A stretch of 64,000 bases of DNA from Alteromonas sp. CI.11.F.A3 (GTDB taxonomy: Bacteria > Pseudomonadota > Gammaproteobacteria > Enterobacterales > Alteromonadaceae). Location: positions 1,736,001-1,800,000 of the forward strand of contig NZ_CP136708.1 in the NCBI RefSeq assembly GCF_032925565.1, read 5' to 3'. A model generated the notes under the pieces. It did no database searches, had not been told where the DNA came from, and saw only the letters and a list, made by a program, of their open reading frames with translations. The translations under genes and the position numbers were made by a program. Shown here piece by piece: positions 1 to 64,000 of the stretch (its first letter is position 1; each line of letters begins with the position of its first letter).

Positions 1-236
1 AGGCGGCTCTTGTGACGAGCAGCTTTATTCTTGTGAATCAAACCTTTAGTAGCCATTCTGTCAAGAATCGGAGTTGCAGCAGCAAATGCAGTTTGTGCAC
101 CTTCTTTATCACCACTAGCGATAGCAGCTACTACTTTCTTCAAGCTTGTACGAGTCATGGAGCGACGGCTAGCGTTATGCTGGCGACGCTTTTCGGCTTG
201 GATTGCACGTTTCTTAGCAGACTTGATGTTAGCCAA
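1..236 (-). CDS. rpsT: 30S ribosomal protein S20, 3' end cut by window
   Basis: S20 binds 16S rRNA early in assembly of the small ribosomal subunit. Read on the minus strand the product begins [19 protein letters not shown] and stays very basic and helical, as expected of S20. About 79 codons are present and the last few lie outside the window. I chose the TTG at 236 as start because it gives the conserved Ala-Asn-Ile-Lys N-terminus and follows a GGGAG Shine-Dalgarno. E. coli rpsT also starts with UUG, which is linked to autogenous control, so the same feedback may operate here. The gene diverges from murJ. Confidence 0.95.
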
Positions 237-279
237 GGTGTAACTCCCAAATAAATTCATGTCAAAAACGAGGGTGCGG

Positions 280-308
280 ATTTTGCCTATCATCCAGCCA
301 AAAGTCAA
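280..308 (-). promoter_or_regulatory. Candidate sigma-70 promoter of rpsT
   Basis: On the minus strand TTGACT (308-303) is followed after 17 bases by CAAAAT (285-280), about 45 bases before the rpsT start codon. Spacing and -35 match are good and the -10 is acceptable for a strong ribosomal promoter. The rest of the 237-598 gap is AT-rich and holds the leader of murJ on the other strand. I see no further gene there. Confidence 0.6.
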
Positions 309-598
309 ACGATTTAACCCAATAAGTAGAAAGTTAATTTCTACCTTAATTAAGGTGTAGATCGAATGTTTTGGTTTTTCGCCCTGTTCTTAGTAAAAGA
401 GCTAATAAAGCGCTTAACAGAAAGTACAGAACAAAAAAGCGATGCACAGCACGAAACCATACCCACAACGGGCGCGGATTATAGCAAAAAAATTTCATGA
501 GATGCACTTATATTTTGAATAATACGTTTCGCCCTTTACGGGGTTTCGTTATGATTGAGCGCTTAACTGAATGAAATGTATTTATTGGAATCGTCTTA

Positions 599-2155
599 GT
601 GTCACGGAAGTTATTAAAATCAGGCCTTATTGTCAGTGTAATGACATTGATATCCCGCGTGTTAGGGCTAGTGCGAGATGTGGTAGTCGCAAGGCTAATG
701 GGGGATGGCGCCGCCGCCGACGTGTTTTTCTTTGCAAATAAAATTCCTAACTTCCTGCGCCGCTTATTTGCCGAAGGTGCATTCGCGCAAGCATTTATTC
801 CGGTATTAACCGAAGTACACCAAAATCACGAGAAAGCAGAACTTAAAGCGTTTGTTGCTAAAATTTCCGGTACGCTCGGGGCCATTGTATTTATTGTTTC
901 CCTTATTGGCGTAATAGCATCACCGGTTTTGGCCGCGTTATTTGGCACAGGCTGGTTCATTGCGTGGGTGCAGGGCGATGAAGCGGGCGATAAATTTTTA
1001 CTCGCCTCTACCATGTTAAAAATCACCTTTCCGTATCTTGCCTTTGTATCATTAACTGGGTTGGCTGGGGCTATATTAAATACCCTGAATAAATTTGCAG
1101 TCGCAGCGTTTACGCCTGTACTACTTAACGTATGTATTATTGCTTGTGCAGTATTTTTAGCCCCTGATATGGAACAGCCCGCCTTTGCATTGGCGTGGGG
1201 CGTCTTTTTAGGCGGCATAGTACAACTTGGCTTTCAATTGCCGTTTTTGTATCGGGCAGGTCTACTAGTTAAGCCTAAATGGGGCTGGCGAGACGAAAAT
1301 GTTGTTAAGGTGCGTACCTTAATGATCCCAGCTTTATTCGGCGTATCCGTGGGGCAAATCAACTTATTATTCGATACCTTCATTGCCAGCTTCCTTATGA
1401 CGGGCTCTATTAGCTGGCTTTACTACTCTGACCGCTTACTGGAATTTCCGTTAGGTCTGTTTGGTATCGCCATCGCCACCGTAATATTGCCCGCGCTGTC
1501 GCGTAATCATGTGAGTAAAGATCCGAAAGCCTTTTCTGCCAATATAGATTGGGCATTTCGCATGGTGTGTTTACTGGGCATTCCAGCCGCCGTAGGGTTA
1601 GCTACGATGGCGCGCCCAATCTTAACGGTGATATTCCAGCGGGGCGCTTTTACGGCGGAAACTGCCACTATGGCGTCTTATTCACTAACCGCGTATGCAT
1701 TTGGTTTACTCAGCTTTATGTTAGTGAAAGTGCTGGCGCCCGGGTTTTACTCGCGGCAAGACACCAAAACCCCGGTTAGATTTGGTATTTGGTGCATGGT
1801 GGCAAACATGGTGTTTAATTTGTTAGCCATTCCCTTTGGCTATATTGGCCTAGCCATTGCCACTAGCATGTCGGCCACGCTGAATGCCGCACTGCTGTAT
1901 ATTACCCTGCACAAGCAAGGTGTTTTTGTACTTAGCCGTACATCGGTGATGTTTATACTTCGCGTACTTATTGCCAGTACGGTAATGGGGGCGGTGATTT
2001 TTTATCGTGATAAGGGCGTGGCGTTTTTCGACCTTGAATGGACAGTGCAAGTGGTGGATGTTGCTATTACTATCACCTTATCTGCCGCAGCTTTCTTCTC
2101 ATGCATGATTTTATTGGGTGCAAGACGTCGTCATTTCAAAAGTGGGGGCGGCTAA
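599..2155 (+). CDS. murJ: Lipid II flippase MurJ
   Basis: MurJ moves undecaprenyl-linked peptidoglycan precursor (lipid II) from the inner to the outer face of the cytoplasmic membrane. The 518-residue protein is the usual family length and hydrophobic throughout, consistent with 14 membrane helices of the MOP exporter fold. The conserved N-terminus SRVLGLVRD carries Arg20 and Arg26, and NFLRRLFAEGAF carries Arg54. By my alignment these are equivalent to the essential E. coli arginines 18, 24 and 52. Start is GTG at 599, with a weak GGAA upstream. It leads ribF by 76 bases, a murJ-ribF order seen in many gammaproteobacteria. Confidence 0.95.
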   Translation: MSRKLLKSGLIVSVMTLISRVLGLVRDVVVARLMGDGAAADVFFFANKIPNFLRRLFAEGAFAQAFIPVLTEVHQNHEKAELKAFVAKISGTLGAIVFIVSLIGVIASPVLAALFGTGWFIAWVQGDEAGDKFLLASTMLKITFPYLAFVSLTGLAGAILNTLNKFAVAAFTPVLLNVCIIACAVFLAPDMEQPAFALAWGVFLGGIVQLGFQLPFLYRAGLLVKPKWGWRDENVVKVRTLMIPALFGVSVGQINLLFDTFIASFLMTGSISWLYYSDRLLEFPLGLFGIAIATVILPALSRNHVSKDPKAFSANIDWAFRMVCLLGIPAAVGLATMARPILTVIFQRGAFTAETATMASYSLTAYAFGLLSFMLVKVLAPGFYSRQDTKTPVRFGIWCMVANMVFNLLAIPFGYIGLAIATSMSATLNAALLYITLHKQGVFVLSRTSVMFILRVLIASTVMGAVIFYRDKGVAFFDLEWTVQVVDVAITITLSAAAFFSCMILLGARRRHFKSGGG

Positions 2156-2231
2156 TATTGGTATTCCGTGCAGGGTCGTTTATAATCGCGAGCTTTGAAT
2201 TTTCAGTAGTAACTAAAGGCAGTGGCTAATA

Positions 2232-3152
2232 GTGGAATTTATCCGCGGGCTTAACAATGTAAAACCGCAGCACAGCGGGTGTGTACTTACCATCGGGAAA
2301 TTTGATGGTGTGCACTTGGGACATCAGGCAGTACTGGGTAATGTGCTTCAAAAAGCCAATGCACTTGGGTTGCCGGCTACGGTGATGGTGTTTGAACCTC
2401 AACCTGAGGAAGTCTTTACGCCTGATAAAGCGCCTGCACGCATCAGTCCATTGCGTGAAAAGTACGAATTGCTGAAACAGCAGGGCGTCGATCGTTTATT
2501 GGCAGTGCGTTTCAACAGAGCTTTTGCTAGTCAAAGTGCCGATACCTTCGTGCATGATTTGCTGGTGGATAAGTTAGGCGTTAAATTTCTTGTGGTAGGC
2601 GATGACTTTCGCTTTGGACAAGGTCGTCAGGGCGACTTTGCTATGCTGCAAGCCGCTGGGCAAAAGTACGGCTTTGAAGTGGTTAGCACACAAAGCTTTA
2701 TGATGCATGCACATCGCATTAGCTCTACTGCAGTACGCGAAGCCCTCGCGGATTCTGATTTTACGCTTGCCGAAGAAATGTTAGGTAGGCCTTTTGCTGT
2801 GTATGGCCGAGTGGTACATGGTGAGAAGAAAGGGCGGACCATAGGGTTTCCTACCGCGAATGTCATGCTGAAACGTTGCAGGGCGCCTATTCACGGTGTA
2901 TTTGCAGTGCACGTTGCCGTAGATGGAAAAAAATTCAATGGCGTAGCTAACATTGGTACTCGCCCCACGTTAAATGGTGTGCGAAACCAGTTAGAAGTAC
3001 ATATCTTCGATATGTCAGCCGACCTGTACGGGAAACCAATGACCGTGTTTCCTGTTGCAAAAATACGAGATGAACAGAAATTTGACTCGTTTGAGATACT
3101 AAAAGCACAAATTCAGGCCGATGCCGCTAAGGCGCGCCTGTTATTAGAATAG
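2232..3152 (+). CDS. ribF: Bifunctional riboflavin kinase/FAD synthetase
   Basis: RibF phosphorylates riboflavin to FMN and then adenylates FMN to FAD. The N-terminal nucleotidyltransferase domain shows GKFDGVHLGH near residue 23. The C-terminal flavokinase domain shows GRTIGFPTANV near residue 200. The 306 residues match the family. Start is GTG at 2232, giving MEFIRGLNNV, very like the E. coli N-terminus. It lies between murJ and ileS in the conserved order that runs on to lspA, fkpB and ispH. The riboflavin it uses is made by the ribD-ribH operon further along this window. Confidence 0.96.
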   Translation: MEFIRGLNNVKPQHSGCVLTIGKFDGVHLGHQAVLGNVLQKANALGLPATVMVFEPQPEEVFTPDKAPARISPLREKYELLKQQGVDRLLAVRFNRAFASQSADTFVHDLLVDKLGVKFLVVGDDFRFGQGRQGDFAMLQAAGQKYGFEVVSTQSFMMHAHRISSTAVREALADSDFTLAEEMLGRPFAVYGRVVHGEKKGRTIGFPTANVMLKRCRAPIHGVFAVHVAVDGKKFNGVANIGTRPTLNGVRNQLEVHIFDMSADLYGKPMTVFPVAKIRDEQKFDSFEILKAQIQADAAKARLLLE

Positions 3153-3261
3153 TGAAACGTGATAAAGTCACTACGCTTAACATAGCGTCGACCAATGCAA
3201 GCCTATACAGCGCCTAACGAGGCGTTGGGTATTATTAAAGGTAACCGGATAATACAATTAT

Positions 3262-6081
3262 ATGAGTGATTATAAAGCCACATTAAACCTACCTGAAACC
3301 GCCTTTCCAATGCGCGGTAACCTTGCTCAGCGTGAGCCTAAAATGCTGAAAGACTGGCAAGAAAAAGGGGTATACACAAAGATTAGAGAAGCGAAGAAAG
3401 GTAAGAAGCCTTTCATTCTTCATGATGGCCCTCCGTACGCAAACGGCGATATTCATATTGGTCACGCAGTAAATAAAATTCTGAAAGACATTATTGTTAA
3501 GTCTAAAACCTTGTCAGATTTCGACTCCCCTTATGTGCCGGGTTGGGACTGTCACGGTTTGCCTATAGAACTAATGGTAGAAAAGAAAGTGGGTAAGCCT
3601 GGCAAAAAAGTGACGGCTGCTGAGTTTCGCCAAAAGTGCCGTGAATACGCACAACGTCAAATTGACGGCCAAATGGCTGACTTCAAACGCCTTGGCGTGT
3701 TTGGTACGTGGGATAATCCTTATAAAACCATGGATTTTCGCTCAGAAGCCGACATTATTCGCGCACTGGGTAAAGTGGTTAAATCAGGCCATTTAGAAAA
3801 AGGCTTTAAGCCTGTTCACTGGTGTACTGACTGTGGTTCTGCGTTGGCAGAAGCAGAAGTAGAATACCAAGACAAAATTTCACCTGCTATCGATGTGAAA
3901 TTCCCTGTTGCTGATGTAGACGCTATCGCGGCTGCGTTTGGTGTAACGAGTGAAGACTTAACGGCGCATAAAACGGGCGTGGTTATCTGGACAACTACCC
4001 CCTGGACATTGCCTGCAAACCGCGCCATCAGCTTGCACCCAGAATTAACCTACGCGATTGTTGAAATTACGTCGACCAGCGAATGGTTAGTAGTCGCACA
4101 AGACTTACTTGAAAGCTGCATGACGCGCTACGGTATTGAAGAATATCGTGAAGTGGCGACCTGTGTAGGTTCAAGCCTAGAGCGATTATTGGTTAATCAT
4201 CCGTTCTTAGATTTAAAAGTACCGCTTATTTTAGGCGAGCACGTTACCACTGAATCAGGTACTGGTTGTGTTCATACCGCGCCTGCTCACGGTGTTGACG
4301 ATTTCAATGTAGGTAAACAATACGACATTGAAGTGTACAACCCAGTAGGTAATAACGGTGTGTATTTAGAAAACACCCCTTTGTTTGCTGGCCAGTTCGT
4401 ATTTAAAGCCAACGATACCATTGTTGAAACGGTAAAAGAGCACGGTAACCTAGTACTTAACGTGAAATACGAGCATAGCTACCCGCATTGCTGGCGCCAT
4501 AAAACGCCTATTATTTTCCGTGCTACGCCGCAGTGGTTCATCAGCATGGACAAAAAGGGCCTACGTGCTGAGTCAATCGAACAAATTAAGCAAACTAAGT
4601 GGATCCCAGAGTGGGGCGAAAACCGCATCCAGAAAATGGTAGAAGGCCGCCCAGATTGGTGTATTTCTCGCCAACGTACATGGGGTGTGCCAATTCCATT
4701 ATACGTGCACAAACTTACCGGTGAACTTCACCCTGAGTCGGTTGCACTTATGGAAAAAGTGGCCGCTGAAGTTGAAACCAAAGGCATTCAAGCTTGGTGG
4801 GATATCGACGATGCTGCACTATTAGGTAGCGAAGCCGATAACTACGATAAAGTGACCGATACCCTAGACGTATGGTTCGACTCAGGTGTAACGCATTACT
4901 TTGTGGTTGATCAACGTGAAGACATTCCAGCTAGCGCCGATTTGTACCTTGAAGGGTCAGACCAACACCGTGGTTGGTTTATGTCATCACTTATGACATC
5001 CACTGCTATGCATGGCCATGCGCCTTACAAAGAAGTATTAACCCACGGCTTTACCGTTGATGCCCACGGCAGAAAGATGTCGAAGTCGGTTGGTAACGTG
5101 GTTGCGCCGCAAGAAGTAACGAACAAACTAGGCGCAGACATTCTTCGTCTATGGGTTGCTTCTACCGATTACCGCGGTGAAATTGCGGTATCTGATGAAA
5201 TTCTAAAACGTGCTGCTGATGCATATCGTCGCCTACGTAATACTTCACGTTTCTTATTGGCAAACCTTAATGGCTTTGTGCCAGAAGATGCTTTGCCAGA
5301 AGGAGAGATGGTGGCACTCGACCGCTGGATTGTAGCCCGTGCTAAAGGGCTACAGGAAGAACTTGTTGAAGCGTTTGAAAAGTATGACTTGCTAGTAGTA
5401 ACGCAAAAGCTAATGCACTTCTGCTCAATCGAGTTGGGTTCTTTCTACCTAGACGTGATTAAAGACAGACAGTACACGGCGAAATCAGACGGCAATGCAC
5501 GTCGTTCTTGCCAAACTGCGCTTTACCATATTATGGAAGCGTTAGTTCGCTGGATGGCACCAATCACAAGCTTTACAGCGCAAGAGATTTGGGAAGCTTT
5601 ACCGGGCGAGCGTAGTGAATTTGTGTTTTCCGAAACCTGGTACGAAGGCTTTAACAGCTTCACCCAAAGCGACGTATTTAACGATGAACTTTGGCATCAG
5701 GTATTAAACGTGAAAGACGCAGCTAACCAAGCCATGGAGCAAGCTCGTAAAGACGGTCAGCTAGGTGGCTCGTTAGAAGCGAAGATTGACTTGTATGCTA
5801 CAGAGTCTTTGTTTAACACCTTGGCATCACTTGAAGATGAATTGCGCTTTGTATTGATTACATCGGCAGTGAACCTGACAAAAGTAGACAGCGCACCAGA
5901 CAATGCTGCGGCTACCGATGTTGAAGGCCTATGGTTAAGCGTAAACAAAGCAAGCGGCGACAAATGTGTTCGCTGTTGGCACCATCGTGAAGATGTTGGC
6001 ACCCACGAAGGGCACGAAGAACTATGTGGTCGTTGTGTAACTAACATTGATGGCGAAGGGGAAACGCGTCAGTATGCTTAA
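3262..6081 (+). CDS. ileS: Isoleucine-tRNA ligase
   Basis: Class I aminoacyl-tRNA synthetase charging tRNA-Ile, with an editing domain that removes valine. The 939 residues compare with 938 in E. coli. The HIGH signature appears as DIHIGH around residue 66, and KMSKS lies near residue 605. The C-terminal zinc ribbon is visible as CVRCWHH followed by CGRC near residues 900-925. The editing region contains [12 protein letters not shown]. The gene starts at ATG 3262 after a 109-base gap from ribF, and its last 8 bases overlap lspA, which suggests translational coupling. Confidence 0.98.
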
Positions 6082-6619
6082 TACTACGGCGGATACCAAG
6101 CCTAAGTTATTCAGTGAAACCGGTTTACGGTTTCTTTGGATAACCCTAATTGCATTCGTGTTAGATCAGGTTACCAAGTACGCGGTATTAGGCGGTATGT
6201 CACTTTATCAATCGATAGAGGTATTACCGTTTTTCAATTTAACGTACGTACATAATTATGGCGCGGCATTTAGCTTTCTTGATAGTGCCGGTGGCTGGCA
6301 GCGATGGTTTTTTACTGCCATCGCTACTGTTGTCAGTGTGGTTATTTTATGGTGGTTGAAACAATCGCCTAAAAACCAAACTCTGTTGCCTGTTGCCTTT
6401 TCTTTTATATTAGGTGGCGCGCTAGGTAACGTTTACGATCGTTTAGTGCATGGGTACGTTATCGATTTTCTCGATTTTCATGTAAACAACATGCATTGGC
6501 CTGCCTTCAATATTGCCGATAGCGCTATATTTATTGGTGCAGCCCTTTTAATTATTGATATGTTCAAGAACGGTGAGAAGCATAAAAGCGCCGATTCAGC
6601 CAACACATCAAAGCAGTAA
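6074..6619 (+). CDS. lspA: Lipoprotein signal peptidase (signal peptidase II)
   Basis: LspA cleaves the signal peptide of diacylglyceryl-modified prolipoproteins in the inner membrane. Four hydrophobic segments are visible. The two catalytic aspartates sit in the conserved motifs GNVYDR and FNIADS. A longer reading frame begins at 6047 inside ileS. I prefer ATG 6074 because GAAGGGGA lies about 12 bases upstream, the protein then begins with a short tail before the first membrane helix, and the 8-base overlap with the ileS stop is typical of this pair. The product is 181 residues. Confidence 0.94.
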
Positions 6620-6630
6620 CCGGAGCCACA

Positions 6631-7098
6631 ATGACCGACAACCTTATTATTGGTTCTGACAGCGAAGTTATTCTTCACTTTGATTTAAAACTTGAAGATG
6701 GATCAGCCGCTGACAGCACCCGAGTAAACAATAAGCCTGCGAAAATGGTAATGGGTGACGGTAGTCTTACCCCTAACTTTGAAGCTTGCTTGTTAGGGCT
6801 TCAAAAAGGTGAAAAGAAATCATTTACGTTAGCCGCGAACGATGCCTTTGGTGAGCCTAACCCAAACAATATCCATTACATGGATAGAAGTCGCTTTGGT
6901 GCTGATTTAGAAATTCAAGAAGGTGCTATTCTTGCGTTTTCTCAGCCAGATGGCTCAGAAATACCCGGTATTATCAGAAGTGTAGCGGGCGACTCCATCA
7001 CGGTTGACTTTAACCACCCATTAGCTGGGCAAACGGTTATTTTCGATGTCGAAATAGTTGATGTGAAAGCCGCACCTACACCAGAAGGTGACCAGTAA
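6631..7098 (+). CDS. fkpB: FKBP-type peptidyl-prolyl cis-trans isomerase FkpB
   Basis: SlyD/FkpB-like prolyl isomerase of 155 residues. The FKBP core is interrupted by an insert-in-flap domain, visible as the segment around [17 protein letters not shown]. The end of the core reads [21 protein letters not shown], diagnostic for the SlyD subfamily. Unlike the slyD gene at 20.2 kb it has no metal-binding His/Cys tail. It follows lspA by 11 bases and precedes ispH by 2 bases, the same order as in E. coli (fkpB, also called slpA). Likely a cytoplasmic folding helper. Confidence 0.92.
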
Positions 7099-7100
7099 TT

Positions 7101-8045
7101 ATGCAAATTCATCTCGCTAACCCTCGTGGCTTTTGTGCCGGAGTAGACAGAGCCATCACTATTGTAGAAAGAGCGCTTGAAATATTTGAGCCGCCTATCT
7201 ATGTTCGCCATGAAGTCGTTCACAATAAATTTGTGGTAGATGGGCTACGTGAGCGTGGCGCTATTTTTGTAGATGAATTGCATGAAGTACCCGATAACTG
7301 CATTGTTATTTTTTCTGCCCATGGGGTTTCTCAAGCAGTAAGAAAAGAAGCTGAAAATCGTGGTTTAAAGGTATTTGATGCTACTTGTCCGTTAGTGACT
7401 AAAGTACATATGGAAGTGACGCGAGCAAGTAAAACAGGCACTGAATGTATTTTGATTGGCCATGCAGGGCACCCAGAAGTAGAAGGTACGATGGGGCAAT
7501 ACAGTAATAATGAGGGTGGAATTTACCTTGTTGAGTCTGAGGCTGATGTGGCGACGCTTGAAGTGAAGGACGCCAAAAACCTTTATTACTGTAGCCAAAC
7601 GACGTTATCAGTTGATGACACCGCAGATGTAATTGATGCATTACGTGAACGTTTCCCTGATATTCAAGGGCCTCGTAAAGACGATATTTGCTATGCCACA
7701 CAGAATCGTCAAGACGCCGTGCGGGATTTGTCTCAAGACTGCCAAGTATTATTGGTAGTGGGTGCGCAAAATAGCTCAAATTCAAATCGTTTACGTGAAC
7801 TAGCTGAAAAGATTGGTGCAAAAGCGCACTTAATTGCCGATGCGAATTGCATTCAGGAAAGCTGGCTTGAAGGCGTTGAGCACATAGGTGTGACTGCAGG
7901 CGCTTCAGCACCTGAGGTGCTAGTGCAAGGCGTGGTTGATAAGCTTAAAGCATGGGGGGCGGTTTCTGCCTCTGAACGTGCAGGCCGAGAAGAAAATGTG
8001 GAATTCGCGGTTCCCAAAGAGCTTAGAGTTAAACAAGTAAGCTAA
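7101..8045 (+). CDS. ispH: 4-hydroxy-3-methylbut-2-enyl diphosphate reductase
   Basis: IspH is the last enzyme of the MEP isoprenoid pathway. It reduces HMBPP to isopentenyl and dimethylallyl diphosphate using an iron-sulfur cluster. The cluster cysteines are visible as Cys12 (RGFCAG), Cys96 (DATCPLV) and one in [10 protein letters not shown] near residue 197. The last motif also contains the conserved TQNRQ. Length is 314 residues (E. coli 316). It ends the murJ-to-ispH gene run and is followed by a clear terminator. The dxs and ispA genes of the same pathway are at 52-55 kb. Confidence 0.97.
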
Positions 8046-8078
8046 CGCCGTTTAGGTATAAAAATTGGGTTGGATTTT

Positions 8079-8112
8079 AAAGCACTGCATTGATATGCGG
8101 TGCTTTTTTTTA
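8079..8112 (+). terminator. Intrinsic terminator after ispH
   Basis: AAGCACTGCAT and ATGCGGTGCTT form an 11-bp stem with one G-T pair and a TGAT loop, followed by a run of eight T. It closes the murJ-ispH transcription unit. Confidence 0.9.
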
Positions 8113-8164
8113 CGCTGTCGTCTAATGGTAATACAATCTTATACGTTTTATGATTGCTTATACC

Positions 8165-8197
8165 TTGAGCAAGAAATTTTTAGCATAGAATGCTAAA
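8165..8197 (+). promoter_or_regulatory. Candidate promoter/operator upstream of pilV
   Basis: TTGAGC (8165-8170) and TAGAAT (8186-8191) resemble a promoter with a short 15-base spacer. Overlapping the -10 is an 8-bp perfect inverted repeat, TTTAGCAT-aga-ATGCTAAA (8179-8197), which could be a regulator binding site. This is inference from pattern only. Apart from this and the ispH terminator, the 8046-8226 gap shows nothing else. Confidence 0.35.
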
Positions 8198-8226
8198 CAT
8201 AAGGTTGTGTCTAAATTTTAGCGTGA

Positions 8227-8883
8227 ATGCCACCGTGCAATGCAGGGAATATGAATCAAACGATAAACACTAGTGGGTTAGGTAACCAACAAGGCGTTGG
8301 CCTTATAGAGGTGCTTGTCACTATGTTCATTCTTGCCATTGGTTTACTCGGTGTAGCCGCACTTCAATTCACCGGTTCGTTTGCCAACAAAGATGCCATT
8401 AGCCGTACGCAAAGCGAATTTGTTGCCGCTCAGGTTGCTGAACGTTTACGTGCTGCTGCACGCGTGGCAACGGTAGGGGATGGCATTGTGGTCAACAACC
8501 AATATTTTAGTGCTAGTAATTACAATTTCAACGGGCTTAGTTGTTCAGGTTCTACTCACCCATACAAATGTTTTTGTTTGAGTCGCCCTACTGGGGTGCC
8601 TAATTGCGAAACGGCCACCTGCAACGAACAGGATATGGCGAAATACGATGGCTGGGCACTTTCATGCGCAGCAGTGCAAACTAACCCTCAGACCACCTTA
8701 TCGTTAACCTGTGCAGATAATAACGTCGCGGATGTTTACAGTTGCAGTGCGGGCTCACGATTGCAAGTTATTCTAGCGTGGCCGGTAGCATCAGCAGGTA
8801 ATCAATCATATACCTTAAATACGCGTTGTAATCCGAATGAATCAGACAGTAATGCCTGCGTGATAAAGGATTTAACCTTGTGA
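8227..8883 (+). CDS. pilV: Type IV pilus modification protein PilV (minor pilin)
   Basis: Minor pilin of the priming complex that initiates type IV pilus assembly. A prepilin leader ends in NQQG, with cleavage before VGLIEV. The Glu at mature position 5 is present and is followed by a hydrophobic helix (LVTMFILAIGLLGVAAL). The periplasmic part is cysteine-rich. Start is uncertain: ATG 8227 gives a leader of about 24 residues, and ATG 8251 gives a shorter MNQTINT leader. Neither has a well-placed Shine-Dalgarno. Its stop overlaps the pilW start by 4 bases (GTGA), so the two are probably coupled. Confidence 0.9.
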   Translation: MPPCNAGNMNQTINTSGLGNQQGVGLIEVLVTMFILAIGLLGVAALQFTGSFANKDAISRTQSEFVAAQVAERLRAAARVATVGDGIVVNNQYFSASNYNFNGLSCSGSTHPYKCFCLSRPTGVPNCETATCNEQDMAKYDGWALSCAAVQTNPQTTLSLTCADNNVADVYSCSAGSRLQVILAWPVASAGNQSYTLNTRCNPNESDSNACVIKDLTL

Positions 8884-9725
8884 AGCGTGCGCAGGGGTTT
8901 TCTCTTGTAGAGTTAATGATTTCCTTAGCGTTAGGGTTGGTAATATCTGGCGCTATCATTCAGGTATTGGTGAGCAGTAGTGTAACGAATAAGCTTAATC
9001 AAGCGGTGGCACAGGTTCAGGAGTCTGGACGTTTTATAACAAGTCGGCTCAGTAATGAATTTTACGAAATTGGTCGCTACGACACTATTGTTGCTTCTAT
9101 CGATGATTCAGTTGATACAGTGGCTGAGGCTGGATTTATTGAAAATAGGCCGATTGGATTGGCCGGAGACTTTTCCTCAAATACCACGCTCGGGAGCACG
9201 CAAGCATCGAGTGGCGCAAGTGATGAGTTAGTGGTGAGTTTACTTGCGCTTGCAGATTGTACGGGCAGTAAACATGGTTATGCCGCCGATGATGAATTTC
9301 ATGTGGTAAACCGATACTACGTTAGCGGCAATGAATTTAGATGCACAGGCTACGACGGTCGAGTATTACGGGGACTTAAAACACAATCGGTTTCACCGAA
9401 TACTGTGACCTTGCTAGACAATGTCAGTAACTTCCAACTTCAATATGGCGTCAGCGATGTTGCTGAGAATTCCAATGGGCAAGCGATAACCTATGTGACG
9501 GCAGATAGGTTGGCAGTGCTACGAGCACAGAATCAACAGGTGGTTGCGCTGCGTTGGGCTATCTTACTTAAAAGCTATCAAAACCAAGTGCAGCAAACCT
9601 CAGCCCCTACATTTGCCTTACTCAACGAGAATCAAGTCACGCTAGACTCGAGCCATTATTATCAGGTTTTTACTAAAACCGTGTCACTTCGAAATATGAA
9701 AAACTTTGTTAGGAGCATTCAATGA
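8880..9725 (+). CDS. pilW: Type IV pilus assembly protein PilW (minor pilin)
   Basis: Minor pilin, 281 residues. Leader MKRAQG is cut before FSLVELMISLALGLVISGAII, with Glu5 present. The long periplasmic domain includes VALRWAILLKS near the C-terminus, a stretch recurrent in PilW. Start is GTG 8880, overlapping the pilV stop, and the end overlaps the pilX ATG by 4 bases. In Pseudomonas-type systems PilW joins PilV, PilX, FimU and PilE at the pilus tip, together with PilY1. The order here, pilV-pilW-pilX-pilY1-pilE, is the canonical one. Confidence 0.92.
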   Translation: MKRAQGFSLVELMISLALGLVISGAIIQVLVSSSVTNKLNQAVAQVQESGRFITSRLSNEFYEIGRYDTIVASIDDSVDTVAEAGFIENRPIGLAGDFSSNTTLGSTQASSGASDELVVSLLALADCTGSKHGYAADDEFHVVNRYYVSGNEFRCTGYDGRVLRGLKTQSVSPNTVTLLDNVSNFQLQYGVSDVAENSNGQAITYVTADRLAVLRAQNQQVVALRWAILLKSYQNQVQQTSAPTFALLNENQVTLDSSHYYQVFTKTVSLRNMKNFVRSIQ

Positions 9726-10285
9726 AACAGCGTGGATTGGTAATGGTGTTTGCATTGTTAGTGCTGCTCTCACTCACTATTTTAGGCGTAAGCGCGGTAA
9801 CCAGCAGTTTGTCCCAGTCTAAAATGGCCATGTCGATGCAGCAGAGTGGGTTAGCATTCGACGCGGCAGAAGCGGCTATTGCGGGGGTGTTTTTTGAGTC
9901 AGAGGATGAGTCACTATTGCAAGATGACACTAAAGTAGATCCTCTTTCTGCGGCACGACAGCTTGATCCCTACGATCCAGAAACAGAAGCAATGAGCTGC
10001 TTCGATCAAAATGAATGGACTGATAGGTACATGACCGAAAGTGGTCTTTCATGGGGCAGTGAACACACAACAAATGGTACTTATCAAACCATGGCCAGTA
10101 CCAAGAGCTGGTCTCGTACTGCGTTTGTAAGAGAGCAAGCGTGTCGTGGCTCAAGCAACGTGATTGGCGGTAGTAACGTAAATTGCCACGTGTTTATTAT
10201 TAGAGGCTGCGGCAAAGTAGGTAGTAAATCTACGGTGGTTGCGAACTCCCTAGCGGCATCAGTGTTTGGCCCTGCATCACAATAA
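9722..10285 (+). CDS. pilX: Type IV pilus assembly protein PilX (minor pilin)
   Basis: Minor pilin, 187 residues. A very short leader MKQRG is followed by LVMVFALLVLLSLTILGVSAV. Glu5 is absent, as is usual for PilX and the related pseudopilin GspK. The text AFDAAEAAIAGVF just after the helix is typical of the PilX N-terminal domain. Several cysteines in the distal half may form disulfides. It overlaps pilW by 4 bases and is separated from pilY1 by 14 bases, so the block is one operon. Confidence 0.9.
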   Translation: MKQRGLVMVFALLVLLSLTILGVSAVTSSLSQSKMAMSMQQSGLAFDAAEAAIAGVFFESEDESLLQDDTKVDPLSAARQLDPYDPETEAMSCFDQNEWTDRYMTESGLSWGSEHTTNGTYQTMASTKSWSRTAFVREQACRGSSNVIGGSNVNCHVFIIRGCGKVGSKSTVVANSLAASVFGPASQ

Positions 10286-10299
10286 AAAGAGTAATAATT

Positions 10300-13200
10300 A
10301 TGAAACGCGTAAGTAGTTTTTTTGTCTCGGTAGTGATGTTTTCTTGCATTGGCTTTTCCGCTGTCGGTGATGATTTGGATATCTACTTAGGCACGGCCTC
10401 AGAGTCGGCAACGTATAATCCAAATGTACTTTTTATCATGGACACCTCCGGCAGTATGACGGGCAAAGATGGTACCGGCCAATCCCGTATTCTAAGAGTA
10501 CAAAATGCCCTTAAAGAGGCGTTAACCTCAGCCACTAATATAGATGCAGGCCTTATGCGTTTCTCAGACTATGGCGGCCCTATACTTTTCCCAGTAAGCG
10601 GAATTGATGACGCCATTCAACCGGAACTCATCACATCAATAGGCGCAAGTAGTCACGACGCATCAGAAATCAACGGGACGGTAAATACTACGGCTAATGA
10701 CCTAGTATTGAGTTTAGGCACAAATGTAGTCACATCAGGAATGCGTTTTACTGAGATGAATATTCCTCAGGGGGCCACGATAGTGAGTGCGCACCTTCGT
10801 TTTACGTCAGAAAAATTTAATATAGCAGGCACCACACTCACCATAAGCGGCGAGGCGTCAGCCACTAGCACGGAATTTTCCACGGCATATAATAACCTTT
10901 CTTCAAGAACGAAAACCGCGTCAGAAGTTGAATGGATAAGTAATAATGACTTTCCATCTGCTGATGAGATCATTGCCACGCCCGATATCTCATCGGTTAT
11001 TCAAGAAATTGTAGATTTGCCACAGTGGTGTGGGGGGGACGACCTCAATATTCTCATAGAAGGCACAAGTTCAGATGCTGCTAGCAGCCGTGAAGCCCGT
11101 GCATTTGATTCTGGACAAACCGGGTCGCCGCAATTAGTAGTGTCTTATGATGATGCAACCGCTACAGGTTGTATCAGTGGTGAAAGTGTTTACCAGGTTA
11201 GCCGTTCTAACGACAACATAGAAGAAAACAACAACGGGTATGAGAATACAGGATCAGAGCTTACTTTCTCAGGCAGCTACAACAGTTATATCGGGGTTCG
11301 ATTTCAAAATGTAAACATCCCTCAAGGCGCTGAAATTTCCGAAGCTTATATAGAACTTACCGCGTATAGCAGCTACAACACTAATAACTCGAGCATGTTA
11401 ATCCGCGGTGTTGCAGATAATGATGCTGACGACTTCTCCTCAGGCAATCGTTATTTGCTTAGAAATATTGGCAAAACGTCGGGTGTAACCTGGAACATGG
11501 GCTCGTTCTCATCGGGTAACGATTACGCTTCACCGGATATATCTGGTGTAGTTAAAGAGATTGTAGATAGATCGGGCTGGCAATCCGGTAATGCGATGGC
11601 GTTTGTATTTAGTGACTTTACTGGTTATCGAGGTGCGTATACCTACAGTGGCTCCCAGTCATCTGCAGCTAAATTAGTGGTTAAGTTCAATGGTTCAGCT
11701 TCGCCTGGGCAGACATCGACAGTAAGAGAACACCTAGTTAGTAAAGTGGATGAGCTTACTGCCAGTGGTTATACACCCATCGTAGATACCCTTTACGAAG
11801 CTGTAAACTATTACGGCGGCAGAGATGTTGATTACGGTCTAACCCGTGGTAATTATAATGTTTCAAACACGGTGAGGAAGAATACGCGAGTCAGTCATAG
11901 AAGTTCTTATTTGGGCGCAGATGCGGTTCAACCCAATGGGTGTTCCGATGACAACCTATCTGATAGCGACTGTATTAATGAATATATCCCTAGCGGGGCA
12001 ACCTATATATCACCGGTAAGTGATTTACAGTGCCAGACCAACAACCACATTGTTTTACTTTCAGATGGTGAAGCAAACAATAACCACAGTGTATCCCTCA
12101 TCGAATCATTACTAGGTGAAAGCTGTACCGGTAGTGGCGGCGAAAAGTGTGGTTTAAATCTGGTTAAAAATGTCAGTGACTCCGATACGTCGGTTATTGG
12201 ACGTCGCGTGATCACCCATACGATAGGATTTGCGGCGAATAGTACTGCCAACAACTTCTTAAACCAGCTGGCGGTGCAAAGTGGTGGTGGGTTCTATCAA
12301 GCCGATGACAGCACTGAACTGCTTGAGGCATTCAACACTATTCTACGCTCTGTAAAAGATGTTAATTCAACCTTTGTATCACCCGGTGTAGCGGTGAATC
12401 AACTTAATCGCTTGACTCATAACGACGAACTCTACTTTGCGTTGTTTAAGCCCAGTGAAGGTGCTATCTGGCCAGGCAACCTTAAACGTTACCGATTAGA
12501 TGGTGAGAATATTTTAGATCAAAACGCATTGGTTGCTGTCGATGGTGATACGGGGTTCTTTAAGGATACCTCTCATAGCTACTGGTCGACCCTTGCAGAT
12601 GGTAGTGATGTTCGAGAGGGCGGTACCGCGAGTAAAATGACCTCTAACCGTAATTTGTATGTTTTCGATGGTGCTGGAAATATTGTTCAATCTAGTAACG
12701 AACTGCATGAAGACAACAGTGATATTACGACAGCATTATTAGGTGTAGATGATGAGCTTGATGCAGAAGAGCTTCGCGAAGTGTTGCTTAAATGGGCACG
12801 GGGCGTAGATGTCAAAGATAATGATGGCGATGGTGATACTACTGACTATAGGCTTCAAATGGGCGACCCCATTCATTCACAGCCTGTAGTGGTCAATTAC
12901 GGTAGTACAGATTCAGCCATACTGGTTGCCACAAACCAAGGTATGCTGCATTCGTTTGATGCAGAAACCGGCGAAGAAAACTTCGGCATTATGCCTAAAG
13001 CGTTGCTGCCTAACTTGCACCACTTTTATGAAGATATCTCTACGTTTAATCACGTTTATGGCTTAGACGGCGAGATGGTGTTACGCACAGTAGGCACATC
13101 AACTTACTTGTATTTAGGGATGCGTCGAGGTGGCCGGAACTATTATGTGTTTGATATAACTCAGAAGACCTCGCCAACCATTAAGTTTGTGATTGAAGGT

Positions 13201-14382
13201 GGCACCACGGGTCTCGAGAAATTAGCCCAAACATGGTCGCGCCCCACTATTACAAAAGTGCGCTACGGCACCCAAGAGAAAAATGTCATGATCATCGGCG
13301 GCGGTTACGATGACTCGCAAGATGATAAATCAGTAAGAAGTGCTGATGCTGTTGGAAATGCGGTATATATGTTCGATGCCGACACTGGAAGCTTACTTTG
13401 GCACGCCAGTAATGCTGATGCAGATTTGAATCTAGTTGATATGAACTACAGTATACCAGGTCGTATATCTGTTATTGACAGAGACAACGATGGCTTTGCT
13501 GATCATATGTATGTAGGTGACATGGGGGGGCAGCTGTTCCGTATGGACATTTATAATGGCGAGTCGGGCAGCAACTTTGTAAAAGGCGCTAGGTTGGCAG
13601 ATTTTGCTGGAGACACCGCTGAAACTAACCGCCGTTTTTACTATGGTCCTGATGTATCGGAAGTCGCGCTGGGTGACGAGTTATATTATGCCGTGGCAAT
13701 GGGCAGTGGATGGCGAGCATCACCGCTTGATGTCACAGTTGAAGACAATTTTTATATGCTAAAAGACGAGGGGGTATTTAATCGCGATGCGAGTGGTCAA
13801 TTTACCTTCATGAGTACGGTATCTGAGTCAGATTTATATAATGCTACCGAACATTTGCTCACCAGTAGCGATGAAGGCGAGCAAGGTGTAGCAGCATCAA
13901 GCTTTGCGAATAAAGCGGGGTGGTATATAGAGCTGACTACCGATGGCGAAAAAGTATTAGCGTCACCTTTAATAGTAGATTACAAAATATTCTTTACTAC
14001 ATATGTGCCTGCGGTAAGTAGCACCAGTTTGTGTGCGCCGCCGTCTGGTAATAGCCGCGCTTATCTCGTTAATTTATTCAATGCTAATGCCGTATCAGAC
14101 CTTAATAATAATGGCGAACTCGATAGTTCTGACAGATCAGTAGAGTTACAGCAAACAGGGATAGCACCAGAGACTAAAATTCTTATTGAAGATATAACCA
14201 GCCCCGTGGTGTGCCTTGGTACCGAGTGTGCATCTACTGTTATCAGTGTCGACGATGATGGCAACGAAGAGGATTGCGGTTCAGCGTTTGAGTGCTTAGC
14301 GCAAAATATTTACGGCAAGTTTGAGCGAATACAACGAGGCAGTTGGCATTCCGAAACTGAGCGAGAGGATACATCTCAGTGA
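10300..14382 (+). CDS. pilY1: PilY1-type pilus tip adhesin/assembly factor
   Basis: Secreted or tip-located protein needed for pilus extension and adhesion, 1360 residues. A signal peptide (VVMFSCIGFSAVG) is followed by a von Willebrand factor A domain with the MIDAS motif DTSGSM at residues 48-53. The wA fold is resumed at HIVLLSDGEANN near residue 582. Two homologous beta-sandwich modules interrupt it, at about residues 128-287 and 288-467, marked by MNIPQGATIVSAHL and VNIPQGAEISEAYI. The C-terminal half is the PilY1/PilC beta-propeller (DPIHSQPVVVNYG near 870; Asp-rich loop DRDNDGFAD near 1062, a likely calcium site). It overlaps the pilE start by 4 bases. The double insertion in the wA domain is unusual and is treated in the findings. 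Confidence 0.93.
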   Translation: MKRVSSFFVSVVMFSCIGFSAVGDDLDIYLGTASESATYNPNVLFIMDTSGSMTGKDGTGQSRILRVQNALKEALTSATNIDAGLMRFSDYGGPILFPVSGIDDAIQPELITSIGASSHDASEINGTVNTTANDLVLSLGTNVVTSGMRFTEMNIPQGATIVSAHLRFTSEKFNIAGTTLTISGEASATSTEFSTAYNNLSSRTKTASEVEWISNNDFPSADEIIATPDISSVIQEIVDLPQWCGGDDLNILIEGTSSDAASSREARAFDSGQTGSPQLVVSYDDATATGCISGESVYQVSRSNDNIEENNNGYENTGSELTFSGSYNSYIGVRFQNVNIPQGAEISEAYIELTAYSSYNTNNSSMLIRGVADNDADDFSSGNRYLLRNIGKTSGVTWNMGSFSSGNDYASPDISGVVKEIVDRSGWQSGNAMAFVFSDFTGYRGAYTYSGSQSSAAKLVVKFNGSASPGQTSTVREHLVSKVDELTASGYTPIVDTLYEAVNYYGGRDVDYGLTRGNYNVSNTVRKNTRVSHRSSYLGADAVQPNGCSDDNLSDSDCINEYIPSGATYISPVSDLQCQTNNHIVLLSDGEANNNHSVSLIESLLGESCTGSGGEKCGLNLVKNVSDSDTSVIGRRVITHTIGFAANSTANNFLNQLAVQSGGGFYQADDSTELLEAFNTILRSVKDVNSTFVSPGVAVNQLNRLTHNDELYFALFKPSEGAIWPGNLKRYRLDGENILDQNALVAVDGDTGFFKDTSHSYWSTLADGSDVREGGTASKMTSNRNLYVFDGAGNIVQSSNELHEDNSDITTALLGVDDELDAEELREVLLKWARGVDVKDNDGDGDTTDYRLQMGDPIHSQPVVVNYGSTDSAILVATNQGMLHSFDAETGEENFGIMPKALLPNLHHFYEDISTFNHVYGLDGEMVLRTVGTSTYLYLGMRRGGRNYYVFDITQKTSPTIKFVIEGGTTGLEKLAQTWSRPTITKVRYGTQEKNVMIIGGGYDDSQDDKSVRSADAVGNAVYMFDADTGSLLWHASNADADLNLVDMNYSIPGRISVIDRDNDGFADHMYVGDMGGQLFRMDIYNGESGSNFVKGARLADFAGDTAETNRRFYYGPDVSEVALGDELYYAVAMGSGWRASPLDVTVEDNFYMLKDEGVFNRDASGQFTFMSTVSESDLYNATEHLLTSSDEGEQGVAASSFANKAGWYIELTTDGEKVLASPLIVDYKIFFTTYVPAVSSTSLCAPPSGNSRAYLVNLFNANAVSDLNNNGELDSSDRSVELQQTGIAPETKILIEDITSPVVCLGTECASTVISVDDDGNEEDCGSAFECLAQNIYGKFERIQRGSWHSETEREDTSQ

Positions 14383-14846
14383 TTAGTAGTAACAAAAAAA
14401 ACAAAGGCTTCTCCCTTATTGAATTAATGATAGTGGTGGCCATTGTTGGCATTCTTGCCAGTATTGCTTACCCGTCATATCAGTCTTTTATGACAGATGG
14501 ATATAGAGGCTCGGCGCAAGCAGACATGCTGGCATTTGCTGCTGCAATGGAACGTCATCATAGTGGCTCTTTTAGTTACCAAGGTGCGGGCGCAGGTGGC
14601 GGAAATACGGGGGCACCAACCATATTTGCTACTTACTCTCCCTCAACCGAAGCGGCGGCGAATAAACGCTACAACCTCACCATAGTGTCTGCCGATGCAA
14701 CCAGTTACCAATTAAAAGCAACGCCAGTAAGCGGTACTGCGCAGGCTGCTGATGGCGCGCTGTTTTATTTTAGTGATGGCCGCAAAGGCTGGGACGTAAA
14801 CAATAATGGTTCGCTGGCGGCAGGCGAGTATTGCTGGTCTTGTTAG
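14379..14846 (+). CDS. pilE: Type IV minor pilin PilE
   Basis: Prepilin of 155 residues. Leader MISSNKKNKG is cut before FSLIELMIVVAIVGILASIAYPSYQSF, a textbook N-methylated pilin N-terminus with Glu5. The C-terminus ends in YCWSC, a possible disulfide. Start is GTG 14379, overlapping pilY1 by 4 bases, so it is translationally coupled as the last gene of the pilV-pilE operon. By position it is the minor pilin PilE of the Pseudomonas nomenclature rather than the major pilin. It ends only 4 bases from the stop of the convergent operon, and I see no terminator hairpin between them. Confidence 0.9.
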   Translation: MISSNKKNKGFSLIELMIVVAIVGILASIAYPSYQSFMTDGYRGSAQADMLAFAAAMERHHSGSFSYQGAGAGGGNTGAPTIFATYSPSTEAAANKRYNLTIVSADATSYQLKATPVSGTAQAADGALFYFSDGRKGWDVNNNGSLAAGEYCWSC

Positions 14847-14850
14847 CAAG

Positions 14851-15411
14851 CTAAGGCGTTGCGGGTGAAAGAGGCATTGACGGCACTAGCGGCCCCATGC
14901 TCATCACATCTTGCCAATGGGATTGATACGGCGGTGCCACTACAACCGTCAATGTTAAGTTAATAGCTTGGCTTTCAGTTTTTACTTTTTCGATAAGTTC
15001 TTGCGCGTCATCAGGCGCCTCTTCTGCATTTATTTCTTCAGTTGTCGTTTCATTCCCTTCACTAAGCGTATTTTCGGTATGGGTTTTATCGGTAATTACA
15101 GCTTCATCTGTATAGTTTAACTTGGGTAAAGGTTCTACAACTTCGACTAAGGTCACGGCTTTTAACCCGCTTGTGGTAGACGAGGAGGTAATGGTGGTAT
15201 ATGCATCCTGATTCGTATTCACATTTATTAGTAAATTAGTTTGGTCGGTTTCAAGCTGATGCTGTGCTTGCTGCACCTTGTTTAGTTGCTGCCATTGTCC
15301 ATATATTTGCTGATAAAGCTTAAGGCCTGCGGTAAAGGTGAGTGCAAAGAGTCCTGATGCAATCATTACCTCTATGAGCGAAAACCCTTGGGTCTTTTTA
15401 ATTAAAGTCAT
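14851..15411 (-). CDS. PilV/PpdC-like pseudopilin
   Basis: Prepilin-like protein of 186 residues. Leader MTLIKKTQG precedes FSLIEVMIASGLFALTFTAGL with Glu5. The rest is Gln-rich and then acidic (NEFxxE-type text such as TEEINAEEAPDDAQEL), unlike PilV above. It is last in a four-gene minus-strand operon whose order matches E. coli ppdA-ppdB-ygdB-ppdC, which makes it the PpdC/GspI-like member. A GGGAG Shine-Dalgarno precedes ATG 15411, and the start overlaps the upstream gene by 14 bases. Function is presumably in minor-pilin or pseudopilin priming; this is inferred from position. Confidence 0.8.
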   Translation of the reverse strand: MTLIKKTQGFSLIEVMIASGLFALTFTAGLKLYQQIYGQWQQLNKVQQAQHQLETDQTNLLINVNTNQDAYTTITSSSTTSGLKAVTLVEVVEPLPKLNYTDEAVITDKTHTENTLSEGNETTTEEINAEEAPDDAQELIEKVKTESQAINLTLTVVVAPPYQSHWQDVMSMGPLVPSMPLSPATP

Positions 15412-16399
15412 GCCAACTCCCGGGGATAGGTTGCATCTTTTGCAAACCGCTAGATTGTTGAAGGGCGCGTAATACGCTTAGATTGAAATCGATGTGCCCA
15501 TGGAAAACCCTAGTGACGTCTTCATTGCTTACCATCGCGCCTACAAGCTTGGCCGAAGAGGCGATAGTGGCGACAGGGGAGGCAGTGGCGATAGGGATGG
15601 CTGAAGAGGTAGCAGAGGCCGAAGAACCCGCAGGCGCACTGGTTTCGCTTAATATCACCACTAACCCGTAAATTTGGGCATGGACATCAAGGGTGAAATC
15701 TCCCTTTTCTACTACAAGTAAAACAGGGTGACTCGCTGACCCTATGGTTTCACTGCCCGAAATATGGCAGGAACCACGCACCCAAAACACAAGGTGGTGG
15801 GTAAGGCCTTCGCAGTTATCTGTTATGCGAGGTTCTGGAAAATGCATTGGCGTAAAATCACTGTGGTGACGTTCAAATAGATGAGGAAGTATATTGTTAG
15901 TCGCACCTGTGGCTACGCCGGTGGCAGGAAGACGAACTATAGCGGGGTGGCGTAAAAAATCTTGTCTAATGAACAGTGACGTTACACGGTGAGTCATGGC
16001 CACTGAAAACAAGGTTAAATGTTGTGAATCACTTCCTACATAGTGGGTTGCTGACACAGATGCGCGGGTGAATAAACTCGCGGTTTGCTGCCAATCTTCG
16101 CTAGTACGCAGCTGTTCGGTTAACTGGGTTACGTCGTTGTGCAATACATTCATCACTTCGTTATAAGCAATGCTGCGCTTACTGGCTTGAAACTCGCTTG
16201 TAAGGAGTGAGCTGGTTGCCCAAAGTGCCAGTGTTATTAAGCTCAGCAGTATACCCACTATGCTCAATAATACGGCGCCTTTTATGCGAATCGACCCTTT
16301 ACCACCCATAGTAGCTAGTGAGGGTGTAGCTAATGAGACTGTAGCTAGTGAGGGTGTAGCGGGTGAACATAATGAAAAATAATCAGTGCTACATCGCAT
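15398..16399 (-). CDS. PilX/YgdB-like pseudopilin with repeat-bearing leader
   Basis: About 333 residues from ATG 16399, which overlaps the preceding gene by 11 bases. The reading frame is open from 16489, but that start would lie deep inside the neighbour. A hydrophobic helix follows RIKG (AVLLSIVGILLSLITLALWA) and lacks Glu5, as in PilX and YgdB. Before it is an odd linker of 5-residue repeats, SLATP/SLATV, encoded by four 15-base units. ATG 16309 (MGGKGSIRIKG) would remove the linker but has no visible Shine-Dalgarno. The distal part has a Ser/Ala-rich stretch near the C-terminus (PAGSSASATSSA). Third gene of the ppd-like operon. Confidence 0.7.
   Translation of the reverse strand: MRCSTDYFSLCSPATPSLATVSLATPSLATMGGKGSIRIKGAVLLSIVGILLSLITLALWATSSLLTSEFQASKRSIAYNEVMNVLHNDVTQLTEQLRTSEDWQQTASLFTRASVSATHYVGSDSQHLTLFSVAMTHRVTSLFIRQDFLRHPAIVRLPATGVATGATNNILPHLFERHHSDFTPMHFPEPRITDNCEGLTHHLVFWVRGSCHISGSETIGSASHPVLLVVEKGDFTLDVHAQIYGLVVILSETSAPAGSSASATSSAIPIATASPVATIASSAKLVGAMVSNEDVTRVFHGHIDFNLSVLRALQQSSGLQKMQPIPGSWHDFN
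16311..16370 (-). repeat. Four tandem 15-bp units in the PilX/YgdB-like gene
   Basis: On the plus strand the units read GTAGCTAGTGAGGGT, GTAGCTAATGAGACT, GTAGCTAGTGAGGGT and a diverged GTAGCGGGTGAACAT. Units 1 and 3 are identical. Being a multiple of three, copy-number change would alter only linker length, not the frame. Confidence 0.9.
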
Positions 16400-16988
16400 T
16401 GGCAACTCGTATATGCAGATGTTGCGCGGCGGTAAGCTGTGCAGACGCTTTGCTTTGCACAGCCAGCTTAATCTTGTAAACAGGGGCATGGTTTACCTCA
16501 CCGTGCAAAGAAATAGTGAATTGGGTGACGTGTAATTCTGATGTGTCGGTTAGATCATGCCATCCACCTTGCTCGCAACTTTTACTGGCTACACGGTACT
16601 CAAGGGCTTTGTTGCGCAATCGAAAGCCTAACAATTCGGCGGGGTTTTCTTGGCTAATATCGCCATCAGTATTTTTATCATAAGAAAATAAGACACAGGA
16701 ATTCTCAACTTCTAGCGGATGATGGCTGATATTAATAGCGGGCGGTAGTAATGCGCTGTTGGCAAAAATTTCTTCAAAAGGGCGAGCTACGTATCCTGCC
16801 CGCTGTAGTTGTAAAGAAAGCGAGTGACTAATAAGTCGTAACTCACTTTGCAGTGCTAATTGTTGTTGAAAATAACCGAGTTCTTTTGAAATAGTAGCCG
16901 CCCCCATGGTAGAAAAAAGCACCAATGTTGTACTAATTGCCATGGTTATAGTGAGCTCTACCAGGCTAATGCCAGATAACCTTAACAT
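16389..16988 (-). CDS. PilW/PpdB-like pseudopilin
   Basis: Prepilin-like protein of 199 residues. Leader MLRLSG is cut before ISLVELTITMAISTTLVLFSTMG, with Glu5. I chose ATG 16988 over the upstream in-frame start at 17021 because AGAGGGGA lies about 8 bases before it, the leader has the classical six residues, and it overlaps the previous stop by 7 bases (ATGTTAA). The periplasmic part contains LISHSLSLQLQRAGY, characteristic of the PilW/PpdB group. Second gene of the ppd-like operon. Confidence 0.8.
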   Translation of the reverse strand: MLRLSGISLVELTITMAISTTLVLFSTMGAATISKELGYFQQQLALQSELRLISHSLSLQLQRAGYVARPFEEIFANSALLPPAINISHHPLEVENSCVLFSYDKNTDGDISQENPAELLGFRLRNKALEYRVASKSCEQGGWHDLTDTSELHVTQFTISLHGEVNHAPVYKIKLAVQSKASAQLTAAQHLHIRVANAM

Positions 16989-17497
16989 AGAGGAATCCCC
17001 TCTAATGCGGTGGACGTGCAATACCGTACCCGGCCAAGATTATTAATGATAACTTTACCGGTATATCGAGCGTTAGTTATGCTTACTGTCATTGCGCTGC
17101 CGAAGCTCATTCCATGCGTTCCATCGAATGTCAGTAACGATTTTTTATTGGCAGGACTCGCAATGACGGCATGATAGTTTTGCATAACAAGCCGCTTCTG
17201 CTGGCTAAAAACGTGGCAACTGCTTGCTGCACTGCAATCGCAGTCACTCGCTGACGTTATACTGATGCAATGATTCGCTGAAGCGTCGACAACCAAAGTA
17301 ACTGGCTTTCGCTCAGAGATAGAAAGCGTACGGGCGTACTTTGCGATGTCTGCGGTATGCTTTAATGCACTTTTTATAGCGTTTGCTTGTCGCCATTCAA
17401 CAAAAGAGGGCACGGCTAAAGCACTAATAATGACCACAATGCAAAGCACCACTAGTATCTCTAACAATGAAAATCCATCTACTTTGTTTAAAACCAT
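16982..17497 (-). CDS. FimT/GspH/PpdA-like pseudopilin
   Basis: Prepilin-like protein of 171 residues. Leader MVLNKVDG is cut before FSLLEILVVLCIVVIISALAVPSF, with Glu5. It continues with a typical FimT/GspH text (KHTADIAKYARTLSISERKPVTLVVD) and a Cys-rich segment SASDCDCSAASSC. It is first in the minus-strand operon and so corresponds to ppdA in the E. coli order. It diverges from the pilE-like gene at 17577, sharing a 79-base intergenic region that must hold both promoters. Confidence 0.8.
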   Translation of the reverse strand: MVLNKVDGFSLLEILVVLCIVVIISALAVPSFVEWRQANAIKSALKHTADIAKYARTLSISERKPVTLVVDASANHCISITSASDCDCSAASSCHVFSQQKRLVMQNYHAVIASPANKKSLLTFDGTHGMSFGSAMTVSITNARYTGKVIINNLGRVRYCTSTALEGIPLC

Positions 17498-17576
17498 GCC
17501 TTAGTCCGGTTATTTGTCGTTTGTTTGCTGTTAGGTTTACAGCATAACGAATCAACAACTAGAGGGCTGCTGTACC

Positions 17577-17963
17577 ATGGAAGGGAAAATCAATTTAATC
17601 AAAATGTGGGGTATTACATTAATCGAGCTTTTGGTCGCTGTTGCGATTGTGGGTATTGTTTCTATGTTTGCCATTCCTAGCTACTCATCAACCATCGCGC
17701 TTGCGAATAAGCATGAAACCATTAGCTATTTACTTTCTTTGCAAATAAAGCAAGAAAGGTACTGGTTGAGTGAAGGTAAATACTCGGGACTTAGTGGGTT
17801 GCCAGCACCCAATATAGACGGCGTTACACTGACATACAGCGAATCTAAGGATGGAAATTATAGCATTGTAGCGTCTCTAGGCTTTTTGGATAAATCTAAT
17901 CCTTGTCGGTTGCTGACCATCACCCCTCACGAGAATTTACCTCATGGGTGTTGGGGAAGGTAG
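17577..17963 (+). CDS. Lone PilE-like type IV pilin
   Basis: Small prepilin, 128 residues. Leader ends MWG before ITLIELLVAVAIVGIVSMFAIPSYSS, with Glu5. ATG 17577 is preceded by AGAGGG at suitable distance. ATG 17604 would leave a leader of only three residues and is unlikely. The mature part has EISYLLSLQIKQERYW-like text typical of PilE pilins (here ISYLLSLQIKQERYW), and two cysteines (NPCRLLTI, HGCWGR) that could form the C-terminal disulfide loop. It is a single gene between the ppd-like operon and the FimU-like gene, so its partner machinery is unclear. Confidence 0.82.
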   Translation: MEGKINLIKMWGITLIELLVAVAIVGIVSMFAIPSYSSTIALANKHETISYLLSLQIKQERYWLSEGKYSGLSGLPAPNIDGVTLTYSESKDGNYSIVASLGFLDKSNPCRLLTITPHENLPHGCWGR

Positions 17964-18020
17964 CCTGTCTTTGATATGAGGTATCATTATTTTGCCGCTA
18001 AAGAACACCGCAGCAAGGCA

Positions 18021-18590
18021 TTAGGGGCAAGTAAGGGCAGTGCCAGATAAATCTTCATTAACGCCATCATCGTCACTGTCGATGGCTACAGATATTCTAC
18101 CGAAAAGTGATAATAAGAGGGCAGAAGCATACGAGGCATCTTTGCTGCTAGGGCAAATGGTAATGGTTGCACTAGTGCTAATACTGCCTTGTTCAGAAAA
18201 AGAAATAGCTCCCGAAATGCCACTGATTGTATTACCTGAATTTAGCGGATCGCTGCTGGCAATAAGGGCTTCACTACTGTCTCTGCTTCCATTTGTATTC
18301 TCATCAATAAAGACCATCTTGGCGTTGGCCCAGTCGCTTACACACGTATCGTAATTCGTAGTAGGGCAAAGTATTACGTCAAACTGTTCATTAACGGCAC
18401 TAAACCTAGCTTGCTGTGCTATCGCGCTTAACGTATTGATGTCGCCGGTTACTCTATTTTTGACTAAAATACTATTAATAGATGGGGCAACAACCCCTAC
18501 TAAGATTGCCAAAATGGCTACCGTAATTAGCATCTCTAAAAGAGTCAGGCCGAACTGAAGACGCATAGCGCTAGAAGACTTTGTTTTCAC
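18021..18590 (-). CDS. fimU: FimT/FimU-like minor pilin
   Basis: Prepilin-like protein of 189 residues. Leader MRLQFG is cut before LTLLEMLITVAILAILVGVVAPSINSI, with Glu5. The frame opens at GTG 18590, eight residues earlier; ATG 18566 gives the classical short leader, and no Shine-Dalgarno decides between them. GspH-domain text follows (SAIAQQARFSAVNEQFDVILCPT). In many relatives fimU/fimT is the first gene of the pilV operon. Here it is about 9 kb away on the other strand, probably because the ppd-like operon and the lone pilin were placed between. Symbol is by analogy. Confidence 0.78.
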   Translation of the reverse strand: MKTKSSSAMRLQFGLTLLEMLITVAILAILVGVVAPSINSILVKNRVTGDINTLSAIAQQARFSAVNEQFDVILCPTTNYDTCVSDWANAKMVFIDENTNGSRDSSEALIASSDPLNSGNTISGISGAISFSEQGSISTSATITICPSSKDASYASALLLSLFGRISVAIDSDDDGVNEDLSGTALTCP

Positions 18591-18857
18591 TGATATTTAT
18601 TTACTAAGTTAGTTTAATACTGATAATAACGTTAGCCTCTAAATTTACAACAATAGATACAAACGCGCGGGAACATCCAAGGTAAACCAATTTGCCTTGA
18701 AATGGGTATAAAAAAAGGCGTGTAGGCATGCCCTAAGATACAAAAAGCAACGAATTTTAGTGATTAATGAAGTTTGAATTCTTTTACCACTAACATCTAA
18801 GGCAAGTTTATCGTAAACTCAGGTATCAGGACGCCCACTCACTAATTGGACATTATA

Positions 18858-20035
<1,178 letters not shown>

Positions 20036-20114
20036 ATAGTCGTAACTGACTAAAGATAAAACCTAGCGTTGCATCCTTGCTTAACGTTAGCGTATGTAGC
20101 GTTAGCGCTAATAT

Positions 20115-20143
20115 CAAAAAAGGGAGCCTTAGGCTCCCTTTTT
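20115..20143. terminator. Bidirectional terminator between glnB and slyD
   Basis: AAAAAGGGAGCC and GGCTCCCTTTTT flank a TTA loop, giving a perfect 12-bp stem with T runs on both strands. It serves the convergent nadE-glnB and ygfZ/slyD sides. Confidence 0.93.
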
Positions 20144-20175
20144 AGTCAGTATTACACTTACCGTAGTAAGGTAAC

Positions 20176-20661
20176 TTAGTGATCGTGACCACAGCCGCCT
20201 GGCGTATGGGCATGGCCATGCTCTAACTCTTCAGCAGTAGCGTCGCGTACATCTACCACTTCAACATCAAACGTAAGCGGAATACCTGCAAGTGGGTGGT
20301 TACCGTCTACCACCACTTCATCATCAGATGTTTCGATTATAATGACCGATTGCTCACCTTCAGGTGTGGTTGCACGAAAAGACATGCCAACTTCAACGTC
20401 CATGCCTTCAAACATTGAACTAGGTACGCGCTGAACGAGTTCATCAATACGTTCACCGTAGGCTTTCTCCGGCTCAACAGACAAGTTGAACTTTTCGCCT
20501 TTTTCTTTCCCTATCAATGCGTCCTCTAGTCCCTCAATAAGAAAGCGGCGCCCTTGAAGCACTACAAGCGGCTCCTTACCGGCTGAAGAATCAAGCTCGG
20601 TACCGTCTTCGGTTGAAACGGTGTAGTGAAGGGTGACAACGCTGTCAGAGGTTATAGTCAT
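20176..20661 (-). CDS. slyD: FKBP-type prolyl isomerase/metallochaperone SlyD
   Basis: SlyD is a cytoplasmic prolyl isomerase and chaperone that also delivers nickel to hydrogenase in some species. The FKBP core and insert-in-flap are visible (LEDALIGKEKGEKF, EKAYGERIDELVQRVP, VDGNHPLAGIPLTFDVEVVDV). The C-terminus ends HGHAHTPGGCGHDH, a short His/Cys metal-binding tail, much smaller than in E. coli. The 161-residue product starts at ATG 20661. It is convergent with glnB and in the same direction as ygfZ, 54 bases downstream of it. Confidence 0.93.
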   Translation of the reverse strand: MTITSDSVVTLHYTVSTEDGTELDSSAGKEPLVVLQGRRFLIEGLEDALIGKEKGEKFNLSVEPEKAYGERIDELVQRVPSSMFEGMDVEVGMSFRATTPEGEQSVIIIETSDDEVVVDGNHPLAGIPLTFDVEVVDVRDATAEELEHGHAHTPGGCGHDH

Positions 20662-20715
20662 AATTTGTCCTGTAGTTTTGCCCTGCTGGGCGATGGTTAT
20701 AAGTTTGTTTAATGC

Positions 20716-21717
20716 TTATTTACGGTTTTTCACCAGTGAGCTCTTTGCCTGCTCAATGCTGTACGGTAAGGGGCTAGGGTAGCAGGTAATTTCAACTTGA
20801 TCAGCTAGGCGATGAATATCTTGCTCAGTGGTATCGTTTGAAAGCACGGCCATAAACCAGGTTTGTTCACTAAGTTCAGCTTTTCGAATGACCATGCCAG
20901 CGCGACGCCAGTTCTCGCCCAATTGCTTTTCTAGCGTATCGCCAGCGTTGATGTGAAACGCTTTTGGCACTGAGAAACTATAAGCTGCACGCTTGTTCTT
21001 ACCTAAAAATCGAGTGCGAGCAACTACTTCCTGGCCCATATAGCAGCCTTTGTCAAAATCGATACCGTTGAGTGCCTGTACGTTCATCATTTGGGGAACG
21101 TACTCACTGATGCCGGTTTCCTGAATAGAAGGTATCGCACTTTCTATCATAATAGCATCGTATACATTTTGTTCAAAAATGGCGCCGTTAGTATCTTTAA
21201 CTTTTTGCTCAAACTCAGCGACTAAGGAGGAATTCAGTACCACAAAATAAGCAGCGCGTTGAGTATCACTTTTAAATACCCACCCTGCGTCACTATGTAC
21301 ACTGGTTAATGGCTCACTAGGAAGGGTGTCAAAATAGCTGGCAAGCAACATTTGCCCTAGGTTTTCACCTAAGAAGAATTGCGTGTACTGATTTGATTCA
21401 TCGGTTATATCTACCTTTGAAAACACACCGTACTTATTCAGTTGAGCAAGGGAGTGAGCACCAGAGTCTTTGTTGGTTAGCATGAAAATAGCATTTTCAT
21501 GACGACCCACAAAAGAAACAGACCAAGTCTTTCCTTTATTATCGCAATGGGCACAATGCCTTACCGTATTCTCATCTAAGGCGTTGACGTTAACCGTCAC
21601 TTGTCCATGCAGGTAGCTATCAGCTTGCTCGCCTTCCAGCTTTATTAGCATGTTGTCTTTTAACTTAATTGCATAGTGCGAAGGTAAATCAGAAAGAGTC
21701 GTTAACGCTGTCATCAA
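20716..21717 (-). CDS. ygfZ: tRNA-modifying/Fe-S repair folate-binding protein YgfZ
   Basis: YgfZ is a tetrahydrofolate-binding relative of GcvT needed for full activity of some iron-sulfur enzymes such as the tRNA methylthiotransferase MiaB. The diagnostic motif KGCYMGQEVVARTRF is present near residue 230, with its conserved cysteine. The 333 residues match E. coli (326). It starts at ATG 21717 or the adjacent in-frame ATG. It diverges from sdhE-ygfX, the same neighbourhood as in E. coli, where ygfZ lies opposite sdhE (ygfY)-ygfX. Confidence 0.94.
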   Translation of the reverse strand: MMTALTTLSDLPSHYAIKLKDNMLIKLEGEQADSYLHGQVTVNVNALDENTVRHCAHCDNKGKTWSVSFVGRHENAIFMLTNKDSGAHSLAQLNKYGVFSKVDITDESNQYTQFFLGENLGQMLLASYFDTLPSEPLTSVHSDAGWVFKSDTQRAAYFVVLNSSLVAEFEQKVKDTNGAIFEQNVYDAIMIESAIPSIQETGISEYVPQMMNVQALNGIDFDKGCYMGQEVVARTRFLGKNKRAAYSFSVPKAFHINAGDTLEKQLGENWRRAGMVIRKAELSEQTWFMAVLSNDTTEQDIHRLADQVEITCYPSPLPYSIEQAKSSLVKNRK

Positions 21718-21926
21718 AGATTCCGAATGAAGAATTTATAATGTAGTAGGTGAGGGGTTTGCGCGCTTTATCAAGGGTAAGCCTTGAGATTATCACATTT
21801 TGAGGGGAATTCGTGTATCACCAGACACTATTGAAGCAGGTTTCTGTCTAAAAGGGCAGTGATCCTTCGCCCTTCACCGTGGTAATATGATGATAGTGTT
21901 AAAACAATAATTAAGAATGTGAATAT

Positions 21927-22184
21927 ATGTTTGAGCCAAAAAGACGCGCTAGATTAAAGTGGGCATGCCGCAGAGGGATGTTAGAACTTGATGTGTTACT
22001 CATGCCTTTTGTTGATGAAGCCTTCGACTCGCTAGATTACGAACAACAAGAAATATTTGAACGCTTACTTACCAGCGACGACCCGGACTTGTTTGCATGG
22101 TTTATGGGCCATCAACAATGCCAAGATCCAGAACTTGCTGGTATGGTGTCTACTATCGTTAATCGTGTCAAAGTACAGGGTTAA
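21927..22184 (+). CDS. sdhE: FAD assembly factor SdhE
   Basis: SdhE (YgfY/CptB) promotes covalent FAD attachment to succinate dehydrogenase SdhA and fumarate reductase. The 85-residue protein has the family motif RRGMLELD (RGxxE) near residues 16-22 and the helical pattern ending FAWFMGHQ. The start ATG 21927 lies in an AT-rich leader. The 209-base divergent region to ygfZ contains an inverted repeat AAGGGC...GCCCTT. Its end overlaps the probable start of ygfX by 20 bases. Confidence 0.95.
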   Translation: MFEPKRRARLKWACRRGMLELDVLLMPFVDEAFDSLDYEQQEIFERLLTSDDPDLFAWFMGHQQCQDPELAGMVSTIVNRVKVQG

Positions 22185-22692
22185 ACTCACTTACTCGCCA
22201 TGGAGACATGCAGTAGGAATGCTAATTCTTATTGCTGCTTTAGGTTTCAGTATTGTAAATTTACCCGAAGCCGTATGGACTTGGATAAGTCCAAGTTGGC
22301 TTTGGTTGTGCGCGCTGATGTGCACGCCTATATGTGTGCTGATGTACATAGCGTTTTGCCGGAATGCATGGCGTAAATTAAGCAAACCGACAGCGGCGCC
22401 ATCTAACGATGTTTACACGCTTACAGACGATGGTTCATTGCGGGCGTTGATGGTATCGGGTGAAGAGGTTTATTCGCCAGCGGTGAATCTTCATAAATCG
22501 TCATTATTGTTGCCATGGGGTCTAACCCTAAATGTGGAACGAACTGCGCGAAAATGGTACCAGCCGTATTACGAGCATGTACGCTGGGTATTAAAAGGTG
22601 AATGCTCTGAGGCAGATTATCGGCGGCTTTGCCGAGCAATAATCTTCGCTCAAGGAGCAGGCCAAACAAGGAATAACATTGATGTTTCGTGA
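22165..22692 (+). CDS. ygfX: YgfX-like membrane protein
   Basis: Small membrane protein. Two hydrophobic helices (AVGMLILIAALGFSIVNL and WLWLCALMCTPICVLMYIAF) precede a soluble part, as in E. coli YgfX (CptA), the partner of SdhE that has been linked to cytoskeletal toxicity. The frame is open from 22057, inside sdhE, but GTG 22165 gives the family-like beginning VSKYRVKLTYSPWRH and a 20-base overlap with sdhE. The identity rests mainly on position and topology; sequence similarity to E. coli is low. The stop overlaps the next gene by 11 bases. Confidence 0.7.
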   Translation: MSKYRVKLTYSPWRHAVGMLILIAALGFSIVNLPEAVWTWISPSWLWLCALMCTPICVLMYIAFCRNAWRKLSKPTAAPSNDVYTLTDDGSLRALMVSGEEVYSPAVNLHKSSLLLPWGLTLNVERTARKWYQPYYEHVRWVLKGECSEADYRRLCRAIIFAQGAGQTRNNIDVS

Positions 22693-23536
22693 GTATGCAA
22701 AAGCTTTGTTTAAACGTGTCGATACCCGACAGTTAATGCAATTCAAACCACCCACATTACCGCCTCGCATTTACACTAAGCAGATTAATATTGATAACAA
22801 ACACTACGGTGCGTTCTGTCAAGAAGTGGCGTGGCCAGATGCAGCAACCATGCATCCTTTGTATCTGCAAATGCTGTCTTTGCCCCTTCAAATGCAGTGT
22901 TTGCTTGATAAGAAAAGCCCGTTTCCTTTGCTAGGATTAATACATGCTGCCAATCGTGTAGAAGTGCTAGAGGAATGCGATTTAAGCGAGACGTTTGAAT
23001 GCCGCGTGCGATTCAGCGATGTTAGACCGCACTCGCGTGGCTGGGAAGTTGATGTTTCCTTAGACGCTTTTCAACAAGGGCGCTGTGTTTACAAAGCAAT
23101 CAGTAGCTACTTGGTGAAGGTGAAAGCGGTACACGTGGCACCTAGAGCTCCGCTGCAAGATACCACTGAAAGCTGTGTCGATAGCCCTAAAAGCTTGCTT
23201 GCAGAGCTCGATGTTACGTCGGACACCGGCCGACGCTACGCGAAAATTTCTGGCGACTATAACCCCATTCATTTATTTGGACTAAGTGCCAAAGCGTTTG
23301 GTTTTAAACGCCCAATTGCCCATGGAATGTGGACACTTGCCCGCGCGTTATCATTTGTACCCGTATCGGATGGTCAGCATATTTCAGATGTGGTTTGTCG
23401 TTTTAGACGACCCGTTATGTTGCCTTGCAGCATTAATATCTATCAAATGTGCCGAGATGAAGACCGCTCCATTCTGGAGATTACCAGCAGTGATGATCAG
23501 CAAGTACATCTGGATGCAGAGGTATCAACGCTGTAG
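22682..23536 (+). CDS. MaoC-like (hotdog-fold) dehydratase family protein
   Basis: The C-terminal half carries the R-specific enoyl hydratase/MaoC signature SGDYNPIHLFGLSAKAFGF...IAHGMW around residues 183-212, with the Asp and His expected of the catalytic pair. The N-terminal half looks like a second, degenerate hotdog domain. Such proteins hydrate enoyl-thioesters. The substrate here is unknown, and no fatty-acid genes are adjacent. I chose ATG 22682 over TTG 22679 because AAGGA is well placed. It overlaps ygfX by 11 bases, so it is co-translated with a gene of no evident metabolic relation. Confidence 0.82.
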   Translation: MFREYAKALFKRVDTRQLMQFKPPTLPPRIYTKQINIDNKHYGAFCQEVAWPDAATMHPLYLQMLSLPLQMQCLLDKKSPFPLLGLIHAANRVEVLEECDLSETFECRVRFSDVRPHSRGWEVDVSLDAFQQGRCVYKAISSYLVKVKAVHVAPRAPLQDTTESCVDSPKSLLAELDVTSDTGRRYAKISGDYNPIHLFGLSAKAFGFKRPIAHGMWTLARALSFVPVSDGQHISDVVCRFRRPVMLPCSINIYQMCRDEDRSILEITSSDDQQVHLDAEVSTL

Positions 23537-23685
23537 CTTCAGGCTATTGTCATAAGTCAGTATGTTGTCCTGCTGACTTTGCTAGTTTTATTGGCATGCA
23601 AAGAGTGTGGCGTATTTGAGCAGATTGTTTGAATGAAAAACACAGTTTTTAATTCGATGTTGCAAGTTAAAGTACGCACATAAAT

Positions 23686-23743
23686 AAAAGCCCATGTCTT
23701 AATATAGCGCAGTAAACATACTGTATTAAGACATGGGCTTTTT
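23686..23743. terminator. Long bidirectional hairpin between maoC-like gene and nadB
   Basis: AAAAGCCCATGTCTTAATA (23686-23704) pairs perfectly over 19 bp with its complement at 23724-23742. The 19-base loop itself contains a small CAGTA/TACTG stem. T runs lie on both outer sides, so it can terminate transcription from both convergent genes. The rest of the 23537-23804 gap shows nothing else. Confidence 0.88.
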
Positions 23744-23804
23744 CATATTTCTAAACTACCGCTGATGCTGTTAAGGGTAAGTGAAACTCACCCAGAACCA
23801 ACCG

Positions 23805-25466
23805 TCAAGAAATAAGTGTCCCTGGCACCGAAGGTAGCGCATCTTTCTCGGGACACAAAAAGGTAGGCGTCGGATTTTCAATTTGCCCAGGATGATCTAG
23901 GTTGAAGTGCAGCCCCCGACTTTCTTTTCGTTGCATAGCGCAGCGCACAATCAATTCAGCTACGGTAACCAAGTTCCTTAATTCAAGAAGGTTATTACTT
24001 ACCCTAAAGTGTGCGTAGTATTCGGCAATTTCTTGTTCCAGCAAGTTTATCCGCCGCATAGCGCGTTCTAACCGTTTGTCGGTGCGAACAATGCCTACGT
24101 AATCCCACATAAATAGGCGTAGTTCGTGCCAGTTATGCTGAATAATAACTTCTTCATCAGAGTCTGATACCTGACTTTCATCCCAAGGCAAAATAGCTTC
24201 TTCACAGGAAGCTGAAGGTAACGTAGAGATAATATGCTCGGCGGCAGCACTGGCAAATACAACGCATTCAAGTAGCGAGTTAGATGCCATGCGGTTTGCG
24301 CCGTGTAAGCCGGTATAGGCAACTTCTCCTATCGCGTACACATTGGCCAAATCTGTTTTTCCATTAAAGTCGGTTACCACACCGCCGCAGCTATAATGGG
24401 CTGCGGGCACCACTGGAATAGGCTCTCGGGTGATATCTATGCCTAATGAGCGGCATTTACGATAGATATTTGGAAAGTGTTTAACAATAAAGTCAGCAGG
24501 CTTATGACTGATATCTAAATACATACAGTCAGCCCCAAGGCGCTTCATTTCATAATCGATGGCACGGGCAACCACATCCCTAGGCGCTAAATCGCCACGC
24601 TCGTCAAACTTGTGCATGAAACGAGTGCCATCGGCGTGACATAAGTTCGCGCCTTCACCACGAAGTGCTTCGGTAATAAGAAAGTTTCGGGCTTGCGGGT
24701 GGAATAAACACGTAGGGTGGAATTGATTAAATTCCATATTGGCAACACGACAACCCGCTCGCCACGCCATTGCAATACCGTCACCGCTTGATACATCTGG
24801 GTTAGAGGTATATTGGTATACCTTGCTTCCACCGCCCGTCGCTAGTGAGATAAAGGGCGCGCGAATCACTTCAACATGCTCTTGTTGGCGGTTCCATACA
24901 TACGCACCAATAACCCGCTTTTTATCATCCTTCGATGGAATAAGGTCGATAGCGTTGTAACGTTCAAAAACGTGAATGTTAGGGTGAGCAGAGACAGCAT
25001 CATTTAATGTTATTTGCAGCGCTTCACCGGTGGCATCGGCGGCGTGAAGAATGCGTCTGTGACTATGCCCACCTTCGCGGGTAAGGTGGAAACGTTCTTC
25101 ACCAGACTCCGTTGTTTCGGTATCAAAGGGCACACCGTAACCAATAAGCCAGCTTAGCGCTTCTTTTGCTCGTTCGGTAGTAAAGCGTACGGCAGGCTCA
25201 TCACATAAGTCGCCGCCCGCTTTTAACGTATCTTGCACATGAGCATCGATAGAGTCTTGCTCATCGAACACCGCAGCAATGCCGCCTTGGGCATACCGGG
25301 TAGACCCTTCATTACGATCGCTCTTGCTGAGCACAATAACCTGACAGTGGTCGGCAAGCCTAAGTGCAAGGCTAAGCCCCGCGGCGCCGCTACCTATAAT
25401 CAGTACATCACATCGATGTTCAATGGAATTTGATGTGGAAGTTAGTGAAGATGACACTGATTTCAT
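23805..25466 (-). CDS. nadB: L-aspartate oxidase
   Basis: FAD enzyme that oxidises L-aspartate to iminoaspartate, the first step of de novo NAD synthesis. The N-terminal dinucleotide fold shows [16 protein letters not shown] near residue 20. Family text includes [29 protein letters not shown] text (here [17 protein letters not shown]) and HPTCLFHP. The 553 residues are slightly longer than E. coli (540) because of a Ser/Thr-rich N-terminus of about 15 residues. It diverges from rpoE, the same arrangement as in E. coli. Confidence 0.96.
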
Positions 25467-25583
25467 GTATTTTTGTATATATTAAACGAGCAAAGGTTCG
25501 GCAAGTCTAAAGGATGAGTGGCAAAACACAATGATCCAGATGGCTTTGTCTCAGCATTTTTAACTATTTTTAATGCTTACACC

Positions 25584-25610
25584 GAACTTTTTGCAACAGT
25601 GTGCGTCTAT
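25584..25610 (+). promoter_or_regulatory. Sigma-E-type autoregulatory promoter of rpoE
   Basis: GAACTT (25584-25589) is followed after exactly 16 bases by TCTAT (25606-25610), matching the RpoE consensus GGAACTT-N16-TCTRA. It lies about 40 bases before the rpoE start codon. RpoE promotes its own operon in E. coli, so this is expected here. Confidence 0.82.
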
Positions 25611-25652
25611 ATCAATGCTTGTTAGAGCTATTGGGTAGTTGAAGTAGGAGTA

Positions 25653-26240
25653 ATGGCTCGAATGAGCGAGCAGATAACCGACCAACAATTGGTCGAAAAA
25701 GTACAGCGTGGCGATAAAAATGCATTTAACTTACTGGTAACTCGCTATCAGCATAAAGTCATGCATTTGGTATCGCGCTATGTAAAAAACAGCGGTGATG
25801 TGGCTGATGTTACCCAAGAAGCGTTTATAAAAGCTTATCGGGCATTACCAAACTTTCGTGGTGACAGTGCGTTTTACACTTGGTTGTACCGTATCGCGGT
25901 AAACAGTGCTAAAAACTATCTTGTTGCGCAAGGAAGAAAGCCACCCGCTAGTGATGTCGACGCAGACGAAGCAGACTTTTACGAAGGCAGTGATGCGCTT
26001 AAAGAGCAATCCACGCCAGAACGTAGTTTGTTAACGGATGAAATTGAAGAAACCTTATTTAAAGTGGTGGAAAAGTTACCTGATGACCTTCGCATGGCGA
26101 TAACCCTTCGTGAAATAGAAGGGCTAAGTTATGAGGAAATTGCAAATGTGATGGCGTGCCCAGTAGGTACCGTTCGTTCACGAATTTTCCGAGCGCGAGA
26201 GGCTATCGATAAAGTGATTCAGCCATTGTTAGAAAATTAA
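25653..26240 (+). CDS. rpoE: RNA polymerase sigma factor RpoE (sigma-E)
   Basis: Envelope-stress ECF sigma factor. It is almost identical in layout to E. coli RpoE: region 2 (YQHKVMHLVSRYVKNSGDVADVTQEAFIKAYRAL...FYTWLYRIAVN) and region 4 (LPDDLRMAITLREIEGLSYEEIANVM...VGTVRSRIFRAREAID). Two in-frame starts are possible: ATG 25653, very close to AGGAG, and ATG 25662, which aligns with the E. coli start MSEQ and has AGGAG 11 bases upstream. It heads rpoE-rseA-rseB-rseC and has a sigma-E promoter of its own. Confidence 0.97.
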   Translation: MARMSEQITDQQLVEKVQRGDKNAFNLLVTRYQHKVMHLVSRYVKNSGDVADVTQEAFIKAYRALPNFRGDSAFYTWLYRIAVNSAKNYLVAQGRKPPASDVDADEADFYEGSDALKEQSTPERSLLTDEIEETLFKVVEKLPDDLRMAITLREIEGLSYEEIANVMACPVGTVRSRIFRAREAIDKVIQPLLEN

Positions 26241-26268
26241 ATATAATGAAAATGAACTTTCATTATAT
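26241..26268 (+). repeat. AT-rich perfect inverted repeat between rpoE and rseA
   Basis: ATATAATGAAA, six bases (ATGAAC), then TTTCATTATAT: an 11-bp perfect stem starting right after the rpoE stop. No T run follows, so it is not a standard terminator. It could be an mRNA stability or processing hairpin that adjusts sigma to anti-sigma ratio. Confidence 0.7.
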
Positions 26269-26329
26269 TGAGCAGACTAACAGCTGTGTTAGGGTATTAA
26301 TTGATCACAGTTGATCAGGAAATGAATTT

Positions 26330-26929
26330 ATGACGCAACAGCAAGAAAATTTGTCCGCTTTCATGGATGGCGAAATAGATGGCGATGCAATCATTGATGC
26401 GATTAAGCAAGATGAAGAATTGCAGGCCAAATGGCAACGCTACCATGTTATTAGGGGCGCAATGCGCAAAGAAGCCAGTGTTGCACCGCAGTTAGATATT
26501 ACTGCCAGTGTTGCGGCCGCGCTTGAAAATGAGCCTGCTATTGTCGCGCCAAAAGCTTCACGTTGGCGTTCAATTCCAGTACTCGGCAGCGTAGTTCTTG
26601 GCGGTGTAGCTCCTTTTGCAAAACAGTCTGGCCAGTTTGCCGTTGCTGCATCGGTTGCGGTAGCCGTGATTTTAGGTGTTCAGCACTTTAATCAACCTGC
26701 GCCTACAGAGCCTTTCATGACAGCACCTACGGCAGGGCCGCAGGGTGGTTTAGCGCCAGTTAGCTTAGAGCAAACTCGCGCATTGCCTCGCAATGACATG
26801 AACGAAGTATTAGAGAAAAAGCGCAAAATCAATGCACTTATTGCCGACCACGAGCAGCAAGTTAAATTGAAACAAGCGCAAGAATCTGAAACTGACGATG
26901 CCGAGGCGAGTGCAGATAACCGCCCGTAA
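26330..26929 (+). CDS. rseA: Anti-sigma-E factor RseA
   Basis: Inner-membrane anti-sigma factor that holds RpoE inactive until cleaved by DegS and RseP. The cytoplasmic N-terminal domain reads LSAFMDGEIDGDAIIDAI...WQRYHVIRGAMR, the RseA signature. A single membrane helix follows near residues 103-120 (FAVAASVAVAVILGVQHF), and then a periplasmic tail rich in Gln/Lys/Glu. The 199 residues compare with 216 in E. coli. AGGAA precedes ATG 26330. A duplicated TTGATCA lies in the short spacer upstream. Confidence 0.94.
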   Translation: MTQQQENLSAFMDGEIDGDAIIDAIKQDEELQAKWQRYHVIRGAMRKEASVAPQLDITASVAAALENEPAIVAPKASRWRSIPVLGSVVLGGVAPFAKQSGQFAVAASVAVAVILGVQHFNQPAPTEPFMTAPTAGPQGGLAPVSLEQTRALPRNDMNEVLEKKRKINALIADHEQQVKLKQAQESETDDAEASADNRP

Positions 26930-26987
26930 GCAGTTCATACGACGCTTAATAAGAATATCGTTTAATGAAAATAGATTATCGTAATAA

Positions 26988-27023
26988 CGTACCAGCGCTT
27001 TTAGTGCTGGTACGCGTGTTTTT
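26988..27023 (+). terminator. Terminator-like hairpin between rseA and rseB (possible attenuator)
   Basis: CGTACCAGCGCT, loop TTT, AGTGCTGGTACG form a 12-bp stem with one G-T pair, and TTTTT follows four bases later. It lies inside the longest possible rseB frame but before the signal-peptide start I prefer. It could reduce read-through from rpoE-rseA into rseBC. Confidence 0.6.
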
Positions 27024-27069
27024 AGCCCACGTAAAAGTAAGTATTCGTCTTCGTGCCTTCATCAAAGAC

Positions 27070-28167
27070 ATGACCTATGCCCTTATAGTGTCTTTAGGTT
27101 TATCGTTTAGCGCCGCAGCGCGAGAAAACGAATCTGTGCAAAATACATTTTCAGAACGCGCTGAAACGTCACCGTCAACGTTGACCTCAACAGCAGATGC
27201 TTCACAAACTTCGGGCCAGGCAGCACCTCAATCAGTACCTCAAGCCACTGATGTAGTTGTCGTGAATCCCCATCCTCAAACAACGTCAGATTGGCTTATG
27301 CAATTAAGTGAAGTGGTGAAAACCCAAAACTTTGAAGTTGCTTTTGTTCAAAGTCGAGCGGGCCGCGAAACCATTCCCTTTTTATGGCGTCATGGTGTGC
27401 TAGAGGATGGCACCAGTATGGAACAGCTCAATTTACAAAATGGGCCAGGCCGCGAGCAAATTCGCGTTGATGGTATTGTGAGTGTGTTTGAGCCTGATGT
27501 ATCGCCTTATAGTCTTCGTTCTGAGTTTATCAATGGGCCTATCCCCAGCGAACTGCTTCATCATCCTGATAGATTAAAAAGCGGTTATGAATTTGTCTCT
27601 GTGGGCAGAGCTCGCGTTGCAGGTAGACCCGCTCAACAAATACGTATCGTTAGCCGCGACAATAGTCGCTTCAGCTACCAGCTATGGTTAGATGAAGATT
27701 CAGGCATGGTGCTGAAACTTAATATGCTTGATTTGCAGGGCGGATTGTTAGAGCAGATTCAAGTAACCTCACTTAAAATAACCGATGCCCCTGATGACTA
27801 TTTCGCACGTATTAATCAAGCGTCTTTACCTAAGCCAATGGCATTAACGCAAAAGCAATCGCGCCAACCAAATTGGGAAGTTAAGTACTTGCCTAATGGT
27901 ATGGAAGAAGTACGTGGTGATACTCGTCGCCTGGCCTTAACCGGGCAAGTGGTAGAATATAAAATGTACAGTGATGGCTTGGTCGATGTGTCTGTTTATG
28001 TGCAACCAGCAAAAGATGCCCTTGGTGGTGATTTAGTGCTTAGGAATGATTTGAGTACATTTTTAACGCTTACCGATGGAAATACGCAGGTGACCGTAGT
28101 GGGTGAAATACCACTGCAAACCGCAAATGCTATTGCTACCTCGCTTTCTCCTACGGCAGATAAATAA
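27070..28167 (+). CDS. rseB: Sigma-E regulatory protein RseB
   Basis: Periplasmic sensor that binds RseA and protects it from DegS cleavage until it meets mislocalised LPS. The lipid-binding N-domain and C-domain are recognisable by text shared with E. coli RseB: GPGREQIRVDGIVSVFEPD, YEFVSVGRARVAGRPAQQIRIVSRD, FSYQLWLDEDSGM and, at the end, VTVVGEIPLQTANAIA. The frame is open from ATG 26965, but that would put 35 extra residues and a strong hairpin before the signal peptide. ATG 27070 begins MTYALIVSLGLSFSAAARE, a normal signal peptide, though without a clear Shine-Dalgarno. Confidence 0.88.
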   Translation: MTYALIVSLGLSFSAAARENESVQNTFSERAETSPSTLTSTADASQTSGQAAPQSVPQATDVVVVNPHPQTTSDWLMQLSEVVKTQNFEVAFVQSRAGRETIPFLWRHGVLEDGTSMEQLNLQNGPGREQIRVDGIVSVFEPDVSPYSLRSEFINGPIPSELLHHPDRLKSGYEFVSVGRARVAGRPAQQIRIVSRDNSRFSYQLWLDEDSGMVLKLNMLDLQGGLLEQIQVTSLKITDAPDDYFARINQASLPKPMALTQKQSRQPNWEVKYLPNGMEEVRGDTRRLALTGQVVEYKMYSDGLVDVSVYVQPAKDALGGDLVLRNDLSTFLTLTDGNTQVTVVGEIPLQTANAIATSLSPTADK

Positions 28168-28607
28168 TGATTACTGAAACCGCGCGTGTTGTCGCAATAG
28201 AGGGCGATCTTATTACTGTTGAGGCTGCCATTAAATCGACTTGTAGTAGTTGCCAAGCCCAAAGTGACTGTGGCACGGGTGCTATATCCAGAGCATTAGC
28301 ACCTAAAACTCAGCAGCTAACGTTACGTTCACCTATGCCGGTAGCGATAGGGCAAGACGTAACCGTGGGTGTACCTGAAGAAGGGGTGTTAAGTGCCTCC
28401 GCGTGGCTGTATTTGTTGCCTCTAACGGTTTTTATCGCGGTCTTTGCCCTTGCAAATGCCACGCTATCTTCTATTGGGCTTAGCCATGAATTGTGGGGGT
28501 TGCTACCCGCCGCCGCATTTACCTTTGCAACTTATAAAGCCATCGCATTTAAACTTAAACGGCTTGATAAAGGTAAGTTTCAACCCGTACTATTGAATAC
28601 TATTTAG
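28167..28607 (+). CDS. rseC: SoxR-reducing/sigma-E operon protein RseC
   Basis: Membrane protein of 146 residues. The N-terminal cysteine cluster CSSCQAQSDCGTG near residues 29-41 and two membrane helices (AWLYLLPLTVFIAVFALANA and LWGLLPAAAFTFATYKAIAF) are the RseC pattern. In E. coli it is tied to keeping SoxR reduced together with the Rsx complex. Its ATG overlaps the rseB stop by one base. It ends the rpoE operon, and 206 AT-rich bases separate it from lepA with no evident terminator. Confidence 0.93.
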   Translation: MITETARVVAIEGDLITVEAAIKSTCSSCQAQSDCGTGAISRALAPKTQQLTLRSPMPVAIGQDVTVGVPEEGVLSASAWLYLLPLTVFIAVFALANATLSSIGLSHELWGLLPAAAFTFATYKAIAFKLKRLDKGKFQPVLLNTI

Positions 28608-28813
28608 CGTAATACTCGCGCGAATTCGGCAATATTATTACCAAAATGGCTACTTTGGCTTACATTATTCCAATCTTTGGCAATATAACCCACAAGCTTA
28701 TTCGCTTTTGTGTACAGAAATGGGTAAAATCCGCACGCGCTAGCTACAACACAAACAATAGCTACCATTCTTTTTTATATTAATGAATTTTTCTGCAGGT
28801 AATTTCCAGCATT

Positions 28814-30610
28814 ATGCAACAATCGCACATTCGTAACTTCAGTATTATTGCTCACATCGATCACGGTAAATCGACTCTGTCTGACCGTCTTATTCAACAT
28901 TGTGGCGGGCTAGCCGATCGTGAAATGGCCGAACAGGTTCTTGATTCAATGGACTTGGAGCGGGAGCGTGGAATTACTATTAAAGCACAAAGCGTAACGC
29001 TTAATTACACTGCTAAAGATGGTGAAGTTTACCAGCTGAATTTCATCGACACTCCAGGACACGTAGACTTTACGTACGAAGTGTCTCGTTCACTTGCAGC
29101 ATGTGAAGGTGCATTGTTAGTGGTCGATGCCGGACAGGGCGTGGAAGCACAAACCCTAGCTAACTGCTATACCGCCATGGACATGGACATGGAAGTGGTA
29201 CCTATTTTAAATAAAATAGATTTACCACAGGCTGAACCAGAGCGTGTAGCCGAAGAAATTGAAGACATTGTTGGTATAGATGCCATTGACGCCGTGCGCT
29301 GCTCGGCAAAAACAGGTATTGGTATTGAAGATGTACTAGAAGTTATTGTAAATAAAATTCCTCCTCCGGGCGGTAACCGTGAAGAGCCGCTCAAAGCGCT
29401 TATCATTGATTCATGGTTCGACAACTACCAAGGGGTAGTGTCATTAGTTCGTATCGTAGAAGGTGAGCTTTCTAAGAAAGATAAAATTCAAATCATGTCG
29501 AATGGCCAAACTCACCAAGTTGATAAAATTGGTGTGTTTACCCCCAAAGCCCTAGATACAGGCGTGCTTCGCGCCGGTGAAGTAGGCTTTATTATTGCAG
29601 GTATTAAAGATATTCAAGGCGCACCGGTAGGCGATACTATAACCTTAGCGAGGCAACCCGCCGTAGGCGCTTTACCAGGCTTTAAGAAAGTTAAACCGCA
29701 GGTTTACGCAGGTATTTTCCCAATTAGCTCAGACGACTACGAAGATTTTCGTGATGCGTTAGCTAAACTAAGCTTGAACGATGCTTCATTGTTTTATGAG
29801 CCAGAAAGCTCGCAAGCGCTAGGCTTTGGATTTCGTATTGGTTTCCTTGGCATGCTTCACATGGAAATTATTCAAGAGCGCTTAGAGCGCGAATACGATC
29901 TTGGTCTTATTACTACGGCGCCTACGGTAATCTACGAAGTAGAAACTACTAAAGGCGAAATTTTAAGCTGTGACAACCCATCTAAGTTGCCAGCGGTCAA
30001 CGATATTGCCGAAATTCGCGAACCATTGGTTGAAGCGAACATTCTTGTGCCGCAGGAATACCTAGGTAACGTTATTACTTTGTGTGTTGAAAAGCGTGGT
30101 ATGCAAACCGCAATGACGTATCACGGTAAGCAAGTGGCAGTAACTTATGAGTTGCCTATGGCTGAAGTGGTTCTGGATTTCTTCGACCGTTTGAAATCAA
30201 CCAGTCGTGGGTTTGCCTCTCTTGATTATAACTTTAAGCGCTTCCAAGTCTCGGACATGGTACGTGTAGATATTATGATTAATGGCGAGCGCGTAGATGC
30301 GCTAGCCATGATCACTCACCGTGATAATTCACAAGGCCGTGGGCGTGAATTAGTTGAGAAACTCCGTGAGCTTATTCCTCGCCAGATGTTTGATATCGCT
30401 ATTCAAGCTGCTATTGGCAACCACATTATTGCGCGTAGTACGGTGAAACAATTACGTAAAAACGTTATCGCCAAGTGTTACGGCGGTGACGTAAGTCGTA
30501 AGAAAAAGCTGCTTCAAAAGCAAAAAGATGGAAAGAAAAGAATGAAACAGGTAGGTAATGTTGAATTACCGCAGGATGCATTCCTGGCAATTTTGAAGGT
30601 AGGTAAGTAA
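28814..30610 (+). CDS. lepA: Elongation factor 4 (LepA)
   Basis: Ribosome-bound GTPase related to EF-G, involved in initiation and back-translocation. The GTP-binding motifs are clear: AHIDHGKST near residue 13, DTPGHVDF and NKIDL. It has 598 residues (E. coli 599) and the LepA-specific C-terminal domain ([22 protein letters not shown]). The start is ATG 28814. The 28608-28813 gap includes TAAAAT as a possible -10 near 28727 but no other feature. The stop overlaps the lepB ATG by one base, as in the conserved lepA-lepB pair. Confidence 0.98.
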
Positions 30611-31515
30611 TGGCCAATTACTTTTCGCTTATTTTAGTACTTCTAACGCTAACCACAGGGCTTGTTTGGCTGGTGGATAGCATGGTGTTTGCGCCAAAGC
30701 GAAAGGCGCGGTTGCAGGAATCGGCAAAAGCGGAAGGGGCCAACTTTGCAGGCGAGCCACAGCTTCCTTACTTGGTTGATACCTCGCAGCAAATATTTCC
30801 AGTTATCGCTTTTGTGTTGGTATTGCGTTCGTTTATTTACGAACCATTTCAAATTCCATCAGGCTCGATGATGCCAACCTTGTTGGTGGGCGACTTTATT
30901 CTGGTTGAGAAGTTTTCTTATGGAATAAAAGACCCTGTATTTCGCAGTAAACTGGTGGAAACCGGCGTGCCAGAGCGTGGCGATGTGGTGGTATTTAAAT
31001 ACCCTGAAGACACCTCAGTAGATTACATCAAACGTGTTATCGGGTTACCTGGCGACACCGTGGTATATCAAGATAAACAAGTTTATATCAAGTCTAAGTG
31101 CGAAGGTGCTGCGAAAAACTGCGGTAAGCTTACGGCTATGCCACTAGATTTTGTGGGTCGTGACGAATTTGTGCAGGATATGGCTAAGCTTATGCGTTAC
31201 ACAGAAACGCTAGGTGATAATGAGCACGATATATTACGCCACCCAGTTAGAGAAATTTCTTCAAGTAACTTCTATACTCAGCCAGGTACACGCAGCAATG
31301 AATGGATTGTACCTGATGGTCATTATTTCGTATTAGGCGATAATCGTGACAACAGCCGAGACAGCCGTTTTTGGGGCTTTGTACCGGATGAAAACTTAGT
31401 AGGTAAAGCCGTTGCCATTTGGATTTCATTTGAATTCGAACGCAGCCGCGACAGTGTTTTGCCAACATGGATCCCAACGGGCGTTAGATTTGAACGCGTA
31501 GGTGGCATTAATTAA
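30610..31515 (+). CDS. lepB: Signal peptidase I
   Basis: Inner-membrane serine protease that removes Sec and Tat signal peptides. Two N-terminal hydrophobic segments are separated by a basic cytoplasmic loop (APKRKARLQ). The catalytic serine is Ser86 in QIPSGSMMPTL, and the general base is Lys141 in DYIKRVIGLPGD. The box E text VLGDNRDNSRDSRFWGFVP is present. The 301 residues fit the family (E. coli 324). It overlaps lepA and rnc by one base each, so lepA-lepB-rnc-era is a tightly coupled unit. Confidence 0.97.
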   Translation: MANYFSLILVLLTLTTGLVWLVDSMVFAPKRKARLQESAKAEGANFAGEPQLPYLVDTSQQIFPVIAFVLVLRSFIYEPFQIPSGSMMPTLLVGDFILVEKFSYGIKDPVFRSKLVETGVPERGDVVVFKYPEDTSVDYIKRVIGLPGDTVVYQDKQVYIKSKCEGAAKNCGKLTAMPLDFVGRDEFVQDMAKLMRYTETLGDNEHDILRHPVREISSSNFYTQPGTRSNEWIVPDGHYFVLGDNRDNSRDSRFWGFVPDENLVGKAVAIWISFEFERSRDSVLPTWIPTGVRFERVGGIN

Positions 31516-32204
31516 TGCAGGGTATTGATAAATATATTCGCTTGAGTAAAGCGTTAGGGTACACATTTAATAATGAAGCCTTGCTAGAGCAAGCGCTAAC
31601 CCACAGAAGTGCAGCAAAGCAGCACAATGAAAGATTAGAGTTTTTAGGTGATGCTATTTTAGGTATGGTCATAGGTGAAACCTTGTTTAAGCGTTTCCCC
31701 GATGTGCCTGAAGGTAAGCTTACCCGTATGCGGTCAACCTTGGTAAAAGGTGATACATTGGCCGAACTGGCCCGTGAAGCGAGCATGGGTGAACTACTTC
31801 ACCTTGGTCCTGGTGAACTTAAAAGTGGCGGTCATCGTCGCAGTTCAATATTGGCAGACGCAGTAGAAGCTGTGTTAGGCGCAATCTACTTGGACTCAGG
31901 GATGGATGAGGTCTGTAATGTTATATACCATTTATGGGAAAGCCGTATTGAAGCGTTAAACCCCAATGCGCACCCTAAAGATAGCAAAACCCGTCTCCAA
32001 GAGTATCTGCAAGGTCGTAAGCTACCATTACCGTCTTATGAAGTTATCTCTATCTCAGGGAAAGATCACGCTCAAATTTTTGAAGTGAGCTGCACAGTGA
32101 CAACGTTAGATAAGCCTGTTTCGGCTTCTGGAAATAGCCGAAGAAAAGCCGAGCAGGAAGCAGCAAGACTTACCTTGGAGACACTCGATGACACAGCCAA
32201 ATGA
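31515..32204 (+). CDS. rnc: Ribonuclease III
   Basis: Double-strand-specific endoribonuclease for rRNA and mRNA processing. The signature [12 protein letters not shown] lies near residue 38, and the second acidic cluster is [18 protein letters not shown]-terminal dsRNA-binding domain ends [18 protein letters not shown]. The 229 residues match the family (E. coli 226). Its start overlaps lepB by one base, and its end overlaps era by 17 bases. Confidence 0.98.
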
Positions 32205-33099
32205 TATAACCCGATGTGGCTTAGTCGCTATTGTAGGGCGCCCCAACGTAGGTAAATCAACACTACTTAATAGATTGCTCGGGCAAAAAGTAAGTATTAC
32301 GTCGCGTAAACCACAAACGACCCGTCACCGTATTTTAGGTATCGACACGGAAGGCGATTATCAAGCCATCTACGTTGATACCCCAGGTCTTCATAGCGAA
32401 GAAAAAAGCGCAATGAATCGGTACATGAACCGAGCCGCTTCAAGTTCTCTTGCAGAAGTGGGGTTGGTGTTGTTCGTGATAGAGGGTACACGCTGGAACG
32501 ACGACGATGAAATGGTGTTGTCTAAAGTGAAAGCCTCAGGCCTACCTTGCTACCTTATCGTCAACAAGATGGATAAAGTAGAAGATAAAGAAGCCTTTAT
32601 GGTTCACCTTCAAGGTCTATCTGAAAAATATAAGTTTGAGCATATTATCCCCATTAGCGCTAAACAGGGCAAAATGGTGGATGACATCCGAGAGCTTGTG
32701 GCAAAGAGCCTGCCTGAAAGCGAGTTTTTCTTCCCAGAAGATTACATTACCGATCGCTCAAGTCGCTTTATGGCCGCTGAAATCATTCGCGAAAAGCTAA
32801 TGCGCTTCACGGGGGATGAACTTCCTTACGCCACTACGGTAGAAATTGAACAGTTTAAGCTAGCTGAAAATGGTGTATATCGTATCAGTGGTCTTATCCT
32901 TGTAGAGCGTGAAACGCAAAAGCGCATGATTATTGGCAAGGGTGGAAAGCATCTGAAAACCATTGGTGAACATGCCCGTAAAGATATGGAAAACTTGTTT
33001 GATAACAAAGTTTTCTTAGAAATGTGGGTTAAAGTGAAACAAGGTTGGGCTGACGATGAACGTGCTCTACGTTCGTTAGGTTATTCAGACGATAGTTAG
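32188..33099 (+). CDS. era: GTPase Era
   Basis: Ribosome assembly GTPase that binds the 3' end of 16S rRNA. The P-loop is GRPNVGKST near residue 17. Switch and G3 text is DTPGLH, and G4 is NKMD. The C-terminal KH domain has [14 protein letters not shown]. It is 303 residues long (E. coli 301). In E. coli recO and pdxJ follow era; here neither does, and the next gene is pdxH after 150 bases. Confidence 0.98.
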
Positions 33100-33116
33100 C
33101 ACTCAGCAATTATCTG

Positions 33117-33150
33117 TTTTGGGCTTAACGCAATAGTCGTTAGCCCAAAA
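33117..33150 (+). repeat. Hairpin and AGCCCAAA motifs after era
   Basis: TTTTGGGCTTAACG pairs with CGTTAGCCCAAAA (one bulged T, 7-base loop). No T run follows, so termination is doubtful. The sequence AGCCCAAA recurs at 33142, 33169 and 33182, and CAGCTAG is directly repeated near 33195 and 33207, before pdxH. Confidence 0.65.
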
Positions 33151-33249
33151 TATAATTTAAGAACGTGTAGCCCAAATCAAAAGCCCAAACGTATCAGCTA
33201 GAAAATCAGCTAGCATCCATTAGTCACAAAGCAATAAAAAGGGGTAGGT

Positions 33250-33888
33250 ATGGCAATTTCCGATATGCGCAGACAATATGCAAAGGGGAGTCTGCAAGAT
33301 AAAGACTTAACTGCAAACCCTTTTTCATTGTTTGACCGTTGGCTAAAAGATGCCATCACCGCTGAAATTCCCGATCCTACCGCCATGACTGTGGCGACCG
33401 TTGATGCTACAGGTCAGCCTTCTCAGCGTATTGTGCTTTTAAAAGATGTAAGCGAAGCTGGGTTTGTCTTTTTCACTAATTTAGGCAGCCGCAAAGCACA
33501 AGAGCTTAGTCAAAATCCTAAGGTTTCATGTCATTTCCCTTGGTTTTTCATGGAACGACAAGTAAGAGTGTGTGGTGTAGTAGAAAAGCTTTCCTTTAAG
33601 GAAAACGCGACCTATTTCCTTTCTCGCCCTAAAGATAGCCAATTAGCGGCTTATGCTTCTGAGCAAAGCAAACCTATTAGCAGCCGCGAGCTTTTGCATA
33701 CTCAGTTTGCGCAAATGAAGCAAAAGTTTGCGAATAAAACGCTACCGGCACCCGACTTCTGGGGGGGCTTTCGTATTGTTCCTCACCAAATTGAATTCTG
33801 GCAAGGCGGCGAAGACAGGTTACATGACCGGTTTGAATACAACCGTGATGAAAGTGGCAACTGGAATACCCAGCGTTTAATGCCTTAA
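33250..33888 (+). CDS. pdxH: Pyridoxamine/pyridoxine 5'-phosphate oxidase
   Basis: FMN enzyme that makes pyridoxal 5'-phosphate from pyridoxine or pyridoxamine phosphate. The 212 residues align with E. coli PdxH (218): MRRQYAKGSLQDKDL, QRIVLLKDVSEAGFVFFTNLGSRKA-like text and the C-terminal signature FEYNRDESGNWNTQRLMP. A GGGGTAGGT segment precedes ATG 33250. It is followed after 25 bases by the TatD-family gene. Confidence 0.96.
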   Translation: MAISDMRRQYAKGSLQDKDLTANPFSLFDRWLKDAITAEIPDPTAMTVATVDATGQPSQRIVLLKDVSEAGFVFFTNLGSRKAQELSQNPKVSCHFPWFFMERQVRVCGVVEKLSFKENATYFLSRPKDSQLAAYASEQSKPISSRELLHTQFAQMKQKFANKTLPAPDFWGGFRIVPHQIEFWQGGEDRLHDRFEYNRDESGNWNTQRLMP

Positions 33889-33913
33889 GGGGGATTAATC
33901 CTGGCATTCTTTA

Positions 33914-34741
33914 ATGATTGATAGCCACTGCCATTTAGACTTGCCAGCATTTCAAGATGACTGGCAGGTAGTGCTAAACCGCGCAATCAGTGCTGGCGTA
34001 ACACGTATTCTTATTCCTGGCACGCAAGTGTCGCAGTGGTCTACGCAACAAGCGATACAATCCTATTCAAACCAAAGTACGCACACTATCTCGATAGATG
34101 TTGCGTTTGGTTTGCATCCTTACTTCTTATCTACCAACGAAACTGATAATGCCACTGCCTTAACCGCCCTGCAGCGACTGTTATCTCAATCGAGTGTTCA
34201 CATGGTAGCATTAGGTGAAATCGGCTTAGACGGCCATATAGCGACACCTATGCCGCTTCAACAAGAGATGTTTGAAGCACAGTTGCGATTAGCGAGTGAA
34301 TACGCCCTTCCTGTTGTTTTGCATCATCGAAAAAGTCACCATCTTATATTTGAAAGTCTTAAAAAAGCAGAATTTGCAGAGGGCGGCGTTATTCATGCAT
34401 TTTCTGGCAGTGTAGAGGTAGCCAAAGCGTATATCGATAAAGGCTTTTATATTGGCGTGGGGGGCACCATTACCTATGACAGAGCGAAGAAAACGAAAGA
34501 AACCGTTGCTTACTTGCTTGAGCACCACGCAGACCGATTGCTACTAGAAACTGATTCGCCTGATATGCCAATGCAGGGGCGGCAGGGGAAACGAAACAGT
34601 CCTGAATACCTTTGTGATGTGTTAGCAGCGCTGGGTAAACTTGGGGAGTATGATGTACAAGCCTTAGACGCACTTACCACCCAAAATTATTTCACGCTTT
34701 TTCGTAACTCACTTTTTCGTAACACGGTGAAGAATAATTAA
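33914..34741 (+). CDS. TatD-family metal-dependent hydrolase
   Basis: TIM-barrel metallohydrolase (amidohydrolase-like) acting as a nuclease in several relatives. Motifs: DSHCHLD at the N-terminus for the first metal His pair, LGEIGLDGH with the bridging Glu, PVVLHHRKSH, IHAFSGS, and LLETDSPDMP with the conserved Asp. The 275 residues are close to the YjjV subgroup, and E. coli yjjV also lies in the serB neighbourhood region of the map, which hints at that subgroup. Exact substrate is unknown. Confidence 0.88.
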   Translation: MIDSHCHLDLPAFQDDWQVVLNRAISAGVTRILIPGTQVSQWSTQQAIQSYSNQSTHTISIDVAFGLHPYFLSTNETDNATALTALQRLLSQSSVHMVALGEIGLDGHIATPMPLQQEMFEAQLRLASEYALPVVLHHRKSHHLIFESLKKAEFAEGGVIHAFSGSVEVAKAYIDKGFYIGVGGTITYDRAKKTKETVAYLLEHHADRLLLETDSPDMPMQGRQGKRNSPEYLCDVLAALGKLGEYDVQALDALTTQNYFTLFRNSLFRNTVKNN

Positions 34742-34793
34742 AAATAGGTGCGGCTTGCTGAATTGAGTTAATTGAAATTAGCGAATGCTTCAC

Positions 34794-35411
34794 TCAAGAC
34801 TGAAAAACTCGAATTATCCACGGGCGAAACTTATAAAACCCTCGTGTTATATAAACACCCACAATCAGCGCCAACACAACAACAGCGCTAATAATAAGCC
34901 ACAGTTGCTGGCGAAGCGTCAGCGGGCTGGAAAGTACCACTTCAGTGTCGATGTTAACGTTCAAATAACCAATTACTTTGCCATCATCATCGAGAATTTT
35001 TTCAACATGCGTATTGGGCGCGACTTCACGTTCTCGGGCCAGTGCGACTACACTATCAACTCTTGGTAAAGGCGCTATATAAATACCTTGAGCATTAAAT
35101 ACGCTTAAAGAGATAACGGCGGGTTCTTCTAATGCAATGGCGATTAAACGCTCTAGCTGAATCGTGTCTTGTGCTACTAAGGCAGGCTGTAAGATTTTTG
35201 AATATTGACTACTTATACTAGTACCTGGTTGGGCCGTTTGTACGTCAACCCAATGGGTTTGGTACTGTTGATACATTAGAAACAGGCCCACTGCTAATGC
35301 CACAGCGGTAGCCATAATAATAGTATGGATTAGCCGCTTAAAGGCCGTGTAAGCAGAGTGTGAAACGCTGTGTTTGTGAGCCATGCGTTCGGTTTCTAAG
35401 TGGTTCAGCAT
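34794..35411 (-). CDS. smp: SMP/AhpA-type membrane protein next to serB
   Basis: Membrane protein of 205 residues. A transmembrane helix near residues 30-47 (IIMATAVALAVGLFLM) precedes a periplasmic domain of about 115 residues and a second helix near 170-190 (LWLIISAVVVLALIVGVY). This topology and divergence from serB match E. coli smp (ytjB), the SMP_2/AhpA family once linked to hemolysin regulation. Function is unproven. ATG 35411 has AAGG close upstream; the in-frame ATG at 35384 (MAHKHS) is an alternative. Confidence 0.75.
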   Translation of the reverse strand: MLNHLETERMAHKHSVSHSAYTAFKRLIHTIIMATAVALAVGLFLMYQQYQTHWVDVQTAQPGTSISSQYSKILQPALVAQDTIQLERLIAIALEEPAVISLSVFNAQGIYIAPLPRVDSVVALAREREVAPNTHVEKILDDDGKVIGYLNVNIDTEVVLSSPLTLRQQLWLIISAVVVLALIVGVYITRGFYKFRPWIIRVFQS

Positions 35412-35540
35412 TTCGCCTTATTTTCCTTTATCTTTATGCGCTAACAGTAGGGTAATTTTGACTAATTTGAAAGTGTGTATTTCCACATGTGTAATGTTTG
35501 GGTAGCATATGGGCAAGACTAACAAAGGTTTGAATAAATA

Positions 35541-36548
35541 GTGATCACGTTTTTAAACGATATACCGCCTCATGCAATGCATGATACCTCTTTTTTATCT
35601 ACGCAGCTTACCACAAAGTCATCAAGTGAAAATGAAGCTGGTCTTTCAATTCTAACCGTTATTGGTCAAGCATTAACACCATACATTGTTAGTCAGGTTG
35701 TTGAAGGTTTGGGCGAGGTATTTGAGGCTACGTCAATTCACTTTCATCCGTTACACAACAAATTGGGTGATGGTGTGGTGGTAGTGAAAGGGCGTTTGAG
35801 TGAAAACGCCGGCGTTCAAAAAACGGCTTCAGTGCCAGCATTGCTGCCGTCACTAATCACTACGTTGTCGGCCCGTTATCATGTGGACTTAGGCATTCAA
35901 GACACTCAGCCATCGCTTAACGAACCAGGTCTTCTTGTGATGGATATGGACAGTACGTTAATTGATATTGAGTGCATCGATGAAATTGCCAAACTGGCAG
36001 GTGTTGGTGAGCAAGTGGCTGCTGTAACCGAACAGGCCATGCGGGGCGAAATAGCATTTAATGATAGCTTAAACCATCGAGTGGCTTGCCTAGATGGTGT
36101 GCCAGAGCACCAGCTTCAACAAATACGTGATAGCTTGCCTATAATGCCAGGCGTACAGCTACTGATTGCCATTTTAAAACAACATAACTGGAAGCTAGCC
36201 ATAGCTTCAGGTGGTTTTACTTATTTTGCCAACCATCTAAAAGCCCGCTTAAATCTTGATGAAGCGGTTTCAAATACGTTGGTGATAGAGCAAGGTATAT
36301 TGACTGGCGAAGTGTCTGGCGAAATTGTGAATGCCGAGGTGAAAGCGCGAACGGTGAAAGCGTTGGCTGAACGCTGGGAAATACCGAGCAATCAAACCGT
36401 TGCCATGGGCGACGGCGCAAACGATTTAGTGATGATGGCCGAATCAGCGTTAGGCGTGGCGTGCCACGGTAAGCCAGTTGTCAACGAAAAAGCGGATGTT
36501 GCTATCCGATTGGGCAGCTTACATTGCCTACTGTACTTTTTATCCTAG
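35541..36548 (+). CDS. serB: Phosphoserine phosphatase
   Basis: Last step of serine synthesis. The haloacid-dehalogenase core shows LLVMDMDSTLI with the nucleophile Asp135 and acid Asp137, then SGGF, and MGDGANDLVMM for the metal site. The first 125 residues form an N-terminal ACT-like regulatory region, longer than the core enzyme and similar to E. coli SerB (322). Start is GTG 35541. A strong terminator follows. The serine made here feeds GlyA, encoded at 44.4 kb. Confidence 0.96.
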   Translation: MITFLNDIPPHAMHDTSFLSTQLTTKSSSENEAGLSILTVIGQALTPYIVSQVVEGLGEVFEATSIHFHPLHNKLGDGVVVVKGRLSENAGVQKTASVPALLPSLITTLSARYHVDLGIQDTQPSLNEPGLLVMDMDSTLIDIECIDEIAKLAGVGEQVAAVTEQAMRGEIAFNDSLNHRVACLDGVPEHQLQQIRDSLPIMPGVQLLIAILKQHNWKLAIASGGFTYFANHLKARLNLDEAVSNTLVIEQGILTGEVSGEIVNAEVKARTVKALAERWEIPSNQTVAMGDGANDLVMMAESALGVACHGKPVVNEKADVAIRLGSLHCLLYFLS

Positions 36549-36558
36549 TAGGTTAGTG

Positions 36559-36597
36559 TTGACTACGGCGTAATTGACGAAGGCGTTGACTAAGACG
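36559..36597 (+). repeat. Three degenerate 12-bp copies after serB
   Basis: TTGACTACGGCG (36559), TTGACGAAGGCG (36574) and TTGACTAAGACG (36586) follow each other between serB and its terminator. The third is followed by a partly inverted copy, GGCGTCAAC. Meaning unknown. Confidence 0.6.
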
Positions 36598-36638
36598 CTG
36601 CTGGGCGTCAACTAAAACACGCAGAATACATAGCGAGT

Positions 36639-36684
36639 ACAAGCTCTGAAGGTGATATAAGAGCCTTCAGAGCTTGTCTTTATT
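36639..36684 (+). terminator. Intrinsic terminator after serB
   Basis: ACAAGCTCTGAAGG and CCTTCAGAGCTTGT form a perfect 14-bp stem with an 11-base loop, followed by CTTTATTT. Its T-rich tail reaches the stop of the convergent PilZ gene. Confidence 0.87.
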
Positions 36685-39238
36685 TGGCAAACGCTTGGTC
36701 TTGTAATAAGGCTTGAATACCGGACTGAGAGCGCTCTTCTACTTTCGCTTTAGTGTCTCGGTTAGCGGAAATCGTGTCGTCATCGAATTCATATCTAATC
36801 AATACTTCATCAGTGACATCAATTAAGTGTGAACAGGCAGCTAAGCTCCAAAGCTTATTTTCAAGTTCCTTTGCCCGGTGAATAGCATACACGCTAACGT
36901 AATTTATCTCTGTTTGTAACATAGATAAATCTGGTTTGCCTGTAGTGGTAAGCATCACGTGAATAGCAATAAATTGCCCTCTGTTTAACGCTTCAGTAAT
37001 AAAGGTCTTGCGCTGCTCATTGTTTTCAAACCGGTGGGAATACCGCGGGATAATGGCCATGCGAGGGTCTTTTTGCTTGGCATCAAAAGAAATCAAAAGC
37101 TCTTGGCGCAAGGGCATATTTTCCAGCTTCACCTGCTTGATACCGCTTTGCATGAAAGGCGTATCTAGCTTTCTGTCTCTAAATAGGAATTCTAAGTTTA
37201 CCTGACGCTTTTCTGTTAGATAGGTAACTAGCGTTGAAACTCGTTCATCTTGTTTTCCAATAATACCCGCTTGCGGTGTATACCTAACCCCTTCCTTGCT
37301 CATCAAGAAGGATAGAGATGTGGCATTACGAGCATTAATACAGCGAAGAGCCTGACCCATACCCGGCAACTCTTCTTCACCAGAGTCTTCTTCTAAGCTG
37401 TGTTTGTTCTTTTTAATCAATTCTTCAAAGAACGCCCTTGCACTTTTACCTGCTTCACCGTTCATGGCTTTTAAATGGAGAATGTTTTTCTCAGCGTTGT
37501 GGTAAATTACCGAATACTGCAAATGCATTACGTCAAAATTTTGCGTAATCTGTTGAAGGCGAGGGAAGGATACTTCAACTTGCCCTTCTAGCTCACCGTC
37601 GTACTCTTTATTTAACTCAACACGCAGTCCCAATCCATGCACCGAGATATCTTCACTTACGCCAACGTGTACGCTGTCGTCATGAGATAACCTAAGCTCT
37701 ATTTGAGAGCGCAAACGGTAGCGAGATTCTAAACGTTGATCTTCATATTTAAATCGGAACAACTCTATGTTTGGGGTCTTCTGATTTCTTGGATGACCAA
37801 AAACGCGAAGATGAGAAAGGTTGTCGCGGTTGAACTGTAATTCGTTATATGCCTGCTGCCCATATATAGAGGTTACGTCAGTAACATGAAGCAAGTATTT
37901 TAGGTTTTTCAACTTCGACATCACTCGAGGCGAAGGCGGTGTATTTTGACGCTTTATTTTCGAACCCACAGAGTCTGGGATAGACAAGGGGGTATGAGCT
38001 TGCTCGGGCAGCATGTCGGTTAACGTGAGCTTAAATACTCGCCAACTGACCTTTTTTGAGCCAAAGCCTAAGAAAACCTGTTTTAACATGTCTTTCTCAA
38101 TAAGCTGCTCGTAAGAGGCGGAGTAAAAAAAGACTTTGTCATTTTGCAAATGGGTAAAGCTGAACACGAAAATCTCGCGACGATGCGCAGGCTTAGCGTG
38201 CAGGGTGTTCAATCTATTTTGCGAAAGCAGAAAACCTAATCGACATTCATCTTCTTCATCTTGCCAGTAGCTCACCGTTTCGCGATTAACTTCGTTAACC
38301 ATTGCGAAGCGTGGAATAAGACGATCTTCAATTAAATCGACATAAATAGGTAGCGTTGGGCTTCGTGGCGAAAAGTATTGTTCACAGGTTTTACTGGTGA
38401 TCGCTTCAATAGTGTTGTTCATATTCACTTTATAGCGGCGTTTATTACCGTGTATAAAGCTTTCCAAAAACTTATCAAAGCTAGGCGCTGGGCGCTCTGT
38501 TGCACGCTGTAAGGCTAAATAAATAACGTCTTTTTTGCGAATTGTTTTCACAAGACGATAAGCAATGCCATTTTTCTTATCCATGGCAAACTCGCCTTCA
38601 AGCCCACGGAAGTAGACTTGTAATAGCTCATTTTGTTTAAACAGTGTTTCTTTGGTGAGTTTGACTTGCAGGCCTTCTAGGGACACATCAACGCTTAAGC
38701 CTTTAATCGAATGATTACTTTCGTTAAATAGCTCAACCGCAACAGCAAAGTTCATGCGTTCTGTACTGCGTTGACGATAATCTAGTAAGTTTACCGTTGG
38801 CACTTTGAACTGCTCTAAAATAGCCGAGCCTTTTTTGCGAGGTGCATTCGAAGTTGTGCCTGTATCGCGGGCTTCTTCGGCTTTCTCGCGAATAATACGG
38901 TAATTGTTTTCAGTATTTTGAACGGCCTCATAAACACCGAATGTATACCCACCAAAAATTCTAATTTGCTCTTCGAATTTATCGACAGCAATTTCATCCA
39001 TGTAATGGGTTCTACCATCATGCAAATAGCTTTTGCATTTACCGTCTACTTGGCCACGTAAATCTATTGATCGCATACAGGGCTTCGCAAGGCGTTTCAC
39101 TTCCATTTTTAATAGAAAGCGTTTTTCCTTGGGAATATCACCGCCAATTTGTAACAGAACCTTATTAAATTCAGGCTCGTTTACCAGGGGTTTCAATTGC
39201 TCAATTATGTCAGCGTATTGCTGTAAATCTTGGCTCAT
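36680..39238 (-). CDS. Large protein with tandem PilZ (c-di-GMP-binding) domains
   Basis: Cytoplasmic protein of 852 residues. Two PilZ motifs are intact: RQRSTER with DVSLEGL (Arg157/Arg161 and Asp184-Ser186-Gly189), and RYRLRSQ with DISVHGLGL around residues 505-540. Each has the RxxxR and D-x-S-x-x-G pattern that binds cyclic di-GMP. A third, degenerate copy may lie in the C-terminal 250 residues. There is no membrane segment or catalytic GGDEF/EAL motif, so it looks like a receptor with an unknown output. It diverges from radA, on whose far side lies a second, small PilZ gene. Confidence 0.85.
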   Translation of the reverse strand: MSQDLQQYADIIEQLKPLVNEPEFNKVLLQIGGDIPKEKRFLLKMEVKRLAKPCMRSIDLRGQVDGKCKSYLHDGRTHYMDEIAVDKFEEQIRIFGGYTFGVYEAVQNTENNYRIIREKAEEARDTGTTSNAPRKKGSAILEQFKVPTVNLLDYRQRSTERMNFAVAVELFNESNHSIKGLSVDVSLEGLQVKLTKETLFKQNELLQVYFRGLEGEFAMDKKNGIAYRLVKTIRKKDVIYLALQRATERPAPSFDKFLESFIHGNKRRYKVNMNNTIEAITSKTCEQYFSPRSPTLPIYVDLIEDRLIPRFAMVNEVNRETVSYWQDEEDECRLGFLLSQNRLNTLHAKPAHRREIFVFSFTHLQNDKVFFYSASYEQLIEKDMLKQVFLGFGSKKVSWRVFKLTLTDMLPEQAHTPLSIPDSVGSKIKRQNTPPSPRVMSKLKNLKYLLHVTDVTSIYGQQAYNELQFNRDNLSHLRVFGHPRNQKTPNIELFRFKYEDQRLESRYRLRSQIELRLSHDDSVHVGVSEDISVHGLGLRVELNKEYDGELEGQVEVSFPRLQQITQNFDVMHLQYSVIYHNAEKNILHLKAMNGEAGKSARAFFEELIKKNKHSLEEDSGEEELPGMGQALRCINARNATSLSFLMSKEGVRYTPQAGIIGKQDERVSTLVTYLTEKRQVNLEFLFRDRKLDTPFMQSGIKQVKLENMPLRQELLISFDAKQKDPRMAIIPRYSHRFENNEQRKTFITEALNRGQFIAIHVMLTTTGKPDLSMLQTEINYVSVYAIHRAKELENKLWSLAACSHLIDVTDEVLIRYEFDDDTISANRDTKAKVEERSQSGIQALLQDQAFAK

Positions 39239-39444
39239 GTATGCACAACTTAGTTACTTTCTATTATTATAGACATTATTATTATCGGCACTAATACTAA
39301 ACCCATTAATAAACAGCATTTTGCAATTTAATACCCGTATACCCTCTAGGTGGAAAATCTTACGAAACGGGTAGTCGGTCTAGTGTGCCTTGATGTCCTT
39401 TATAAGATAGAATACTCCTTTTCACGCTGGGATAAAACTGGAAT

Positions 39445-40812
39445 ATGGCAAAACGAAAAACGGCTTATGTATGCTCAGATTGTGGGGCTGAATTTCCACG
39501 CTGGCAGGGGCAATGTTCTGAATGCAAAGCATGGAACACCATTAGCGAGTTTGTAGTCAGTAGCGCCAAAACCACTTCAAAACCAACCTTGTCAGGCTAT
39601 GCTGGGCAAACTGCTGCTAAAATAGAAATGCTCAATGCGATTGATTTGGAATCTTTACCCCGATTTAGCGCAGGGTTTAAAGAGCTCGATAGAGTATTGG
39701 GCGGTGGAATAGTGCCAGGTGCTGCTATGTTAATTGGCGGCTCGCCAGGGGCAGGTAAAAGTACATTGTTACTTCAGGTTATGTGTCAAATGGCACAAAC
39801 CGAAACCGCTTTATACGTAACAGGGGAAGAATCACTCCAGCAAGTAGCTATGCGTGCAAAGCGCTTAAATCTACCTGATGATAAGCTAATGATGTTGGCA
39901 GAAACCAGTGTAGAAACTATTTGCGATCTGGCGCTAACGAAAAAGCCGAAAATCATGGTTATCGACTCTATTCAAGTAATGCATGTAGCTGATGTGCAAT
40001 CTGCACCTGGCAGTGTATCGCAGGTGAGAGAAAGTGCGGCCTACCTAACCCGTTTTGCAAAACAACACCACATCTCAATGTTTCTTGTCGGTCATGTAAC
40101 CAAAGACGGCAACTTAGCCGGCCCGAAAGTCTTAGAGCACTGTATCGACAGTTCAATGATGCTAGAAGGGGAGAGCGACGGCCGTTACCGTACCTTGCGC
40201 AGCCATAAAAACCGTTTCGGTGCCGTTAACGAATTAGGTGTTTTTGCGATGACTGAAAAAGGCCTAAAAGAGGTGAACAACCCTTCGGCTATATTCTTAA
40301 GTCGTGGTGAAAATGAAACGCCAGGATCAAGTGTAATGGTGATTTGGGAAGGCACGCGGCCGCTGTTGGTAGAAATACAGGCCTTGGTGGACTACTCACA
40401 AATGTCTAACCCTCGGCGAATTGCGGTGGGGCTAGATCAAAACCGATTGTCGATGTTGTTAGCGGTATTGCATCGTCACGGTAATGTACAAATGAACGAC
40501 CAAGATGTCTTTGTGAATGTGGTGGGGGGCGTGAAGGTAAGTGAAACCAGTGCTGACTTAGCGTTACTGCTAGCAATGGTGTCGAGCTTTCGAAATCGCT
40601 CTCTACCCAAAGATTTAATTGTATTTGGAGAAGTTGGGCTAGCCGGAGAAATTAGGCCTGTTCCCAATGGCACCGAGCGCATTATTGAAGCCGCTAAACA
40701 TGGTTTCAAACGTGCGATTGTGCCAAAGGCAAATGCGCCGAAGCAGGCAGTAAATGGTATGAAAGTTATTCCAGTGTCTCAGCTCAGCGATGCGTTAGAT
40801 GCATTAGAATAA
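39445..40812 (+). CDS. radA: DNA repair protein RadA
   Basis: RecA-like helicase helping branch migration in recombination. The N-terminal zinc finger has Cys10, Cys13, Cys24 and Cys27. The Walker A motif GGSPGAGKST starts near residue 98. The RadA-specific KNRFG motif is in SHKNRFGAVNE, and the C-terminal Lon-protease-like domain ends VIPVSQLSDAL. The 455 residues match the family (E. coli 460). Its last 34 bases overlap the end of the convergent PilZ gene. Confidence 0.97.
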   Translation: MAKRKTAYVCSDCGAEFPRWQGQCSECKAWNTISEFVVSSAKTTSKPTLSGYAGQTAAKIEMLNAIDLESLPRFSAGFKELDRVLGGGIVPGAAMLIGGSPGAGKSTLLLQVMCQMAQTETALYVTGEESLQQVAMRAKRLNLPDDKLMMLAETSVETICDLALTKKPKIMVIDSIQVMHVADVQSAPGSVSQVRESAAYLTRFAKQHHISMFLVGHVTKDGNLAGPKVLEHCIDSSMMLEGESDGRYRTLRSHKNRFGAVNELGVFAMTEKGLKEVNNPSAIFLSRGENETPGSSVMVIWEGTRPLLVEIQALVDYSQMSNPRRIAVGLDQNRLSMLLAVLHRHGNVQMNDQDVFVNVVGGVKVSETSADLALLLAMVSSFRNRSLPKDLIVFGEVGLAGEIRPVPNGTERIIEAAKHGFKRAIVPKANAPKQAVNGMKVIPVSQLSDALDALE

Positions 40813-41201
40813 ACCGCTTCTATTAGCGCATTTAATTCCTTCTCATTTAAATCAGCCTCTTGGCTGTTAAGCAGTATTAAGCGCCTCAGTGCGCTTATGC
40901 TGTCTACATCCATTTGAGATACTTTGCAGCCTAAAGATACTGAATCTTGGCGGCTATCATTCTGCCGATACAGTTGCTCAATATGCAAGGTGATAACGGG
41001 GCTGTCTTCATTTGCTCTGAAAGTGGCAGTATAAGGATCGTGGCTGTCGAAGGGTAATTCGTTAAGTGCATCTTCGTTTGCGCTTAATTTTACGCCTTGA
41101 AGCGAGACATCAATAATAATGACATCAATGCGCTTATCATGATGAGCAAGTGTTCCTTTTACGGCCAATGGAATACGTGTAAATAAGCGTTTGTCCGACA
41201 T
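40779..41201 (-). CDS. Small PilZ-domain protein
   Basis: Single PilZ domain, 140 residues. The RxxxR motif is Arg5-Leu-Phe-Thr-Arg9, and the second motif is DVSLQGVKL, so c-di-GMP binding is likely. The C-terminal 40 residues are an acidic and Asn/Ser-rich helix (LNEKELNALIEAVYSNAS). It overlaps the radA 3' end by 34 bases, tail to tail. It is on the same strand as ettA but separated from it by the ettA terminator, so it probably has its own promoter in 41202-41308. Confidence 0.88.
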   Translation of the reverse strand: MSDKRLFTRIPLAVKGTLAHHDKRIDVIIIDVSLQGVKLSANEDALNELPFDSHDPYTATFRANEDSPVITLHIEQLYRQNDSRQDSVSLGCKVSQMDVDSISALRRLILLNSQEADLNEKELNALIEAVYSNASNASLS

Positions 41202-41308
41202 AAATCCCTCAAGCTAGAAAATCTTTGATTCACTCAGTATTAGTGATGTTAGTACACAAGGCAACTAGCAATAAGTGTAGTGGTGTAAAGCTATTTTTCA
41301 CCGAGCCT

Positions 41309-41335
41309 AAAAAAACGGGCTAATAAGAGCCCGTT
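41309..41335 (-). terminator. Intrinsic terminator after ettA
   Basis: Read on the minus strand, AACGGGCT-CTTATT-AGCCCGTT is followed by seven T. It closes ettA, which ends at 41386. Confidence 0.9.
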
Positions 41336-41385
41336 CTACAAAAAAGAGACGCAGCATTATCTACACCGCGCTGTCTAGGTTAATG

Positions 41386-43053
41386 CTACTTGGCTATGCG
41401 CTTGTATTTTAGTCTGTGAGGTTCCACCGCATCTTGCCCGAATTCAGCCTTAAGCCACGTTTCGTAGTCAGAGTAGTTACCTTCAAAGAAGTTAATGTTA
41501 CCTTCGTCGCGGTAATCCATGATGTGTGTGGCAACTCTATCTAAGAACCATCTATCATGGGAAATAACCATGGCGCAGCCTGGGAATTCCAATAAGGCAT
41601 TCTCAAGCGCTCGTAAGGTTTCAACATCCAAGTCGTTAGTTGGTTCATCGAGTAGCAACACGTTGCCGCCAGCTTTTAACAGCTTGGCTAAATGCACACG
41701 GTTTCGTTCACCACCAGACAAGTCTTTAATAAACTTCTGCTGATCGTTGCCTTTAAAGTTAAAGCGGCTGCAATATGCACGGCTATTTATTTCGAAGTTA
41801 CCAATACGAATAATATCTTGTTCTTCCGAAATTTCTTTAAACACCGTGGTGTTTTCATTCATATGATCGCGAAACTGCTCAACGCTAGCAATTTTCACAG
41901 AGTCACCCAAGCTAATATCACCTGAATCAGGTTGCTCTGCACCGGTAAGCATTCTAAATAGGGTAGATTTACCCGCACCGTTTGGCCCGACAATCCCTAC
42001 AATTGCCCCTTTAGGAACTTTAAACGACAAGTCATCAATAAGTACACGTTCACCATAAGACTTATTAAGGTGTTCAACTTCAATAACCTTGTCACCTAAA
42101 CGCTCACCAGGTGGAATGAAAAGCTCGTTAGTTTCGTTACGTTTTTGGTAATCGCCCGTGGACATTTCTTCAAAGCGAGCCATACGCGCTTTGCTTTTTG
42201 CATGGCGGCCTTTTGGATTAGAGCGAACCCATTCGAGTTCTTGTCTAATACTCTTTTGACGGGCATTTTCGCTGCGTTCTTCTTGCTGTAAACGTTGGTC
42301 CTTTTGTTCCAACCAAGAAGAATAGTTACCTTCCCATGGAATACCTTCACCACGGTCTAGTTCTAATATCCAGCCTGCAACATTATCAAGAAAGTATCTA
42401 TCATGGGTAATTGCCACTACCGTGCCTTCATAATCGTGAAGGAAACGTTCTAACCAAGCAACAGATTCAGCATCCAAGTGGTTCGTCGGTTCATCAAGCA
42501 GCAGCATTTCCGGCTTTTCAAGTAACAAACGGCATAAAGCAACACGGCGGCGCTCACCACCTGATAACTTGCTAACGTCTGCATCCCATGCTGGAAGACG
42601 AAGAGCTTCAGCAGCACGGTTTAAGGTATTCTCTAAGTTATGCCCGTCTTTCGACTGAATAATCGCCTCTAACTCACCTTGTTCTTTTGCAAGGGCGTCG
42701 AAGTCGGCATCAGCTTCTGCGTAAGCGGCATAAACTTCATCCAAGCGAGTTAGCGCGTGTTTAACGTCGGCTAATGCTTCTTCCACGTTTCCGCGAACAT
42801 CTTTCGATTCGTCTAGTTGCGGCTCCTGAGGCAGGTAGCCTATTTTAAGGCCTGGTTGAGGGCGTGCTTCACCTTCAATCTCGGTGTCTAACCCAGCCAT
42901 GATGCGTAGTAAGGTAGATTTACCAGAACCGTTTAAACCCAATACGCCAATTTTTGCGCCGGGGAAAAAACTAAGAGAGATATTTTTAAGAATTTGACGG
43001 TTCGGTGGAACAATTTTCCCCACGCGATGCATACTATAAACGTATTGAGCCAT
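41386..43053 (-). CDS. ettA: Energy-dependent translational throttle protein EttA
   Basis: ABC-F ATPase that binds the ribosomal E site and gates the first peptide bond according to the ATP/ADP ratio. It is 555 residues, the same as E. coli. Two ATPase domains are clear: Walker A GLNGSGKST and GPNGAGKST, signatures LSGGERRRVAL and LSGGERNRVHL, and Walker B text LLLDEPTNHLD and LLLDEPTNDLD. The linker includes the EttA-type text SKARMARFEEM. There is no membrane domain. It diverges from lpxD across 212 bases. Confidence 0.97.
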   Translation of the reverse strand: MAQYVYSMHRVGKIVPPNRQILKNISLSFFPGAKIGVLGLNGSGKSTLLRIMAGLDTEIEGEARPQPGLKIGYLPQEPQLDESKDVRGNVEEALADVKHALTRLDEVYAAYAEADADFDALAKEQGELEAIIQSKDGHNLENTLNRAAEALRLPAWDADVSKLSGGERRRVALCRLLLEKPEMLLLDEPTNHLDAESVAWLERFLHDYEGTVVAITHDRYFLDNVAGWILELDRGEGIPWEGNYSSWLEQKDQRLQQEERSENARQKSIRQELEWVRSNPKGRHAKSKARMARFEEMSTGDYQKRNETNELFIPPGERLGDKVIEVEHLNKSYGERVLIDDLSFKVPKGAIVGIVGPNGAGKSTLFRMLTGAEQPDSGDISLGDSVKIASVEQFRDHMNENTTVFKEISEEQDIIRIGNFEINSRAYCSRFNFKGNDQQKFIKDLSGGERNRVHLAKLLKAGGNVLLLDEPTNDLDVETLRALENALLEFPGCAMVISHDRWFLDRVATHIMDYRDEGNINFFEGNYSDYETWLKAEFGQDAVEPHRLKYKRIAK

Positions 43054-43265
43054 GCTGTGTCCTTGCCAGAAAATAAAGCATCATTGTACTCGTAACAGGA
43101 TAGTCTGTGCCAGTGTGAACCGCCATACAACCTCATGCTTGATGGTATTTTGTTCAATTGAAGTAAAAAGAAGGCGAAAAGTGCGAATAATACGGCGGTC
43201 ACCTTTAACAAATTAAGGTAAACTTCGCTAGCATACGCTTTAATGAAAAAATAGGTATTCACTGT

Positions 43266-44294
43266 ATGACTACAATGAACAAACGTCCTTACAGCCTATC
43301 GGAACTTGCCAGCCATGTAGGCGGTGTTGTAGAGGGAGACGGCAGTGTCGTTATCTCTGCGGTAGGAACGCTGGCAGGCGCTGCCAGCCATCAAATCTCA
43401 TTTCTTACTAATCCGAAATATAAATCACAGTTAAGCGATACCTCTGCCGGTGCGGTTATTCTTCACAGCAGCTTGAAAGACACGGCACCGTGTCCCGCGC
43501 TTGTGGTAGACAACCCCCACGCAGCGTTCGCACGCATCGCACAGCTTTTCGACACCACGCCAGTCGTTGCAAGTGGTATTGCCGACACCGCTGTGATTGC
43601 ATCGTCGGCCAATATCGGTAGTGATGTGTCGTTAGGTCACAATGTGATTATCGAAGATAACGTAATACTTGGTGACCGCGTAACTATTGGAGCGAATACG
43701 GTGATTCGCAAAGGTACGCGCATTGGTGAAGGCAGTGTTATTCACCCCAACGTAACCATTTATCATGACGTGATAATAGGTAAGCGAGTTACAGTGCATA
43801 GCCAAACGGTTATTGGTGCAGCAGGCTTTGGCTACGCAAACGATAAAGGCGTGTGGCTTCCTATTCCGCAAACCGGCTCAGTACGCATCGGTGATGACAG
43901 TCAAATTGGTGCAAGCAGCACTATCGACCGTGGAGCCATGGAAGATACCGTACTAGGTACCAACGTGATTATCGATAACCAAGTGCAGGTGGGACATAAC
44001 TGCATTATTGGCGATCATTCATGTATTTGCGGTGCTACGGGCATTGCGGGCAGTTGTCATATCGGCAAATACGTTGTTATCGGTGGAGGTGTGGGCGTGA
44101 ATGGTCACATTTCTATTTGCGATAAAGTACAAGTTACCGGCTATTCCATGATTGTCCAAGATATCACCGAACCAGGCGTTTATTCTTCAGGTCAGCCAGC
44201 TACGTCTAACCGAGAATGGAAGCGAAATACCATAAGGCTGCAGAAAATAGGCAGTTTATTTGACCGTGTTAAAGCGCTAGAAAAACAGGTCTGA
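43266..44294 (+). CDS. lpxD: UDP-3-O-acylglucosamine N-acyltransferase
   Basis: LpxD adds the second 3-hydroxyacyl chain to UDP-glucosamine in lipid A synthesis. The N-terminal uridine-binding domain is followed by a left-handed beta-helix of hexapeptide repeats (residues 110-300), and a C-terminal helix ends KALEKQV. The catalytic His is His244 in VQVGHNC, matching E. coli His239. The 342 residues are family length. lpxD normally sits with bamA, skp, fabZ and lpxA; here it stands alone between ettA and glyA, so it may be a second copy. Confidence 0.9.
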   Translation: MTTMNKRPYSLSELASHVGGVVEGDGSVVISAVGTLAGAASHQISFLTNPKYKSQLSDTSAGAVILHSSLKDTAPCPALVVDNPHAAFARIAQLFDTTPVVASGIADTAVIASSANIGSDVSLGHNVIIEDNVILGDRVTIGANTVIRKGTRIGEGSVIHPNVTIYHDVIIGKRVTVHSQTVIGAAGFGYANDKGVWLPIPQTGSVRIGDDSQIGASSTIDRGAMEDTVLGTNVIIDNQVQVGHNCIIGDHSCICGATGIAGSCHIGKYVVIGGGVGVNGHISICDKVQVTGYSMIVQDITEPGVYSSGQPATSNREWKRNTIRLQKIGSLFDRVKALEKQV

Positions 44295-44304
44295 TGTCAC
44301 TGTA

Positions 44305-44330
44305 GCGCAGGTGTTACGTTAAACCTGCGC
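44305..44330 (+). terminator. Probable terminator after lpxD
   Basis: GCGCAGGT and ACCTGCGC form an 8-bp GC-rich stem with a 10-base loop. The following CATTTAAATT is only weakly T-rich, so efficiency is uncertain. Confidence 0.55.
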
Positions 44331-44429
44331 CATTTAAATTAAATTGGTCATAAAGCGGTATACAAGCCCTTGAAAATGACTAGAATATGCCACGAACAAG
44401 CCATCAATCAATGCCGTTAAGGAGCCCTC

Positions 44430-45686
44430 ATGTTACCTCGCGAAATGAATATCGCTGACTTTGACCCAGAATTAGCCGATGCAATGGCAAAAGAAGTTGT
44501 CCGTCAGGAACAGCATATCGAACTTATCGCCTCTGAAAACTACTGTAGCCCACGTGTTATGGAAGCGCAGGGTTCTCAGCTTACTAACAAGTACGCTGAA
44601 GGTTACCCAGGCAAGCGTTATTACGGCGGTTGTGAGCACGTTGACGTGGTAGAGCAACTGGCTATCGACCGTGCTAAAGAGCTTTTCGGTGCCGATTACG
44701 CTAACGTACAGCCTCACTCAGGTTCACAAGCCAACTCTGCCGTATTTATGGCATTGCTTGATGCGGGCGATACTGTACTTGGTATGAGCCTTTCTGAAGG
44801 TGGTCATTTAACGCATGGTTCTCACGTTAACTTTTCGGGCAAAACCTACAATGCCGTTCAGTATGGCTTGAACCACGACACTGGCGAAATCGATTACGAA
44901 CAAGTTGCTGCGTTAGCAGAAGAACATAAACCGAAAATGATTATTGGTGGTTTCTCAGCTTATTCAGGTATTGTTGATTGGGCAAAATTCCGTGAAATCG
45001 CCGACAGCGTTGGTGCTTTCCTATTAGTTGATATGGCGCACGTTGCGGGTTTGATTGCGGCGGGTGTTTATCCTAACCCACTGCCACACGCACACGTAGT
45101 GACAACCACCACGCATAAAACCCTAGCGGGCCCACGTAGCGGACTAATTTTGTCAGCGTGTGGTGACGAAGCCATTTATAAAAAGCTTCAAAGCTCAGTA
45201 TTCCCTGGCAACCAAGGTGGTCCTTTGTGCCATGTTATTGCAGCAAAAGCAGTAGCGTTTAAAGAAGCACTTCAGCCAGACTTTAAAGAATACCAAACAC
45301 AGGTTGTTGCGAACGCAAAAGCCATGGTGGCGGTAATGCAAGAACGCGGATACAAAATTGTATCTAATGGCACTGAAAACCATTTGTTCTTGCTAGACCT
45401 TATCGATAAAGGTATTACAGGCAAAGAAGCTGATGCTGCCCTTGGTTCTGCTAACATTACTGTTAACAAGAACTCGGTTCCTAATGATCCTCGCTCACCG
45501 TTTGTTACCAGCGGATTGCGTATCGGTAGTCCAGCGATTACTCGTCGTGGATTTAAAGAAGAACAAGCCAAACAAGTCGCTACATGGATTTGTGATGTGC
45601 TAGATAACATGGGTGATGACAGCGTTATCGACCGTGTTAAAAGTGAAGTGGTTGCCCTTTGTGAACAGTTCCCTGTTTACGCGTAA
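44430..45686 (+). CDS. glyA: Serine hydroxymethyltransferase
   Basis: PLP enzyme converting serine to glycine and charging tetrahydrofolate with one carbon. The PLP lysine is Lys230 in [13 protein letters not shown]. The 418 residues match the family (E. coli 417), with HxxN-type text [10 protein letters not shown] and the C-terminal [25 protein letters not shown] precedes ATG 44430. nrdR follows after 84 bases, so glyA may feed the nrdR-rib transcript, though a separate promoter is possible. Confidence 0.98.
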
Positions 45687-45770
45687 GCAACCTAGATAAG
45701 AAAGTTACCGCGCGTTAGTCTTTTTAATCGAAGGCTATCGCGTAGTAAAAAAGTAAGTTAAGGAACGCTC

Positions 45771-46220
45771 ATGTTTTGCCCCTTTTGTTCAGCACAAGAA
45801 ACAAAAGTGATTGACTCTCGCCTAGTGGCAGAGGGGCATCAGGTGCGCAGACGTCGTGAATGCGCAATGTGTCACGAACGTTTTACTACCTTCGAAAGTG
45901 CAGAACTTGTGATGCCACGTGTTATCAAACGTGATGGCTCACGGGAGCCTTTCAACGAAGATAAGCTTCGTGCAGGCTTACAGCGCGCGCTAGAAAAACG
46001 CCCAGTGAGTACAGAAAAAGTTGAACAGTGTATCTTGTCGCTTAAGTCAGAGCTTAGGGCAACCGGCGAACGAGAAGTGGGGAGCGAACTGTTAGGTAAC
46101 CTTATTATGAAAGCGCTCAAAGAGCTGGATAAGGTCGCTTACGTGCGGTTTGCCTCTGTTTATCGTTCCTTTGAAGATATCCGAGAGTTTGGTGAGGAAA
46201 TAGCCAGACTAGGGGATTAA
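45771..46220 (+). CDS. nrdR: Transcriptional repressor NrdR
   Basis: Represses ribonucleotide reductase genes in response to ATP/dATP. It has 149 residues, identical in length to E. coli. The N-terminal zinc ribbon shows CPFC...[12 protein letters not shown], and an ATP-cone domain follows ([20 protein letters not shown]). AGGAAC lies upstream of ATG 45771. It is 14 bases before ribD, the conserved nrdR-ribD-ribE-rib order of gammaproteobacteria. Confidence 0.97.
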
Positions 46221-46234
46221 CCACGGGATATGCA

Positions 46235-47458
46235 GTGTCAATTAATACTACCCATGCGCATGTAAATAGCAGCTCAAACACCGACGTAGGCAAAAGCCAC
46301 AGTAGTCGTTCAATCAGTGACTTGCCTAGCAGGGAGGTTGAAAGTGACTATTATTGGATGGCCAAAGCCATTCGACTGGCGCAAAGAGGCCAATATACTA
46401 CTTCTCCTAATCCCCGTGTTGGCTGTGTCATTGTTAATAGCAACAATGAATCTATTGGCCAAGGTATACATATTCAAGCCGGTACGCCGCATGCCGAAAT
46501 TCATGCCCTTCGTGAAGCTGGGAAAAGCGCAAAGGGCGCTACAGCCTACGTAACGCTAGAGCCATGTAGCCATTATGGCCGAACGCCCCCCTGCGCAGAA
46601 GCACTGATAAAAGCACAAGTCTCGCGGGTGGTTATTGCCATGACTGATCCCAATCCCAATGTCAGCGGTAATGGTATTCGCATGTTACAAGATGCGGGCA
46701 TTGAGGTGTCATCCGATATTATGTCGGCAGAATCTGCCGCTTTGAACCCAGGTTTTATCAAGCGCATGCTAACAGGCAAACCTTACGTTCGAGTGAAATT
46801 GGGCATAAGTGTGGATGGAAAAATCGCGCTTCAAAATGGCAACAGCCAATGGATAACCGGGCCAGAAGCCAGAAGAGATGTACAGCACTACCGTGCACAA
46901 AGCTGCGCAGTGTTAACAGGTTCGGGTACGGTAAAAGCCGATAACCCAAGTCTATTAGTGAGACCAGACGAAGCGAAGTTTGCGCATTACCCGTTGGAGG
47001 CTATTCGCCAGCCAGTGCGGGTAATAGTGAATAGTGCCGATGATCTTTCAAGGGACTATACGTGCATGAACGATGGACATCCCACCTTTGTGGCATCTAC
47101 CCAACATAACGCCGATACGGATAATCGCCAACACCTAACTGTTGATGCGATGAACGGTAAAGTGGATATCAGTAAACTTATGCTGCAGTTAGGCGCTATG
47201 CAGTTTAATGAAGTGTGGGTAGAAGCAGGACCAGGTTTAGCTGGCGCATTGATGATGGCCGGTGAAGTAGACGAACTCATTTGTTATCAAGCACCTAAGC
47301 TATTGGGAGACAAAGGGGTGAGTATGGTATCTTTACCCACCTTTACCGAATTGAATCAAGCTATTGAATTGTCGCTGATTGAAAGTCGACAAATAGGTAA
47401 CGATATGAAGCTTCGTTACAGTCTCAACGCGCCTCAACAGCCCTCAATAGCCTTATAG
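46235..47458 (+). CDS. ribD: Bifunctional riboflavin deaminase/reductase RibD
   Basis: RibD deaminates the pyrimidine made from GTP and then reduces its ribose. The deaminase zinc site is HAEIHAL with PCSHYGRTPPC. The reductase domain has KLGISVDGKIAL and WVEAGPGLAGAL. At 407 residues it is about 40 longer than E. coli because of a Ser/Asn/His-rich N-terminus before DYYWMAKAIRLA. The frame starts at GTG 46235; a start at ATG 46358 would remove the extension and begin at the conserved core, and sequence alone does not decide. Confidence 0.94.
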   Translation: MSINTTHAHVNSSSNTDVGKSHSSRSISDLPSREVESDYYWMAKAIRLAQRGQYTTSPNPRVGCVIVNSNNESIGQGIHIQAGTPHAEIHALREAGKSAKGATAYVTLEPCSHYGRTPPCAEALIKAQVSRVVIAMTDPNPNVSGNGIRMLQDAGIEVSSDIMSAESAALNPGFIKRMLTGKPYVRVKLGISVDGKIALQNGNSQWITGPEARRDVQHYRAQSCAVLTGSGTVKADNPSLLVRPDEAKFAHYPLEAIRQPVRVIVNSADDLSRDYTCMNDGHPTFVASTQHNADTDNRQHLTVDAMNGKVDISKLMLQLGAMQFNEVWVEAGPGLAGALMMAGEVDELICYQAPKLLGDKGVSMVSLPTFTELNQAIELSLIESRQIGNDMKLRYSLNAPQQPSIAL

Positions 47459-47465
47459 GAACATT

Positions 47466-48128
47466 ATGTTTACTGGAATTATTCAAGCTTTAGGCAAGAT
47501 TACCAAACTCGATAACCGTGGTAGTGACATACGGTTAACGGTTTCATCAACTACACTGGATATGGCTGATGTTGCGCTTGGCGACAGTATCGCTACCAAC
47601 GGGGTATGCCTTACCGTGACTGATATGGGTAGCGATTATTACTGTGCAGATGTGTCGGCTGAAACCATAAAACTCACCGGCTTTGCCCATTATGGCACGG
47701 GTTCTACGGTGAACCTTGAAAAGGCAATGCGACCCACTGACAGACTGGGCGGACACATTGTTTCGGGTCACGTCGATGGCGTTGGCGAGATCAGTAAAAT
47801 TATAAAACACACCGACTATGTTGAATTTTGGGTAAAAGCACCTACATCTTTAGCCAAGTATATTGCGCATAAGGGCAGCATTACTGTTGATGGCGTGAGC
47901 CTTACGGTAAATGAAGTAAACGGTGCTGAGTTTATGCTATGGATAATTCCTCACACGTTGAAAGAAACGGTGATGGGAAATTATGAAGTAGGCACCGCGG
48001 TAAATTTAGAAGTAGATGTAATAGCACGTTACCTTGAACGCTTAATGATGGGTGATAAAGCAGCATCACCCATATCAAAAGACATTGATATGGCGTTTTT
48101 GGCTGAGAACGGATTTTTGAGAAAGTAA
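47466..48128 (+). CDS. ribE: Riboflavin synthase alpha subunit
   Basis: Dismutates two lumazine molecules to riboflavin. Two tandem beta-barrel repeats are visible, beginning [12 protein letters not shown] and [13 protein letters not shown]. Key text NGVCLTV and its counterpart [11 protein letters not shown] are present. The 220 residues fit the family (E. coli RibC, 213). AGGAA precedes ATG 47466. It lies 7 bases after ribD and 22 before ribB. Confidence 0.97.
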
Positions 48129-48150
48129 CCCTACAAGAAGTATAAAAACT

Positions 48151-49251
48151 ATGGCATTTAACACCTCGAAAGAAATTATTGAAGACATTCGCCTGGGTAA
48201 AATGGTTATCTTGATGGATGATGAAGATCGCGAAAACGAAGGCGATCTTATTATGGCAGCAGAACATGTAACGCCAGAAGCGATTAACTTTATGGTTACG
48301 CATGCCAGAGGTTTAGTTTGCCTACCTATGACCGAAGCACGCTGTAGACGCCTTAATCTGCCGTTAATGGTGGATAAAAACGAAGCACAGTTTTCTACTA
48401 ACTTCACCGTATCGATTGAAGCGGCAACAGGTGTTACTACCGGTATTTCAGCAGCAGATCGCGCGGTTACCATTAAAGCTGCCGTTGCTAAAGAAGCGAA
48501 GGCTACCGATATAGTCCAGCCAGGGCATATTTTTCCGCTAATTGCGAAAGAAGGCGGTGTATTAAACCGTGCAGGGCATACCGAAGCGGGTGTCGATTTA
48601 CCCCGTTTAGCAGGATTAGAGCCAGCTGGCGTTATCGTTGAAATCTTAAATGAAGACGGCTCAATGGCGCGTCGTCCGGAGCTTGAGAAATTCGCCGAAA
48701 AACACGACCTTAAAATTGGCACCATCGCCGATTTAATCGAGTACAGAAACCTAAACGAAACTACCATTGAAAAGGTCGCTCAGTGCAACCTACCGACAGA
48801 ATATGGTGATTTTGAGCTGCACACGTTCAAAGACAGCATAGATAACCAGCTACACTTTGCGCTGAAAAAAGGTGAAGTGACCGCTGAAACCCCAACATTG
48901 GTTCGCGTGCATCTGCATAACACCTTCAGTGATTTGTTGGGCTCTACCCGCGGCATTCATCGTTCGCTTACCTTATCGGAAGGGATGCAAAAAATTGCTG
49001 ATGAAGGCGGTGTGCTCGTATTGCTAGGTAAAGATGAACAAATTGAACAACAGGTTCGCCGTTTTGCCGCAGAAGATAGAGGCGAGCGCCCAACCGGTGC
49101 TGATTGGCAGGGCTCTTCACGCACCATTGGTGTGGGCAGCCAGATTTTAGCTTCTATTGGCGTTCAAAAAATGCGCCTGCTAAGCAAGCCTATTAAGTAC
49201 CATGCCTTATCAGGCTATGGCCTAGAAGTGGTTGAGTACGTACACGATTAA
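48151..49251 (+). CDS. ribB: 3,4-dihydroxy-2-butanone 4-phosphate synthase with degenerate GTP cyclohydrolase II domain
   Basis: The first 205 residues are a complete Rib[21 protein letters not shown] and [25 protein letters not shown]. The second half has the fold position of GTP cyclohydrolase II, but the zinc-binding Cys-x10-Cys-x-Cys segment is replaced by [17 protein letters not shown], with no cysteines. So it should make dihydroxybutanone phosphate only, and a separate RibA must open GTP. Such RibB-plus-degenerate-RibA proteins are known (often called RibBX). It is 22 bases after ribE. A 302-base gap with a folded element separates it from ribH. Confidence 0.93.
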
Positions 49252-49341
49252 GTAGTGGTAAATCATAAGCTCTTGGTAAGGCTCTGTTAACGAAAAGTCA
49301 TTACCACAAGCCAATGCAATTTACGTAAGTAATTTATAGGA

Positions 49342-49443
49342 AAGGTGGGGAAAGGGCGCAGTAAACCCTCCACCGCATGGATGCGGTGGCGGAGCGTACA
49401 GGGAAGTATTTACCGCGTGTTTACGGAGCCCTATCCCCACCTT
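49342..49443. repeat. Palindromic structured element between ribB and ribH
   Basis: A 16-base outer arm, AAGGTGGGGAAAGGGC (49342-49357), pairs with 49428-49443 with one A-A mismatch. Inside are a smaller hairpin, CCACCGC/GCGGTGG (49370-49389), and a GTAAAC/GTTTAC pairing (49361-49366 with 49419-49424). The layout suggests a compact multi-stem RNA or a dispersed REP/MITE-like element. It does not carry the FMN riboswitch conserved blocks. Confidence 0.7.
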
Positions 49444-49447
49444 GCCG

Positions 49448-49487
49448 TTTGTTATTCGGGCTAACGGACTTGTCAGCCAGTAACAAA
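49448..49487. repeat. Second hairpin 3' of the ribB-ribH element
   Basis: TTTGTTA (49448-49454) pairs with TAACAAA (49481-49487), with an inner GGCT/AGCC pairing. It directly follows the large palindrome and may belong to the same element. Confidence 0.5.
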
Positions 49488-49496
49488 AACAATCGA

Positions 49497-49524
49497 TTTA
49501 GTTTGGGCGTAGTTGTGGTATACT
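49497..49524 (+). promoter_or_regulatory. Candidate extended -10 promoter for ribH
   Basis: TGGTATACT (49516-49524) has the TGn extension plus a good -10. The only -35 candidate is a weak TTTAGT at 49497. It lies 30 bases before the ribH start, so ribH-nusB-thiL-pgpA may be transcribed independently of ribB. Confidence 0.5.
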
Positions 49525-49553
49525 TCGCGCCGTTTTTCTCGAGGAATGAAATC

Positions 49554-50027
49554 ATGCAAGTAGTTGAAGGTAATATCAGAGCGACCGGTAAGAAGATTGC
49601 TATTGTTGTTGCACGCTTTAATAGCTTTGTTGTTGAGAGCTTATTGGAAGGCGCATTAGACACACTAGACCGTCACGGTGAAGTGAACGAAGACGATATC
49701 ACAGTGGTACGTGTTCCAGGTGCTTATGAGTTGCCTATTGTTGCTAAGAAACTTGCTGAGAAAAAATCTTTTGACGCCATTATTGCACTTGGTGCGGTAA
49801 TTCGTGGCGGCACACCTCATTTTGACTTTGTTGCAGGTGAATGCAACAAAGGCCTAGCGCAAGTATCGCTAGAATATGGTGTGCCGGTATCTTTTGGTGT
49901 TATCACTACAGATTCTATTGAACAGGCTATCGAACGTTCTGGAACCAAAGCAGGCAACAAAGGCGCAGAAGCAGCCTTAGGTGCGCTTGAAATGGTTAAC
50001 GTTATCGATGCTGTTGAAAAGCTTTAA
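49554..50027 (+). CDS. ribH: 6,7-dimethyl-8-ribityllumazine synthase
   Basis: Forms the lumazine substrate of RibE from the RibD and RibB products. The 157 residues match E. coli (156). Signature text includes [27 protein letters not shown] and [16 protein letters not shown] with the catalytic His. The frame is open from 49377 inside the upstream palindrome, but ATG 49554 gives the family start MQVVEGN and has GAGGAA about 8 bases upstream. nusB follows after 13 bases. Confidence 0.97.
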
Positions 50028-50040
50028 GGTAAAAAATTAA

Positions 50041-50463
50041 GTGAAAGTTTCAGCTCGTCGTAAAGCCCGTGAACTTGCCCTTCAAGGCATCTATTCATGG
50101 CAAATGAGTCATAACGATATTCAACAAATTGAACTGGCGCTAGCGACCAGTAACGATATGAAGAAAGTTGATATGGCTTATTTTCAGGCACTGCTTCGCG
50201 GTGTGGCGCACAGCGCTAGCCATTTAGATACGACTATAAAGCCGTATTTGGGCCGTTTGCCTGAAGAACTAGATGCAATCGAAAAGGCTATCTTACGTAT
50301 TGCGACACTGGAACTTACAGAGCGTAAGGATGTGCCTTATCGCGTAATTATTAATGAAGCGATTGAACTTGCGAAGTCTTTCGGGGCCGAAGAAAGTCAT
50401 AAATTCATCAATGGTGCGCTTGATAAAGCGGTTCGCTCGTTGCGTAAAGACGAACGCGATTAA
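50041..50463 (+). CDS. nusB: Transcription antitermination factor NusB
   Basis: NusB with NusE binds boxA RNA during rRNA antitermination. The all-helical protein has 140 residues (E. coli 139). The family text SARRKARELALQGIYSW begins it, and DVPYRVIINEAIELAKSFGAEESHKFINGALDKAV ends it (quoted only as landmarks, near residues 100-134). Start is GTG 50041, 13 bases after ribH, the conserved ribH-nusB pair. Confidence 0.96.
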   Translation: MKVSARRKARELALQGIYSWQMSHNDIQQIELALATSNDMKKVDMAYFQALLRGVAHSASHLDTTIKPYLGRLPEELDAIEKAILRIATLELTERKDVPYRVIINEAIELAKSFGAEESHKFINGALDKAVRSLRKDERD

Positions 50464-50509
50464 CCTTGTCCAGTGGCATTGGATGTCACAAAGGGTTTAA
50501 TAGACTATC

Positions 50510-51475
50510 GTGAAAGAATTTGATCTTATCGGCCGCTACTTCTCTGATGGCGGCCATACTCGTAAAGACGTTGTTATTGGTATTGGTGATGATTGTGCCG
50601 TAACTAACGTTCCTAGTAACCAACAACTTGCCGTTACTACAGACACCTTAGTAGCCGGTGTGCACTTCTTAGAAGATGCACCTGCAAAATCAGTTGCGTA
50701 TAAAACCGTAGCCGTAAATTTAAGCGATTTAGCCGCCATGGGTGCTGAACCTGCTTGGATAAGCTTATCGTTGTCGTTACCAACAGTGAATGATGAATGG
50801 CTTAGCGAATTCGTAGATGGTTTATACGAACTCACGCAGTATTATTCAGTACAGTTAATTGGTGGCGATACCGTTAAAGGCCCGATGGCCATGACCATTA
50901 CGGCGCAAGGGTTCATTCCACCCGGTTCTGAACTGACTCGCAGTAATGCGAAACCTGGTGATTGGGTTTATGTGACAGGCACATTAGGTGATGCTGGTGC
51001 AGGCTTAGATATTCTTCAAAATAAGCTATCGGTGGCTGGTGAAGCACGCGATGTGCTTATTAATCGGCATTATTACCCTACACCTCGCGTTGCAATGGGA
51101 ACGGCACTTCGTCGTATTGCTTCCTCATGTATTGACGTGTCTGATGGTTTAATATCGGATTTAGGTCACATACTGAAAGCATCAGGCTGTGGTGCAAATG
51201 TACATGTTGATAAGCTGCCTTTATCGAGAGCGTTAACGAGCGCCGTTGATAATGCTCAAGCTATTGAATATGCGCTGTCAGCAGGCGACGATTACGAGCT
51301 TATCTTTACCGTAGGCGAAGAACAACGAGGCAACTTTGAAACCTCGATGGGCAGTAGTAGCGTAAAAGCAACCTGTATTGGTCAGTTAAGCGGTCATGTT
51401 GGTCAGCTTAATTTATTGAAAGATAATCAGCCGTTCACGCCAACTAATGAAAATGGTTACGAGCATAGTTTCTAG
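50510..51475 (+). CDS. thiL: Thiamine-monophosphate kinase
   Basis: Phosphorylates thiamine monophosphate to the active diphosphate. The AIR-synthase-like fold shows IGDDCAVTNV near residue 25, NLSDLAAMGAEP, and DVSDGLISDLGHIL. The 321 residues match the family (E. coli 325). Start is GTG 50510 in MKEFDLIGRYF, the common beginning of ThiL. It follows nusB by 46 bases and precedes pgpA by 18, the widespread nusB-thiL-pgpA order. Confidence 0.96.
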   Translation: MKEFDLIGRYFSDGGHTRKDVVIGIGDDCAVTNVPSNQQLAVTTDTLVAGVHFLEDAPAKSVAYKTVAVNLSDLAAMGAEPAWISLSLSLPTVNDEWLSEFVDGLYELTQYYSVQLIGGDTVKGPMAMTITAQGFIPPGSELTRSNAKPGDWVYVTGTLGDAGAGLDILQNKLSVAGEARDVLINRHYYPTPRVAMGTALRRIASSCIDVSDGLISDLGHILKASGCGANVHVDKLPLSRALTSAVDNAQAIEYALSAGDDYELIFTVGEEQRGNFETSMGSSSVKATCIGQLSGHVGQLNLLKDNQPFTPTNENGYEHSF

Positions 51476-51493
51476 AAGCTAACAGAGCATTAT

Positions 51494-51994
51494 ATGCAAA
51501 AAGAATATCGCGCTAGAATTAGCATGAAGAATCCAGTGCACTTTTTAGCGCTGGGTTTTGGTAGTGGGCTTATCCCGTTTATGCCCGGTACGTTTGGCTC
51601 AGCGGCTGCACTTCCATTATTAGTATTGTCAGCGAATATGCCAGTGGTGGTATTTATCGCTTTCACTGTTTTTGCCTCAATTTTTGGCATTTATCTGTGC
51701 GGAAAAACCGCTGATGATATGCAGGTGCACGATCACGGCTCTATTGTGTGGGATGAAGTGGCAGGTATGTTTATTACCTTCTTATTTGTACCTATTACAG
51801 CGTCTTCGTTGCTAGCAGGTTTTTTGCTGTTTCGCGTATTCGATATTTTAAAGCCATGGCCAATAGGGCCTATCGATAAGCGCTTGCACGGCGGTACCGG
51901 CATTATGCTCGATGACATAGTGGCAGGTGCTATGGCTTGCGCGTGTTTACATATCATGATGAGCGTGTGGCCTGCATTTACAACCTTGTTTTAA
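51494..51994 (+). CDS. pgpA: Phosphatidylglycerophosphatase A
   Basis: Membrane phosphatase making phosphatidylglycerol. It has 166 residues with the family landmarks GSGLIPFMPGTFGSAAALP, the acidic motif HDHGSIVWDEVAGM and the C-terminal DIVAGAMACA. Three to four hydrophobic helices are evident. Start ATG 51494 is preceded by a weak site. It ends the rib-nusB-thiL-pgpA run and is followed by a strong terminator shared with dxs. Confidence 0.95.
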   Translation: MQKEYRARISMKNPVHFLALGFGSGLIPFMPGTFGSAAALPLLVLSANMPVVVFIAFTVFASIFGIYLCGKTADDMQVHDHGSIVWDEVAGMFITFLFVPITASSLLAGFLLFRVFDILKPWPIGPIDKRLHGGTGIMLDDIVAGAMACACLHIMMSVWPAFTTLF

Positions 51995-52059
51995 AATCGG
52001 GCTAACCTAATCTAACCAAACCTAAGCTCGTTCGATAATACGCAAAATTTGTACATACT

Positions 52060-52090
52060 AAAAAGCCCGCTGCTGCGGGCTTTTTGTTTT
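52060..52090. terminator. Bidirectional terminator between pgpA and dxs
   Basis: AAAAAGCCCGC, loop TGCT, GCGGGCTTTTT: an 11-bp perfect stem with T runs in both directions. It lies between the convergent pgpA and dxs genes. Confidence 0.93.
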
Positions 52091-52127
52091 TAAAGACTAG
52101 TGAGTGAATAAGTTACGAAACCAATTG

Positions 52128-54005
52128 TTAGTTCAGTAAGCCTTTAAGTGTAGCGGTAATGCCTTCGGCATCCAGCCCATGCTCTTTGTACATTTCTTGC
52201 TGCGTACCTTGTAAAATAAAGCTGTCTGGAAGCCCTAACGTACGAACGGGTTTCATAATGCCTTGTTGTTGTAAGTACTCAAGCACACCAGAGCCAGCAC
52301 CGCCGGCTATACACCCATCTTCTAAGGTAATAAGCATATCGTGTTCTGCCGCTGCTTTCTCAATAGCTTGGCCATCCAGCGGCTTCACAAAGCGCATATC
52401 AATAACCGTTGCATCAATAGCTTCTGCAGCCGCTAACGCATTAGGTAAGAGTGTGCCAAAATTCAATATTGCTGCTTTTTTCGCTGGCTTGCCGGTAATA
52501 GCACGGCTAACCTTCGATTTGCCAATCGGTAACTCGGTCATCGCAGCGTCTGGGGTAATACCCATTCCAGACCCTCGAGGGTAGCGTACCGCAGCAGGTT
52601 TTTGCGCTTTATGCCCGGTATAAAGCATTTGTCTGCATTCATTTTCATCAGACGGCGCCATAACAATCATATTTGGAATACAGCGCAAAAAGGCAATATC
52701 AAACGCACCTTGGTGAGTAGGGCCATCAGCACCCACTATACCGGCACGGTCAACAGCAAATAAAACCGGCAAGTCTTGCAACGCCACATCGTGAATAAGC
52801 TGATCGTACGCACGCTGTAAAAAGGTTGAGTAGATGGCAACTACTGGGTTACATCCATCGCGCGCTAGGCCCGCAGCAAAGGTAACCGCATGCTGTTCTG
52901 CAATGGCAACATCAAAATACTGTTCAGGGTATTGCTGCGAGAATGCGACCATGCCAGAACCTTCACGCATAGCGGGGGTAACCGCCATCAATTTAGGATC
53001 TTGCGCTGCCATATCGCACAACCAATCGCCAAAAATGGCAGAAAAAGTCGGTGCAGATGGCTTGGCTTTGGGCAATGCGTTATCGGCAGGATTAAATTTA
53101 GGCACTGCGTGGAATTTAATCGGATCTTTTTCGGCAAGGGCGTAGCCTTTACCTTTTTTAGTTACCACGTGAAGCAATTGTGGGCCTTTGAACTTGCGCA
53201 TATTACGCAAGGTATCTACCACCGCATCCACATCGTGACCATCAATAGGGCCAATGTAATTAAAGCCAAGCTCTTCAAAGATAGTGCCCGGTACTACCAT
53301 GCCTTTAAGATGCTCTTCTGCGCGACTAGCAAACTCTTTGATAGGTGGCACATTACTTAATAGCTTTTTAGAACCATCGCGAATAGAGTTGAAGACATTA
53401 CCCGTTAATAAACGGGCTAGGTGACTATTAAGCGCACCTACGTTTTCAGAGATAGACATTTCGTTGTCGTTTAACACCACAACCATATCTTTATTAATAT
53501 CACCAGCATGGTTCATTGCTTCAAATGCCATACCTGCGGTAATCGCACCATCACCAATAACGGCAACCACTTTACGATTTTTACCTTCTTGCTCAGCGGC
53601 AACTGCCATACCAAGCGCAGCACTTATCGATGTAGACGAGTGGCCTACAGCAAAAGTGTCGTAGTCACTTTCAGGTGGCCAAGGGAAGGGGTGCAAGCCG
53701 TCTTTTTGTCGAATAGTCGACATTTGCTTAGCGCGACCCGTCAGAATTTTATGGGGGTAAGCCTGATGACCCACATCCCAAATTAATCTGTCGATTGGCG
53801 TATTATAAATATAATGCAAAGCCACAGTAAGCTCTACCGTGCCTAAGCCCGACGCAAAGTGTCCACTGGTTTGGCTAACACTATTTAGTAAATATTCTCG
53901 TAATTCATCTGACAACTCACGCAACTTCTCTTGCGGTAACTGTCTTAACTTATCCGGCGTTTGCGCAATAGCAAGCGTGGGGTAATGTTGGAGGTCTAAA
54001 CTCAT
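52128..54005 (-). CDS. dxs: 1-deoxy-D-xylulose-5-phosphate synthase
   Basis: Thiamine-diphosphate enzyme starting the MEP isoprenoid pathway from pyruvate and glyceraldehyde phosphate. The ThDP motif is [20 protein letters not shown], ending in a conserved Asn-rich loop ([11 protein letters not shown]). The transketolase C-terminal part has [11 protein letters not shown] and [11 protein letters not shown]. The 625 residues compare with 620 in E. coli. It is third in the xseB-ispA-dxs operon; the thiL gene opposite makes its cofactor. Confidence 0.97.
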
Positions 54006-54037
54006 TATTTATTATCTTTTTCAACATGGTTGCAGAA

Positions 54038-54928
54038 CTAATGGTCTCGTTTTACCAATAGTTCGCTAAACGCAATTAAACTGTCTGTATTGTAGGGTAA
54101 ACGAGCCAAGGCTTGAAGGGCATTCTGATGCAGCTTATCAAGTTCTCGTTTTGCGCCTTCAATGCCAAGTTTGGCAGGAAAGGTATTCTTACCCAAAGCA
54201 ATGTCAGAGCCTGCAGGCTTTCCTAATTGCTCACTATTACCTTCTACGTCAAGAATGTCATCTTGGACTTGAAATGCAAGACCAATATCATCGGCGTAGG
54301 CCAATAGGTCTGCTTTACTGTCACTATCAAGTTCTGGAGAAACAATAGATACCATTTCAATACATGCACGAAGCAGGGCGCCGGTTTTCAAATTGTGCAG
54401 CCGCTTGAGCTGCTCTAGGCTTATTTCTTCACCCGTGCTGGCTAAATCAATAGCTTGCCCGCCACACATGCCGCGATAGCCTGCGGCGCGGGCTAGCACA
54501 GAAAGTAATTCACCACGTTTATTGGTTGCGAAATCACTTAATGGCGCATCGGCTAATGTGCTAAAAGCAAGGGCTTGCAATGCATCACCGGCTAATATTG
54601 CGGTGGCTTCATCAAATGCAATATGACAAGTTGGCTGGCCGCGACGCAAATCGTCGTCGTCCATGGCTGGCAAGTCATCATGTACCAGCGAATACGCATG
54701 CACGCACTCAATTGCCATACTAATCGCCATTTGATCGCCTTTAGGCACATCAAGGGTGTTGCCGATAACCTGAACCAGTAAAGGTCGCATGCGTTTACCC
54801 CCTACCAACAACGCATGGCGCATTGCTTCTTTAAGCCGCGGTGCGTCGTGGGGAAGGTCATCAATAAGCGTATTTAACGACGCATCGGTCTGCTGCTTAA
54901 CTTGCTGATGCAATGCAGTGAAATTCAT
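54038..54928 (-). CDS. ispA: Farnesyl diphosphate synthase (geranyltranstransferase)
   Basis: Condenses isopentenyl diphosphate onto dimethylallyl and geranyl diphosphate. The two aspartate motifs are DDLPAMDDDDLRRG (first) and FQVQDDILDVEG (second). From ATG 54928 it has 296 residues (E. coli 299). The frame is open to 55009, but that start lies inside xseB and gives a 27-residue non-conserved extension; an AGG site precedes 54928. It follows xseB by 28 bases. Confidence 0.95.
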   Translation of the reverse strand: MNFTALHQQVKQQTDASLNTLIDDLPHDAPRLKEAMRHALLVGGKRMRPLLVQVIGNTLDVPKGDQMAISMAIECVHAYSLVHDDLPAMDDDDLRRGQPTCHIAFDEATAILAGDALQALAFSTLADAPLSDFATNKRGELLSVLARAAGYRGMCGGQAIDLASTGEEISLEQLKRLHNLKTGALLRACIEMVSIVSPELDSDSKADLLAYADDIGLAFQVQDDILDVEGNSEQLGKPAGSDIALGKNTFPAKLGIEGAKRELDKLHQNALQALARLPYNTDSLIAFSELLVKRDH

Positions 54929-54956
54929 AACGTACCTGTTTGTTGCGACACGAGGC

Positions 54957-55220
54957 TTAAGGTTGCTCGTCTTCAGGAAGAGGGTGTAATGCGCTTTCGC
55001 CTTGCTCATTAAGCAAAATTTTAACTTTTTGCTCGGCTTGCTCTAACGACTTCTGGCCTTCACGAGAAAGGGCAATGCCTCGCTCGAATTTCTCAAGTGC
55101 AACGTTTAATGGTAACTCACCGTTTTCCATCTCATTAACAATGGCATCTAATTCGGTAAGGGTTTCCTCAAACGAGGGAGAATCTGTCTTTTTCGTCACT
55201 TTCGCCACCATAGCACTCAA
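54957..55220 (-). CDS. xseB: Exodeoxyribonuclease VII small subunit
   Basis: XseB binds the large subunit XseA to form the single-strand-specific nuclease. The 87-residue helical protein has the family text SFEETLTELDAIVNEMENGELPLNVALEKFERGI, spanning residues 16-49, and ends in a short acidic tail. First gene of the xseB-ispA-dxs operon, diverging from pomAB, as in Vibrio and Shewanella. Confidence 0.95.
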   Translation of the reverse strand: MSAMVAKVTKKTDSPSFEETLTELDAIVNEMENGELPLNVALEKFERGIALSREGQKSLEQAEQKVKILLNEQGESALHPLPEDEQP

Positions 55221-55415
55221 TTTTAGGCGTTTCTTGGGATTACGCGCACATTAACTGAGGGTAGCCAATGGGTCAAATGGTTTGTCAATATATGCCCTAT
55301 TGCAGCTATCTATGACAACGCGTTGTGAATCAAGCCTCAGTATCAAAACTGGCGCCTAAAGTTCGACTAACGTCATTATGTATACAATAATTAAGGCAAT
55401 TTGCGATAATCTTGT

Positions 55416-55442
55416 TATAGAAATTCTATACAATGCCGATAG
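55416..55442 (+). promoter_or_regulatory. Sigma-28 (FliA) promoter of pomAB
   Basis: TATAGAAA (55416-55423), 11 bases, then GCCGATAG (55435-55442) match the FliA pattern TAAAGTTT-N11-GCCGATAA in spacing and in most positions, including the near-invariant -10. It lies 48 bases before the pomA start. The rest of the 55221-55490 gap is AT-rich and should hold the divergent xseB promoter. Confidence 0.78.
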
Positions 55443-55490
55443 AATACGAGTAATAGTTATGCAGCGTCTGCAAAAAATGAGGAAGAGTGA

Positions 55491-56255
55491 GTGGATTTAG
55501 CAACCGTCATAGGTATGTTGGGCGCCATCGGCTTTGTAGTAATGGCCATGGTTATGGGTGGCAGTATTGCCATGTTCATCAACGTACCGTCTATCTTGAT
55601 CGTATTTGGTGGCACCCTTTTCGTTATTTTATCCCAATACACTTTAGGGCAGTTCTTTGGTGCAGGTAAAATTGCAGGCAAAGCATTCATGTTCAAAATT
55701 GATACGCCTGAAGACTTAATTGAAAAAATTGTTGAGATGGCCGATGCAGCACGTAAAGGCGGTTTTCTTGCATTAGAAGAAGCTGAAATTGACAATCCGT
55801 TTATGCAAAAAGGTGTAGACATGCTGGTTGATGGTCACGACATAGAAGTGGTCAGAGAAACCTTAGCGAAAGATATTTCTATGACCACCGAGCGACACGA
55901 ATTTGGTGCCACCATATTTAAAGGTATGGGTGATATCGCACCAGCAATGGGAATGATTGGAACCCTGATTGGTCTGGTGGCCATGCTTTCCAACATGGAT
56001 GATCCTAAATCGATTGGACCAGCGATGGCGGTAGCACTATTAACTACTTTGTATGGTGCATTCCTTGCCAACATTATCTGCCTACCCATGGCGGTAAAAC
56101 TCGGTAACCGCGCTCAAGAAGAAAAGCTTAACCAAATGCTAGTACTCGATGGCATTGTGGGTATTGCTGATGGACAAAACCCGCGTGTTATCGAAGGTAT
56201 ATTGAAAAACTATCTAGCGGCAAGTAAACGCGGTACGGGCGCTGAGGACGAATAA
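55491..56255 (+). CDS. pomA: Sodium-driven flagellar stator protein PomA
   Basis: PomA with PomB forms the ion-conducting stator that turns the polar flagellum. The 254 residues have four membrane helices and align closely with Vibrio PomA: start MDLATVIGMLGAIGFVVMAM, then MADAARKGGFLALEE and PAMGMIGTLIGLVAMLSNMDDP. The cytoplasmic loop between helices 2 and 3 carries the charged residues that contact FliG. The start is GTG 55491 with GGAAG upstream. It overlaps pomB by one base. The sodium assignment rests on similarity to PomA rather than MotA. Confidence 0.93.
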   Translation: MDLATVIGMLGAIGFVVMAMVMGGSIAMFINVPSILIVFGGTLFVILSQYTLGQFFGAGKIAGKAFMFKIDTPEDLIEKIVEMADAARKGGFLALEEAEIDNPFMQKGVDMLVDGHDIEVVRETLAKDISMTTERHEFGATIFKGMGDIAPAMGMIGTLIGLVAMLSNMDDPKSIGPAMAVALLTTLYGAFLANIICLPMAVKLGNRAQEEKLNQMLVLDGIVGIADGQNPRVIEGILKNYLAASKRGTGAEDE

Positions 56256-57184
56256 TGGCTGAAGAAGAGTGCCCAAAATGTCCTCCCGAGGGGCTTCCTG
56301 CATGGATGGGGACCTTCGCGGATTTAATGTCGTTGCTTATGTGCTTCTTTGTACTGTTGCTCTCATTTTCAGAAATGGATGTACTGAAGTTCAAGCAAAT
56401 AGCGGGCTCTATGAAGTTTGCCTTTGGGGTGCAAAACAAAATTGAAGTGAAAGACATCCCTAAAGGCACCAGTGTTATTGCGATGGAATTCAGACCCGGT
56501 CGTCCAGACCCGTCGCCTATCGATACTATTCAACAACAAACGATTGAGATGACCCAGCAAATGTTGGAGTTTCAAGCGGGGGATGAAGATTCTGCTGGCG
56601 GTAGGCAGAAACAAAGAGGCGAACAGCGTGGTGGTCAGTCACAACAAACGGCTACTGATCAGTCTTCATCTGAGTCACAAAGCTCAGACCAAACCCAGAC
56701 TGCTGAGTTAATGAAAAAAGTGGCGCAGCAGTTACAAAAGCAAATTCTTGATGGTGCAGTAGAATTAGAGTCTTTAGGTCAGCAACTGACTATTCGTATT
56801 AGAGAGAACGGTTCGTTTTCGGCCGGTTCTGCATTCCTACAACCTCAGTTCCAGCCTATCTTACGCAAAATTGGGGTGCTGTTAGCTGATGTGCCAGGGG
56901 AAATAGAAATATCAGGGCATAGTGACGGACAACACATTGCAAACGAGCTCTATCGTTCCAATTGGGATTTATCGTCTCAGCGTGCCGTAGCCGTAGCCGA
57001 AGCCATGCGGACAGCCCCAGGGTTCGATGAAAGCAGAATGTCGGTAGTAGGGAAGGCCGATACCGACCCTATGGTAGAAGATGCTACAACGCCGGCTGAC
57101 AGAGCGCGAAATAGACGGGTAGAGATTAATATTAATCAAGGTAAACCCATGACCTCTCAACCTATATCCGTGGTTGATGAATAA
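56255..57184 (+). CDS. pomB: Sodium-driven flagellar stator protein PomB
   Basis: Partner of PomA. A single membrane helix near residues 18-40 contains Asp23 (FADLMSLL), equivalent to the ion-binding Asp24 of Vibrio PomB. A Gln/Ser-rich linker (about residues 105-150) precedes an OmpA-like peptidoglycan-binding domain with SGHSDGQHIANELY...LSSQRAVAVAEAM. It is 309 residues long. A clear terminator follows. Confidence 0.94.
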   Translation: MAEEECPKCPPEGLPAWMGTFADLMSLLMCFFVLLLSFSEMDVLKFKQIAGSMKFAFGVQNKIEVKDIPKGTSVIAMEFRPGRPDPSPIDTIQQQTIEMTQQMLEFQAGDEDSAGGRQKQRGEQRGGQSQQTATDQSSSESQSSDQTQTAELMKKVAQQLQKQILDGAVELESLGQQLTIRIRENGSFSAGSAFLQPQFQPILRKIGVLLADVPGEIEISGHSDGQHIANELYRSNWDLSSQRAVAVAEAMRTAPGFDESRMSVVGKADTDPMVEDATTPADRARNRRVEININQGKPMTSQPISVVDE

Positions 57185-57207
57185 AGGTTATAAGCAGAAC
57201 GCAAAAC

Positions 57208-57246
57208 CAAAAAGGGCGAATCAGATGATTCGCCCTTTTATTTTGT
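57208..57246 (+). terminator. Intrinsic terminator after pomB
   Basis: AAAAGGGCGAATC, loop AGAT, GATTCGCCCTTTT followed by ATTTT: a 13-bp perfect stem. Closes the pomAB unit. Confidence 0.92.
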
Positions 57247-57261
57247 AGTCGTCTTACACTT

Positions 57262-57330
57262 CCAACTAATCTTGCCTTAAAGAGCCAACTAACGGGGCCT
57301 TAAACATCCGACTAACATTGTTTGCACATG
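57262..57330. repeat. Degenerate 23-bp tandem repeat downstream of cfa-like gene
   Basis: Units begin at 57262, 57285 and 57308. Each starts CCAACTAA or CCGACTAA, and the first two share GCCTTAAA at the same offset. A partial fourth unit (CAACTAG) runs into the stop codon of the Cfa-like gene. Role unknown. Confidence 0.6.
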
Positions 57331-57333
57331 CAA

Positions 57334-58587
57334 CTAGCGTTGCAGGGCTTCTCTGTGATGTGGCTTAGATATTACTAATTGCACAGTGCTAATGGTTCTT
57401 TCTAAAAAACCACCTTCGCAGTATTTTAAATAGTAAATCCACATCCGCATAAAGCGTTCATCGTAACCGTCGTTTAGTAACGCTTCTTTAGCGCTAATAA
57501 AAGCCTCGTACCAATGATTTAGCGTTTGGGCGTAATCTAAGCCGATATCATGCAAATCTCGAATCATCATGTCGCTATAGCGCTTTAAATGAGCGTTTAA
57601 CTGATATTGTGAGGGCAGGAATCCACCAGGGAAGATGTATTTTTGAATGAAATCCACACTGCTTGCGTAACTTTCATAACGCCTATCATCGATGGTGATG
57701 GATTGTAGCAACATTAGCCCATCGTCTTTCAACAACGATGAACACTTCTCAAAAAAGTTACCTAAGTAGTCTTTTCCTACAGCTTCGATCATTTCTATTG
57801 AAACCAGCTTATCGTATTTACCATCTAGCAGGCGATAGTCTTTTTTCAGCAAAGTGACTTTGTCAGACACCTGCGCGCGCTCAATCCACTGCTCTGCCCA
57901 GGCATATTGCTCTTCAGAGATAGTTGTGGTGGTCACATTACAACCATAATGCTTAGCCGCATACACTGCCAAACCACCCCAACCGGTACCAATTTCTAAA
58001 AGATGGTCACCTTCGGTTAACTGAAGCTTGTCACAAATTGTTTTAAGTTTGTGATTTTGTGCCTCTTCTAAACTGGCATCAATATCAGGATAAATTGCCG
58101 ATGAATACATCATGGTGTTATCAAGAAAGCGTGTGTAAAGCTTATTTCCTAAATCGTAATGGGCTTCAATATTTTTCTTGGCTTGGTCTTGTGTGTTGCG
58201 GCGGGCAAAGTGCTGAATTTTTAAAATAGGCATGGAAATCCATTTAAACTTGTTCTCCCACGCATCAAGGGTAGATAAATTACGCGCAAAAATTTGCACT
58301 ACAGCCGTAACATTGTCGCTTTCCCACAGGCCATCCATATAGGCTTCACCTGCACCCACGCTGCCGCCCAATAATAGTTGGCGATAGGCTTTTACGTCTT
58401 TAAAATTAATAGTTGCGTGCAAATCGTCGTTGGGGTTACCCAAAGAGGCAATCGTACTGCCATTTTCCATGATGGTAAGTGAACCATGTGGAAGTTTCTC
58501 TAAACACTTTAAAAATGCGCGCCTACAAACCTTGTCAAAAAGAGACGCTTCTGAAGGGGTACTAAATACAGATTCACCGGAAGACAT
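57334..58587 (-). CDS. Cfa-like S-adenosylmethionine-dependent fatty-acid methyltransferase
   Basis: Cyclopropane-fatty-acyl-phospholipid synthase family, 417 residues (E. coli 382). The SAM motif is LEIGTGWGGLAVYA near residues 198-210, and EAHYDLGNKLY (141-151) is the family signature. By my alignment with E. coli Cfa, the bicarbonate-site residues Cys139 and His266 are replaced by Ser163 (YSSAIY) and Gln295 (LLQSIT), while Glu268, Tyr360 and Cys390 are kept. So it may methylate without forming a ring. It is last of a five-gene operon with an FAD oxidoreductase and DUF1365. Plant enzymes of this family carry a fused FAD-oxidase-like domain, a hint that the two proteins act together. Confidence 0.88.
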   Translation of the reverse strand: MSSGESVFSTPSEASLFDKVCRRAFLKCLEKLPHGSLTIMENGSTIASLGNPNDDLHATINFKDVKAYRQLLLGGSVGAGEAYMDGLWESDNVTAVVQIFARNLSTLDAWENKFKWISMPILKIQHFARRNTQDQAKKNIEAHYDLGNKLYTRFLDNTMMYSSAIYPDIDASLEEAQNHKLKTICDKLQLTEGDHLLEIGTGWGGLAVYAAKHYGCNVTTTTISEEQYAWAEQWIERAQVSDKVTLLKKDYRLLDGKYDKLVSIEMIEAVGKDYLGNFFEKCSSLLKDDGLMLLQSITIDDRRYESYASSVDFIQKYIFPGGFLPSQYQLNAHLKRYSDMMIRDLHDIGLDYAQTLNHWYEAFISAKEALLNDGYDERFMRMWIYYLKYCEGGFLERTISTVQLVISKPHHREALQR

Positions 58588-58594
58588 GTAGTTA

Positions 58595-59323
58595 TTATTC
58601 CTGACTTTTCTTAGGGTGGTTATAAAGTGGCGTTCGTTTTATAAGTAACTTTAACGCCTGCCAATATATGCCAATCATTGTTCTAATGGTCATACTAGGT
58701 ATACGTTTCATAACCCGACTTAGATTCGCATTATCTAATGAAAGCCGTGTTAAATTTATTCCAGCACTGAATTCTCTATCGTCTCGAACACAGTCCATTA
58801 CCAATGCGAGGCGATGGCTAGGTTGCGTTATTCGCCATTTGTACATCATGTCCATAGGGTTAAACGGCGATACATGGAATGCTTTTGGTGTATCTGCTTG
58901 CAGTGCCAAATCGACCAAATAATAGTGTCGCTCATTCCAAGGGGTATTACTGACTTCTGCCAATACATGGGTAAAGGAATTGTCTTTACCCTTTAAATAA
59001 TAAAAATTAACAGGGCTGAAATACATTCCCCACATACGAAGCTGCCCAAGCATGTATACATCACCGCTTAAGGTATCCTCACTTAAACTGTTCATTTTTT
59101 CTAGTACGCTTTGGTCTAATGGCGTGTTGCTATCACCTAAGTAGTCTTCACGGTTAAAGCGTACTCTTGCTTTGGTATCAACCGAAAAGTGTTTCAAAGC
59201 CGCTGGCAAGGCATCAACTTCGCTTAACTTTATCCAGAATAAATAGATATGATAGTCGAACTTATGTTGGGTAGGTGAAAAGCGTTCGTGATACACCTTT
59301 CCTTCATAAATAGCGCTATCCAT
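58595..59323 (-). CDS. DUF1365 family protein
   Basis: Protein of 242 residues recognisable as DUF1365 by its start SAIYEGKVYHERFSPTQHKFDY, by NPVNFYYL-type text (here SPVNFYYLKGKDNSF) and by HVSPFNPMDMMYKWRIT. No catalytic role is established for the family; it is usually found between an FAD oxidoreductase and a Cfa-like methyltransferase, as here. It overlaps the upstream gene by one base and precedes the methyltransferase gene by 7 bases, so co-translation is likely. Confidence 0.9.
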   Translation of the reverse strand: MDSAIYEGKVYHERFSPTQHKFDYHIYLFWIKLSEVDALPAALKHFSVDTKARVRFNREDYLGDSNTPLDQSVLEKMNSLSEDTLSGDVYMLGQLRMWGMYFSPVNFYYLKGKDNSFTHVLAEVSNTPWNERHYYLVDLALQADTPKAFHVSPFNPMDMMYKWRITQPSHRLALVMDCVRDDREFSAGINLTRLSLDNANLSRVMKRIPSMTIRTMIGIYWQALKLLIKRTPLYNHPKKSQE

Positions 59324-60588
59324 CAGAGGTTAACTCCAAATCGCTCGCATACATCTAATGCGCTATGTACGCCGTCTTCATGAAAGCCGTTATACCAGTA
59401 GGCGCCACAAAAATGAAGATTATCAACACCGCATATTTGGCTTCGGCGCTGTTGTGCATTCACCATAATTTCACTAAATTGAGGGTGCGCATATTGATAA
59501 CTACCCAACACCGCGCTTTTATCAATTTCATTTATGTTATTAAGGGTGACGCAGTAGGTGTTCGCAGCGTCTAATCGCTGAAGAATATTCATGTCGTAAG
59601 TCACCGAAGCCGGTCTGTCTTCTTCGCCAGCATCGTCTTTTAATCGGTAATTCCAACTCGCCCATGCAAGCTTTCGCTTTGGAAGTTGGTTTGTATCTTT
59701 ATGCATAACAACGTCGTTTTGAGCAAAGCCAATGGCACCTAACACAGCTTGCTGAGCTTCGGTAGGGGTATCTAGCATGGCAAGGGCTTGGTCGCTATGG
59801 CAGGCGAAAACAACGTGGTCAAATGTGGATTGAGCGCCAGATGTGTCAGTGACCTGCCACATATCGCCTACTTTCTTAACATTGGTAACACCACAAGATA
59901 GCTTTATTTTGTCTTTAAAGCTGGCTGTTAACGGGGGGATATAAGTGCTAGAGCCTCCTTTAATGGTGTACCACTGTGGCCTGTCACTTATGTTCAATAA
60001 GCCATGGTTGTTAAAAAATTGGAGAAAGAAAGTCAGTGGGAACTGCCTAGTTTGAGCAAGACTTGCAGACCAAATAGCGGCGCACATGGGTAAGATATAA
60101 TAGCGAGCAAAGTCATCGCTTAGCTTTAGCTCGTTAATAACATCTTGAAGTGTCATTGAAGACGTATCGCGCTTTTCGGCAACAAAAGCCTTGCAGGCTT
60201 TGTTGAACTTCAGAATATCGCGCACAATACGCCAAAACCTCGGGCGCAATATATTCCGACGCTGTGCAAACAGACTATTTATCGTATTGCCATTGTACTC
60301 AATATTGGCCTTTTTACTGGTAACAGAAAAGCTCATTTCGGTGGGTTGATATGCTACATCAAGCTGTTTCATCAGCTTTATGAATCTAGGGTAGGTCCAA
60401 TCATTAAATACAATGAAGCCGGTATCGATATGTCGTTCAATGCCATCATCGTTAATCTTTTTTGTGGCAGTGTGCCCGCCAATGTAATCGTTGGCCTCAT
60501 AAACCGTTATATCAGCCGTTTTATTTAAAAAATACCCACAAGTCAGGCCTGAAATACCTGTCCCGATAATCGCTACATTTTTTGTCAT
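59323..60588 (-). CDS. FAD-dependent amine-oxidase-like oxidoreductase
   Basis: Flavoprotein of 421 residues. The N-terminal dinucleotide fold reads VAIIGTGISGLTCGYFL and continues YEANDYIGGHT, the GR2/amine-oxidase pattern. The C-terminus has the FAD-closing motif NLHFCGAYWYNGFHEDGVHSA. Such proteins accompany DUF1365 and Cfa-like enzymes in many bacteria and are fused to the methyltransferase in plants, so it may desaturate or oxidise the modified acyl chain. The substrate is inferred, not shown. 12 bases follow the SDR stop. Confidence 0.87.
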   Translation of the reverse strand: MTKNVAIIGTGISGLTCGYFLNKTADITVYEANDYIGGHTATKKINDDGIERHIDTGFIVFNDWTYPRFIKLMKQLDVAYQPTEMSFSVTSKKANIEYNGNTINSLFAQRRNILRPRFWRIVRDILKFNKACKAFVAEKRDTSSMTLQDVINELKLSDDFARYYILPMCAAIWSASLAQTRQFPLTFFLQFFNNHGLLNISDRPQWYTIKGGSSTYIPPLTASFKDKIKLSCGVTNVKKVGDMWQVTDTSGAQSTFDHVVFACHSDQALAMLDTPTEAQQAVLGAIGFAQNDVVMHKDTNQLPKRKLAWASWNYRLKDDAGEEDRPASVTYDMNILQRLDAANTYCVTLNNINEIDKSAVLGSYQYAHPQFSEIMVNAQQRRSQICGVDNLHFCGAYWYNGFHEDGVHSALDVCERFGVNL

Positions 60589-60600
60589 TGTAATTGTGCT

Positions 60601-61320
60601 CTACTGCTTTTCTCGCATCGATAGCGATAATTTCTTTTGTAATCCAACAGGTAAAATATGCATAAACCGCAGGATAAAGCCAAACATGCGGGGGAAAAAA
60701 ACGGTTTGCTTGTCGGTTTCAATACCTTTTAGCATAGACTCCGCCGCTTCGGTGGCCGTAATTTTCATTGGCATATCAAAATCATTTTTGTCGGTAAGCG
60801 GGGTTTCAACAAAGCCTGGCGATACCGCTTGAACTTTTATACCCCGGTCGTGTAAATCTACCTCTAAACTTTTCGTAAAATAGTGAAGGGCTGCTTTACT
60901 TGCCCCGTAAGCCTGAGATCGGGTAAATGGAAGAAGGCGAGCCATGCTGTCTACTATGACCAGTTTATCGCCTTTATCTAATGACGGAATAAGCGCTTCT
61001 ACACAGTGAACGACACCGAAAAAGTTCGGTTCAAAAACCCGTCTGAACATATCTGATTCAAATTCATCGATATCTACATATTCACAGGTACCGGCATTTA
61101 AAATGGCAATGTCGCACTTGACGTTTTGTAGCGCTCGTTTCGCATCTTCAAGAGAAGTGACATCAAATTGAAGCGGCCTAATATTTGGCTTCGTGCTCAG
61201 TTCATCTAATACATCTTGATTTCGGCCGCATGCAATGACTTGATAGCCTTTTTCTGCTGCATGAACCGCTAGCGCTTTGCCAATTCCCGAGGTTGCACCG
61301 GTAATGAGTAATGTCTTCAT
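60601..61320 (-). CDS. Short-chain dehydrogenase/reductase
   Basis: Classical SDR of 239 residues. The cofactor motif is TGATSGIGKALA (residues 7-18). NAG is at 75-77. The catalytic set is Ser125, Tyr138 and Lys142 (YGASK). The C-terminal 25 residues (FILRFMHILPVGLQKKLSLS) are amphipathic and may touch the membrane, fitting a lipid substrate. It overlaps the upstream SnoaL-like gene by 4 bases (ATGA). The specific reaction is unknown. Confidence 0.88.
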   Translation of the reverse strand: MKTLLITGATSGIGKALAVHAAEKGYQVIACGRNQDVLDELSTKPNIRPLQFDVTSLEDAKRALQNVKCDIAILNAGTCEYVDIDEFESDMFRRVFEPNFFGVVHCVEALIPSLDKGDKLVIVDSMARLLPFTRSQAYGASKAALHYFTKSLEVDLHDRGIKVQAVSPGFVETPLTDKNDFDMPMKITATEAAESMLKGIETDKQTVFFPRMFGFILRFMHILPVGLQKKLSLSMREKQ

Positions 61321-61745
61321 TTCGCTAACCTCTTTTTAATCTTCTTAACAAAGAACCCGAGCAAAGGAATGTGTTCGTAAACCATTTCCCCTAAATCATA
61401 GTAATCTTTGTGATAAACAATAATGTCATCCTTTACCGTTAGTTGGGTATTCCCATCTACAGTAATTAATTTATCGCTTTGCTTGAGTTTGAGGTTCATC
61501 GTCCAGTTAACAATATGAGTGATGCTGTTGCTACTCACTGGCGCTATCATTGATATATCAAACTGACAACGTTCGGCTTGTTCGAGTAAGTTTGCAAAAT
61601 ACTTCTGAACATCGTCAAGGCCGTGGTGAGTCGTGATAGGATCAACAAATGTTACGTTGGAAGCATAAATGTCTGCTAAATCATCTAGAGTGATTTGGCA
61701 TATATCGGCGTACATGGTCGAAAATCTATCTAATACAGTCATCAC
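61317..61745 (-). CDS. SnoaL/NTF2-like protein
   Basis: Cone-fold protein of 142 residues. The text LADIYASNVTFVDPITTHHGLDDVQKYFANLL (residues 22-53) is typical of nuclear-transport-factor-2-like or SnoaL proteins; later segments include HIVNWTMNL. These folds act as small isomerases or as binding subunits; I cannot assign a reaction. It is the first gene of the SnoaL-SDR-FAD-DUF1365-Cfa operon, whose members overlap or nearly touch. Confidence 0.82.
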   Translation of the reverse strand: MMTVLDRFSTMYADICQITLDDLADIYASNVTFVDPITTHHGLDDVQKYFANLLEQAERCQFDISMIAPVSSNSITHIVNWTMNLKLKQSDKLITVDGNTQLTVKDDIIVYHKDYYDLGEMVYEHIPLLGFFVKKIKKRLAK

Positions 61746-61892
61746 TTCTTCACTTTTTTAAAATACACAAAGAAACATAAAATAGCTATATAACTTGTTG
61801 TTACTATTGCTAATACTGCGTGGAAGCTTGTTTAAGGGTACTACTTGAAATTACTATACACGCTATTTTGATTATCGTTCTATTATTTGAAG

Positions 61893-61918
61893 CGTAACCA
61901 AGTTGGTTAACGTTTTTT
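61893..61918 (+). terminator. Terminator-like hairpin with no upstream plus-strand gene
   Basis: CGTAACC, loop AAGTT, GGTTAACG is followed by seven T on the plus strand. Nothing coding lies on this strand upstream back to 61746, so it could end a small RNA or be chance in AT-rich sequence. Confidence 0.35.
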
Positions 61919-61928
61919 TAATATAGTC

Positions 61929-61958
61929 GTTTTACAAATAAAGCGGCGCGTCGGATCA
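61929..61958 (-). promoter_or_regulatory. Candidate ChrR-type sigma promoter for the lipid operon
   Basis: On the minus strand TGATCC (61958-61953) is followed after 18 bases by TAAAAC (61934-61929), pointing at the SnoaL-like gene 184 bases away. TGATCC is, as I recall, the -35 of Rhodobacter sigma-E (ChrR-controlled) promoters. The spacing is slightly long, so the call is tentative. Within 61746-62050 I see only this and the hairpin at 61893. Confidence 0.5.
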
Positions 61959-62050
61959 TTGCCCTTAGACTAAAGTGTGAAATTTTTTCCTTGGCGATCC
62001 AATTTGTTCACAGTGGCGTAATTGCTTATGACTAAAAGAGTTAAGAGTTT

Positions 62051-62626
62051 ATGAGTAAGACACCCATTCCACTATTTCCGTTATCTGCCCATTTGCTTCC
62101 AGAAGGACGTATGGCGTTACGCATTTTCGAGCCCAGATACACGCGCATGGTTAAGCAGGCATGCGCTGAAAACAAAGGGTTTGTGATGTGTATGCTAAAC
62201 GCATCTGGCGACAAATCGCGTAACGAGCATATTTATCCGATTGGTACCTACGCCAAGGTTGTTGACTTCGATTTACTTGATGATGGCTTGCTTGGCATAA
62301 AGGTTGCTGGATTAGAGTTAGTTGAGGTATCTGATGTAGCAGTTGAATCAGATGGGTTACGTACAGGACATTGTCGTTCTGTCGCGCCTTGGAACTGCGA
62401 AATATCACCTCAGCAGTTAGCGCCTATAAATGAGCGTTTGAAAGAGATTTTTGCGAAGTATACGGAGATAGCATCACTTTATGAAGAAACCCGGTTTGAC
62501 GACCCAATGTGGGTGTTAAGACGGTGGCTTGAATTGTTACCTGTAGATGGTGGACAAAAGCAGCAGTTTCTAAAAGAGGGTGGTGGTAAGAACTTACTTA
62601 ACTATCTGTATGCGTTAATTCGGTAA
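62051..62626 (+). CDS. LON substrate-binding domain protein
   Basis: Protein of 191 residues with the N-terminal domain of Lon protease but no ATPase or protease part. Landmarks are PLFPLSAHLLPEGRMALRIFEPRY near the start, GTYAKVVDFDLLDDGLLGIKVAG, and a C-terminal helical stretch. Stand-alone LON-domain proteins are common in proteobacteria, and their role is not established. It lies between the divergent lipid operon and the ECF sigma gene. Confidence 0.85.
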   Translation: MSKTPIPLFPLSAHLLPEGRMALRIFEPRYTRMVKQACAENKGFVMCMLNASGDKSRNEHIYPIGTYAKVVDFDLLDDGLLGIKVAGLELVEVSDVAVESDGLRTGHCRSVAPWNCEISPQQLAPINERLKEIFAKYTEIASLYEETRFDDPMWVLRRWLELLPVDGGQKQQFLKEGGGKNLLNYLYALIR

Positions 62627-62755
62627 AACGAGTTAAAAGATAATTTCTTAAATTCCATTAAACAATTGTAATGTGGAATGAGCGATTTTTTCGAACTTCT
62701 TTCATCGTTTATTTGTAATATATACCAATCAAATCGGATAAACGGACGAAACCTT

Positions 62756-63367
62756 ATGTTAGTTGGAATTCCTTTAGAACAAAGCAATAGTACGATTAAA
62801 CCGAAAGAATGCGCGGTTGAGATGTCTGATTACCTAGTAGAAGTCGCCCAAAAGCGTTGCAAAGCATCTTTTGCGCGGGTTTTTAATTATTTCGCTCCGA
62901 GACTTCGCTCATACGCGTTAAAGCAGATGGGTAACGAAGCACTCGCAATGGAGCTAGTACAAGACACCATGTCGAACGTGTGGCAGAAAGCCCATTTGTT
63001 TAATGCAGAAAAAGGTTCGCCATCTACGTGGATTTTCACTATTGCTCGAAACATTCGTTTTGATATGCTTCGTAAGCTTCAAAATCGCAAAGAAGATGTG
63101 TGTTCTGATGACCTATGGCCAGTATTATGTGAACAAACTGCTGACTTGAATGAAGCACCACTTGATGAACAAGTTACGTTAGAGCAAATCGGTTATTTGT
63201 TTGAATCACTTCCTGTTAAACAGAAAGCAGTGATTGAAGCCATTTATATTGATGGTAAATCTCAACAAGAAGTCGCTGATGAGTTAGATATCCCGCTAGG
63301 TACAGTTAAGTCGAGAACCCGCTTAGCACTTCAAAGATTAAAAGGTATGTTACAGAGTAATGATTAG
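62756..63367 (+). CDS. ECF sigma factor of the ChrR-controlled class
   Basis: Group IV sigma factor. Region 2 reads FNYFAPRLRSYALKQMG...LVQDTMSNVWQKAHLFNAEKGSPSTWIFTIARN, and region 4 reads LPVKQKAVIEAIYIDGKSQQEVADELDIPLGTVKSRTRLALQRL (landmarks, not continuous). FxxFAPR and KAHLFD-type text are shared with Rhodobacter RpoE. The frame opens at 62678; ATG 62756 gives 203 residues, and ATG 62822 (MSDYLVEVAQ) gives the typical family length, so the start is unsure. It overlaps the ChrR gene by 8 bases, which supports a sigma/anti-sigma pair. Confidence 0.9.
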   Translation: MLVGIPLEQSNSTIKPKECAVEMSDYLVEVAQKRCKASFARVFNYFAPRLRSYALKQMGNEALAMELVQDTMSNVWQKAHLFNAEKGSPSTWIFTIARNIRFDMLRKLQNRKEDVCSDDLWPVLCEQTADLNEAPLDEQVTLEQIGYLFESLPVKQKAVIEAIYIDGKSQQEVADELDIPLGTVKSRTRLALQRLKGMLQSND

Positions 63368-64000
63368 GTTCCACCCAAGTGCTCAACAACTCGTTTCATT
63401 TGTTGACGGAAATTTGTCCCCAGCGGTCTCGCTAATGGTTTCTGCACATTGTGATATGTGCAGTACGTGTCAGCGATTTGTGGAACAAGAAACTGAGCGC
63501 CTAGCTGGTTCGTTACTAGAAGATAATGGTTTTAAGCCAGTTGACCTTAAAGCCGATTACAGCGCAATGATTGCGCAAATTACCCAATCGCCTTCATCTG
63601 TTGAAGCCGATACCGGTTCACAACAGAAACAATCGCCCATAAAGCAGAATATAAGCACAGAAGTCAGTATTGCTGCTAACGATTCTATTGACCTTGATGG
63701 TAGAAACTTTGTCCTGCCACGAACGCTTCAGCGGTATAAAGAGAAGACCGGAGGTTGGTCTAGCTTGGTAGGTAAACTGTGGCAAGCCCCAGTAGATTTA
63801 GGTAGCCAAGGTGTAGCTAACTTTATTTACATGGGCAAAGGTGGAAGTGTTCCTGAACATACTCATCGAGGCACTGAATATACGTTAGTCATTAACGGCG
63901 AATTCAGTGACGGGCTCAATAACTACGATTCCGGCGATTTTATTTTTATGGATGGCCAAAATACCCATACTCCACGTTCTGACAATGCTCAAGGCTGCTT
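63360..64000 (+). CDS. chrR: ChrR-family zinc anti-sigma factor with cupin domain, 3' end cut by window
   Basis: The N-terminal zinc anti-sigma domain has His5, His30, Cys34 and Cys37 (HxxxCxxC), each one position from the Rhodobacter ligands as I remember them. The C-terminal cupin has His167, His169, Glu173 and His203, with the same spacing as the ChrR cupin metal site. In Rhodobacter ChrR releases sigma-E when singlet oxygen is present, and the same is expected here. About 213 residues are in the window, nearly the full expected length. ATG 63360 overlaps the sigma gene. Confidence 0.93.
   Translation, partial: MIRFHPSAQQLVSFVDGNLSPAVSLMVSAHCDMCSTCQRFVEQETERLAGSLLEDNGFKPVDLKADYSAMIAQITQSPSSVEADTGSQQKQSPIKQNISTEVSIAANDSIDLDGRNFVLPRTLQRYKEKTGGWSSLVGKLWQAPVDLGSQGVANFIYMGKGGSVPEHTHRGTEYTLVINGEFSDGLNNYDSGDFIFMDGQNTHTPRSDNAQGC

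Follow-up and report, generated by a model that had tools for sequence, protein, structure and literature searches.

A predicted furan fatty acid operon beside a sigma-E/ChrR pair in Alteromonas

In Rhodobacter sphaeroides, cis-vaccenate is converted to the furan fatty acid 9M5-FuFA by UfaM, UfaD and UfaO, which in this species and in Rhodopseudomonas palustris are a SAM methylase, an NAD-FAD protein and a DUF1365 protein, respectively (PMC7380195, in part). The R. palustris genes RPA2569-2571 (UfaM, UfaO, UfaD) suffice for furan acid formation in R. sphaeroides (PMC7380195, in part). In Halomonas, the three ufa genes are consecutive, and UfaM placed in E. coli yields 11-methyloctadec-12-enoate (PMC12089945, in part). 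Furan fatty acids act as scavengers and are contained in marine bacteria and fish; among the gammaproteobacteria, Shewanella putrefaciens and further marine members are reported to contain them (PMC3528120, in part). For alpha- and gammaproteobacteria, the furan genes have been described as belonging to the core sigma-E/ChrR regulon (PMC6852236, in part).

The window, meaning the whole stretch of 64,000 nucleotides analysed from Alteromonas sp. CI.11.F.A3, carries a related gene set. Alteromonas is a common marine genus. The features are as follows.

57210..57239, both directions: terminator-like hairpin between a MotB-like gene and the operon, past the operon end
57334..58587, minus strand: ufaM-like gene, SAM-dependent fatty acyl methyltransferase of the CMAS family (by prediction no cyclopropane synthase)
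58595..59323, minus strand: ufaO-like gene, DUF1365 protein, predicted to add O2-derived oxygen to the furan ring (function per PMC7380195, in part)
59323..60588, minus strand: ufaD-like gene, FAD-dependent oxidoreductase, predicted to desaturate the methylated chain (function per PMC7380195, in part)
60601..61320, minus strand: SDR gene (residues N99, S125, Y138, K142, R33)
61317..61742, minus strand: SnoaL/NTF2-like protein gene, open frame to 61745 (D34, W80, D113 and D116 invariant)
61931..61958, minus strand: putative sigma-E/ChrR-type promoter TGATCC-N16-TGTAAA, in front of the operon
61995..62022, plus strand: putative sigma-E/ChrR-type promoter CGATCC-N16-CGTAAT, upstream of the Lon-domain, sigma and chrR genes
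62051..62626, plus strand: Lon-substrate-binding-domain protein gene (LON_substr_bdg), between operon and sigma gene
62756..63367, plus strand: ECF sigma factor gene, open frame from 62678
63360..64000, plus strand: ChrR anti-sigma factor gene, cut by the window end and continuing to 64088 (window-equivalent)

The ORF list of the 64-kb window reproduced all limits and junctions of the five-gene operon (57334-61745, all on the minus strand) given in the original prediction: SnoaL-like and SDR genes overlap by 4 bases, SDR and FAD genes are 12 apart, FAD and DUF1365 genes overlap by 1, and DUF1365 and Cfa-like genes are 7 apart. In this order, the products match the Pfam families SnoaL_2, adh_short, Amino_oxidase/NAD_binding_8, DUF1365 (PF07103, 243.7 bits) and CMAS (283.9 bits). 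The more likely start of the SnoaL gene is the ATG at 61742, predicting 141 aa, the same length as its four best homologs; that of the sigma gene is 62756, predicting 203 aa, as is the ORF length in three named Alteromonas loci. Since the FAD-DUF1365-CMAS order was met again across Gammaproteobacteria and the wider phylum, and SnoaL matches occurred in 58/59 Alteromonas genomes searched (its own genome counted; two contain internal stops), the five-gene arrangement is more than chance. A tblastn search of a plasmid collection with the DUF1365 protein returned 87 records, every one below 60% identity, and added nothing; no match was found when the DUF1365 profile was searched against solved structures.

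The R. sphaeroides operon RSP1091-1087, under rpoE-chrR control, likewise has FAD and DUF1365 genes, which lead it. There, rpoE-chrR presumably adjoins RSP1091, and RSP1087 is, we assume, an SDR. UfaM is RSP2144, elsewhere in the R. sphaeroides genome, whereas in Alteromonas it lies inside the operon. Alteromonas has in addition the SnoaL gene, and a Lon-domain gene ahead of the sigma gene, but its operon is without an MFS or DUF3833 gene, the latter being found elsewhere in the genome. Among 19 loci that we call Rhodobacteraceae-like from their gene arrangement, ChrR with sigma and an SDR were each present in 19/19; in one of the loci compared (L140), UfaO (250 aa) and SDR (245 aa) have the lengths given for RSP1090 and RSP1087. 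The R. palustris trio bears three consecutive numbers; unlike the Alteromonas operon, the set that was tested is without SnoaL or SDR. In Aeromonas salmonicida, AXA69_RS13645-13670 have the identical order NTF2/SnoaL_2, SDR, FAD, DUF1365, cfa, but DUF2878 follows the cluster and the ChrR and LON genes occupy other sites in the genome (PMC10012899). That study assigned the cluster no function; ChrR and LON-domain genes shifted in the same direction as the cluster in the same experiment (PMC10012899). The RpoE2-ChrR system of Shewanella oneidensis shares with Alteromonas a promoter TGATCC...CGTAAT with 16-base spacing, and its regulon lists SO_1987, which codes for a Lon domain, and the cfa gene SO_3379, whose operon, unlike that of Alteromonas, contains ybgA and phrB (PMC4336711).

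All three pathway genes are represented in the Alteromonas operon: by family and order, its FAD, DUF1365 and Cfa-like genes correspond to UfaD, UfaO and UfaM, whose pathway has been proven for Rhodobacter and Rhodopseudomonas (PMC7380195, in part), kinship to RSP1090, RSP1091 and RSP2144 being drawn from family, gene order and other relatives. The set is an ordinary member of the known furan fatty acid system. We consider it about 85% probable that the operon makes a methylated membrane furan fatty acid once light or singlet oxygen stress leads ChrR to release its ECF sigma factor. Gene order, families, active-site signature, phylogeny, conserved promoter sequences and co-occurrence were seen here, while the three enzyme reactions and the inducing signal are carried over by analogy with other bacteria. 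UfaM would place a SAM-derived methyl group onto cis-vaccenoyl (or shorter omega-7) phospholipid chains, shifting the double bond. UfaD would then desaturate this product to a conjugated diene, and UfaO would insert O2-derived oxygen, closing the furan ring. The ECF sigma factor would drive two back-to-back promoters, that of the operon and that of lonSB-sigE-chrR, the latter as autoregulation. The modified membrane fatty acid foreseen in the original prediction is narrowed to a likely furan type through kinship to UfaM, UfaD and UfaO; that interpretation was right in direction, partly supported, and mostly known already. A literature search for Alteromonas furan acids found no lipid or expression data. 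With a proven pathway behind conserved light-stress promoters, Alteromonas is a likely further source of furan acids.

The regulatory pair had been placed within 1.1 kb on the other strand, which held: the sigma gene starts ~1.0 kb away from the operon's first gene, and the part of ChrR inside the window exceeds the TIGR02451 anti_sig_ChrR cut-off (130.9 vs 124.5). The intervening LON_substr_bdg gene had been missed. In keeping with sigma-E/ChrR (ECF11) systems, the sigma gene overlaps that of ChrR, whose product combines an anti-sigma with a cupin domain, and promoters of the TGATC...CGTA type precede both the operon and the sigma unit. The best solved matches were ChrR 2z2s and RpoE 2q1z. 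In the alignment, the zinc ligands of both ChrR domains are kept at 8/8 positions. Seven of these, all but the first His, are numbered in PMC6852236 (in part). Conserved promoters, retained zinc ligands and precedents for ChrR-sigma-E control in V. cholerae and Shewanella all argue for the proposed control of the operon. Such control of ufa loci is not universal, since one locus (L165) has a gene for a MerR-B12 regulator and no ChrR. We take this regulator to be LitR-like.

The operon promoter was present in all 25 regions examined, 24 of them from Alteromonas, and the Lon-side promoter was kept in 24/24 Alteromonas regions, with a -35 element NGATCC in which N was never T. First-order Markov shuffles gave counts of 11 and 5 of 10,000. 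Matches to the consensus were not enriched, either genome-wide (283 at up to 2 mismatches vs 445 for a reversed-pattern control) or in the window (54 at up to 3 mismatches vs 47 expected). With fewer matches than the reversed control, the genome-wide search was rejected as a regulon finder; it is conservation only, and not enrichment, on which the putative promoter assignment draws. Seven one-mismatch sites were looked at: five fell inside ORFs of at least 100 aa (either strand), and the remaining two are located ahead of the Lon-domain gene and of metK. At the metK site, 30 loci (40 genomes matched) gave TGATCC in 6, TGATCG in 14, TGATCA in 1 and no site in 9; with TGATCC in only 6/30, it is not claimed. 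When 100 loci were scanned, the site was found in 35, vs 45 of 5000 shuffles. Eight of the 35 sites (L050, L184, L185, L187, L189, L190, L193, L194) lay 178-231 bases upstream, and by our reading they would code for Asp-Pro-x-(Gly/Ala)-x-Phe-Ile-Arg, in L050 and L184 at the end of a photolyase gene. These eight were therefore discounted, leaving 27 loci. Beyond Alteromonas, an upstream site occurred in 2/37 class-sample loci, or in 1 with the coding coincidence discounted.

The SnoaL and SDR genes had been offered as grounds for a new product, and steps of theirs after or instead of furan closure could give, for instance, an oxygenated fatty acid in hydroxylated, reduced or hydrolysed form. 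Both families are tied to the ufa locus. Strong SnoaL matches occurred in 15/39 gammaproteobacterial genomes with DUF1365, all within 8 kb of it, vs 0/104 without; the SDR subfamily occurred in 21/39 vs 2/104 at 250 bits, a threshold chosen only after the list was seen. Both proteins keep conserved polar residues, and among solved structures the SnoaL profile matched a limonene epoxide hydrolase best (E 2.3e-6). Such an end product is nonetheless unlikely. In R. sphaeroides, UfaM, UfaD and UfaO carry the pathway to 9M5-FuFA, and deleting RSP1087, RSP1088 or RSP1089 one at a time in a chrR mutant left the fatty acid profile without detectable change (PMC7380195, in part); the marine gammaproteobacterial furan acids noted above, Shewanella's among them (PMC3528120, in part), also speak against it. 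SnoaL is present in 0/19 Rhodobacteraceae-like loci, where the SDR occupies the RSP1087 place in 19/19. The ring can probably form without SDR and SnoaL, which would act alongside, e.g. on oxidised furan lipids; we infer an accessory or repair role. A more specific and doubtful version is a furan-lipid aftercare module, in which an NTF2-fold hydrolase/isomerase and an NADPH reductase would act on ring-opened (ene-dione) or epoxide lipids from singlet oxygen capture. If true, the gammaproteobacterial system would also clear or recycle the products of its sacrificial scavenger and perhaps reset the ChrR signal. In the alignment, only an Asp-Tyr-x-Asp stretch stands out, so limonene epoxide hydrolase catalysis was rejected and SnoaL is given no catalytic claim. 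The Cercospora NTF2-like photosensitiser-resistance protein was set aside as belonging to another family, DUF1348 (PMC4608573, in part). The pair is a defined gap in the furan pathway, open to testing.

Another possibility is that the pathway stops early or uses another chain, with a methyl-branched unsaturated acid or a C16 furan analogue as main product. UfaM by itself yields a methyl alkene in other hosts (PMC7380195, PMC12089945, both in part), and chain specificity of the window enzymes is not readable from sequence; but this outcome is improbable, since the ufaM-like gene is tightly linked to UfaD-like and UfaO-like genes that are both intact, an arrangement shared with R. palustris and Halomonas.

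Apart from the Cfa-like protein, the genome has no full-length CMAS match. Cfa binds bicarbonate through Glu239, His266 and Tyr317 (PMC11387697, in part). The window protein keeps Glu and Tyr but has Gln for His, and shows Glu-Ala at the position of the Cfa Glu-His. Gln was found in 83/83 ufa-locus copies (81 Glu-Ala, 2 Glu-Ser) and in 11/11 unlinked copies examined, whereas His was retained in 6/6 Cfa-type and 12/12 "second CMAS" proteins compared. This signature, derived in the present analysis and not a published criterion, may help annotators to tell UfaM enzymes from the many "cyclopropane synthase" genes. The NCBIfam Cfa equivalog cut-offs were not reached (PRK11705, 304 vs 400 bits; CPFASynBruc, 297.1 vs 600). 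That the Cfa-like enzyme makes plain cyclopropane acids, with the other four genes unrelated or supporting, is highly improbable: E. coli Cfa is its nearest solved structure by sequence (217 bits), several sources name its relatives cyclopropane-fatty-acyl-phospholipid synthase, and cyclic acids were also seen in the Halomonas ufaM strain (PMC12089945, in part), but the signature and the cut-off speak against such an identity, and the gene order with UfaD and UfaO is preserved across classes. By its sequence signature, the active site argues against the plain cyclopropane product that the original prediction named among its own refutations. Judged by its sequence, the protein is not a cyclopropane synthase and belongs to the UfaM clade, which holds it with support of 100/95 while two solved Cfas fall outside on long branches.

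The operon layout of the original prediction was borne out by the ORFs of the window, with overlaps of 4 and 1 bases and gaps of 12 and 7 between five genes assigned by Pfam to SnoaL_2, short-chain dehydrogenase (SDR), FAD amine-oxidase type, DUF1365 and CMAS. The predicted ECF sigma gene and chrR are likewise found on the other strand, where a Lon-substrate-binding-domain gene comes first in order.

57210-57239: terminator-like hairpin
57334-61745, minus strand: operon SnoaL, SDR, ufaD-like, ufaO-like, ufaM-like
62051-62626, other strand than the operon: Lon-substrate-binding-domain gene, between operon and sigma gene

The host genome is a single contig of 4.66 Mb, the nearest named relatives of the window proteins are from Alteromonas, and the DUF1365 protein is 99% identical to that of Alteromonas sp. 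MMG017. Genes of the MotA/ExbB and MotB/OmpA types (55491-57184) stop just short of the operon terminator. The operon is real and well conserved; its interest lies in the SnoaL-SDR pair and a UfaM signature, rather than in the new product that had been suggested.

In Rhodobacter, the monomethyl furan acid 9M5-FuFA is made on phospholipids by UfaD (RSP1091, a predicted NAD-FAD protein), UfaO (RSP1090, a DUF1365 protein) and UfaM (RSP2144, a SAM methylase); RPA2569-2571 of R. palustris have the same pathway activity, and single deletions of RSP1087, 1088 or 1089 in a chrR mutant left the fatty acid profile without detectable change (PMC7380195, available sections). In Halomonas the three ufa genes are consecutive, and its UfaM yielded a methyl alkene in E. 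coli, a strain in which cyclic acids also occurred (PMC12089945, available sections).

To decide between UfaM and a cyclopropane synthase, the window Cfa-like protein was aligned to E. coli Cfa, in which bicarbonate is bound via Glu239, His266 and Tyr317 (PMC11387697, available sections). Glu and Tyr are kept, the His is replaced by Gln, and Ala follows the Glu. The Gln recurred in the UfaM copies of 83 of 83 fetched loci, with Ala behind the Glu in 81 of them and Ser in the other 2; these loci comprise 39 from the class sample of 143 Gammaproteobacteria, Alteromonas loci included (40 rows, the window twice), and 44 further ones, copies truncated at contig ends (L061, L073) being excluded. Where the Rhodobacteraceae-like locus is without ufaM (11 genomes), one UfaM-type protein is encoded elsewhere in each genome, with Gln in 11/11; Cys, Glu-His and His are found in the remaining four long CMAS matches of these genomes and in both solved Cfas used for comparison. 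In a tree of 71 rows, with ufa-locus copies thinned by half, locus and unlinked UfaM proteins form one group (support 100/95) that includes the window protein. Cfas branch outside this group, the two solved ones with long branches of unsure placement. A search of the own genome for CMAS returned no second full-length match, only three partial ones of at most 30.4 bits, one above the Pfam cut-off.

DUF1365 is present in 39 of the 143 class-sample genomes and 153 of the 398 phylum-sample genomes, own genome counted in both. At the thresholds used, UfaD accompanied it in 37 and UfaM in 35 of the 38 other class loci; UfaM was missed where contig ends cut L061 and L073, and L059 has none nearby. 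UfaD was not found nearby in L073, though the sequence continues. Among the phylum-sample matches 59 loci were fetched, in three sets.

Gene counts at loci fetched around phylum-sample DUF1365 matches
Rhodobacteraceae-like (one family, labelled by gene arrangement), n=19: ChrR 19, sigma 19, UfaD 19, SDR 19, UfaM 8, SnoaL 0
Same order or family, n=20: SDR 20, UfaM 20, SnoaL 19, ChrR 8
Further loci outside the class, n=20: UfaD 20, UfaM 16, ChrR 11, SDR 6, SnoaL 4

Loci L184 and L050 also carry 2-thiouracil desulfurase-DUF1722 and photolyase domain genes. Downstream of ufaM, L184 has DUF2878, Chalcone_3 and DUF3833 genes; in the own genome a Chalcone_3-like and a DUF3833 gene adjoin away from the ufa operon (G000:C1, about 1213450-1214870, L274).

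The SnoaL-SDR pair was followed with an alignment of locus SnoaL proteins searched against the class genomes. All 15 strong matches (at least 137 bits, own genome counted) come from genomes among the 39 with DUF1365, and each falls inside the 8-kb flanks that were fetched. Weaker scores were obtained in G007, G137 and G059 (three matches, of 54.6, 44.1 and 39.9 bits), the first two without DUF1365 and the third with it on another contig. For the association with DUF1365, Fisher's test uncorrected for kinship gives P = 3e-10 on the strong matches and 6e-9 when the three weaker matches are added. Among the SDR candidates scored with the SDR profile (at most 18 per genome), 23 genomes reached at least 250 bits, 21 with DUF1365 and 2 without (G040, G008), giving P = 2e-12 at a threshold chosen after viewing the list. 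SnoaL and SDR genes are mostly adjacent, and the pair stands before, after or facing the ufa genes; no SDR was found near SnoaL in L046 and L163. Two Alteromonas genomes carry SnoaL copies with internal stops.

G169:C1:3595551-3595949: one TGA and three TAA
G181:C1:638859-639269: one TAA

Asp34, Trp80, Asp113 and Asp116 of SnoaL are invariant in 23/23 sequences, and the solved chains nearest its profile are limonene epoxide hydrolase (E 2.3e-6), YesE and SnoaL-like proteins. Asn99, Ser125, Tyr138, Lys142 and Arg33 of the SDR are invariant in 71/71 rows, the window counted twice. Aeromonas salmonicida has the same gene order, published without a function in the available text (PMC10012899), and one co-expression module of Shewanella decolorationis includes SnoaL, SDR, phrB and chrR (PMC8981235, available sections). 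The accessible portions of the open-licence literature on furan fatty acids, UfaO and Alteromonas yielded no role for the pair.

ChrR control of the operon was also considered. When aligned to R. sphaeroides ChrR (2z2s), the window ChrR has the ligand residues conserved at both sites: His and Cys at the anti-sigma zinc site, and His, His, Glu and His at the cupin site (ligands from PMC6852236, available sections); R. sphaeroides RpoE is the best solved match of the sigma factor. TGATCC-N16-TGTAAA lies upstream of the operon and CGATCC-N16-CGTAAT upstream of the Lon-domain gene, resembling Shewanella RpoE2 promoters (TGATCC...CGTAAT; PMC4336711, available sections). The comparison covered 24 Alteromonas regions (that of the window, 3 named ones and 20 drawn from the 57 further genomes in which SnoaL was matched), together with one more distant locus, L196; L195, which is without SnoaL, was left out. 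The operon site was found in 25/25 regions. The Lon-side site was found in 20/25 with the first limits, and in 24/24 Alteromonas regions and not in L196 after allowing for over-long ORF starts. In shuffled regions the corresponding sites turned up in 11 and 5 of 10,000. Twenty of the Alteromonas regions span 4 kb each and end short of ufaD-O-M; in the other four Alteromonas genomes from the phylum sample, SnoaL and DUF1365 matches are spaced about 2 kb apart on one contig. Two results weigh on the other side: the promoter motif alone showed no enrichment in a genome-wide search, and in the class sample a site remains in just 1 of 37 loci once a coding coincidence is discounted. In Vibrio cholerae, the available text of PMC5241685 reports a substantial rise of the cfa gene VC1122 under blue light and a qPCR check of 21 genes that included VC1118. 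It gives the number of light-regulated genes that depend on ChrR as 159, without stating whether VC1122 or VC1118 belongs to them.

Since the stretch scanned between the Lon-domain and sigma genes holds no site in 22 of 24 regions (L214 and L217 have one), lonSB, sigE and chrR probably form a single autoregulated unit. The Lon-domain gene is present in 24/24 Alteromonas regions, and such a gene belongs to the Shewanella RpoE2 regulon (PMC4336711, available sections); its protein might take part in the turnover of ChrR. A further site, TGATCC-N16-CGTAAC, lies about 130 bases upstream of metK (G000:C1:3912969-3912996; L083, L244) and occurs as TGATCC in 6/30 Alteromonas loci; a connection with the supply of SAM to UfaM is speculative.

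A second, deep-branching CMAS-type methyltransferase, with Glu-His and His kept, is encoded near ufa genes in 12 loci (L036, L038, L040, L042, L043, L047, L056, L057, L063, L165, L166, L175) and is a candidate for a further methylation such as FufM. In L165 (8994-13480), where no ChrR was found within the locus, genes for a MerR-B12 regulator, the second CMAS, DUF2878, DUF1295, DUF6134 and lipocalin precede ufaD-O-M; the MerR-B12 protein is possibly another light-type regulator of the same pathway.
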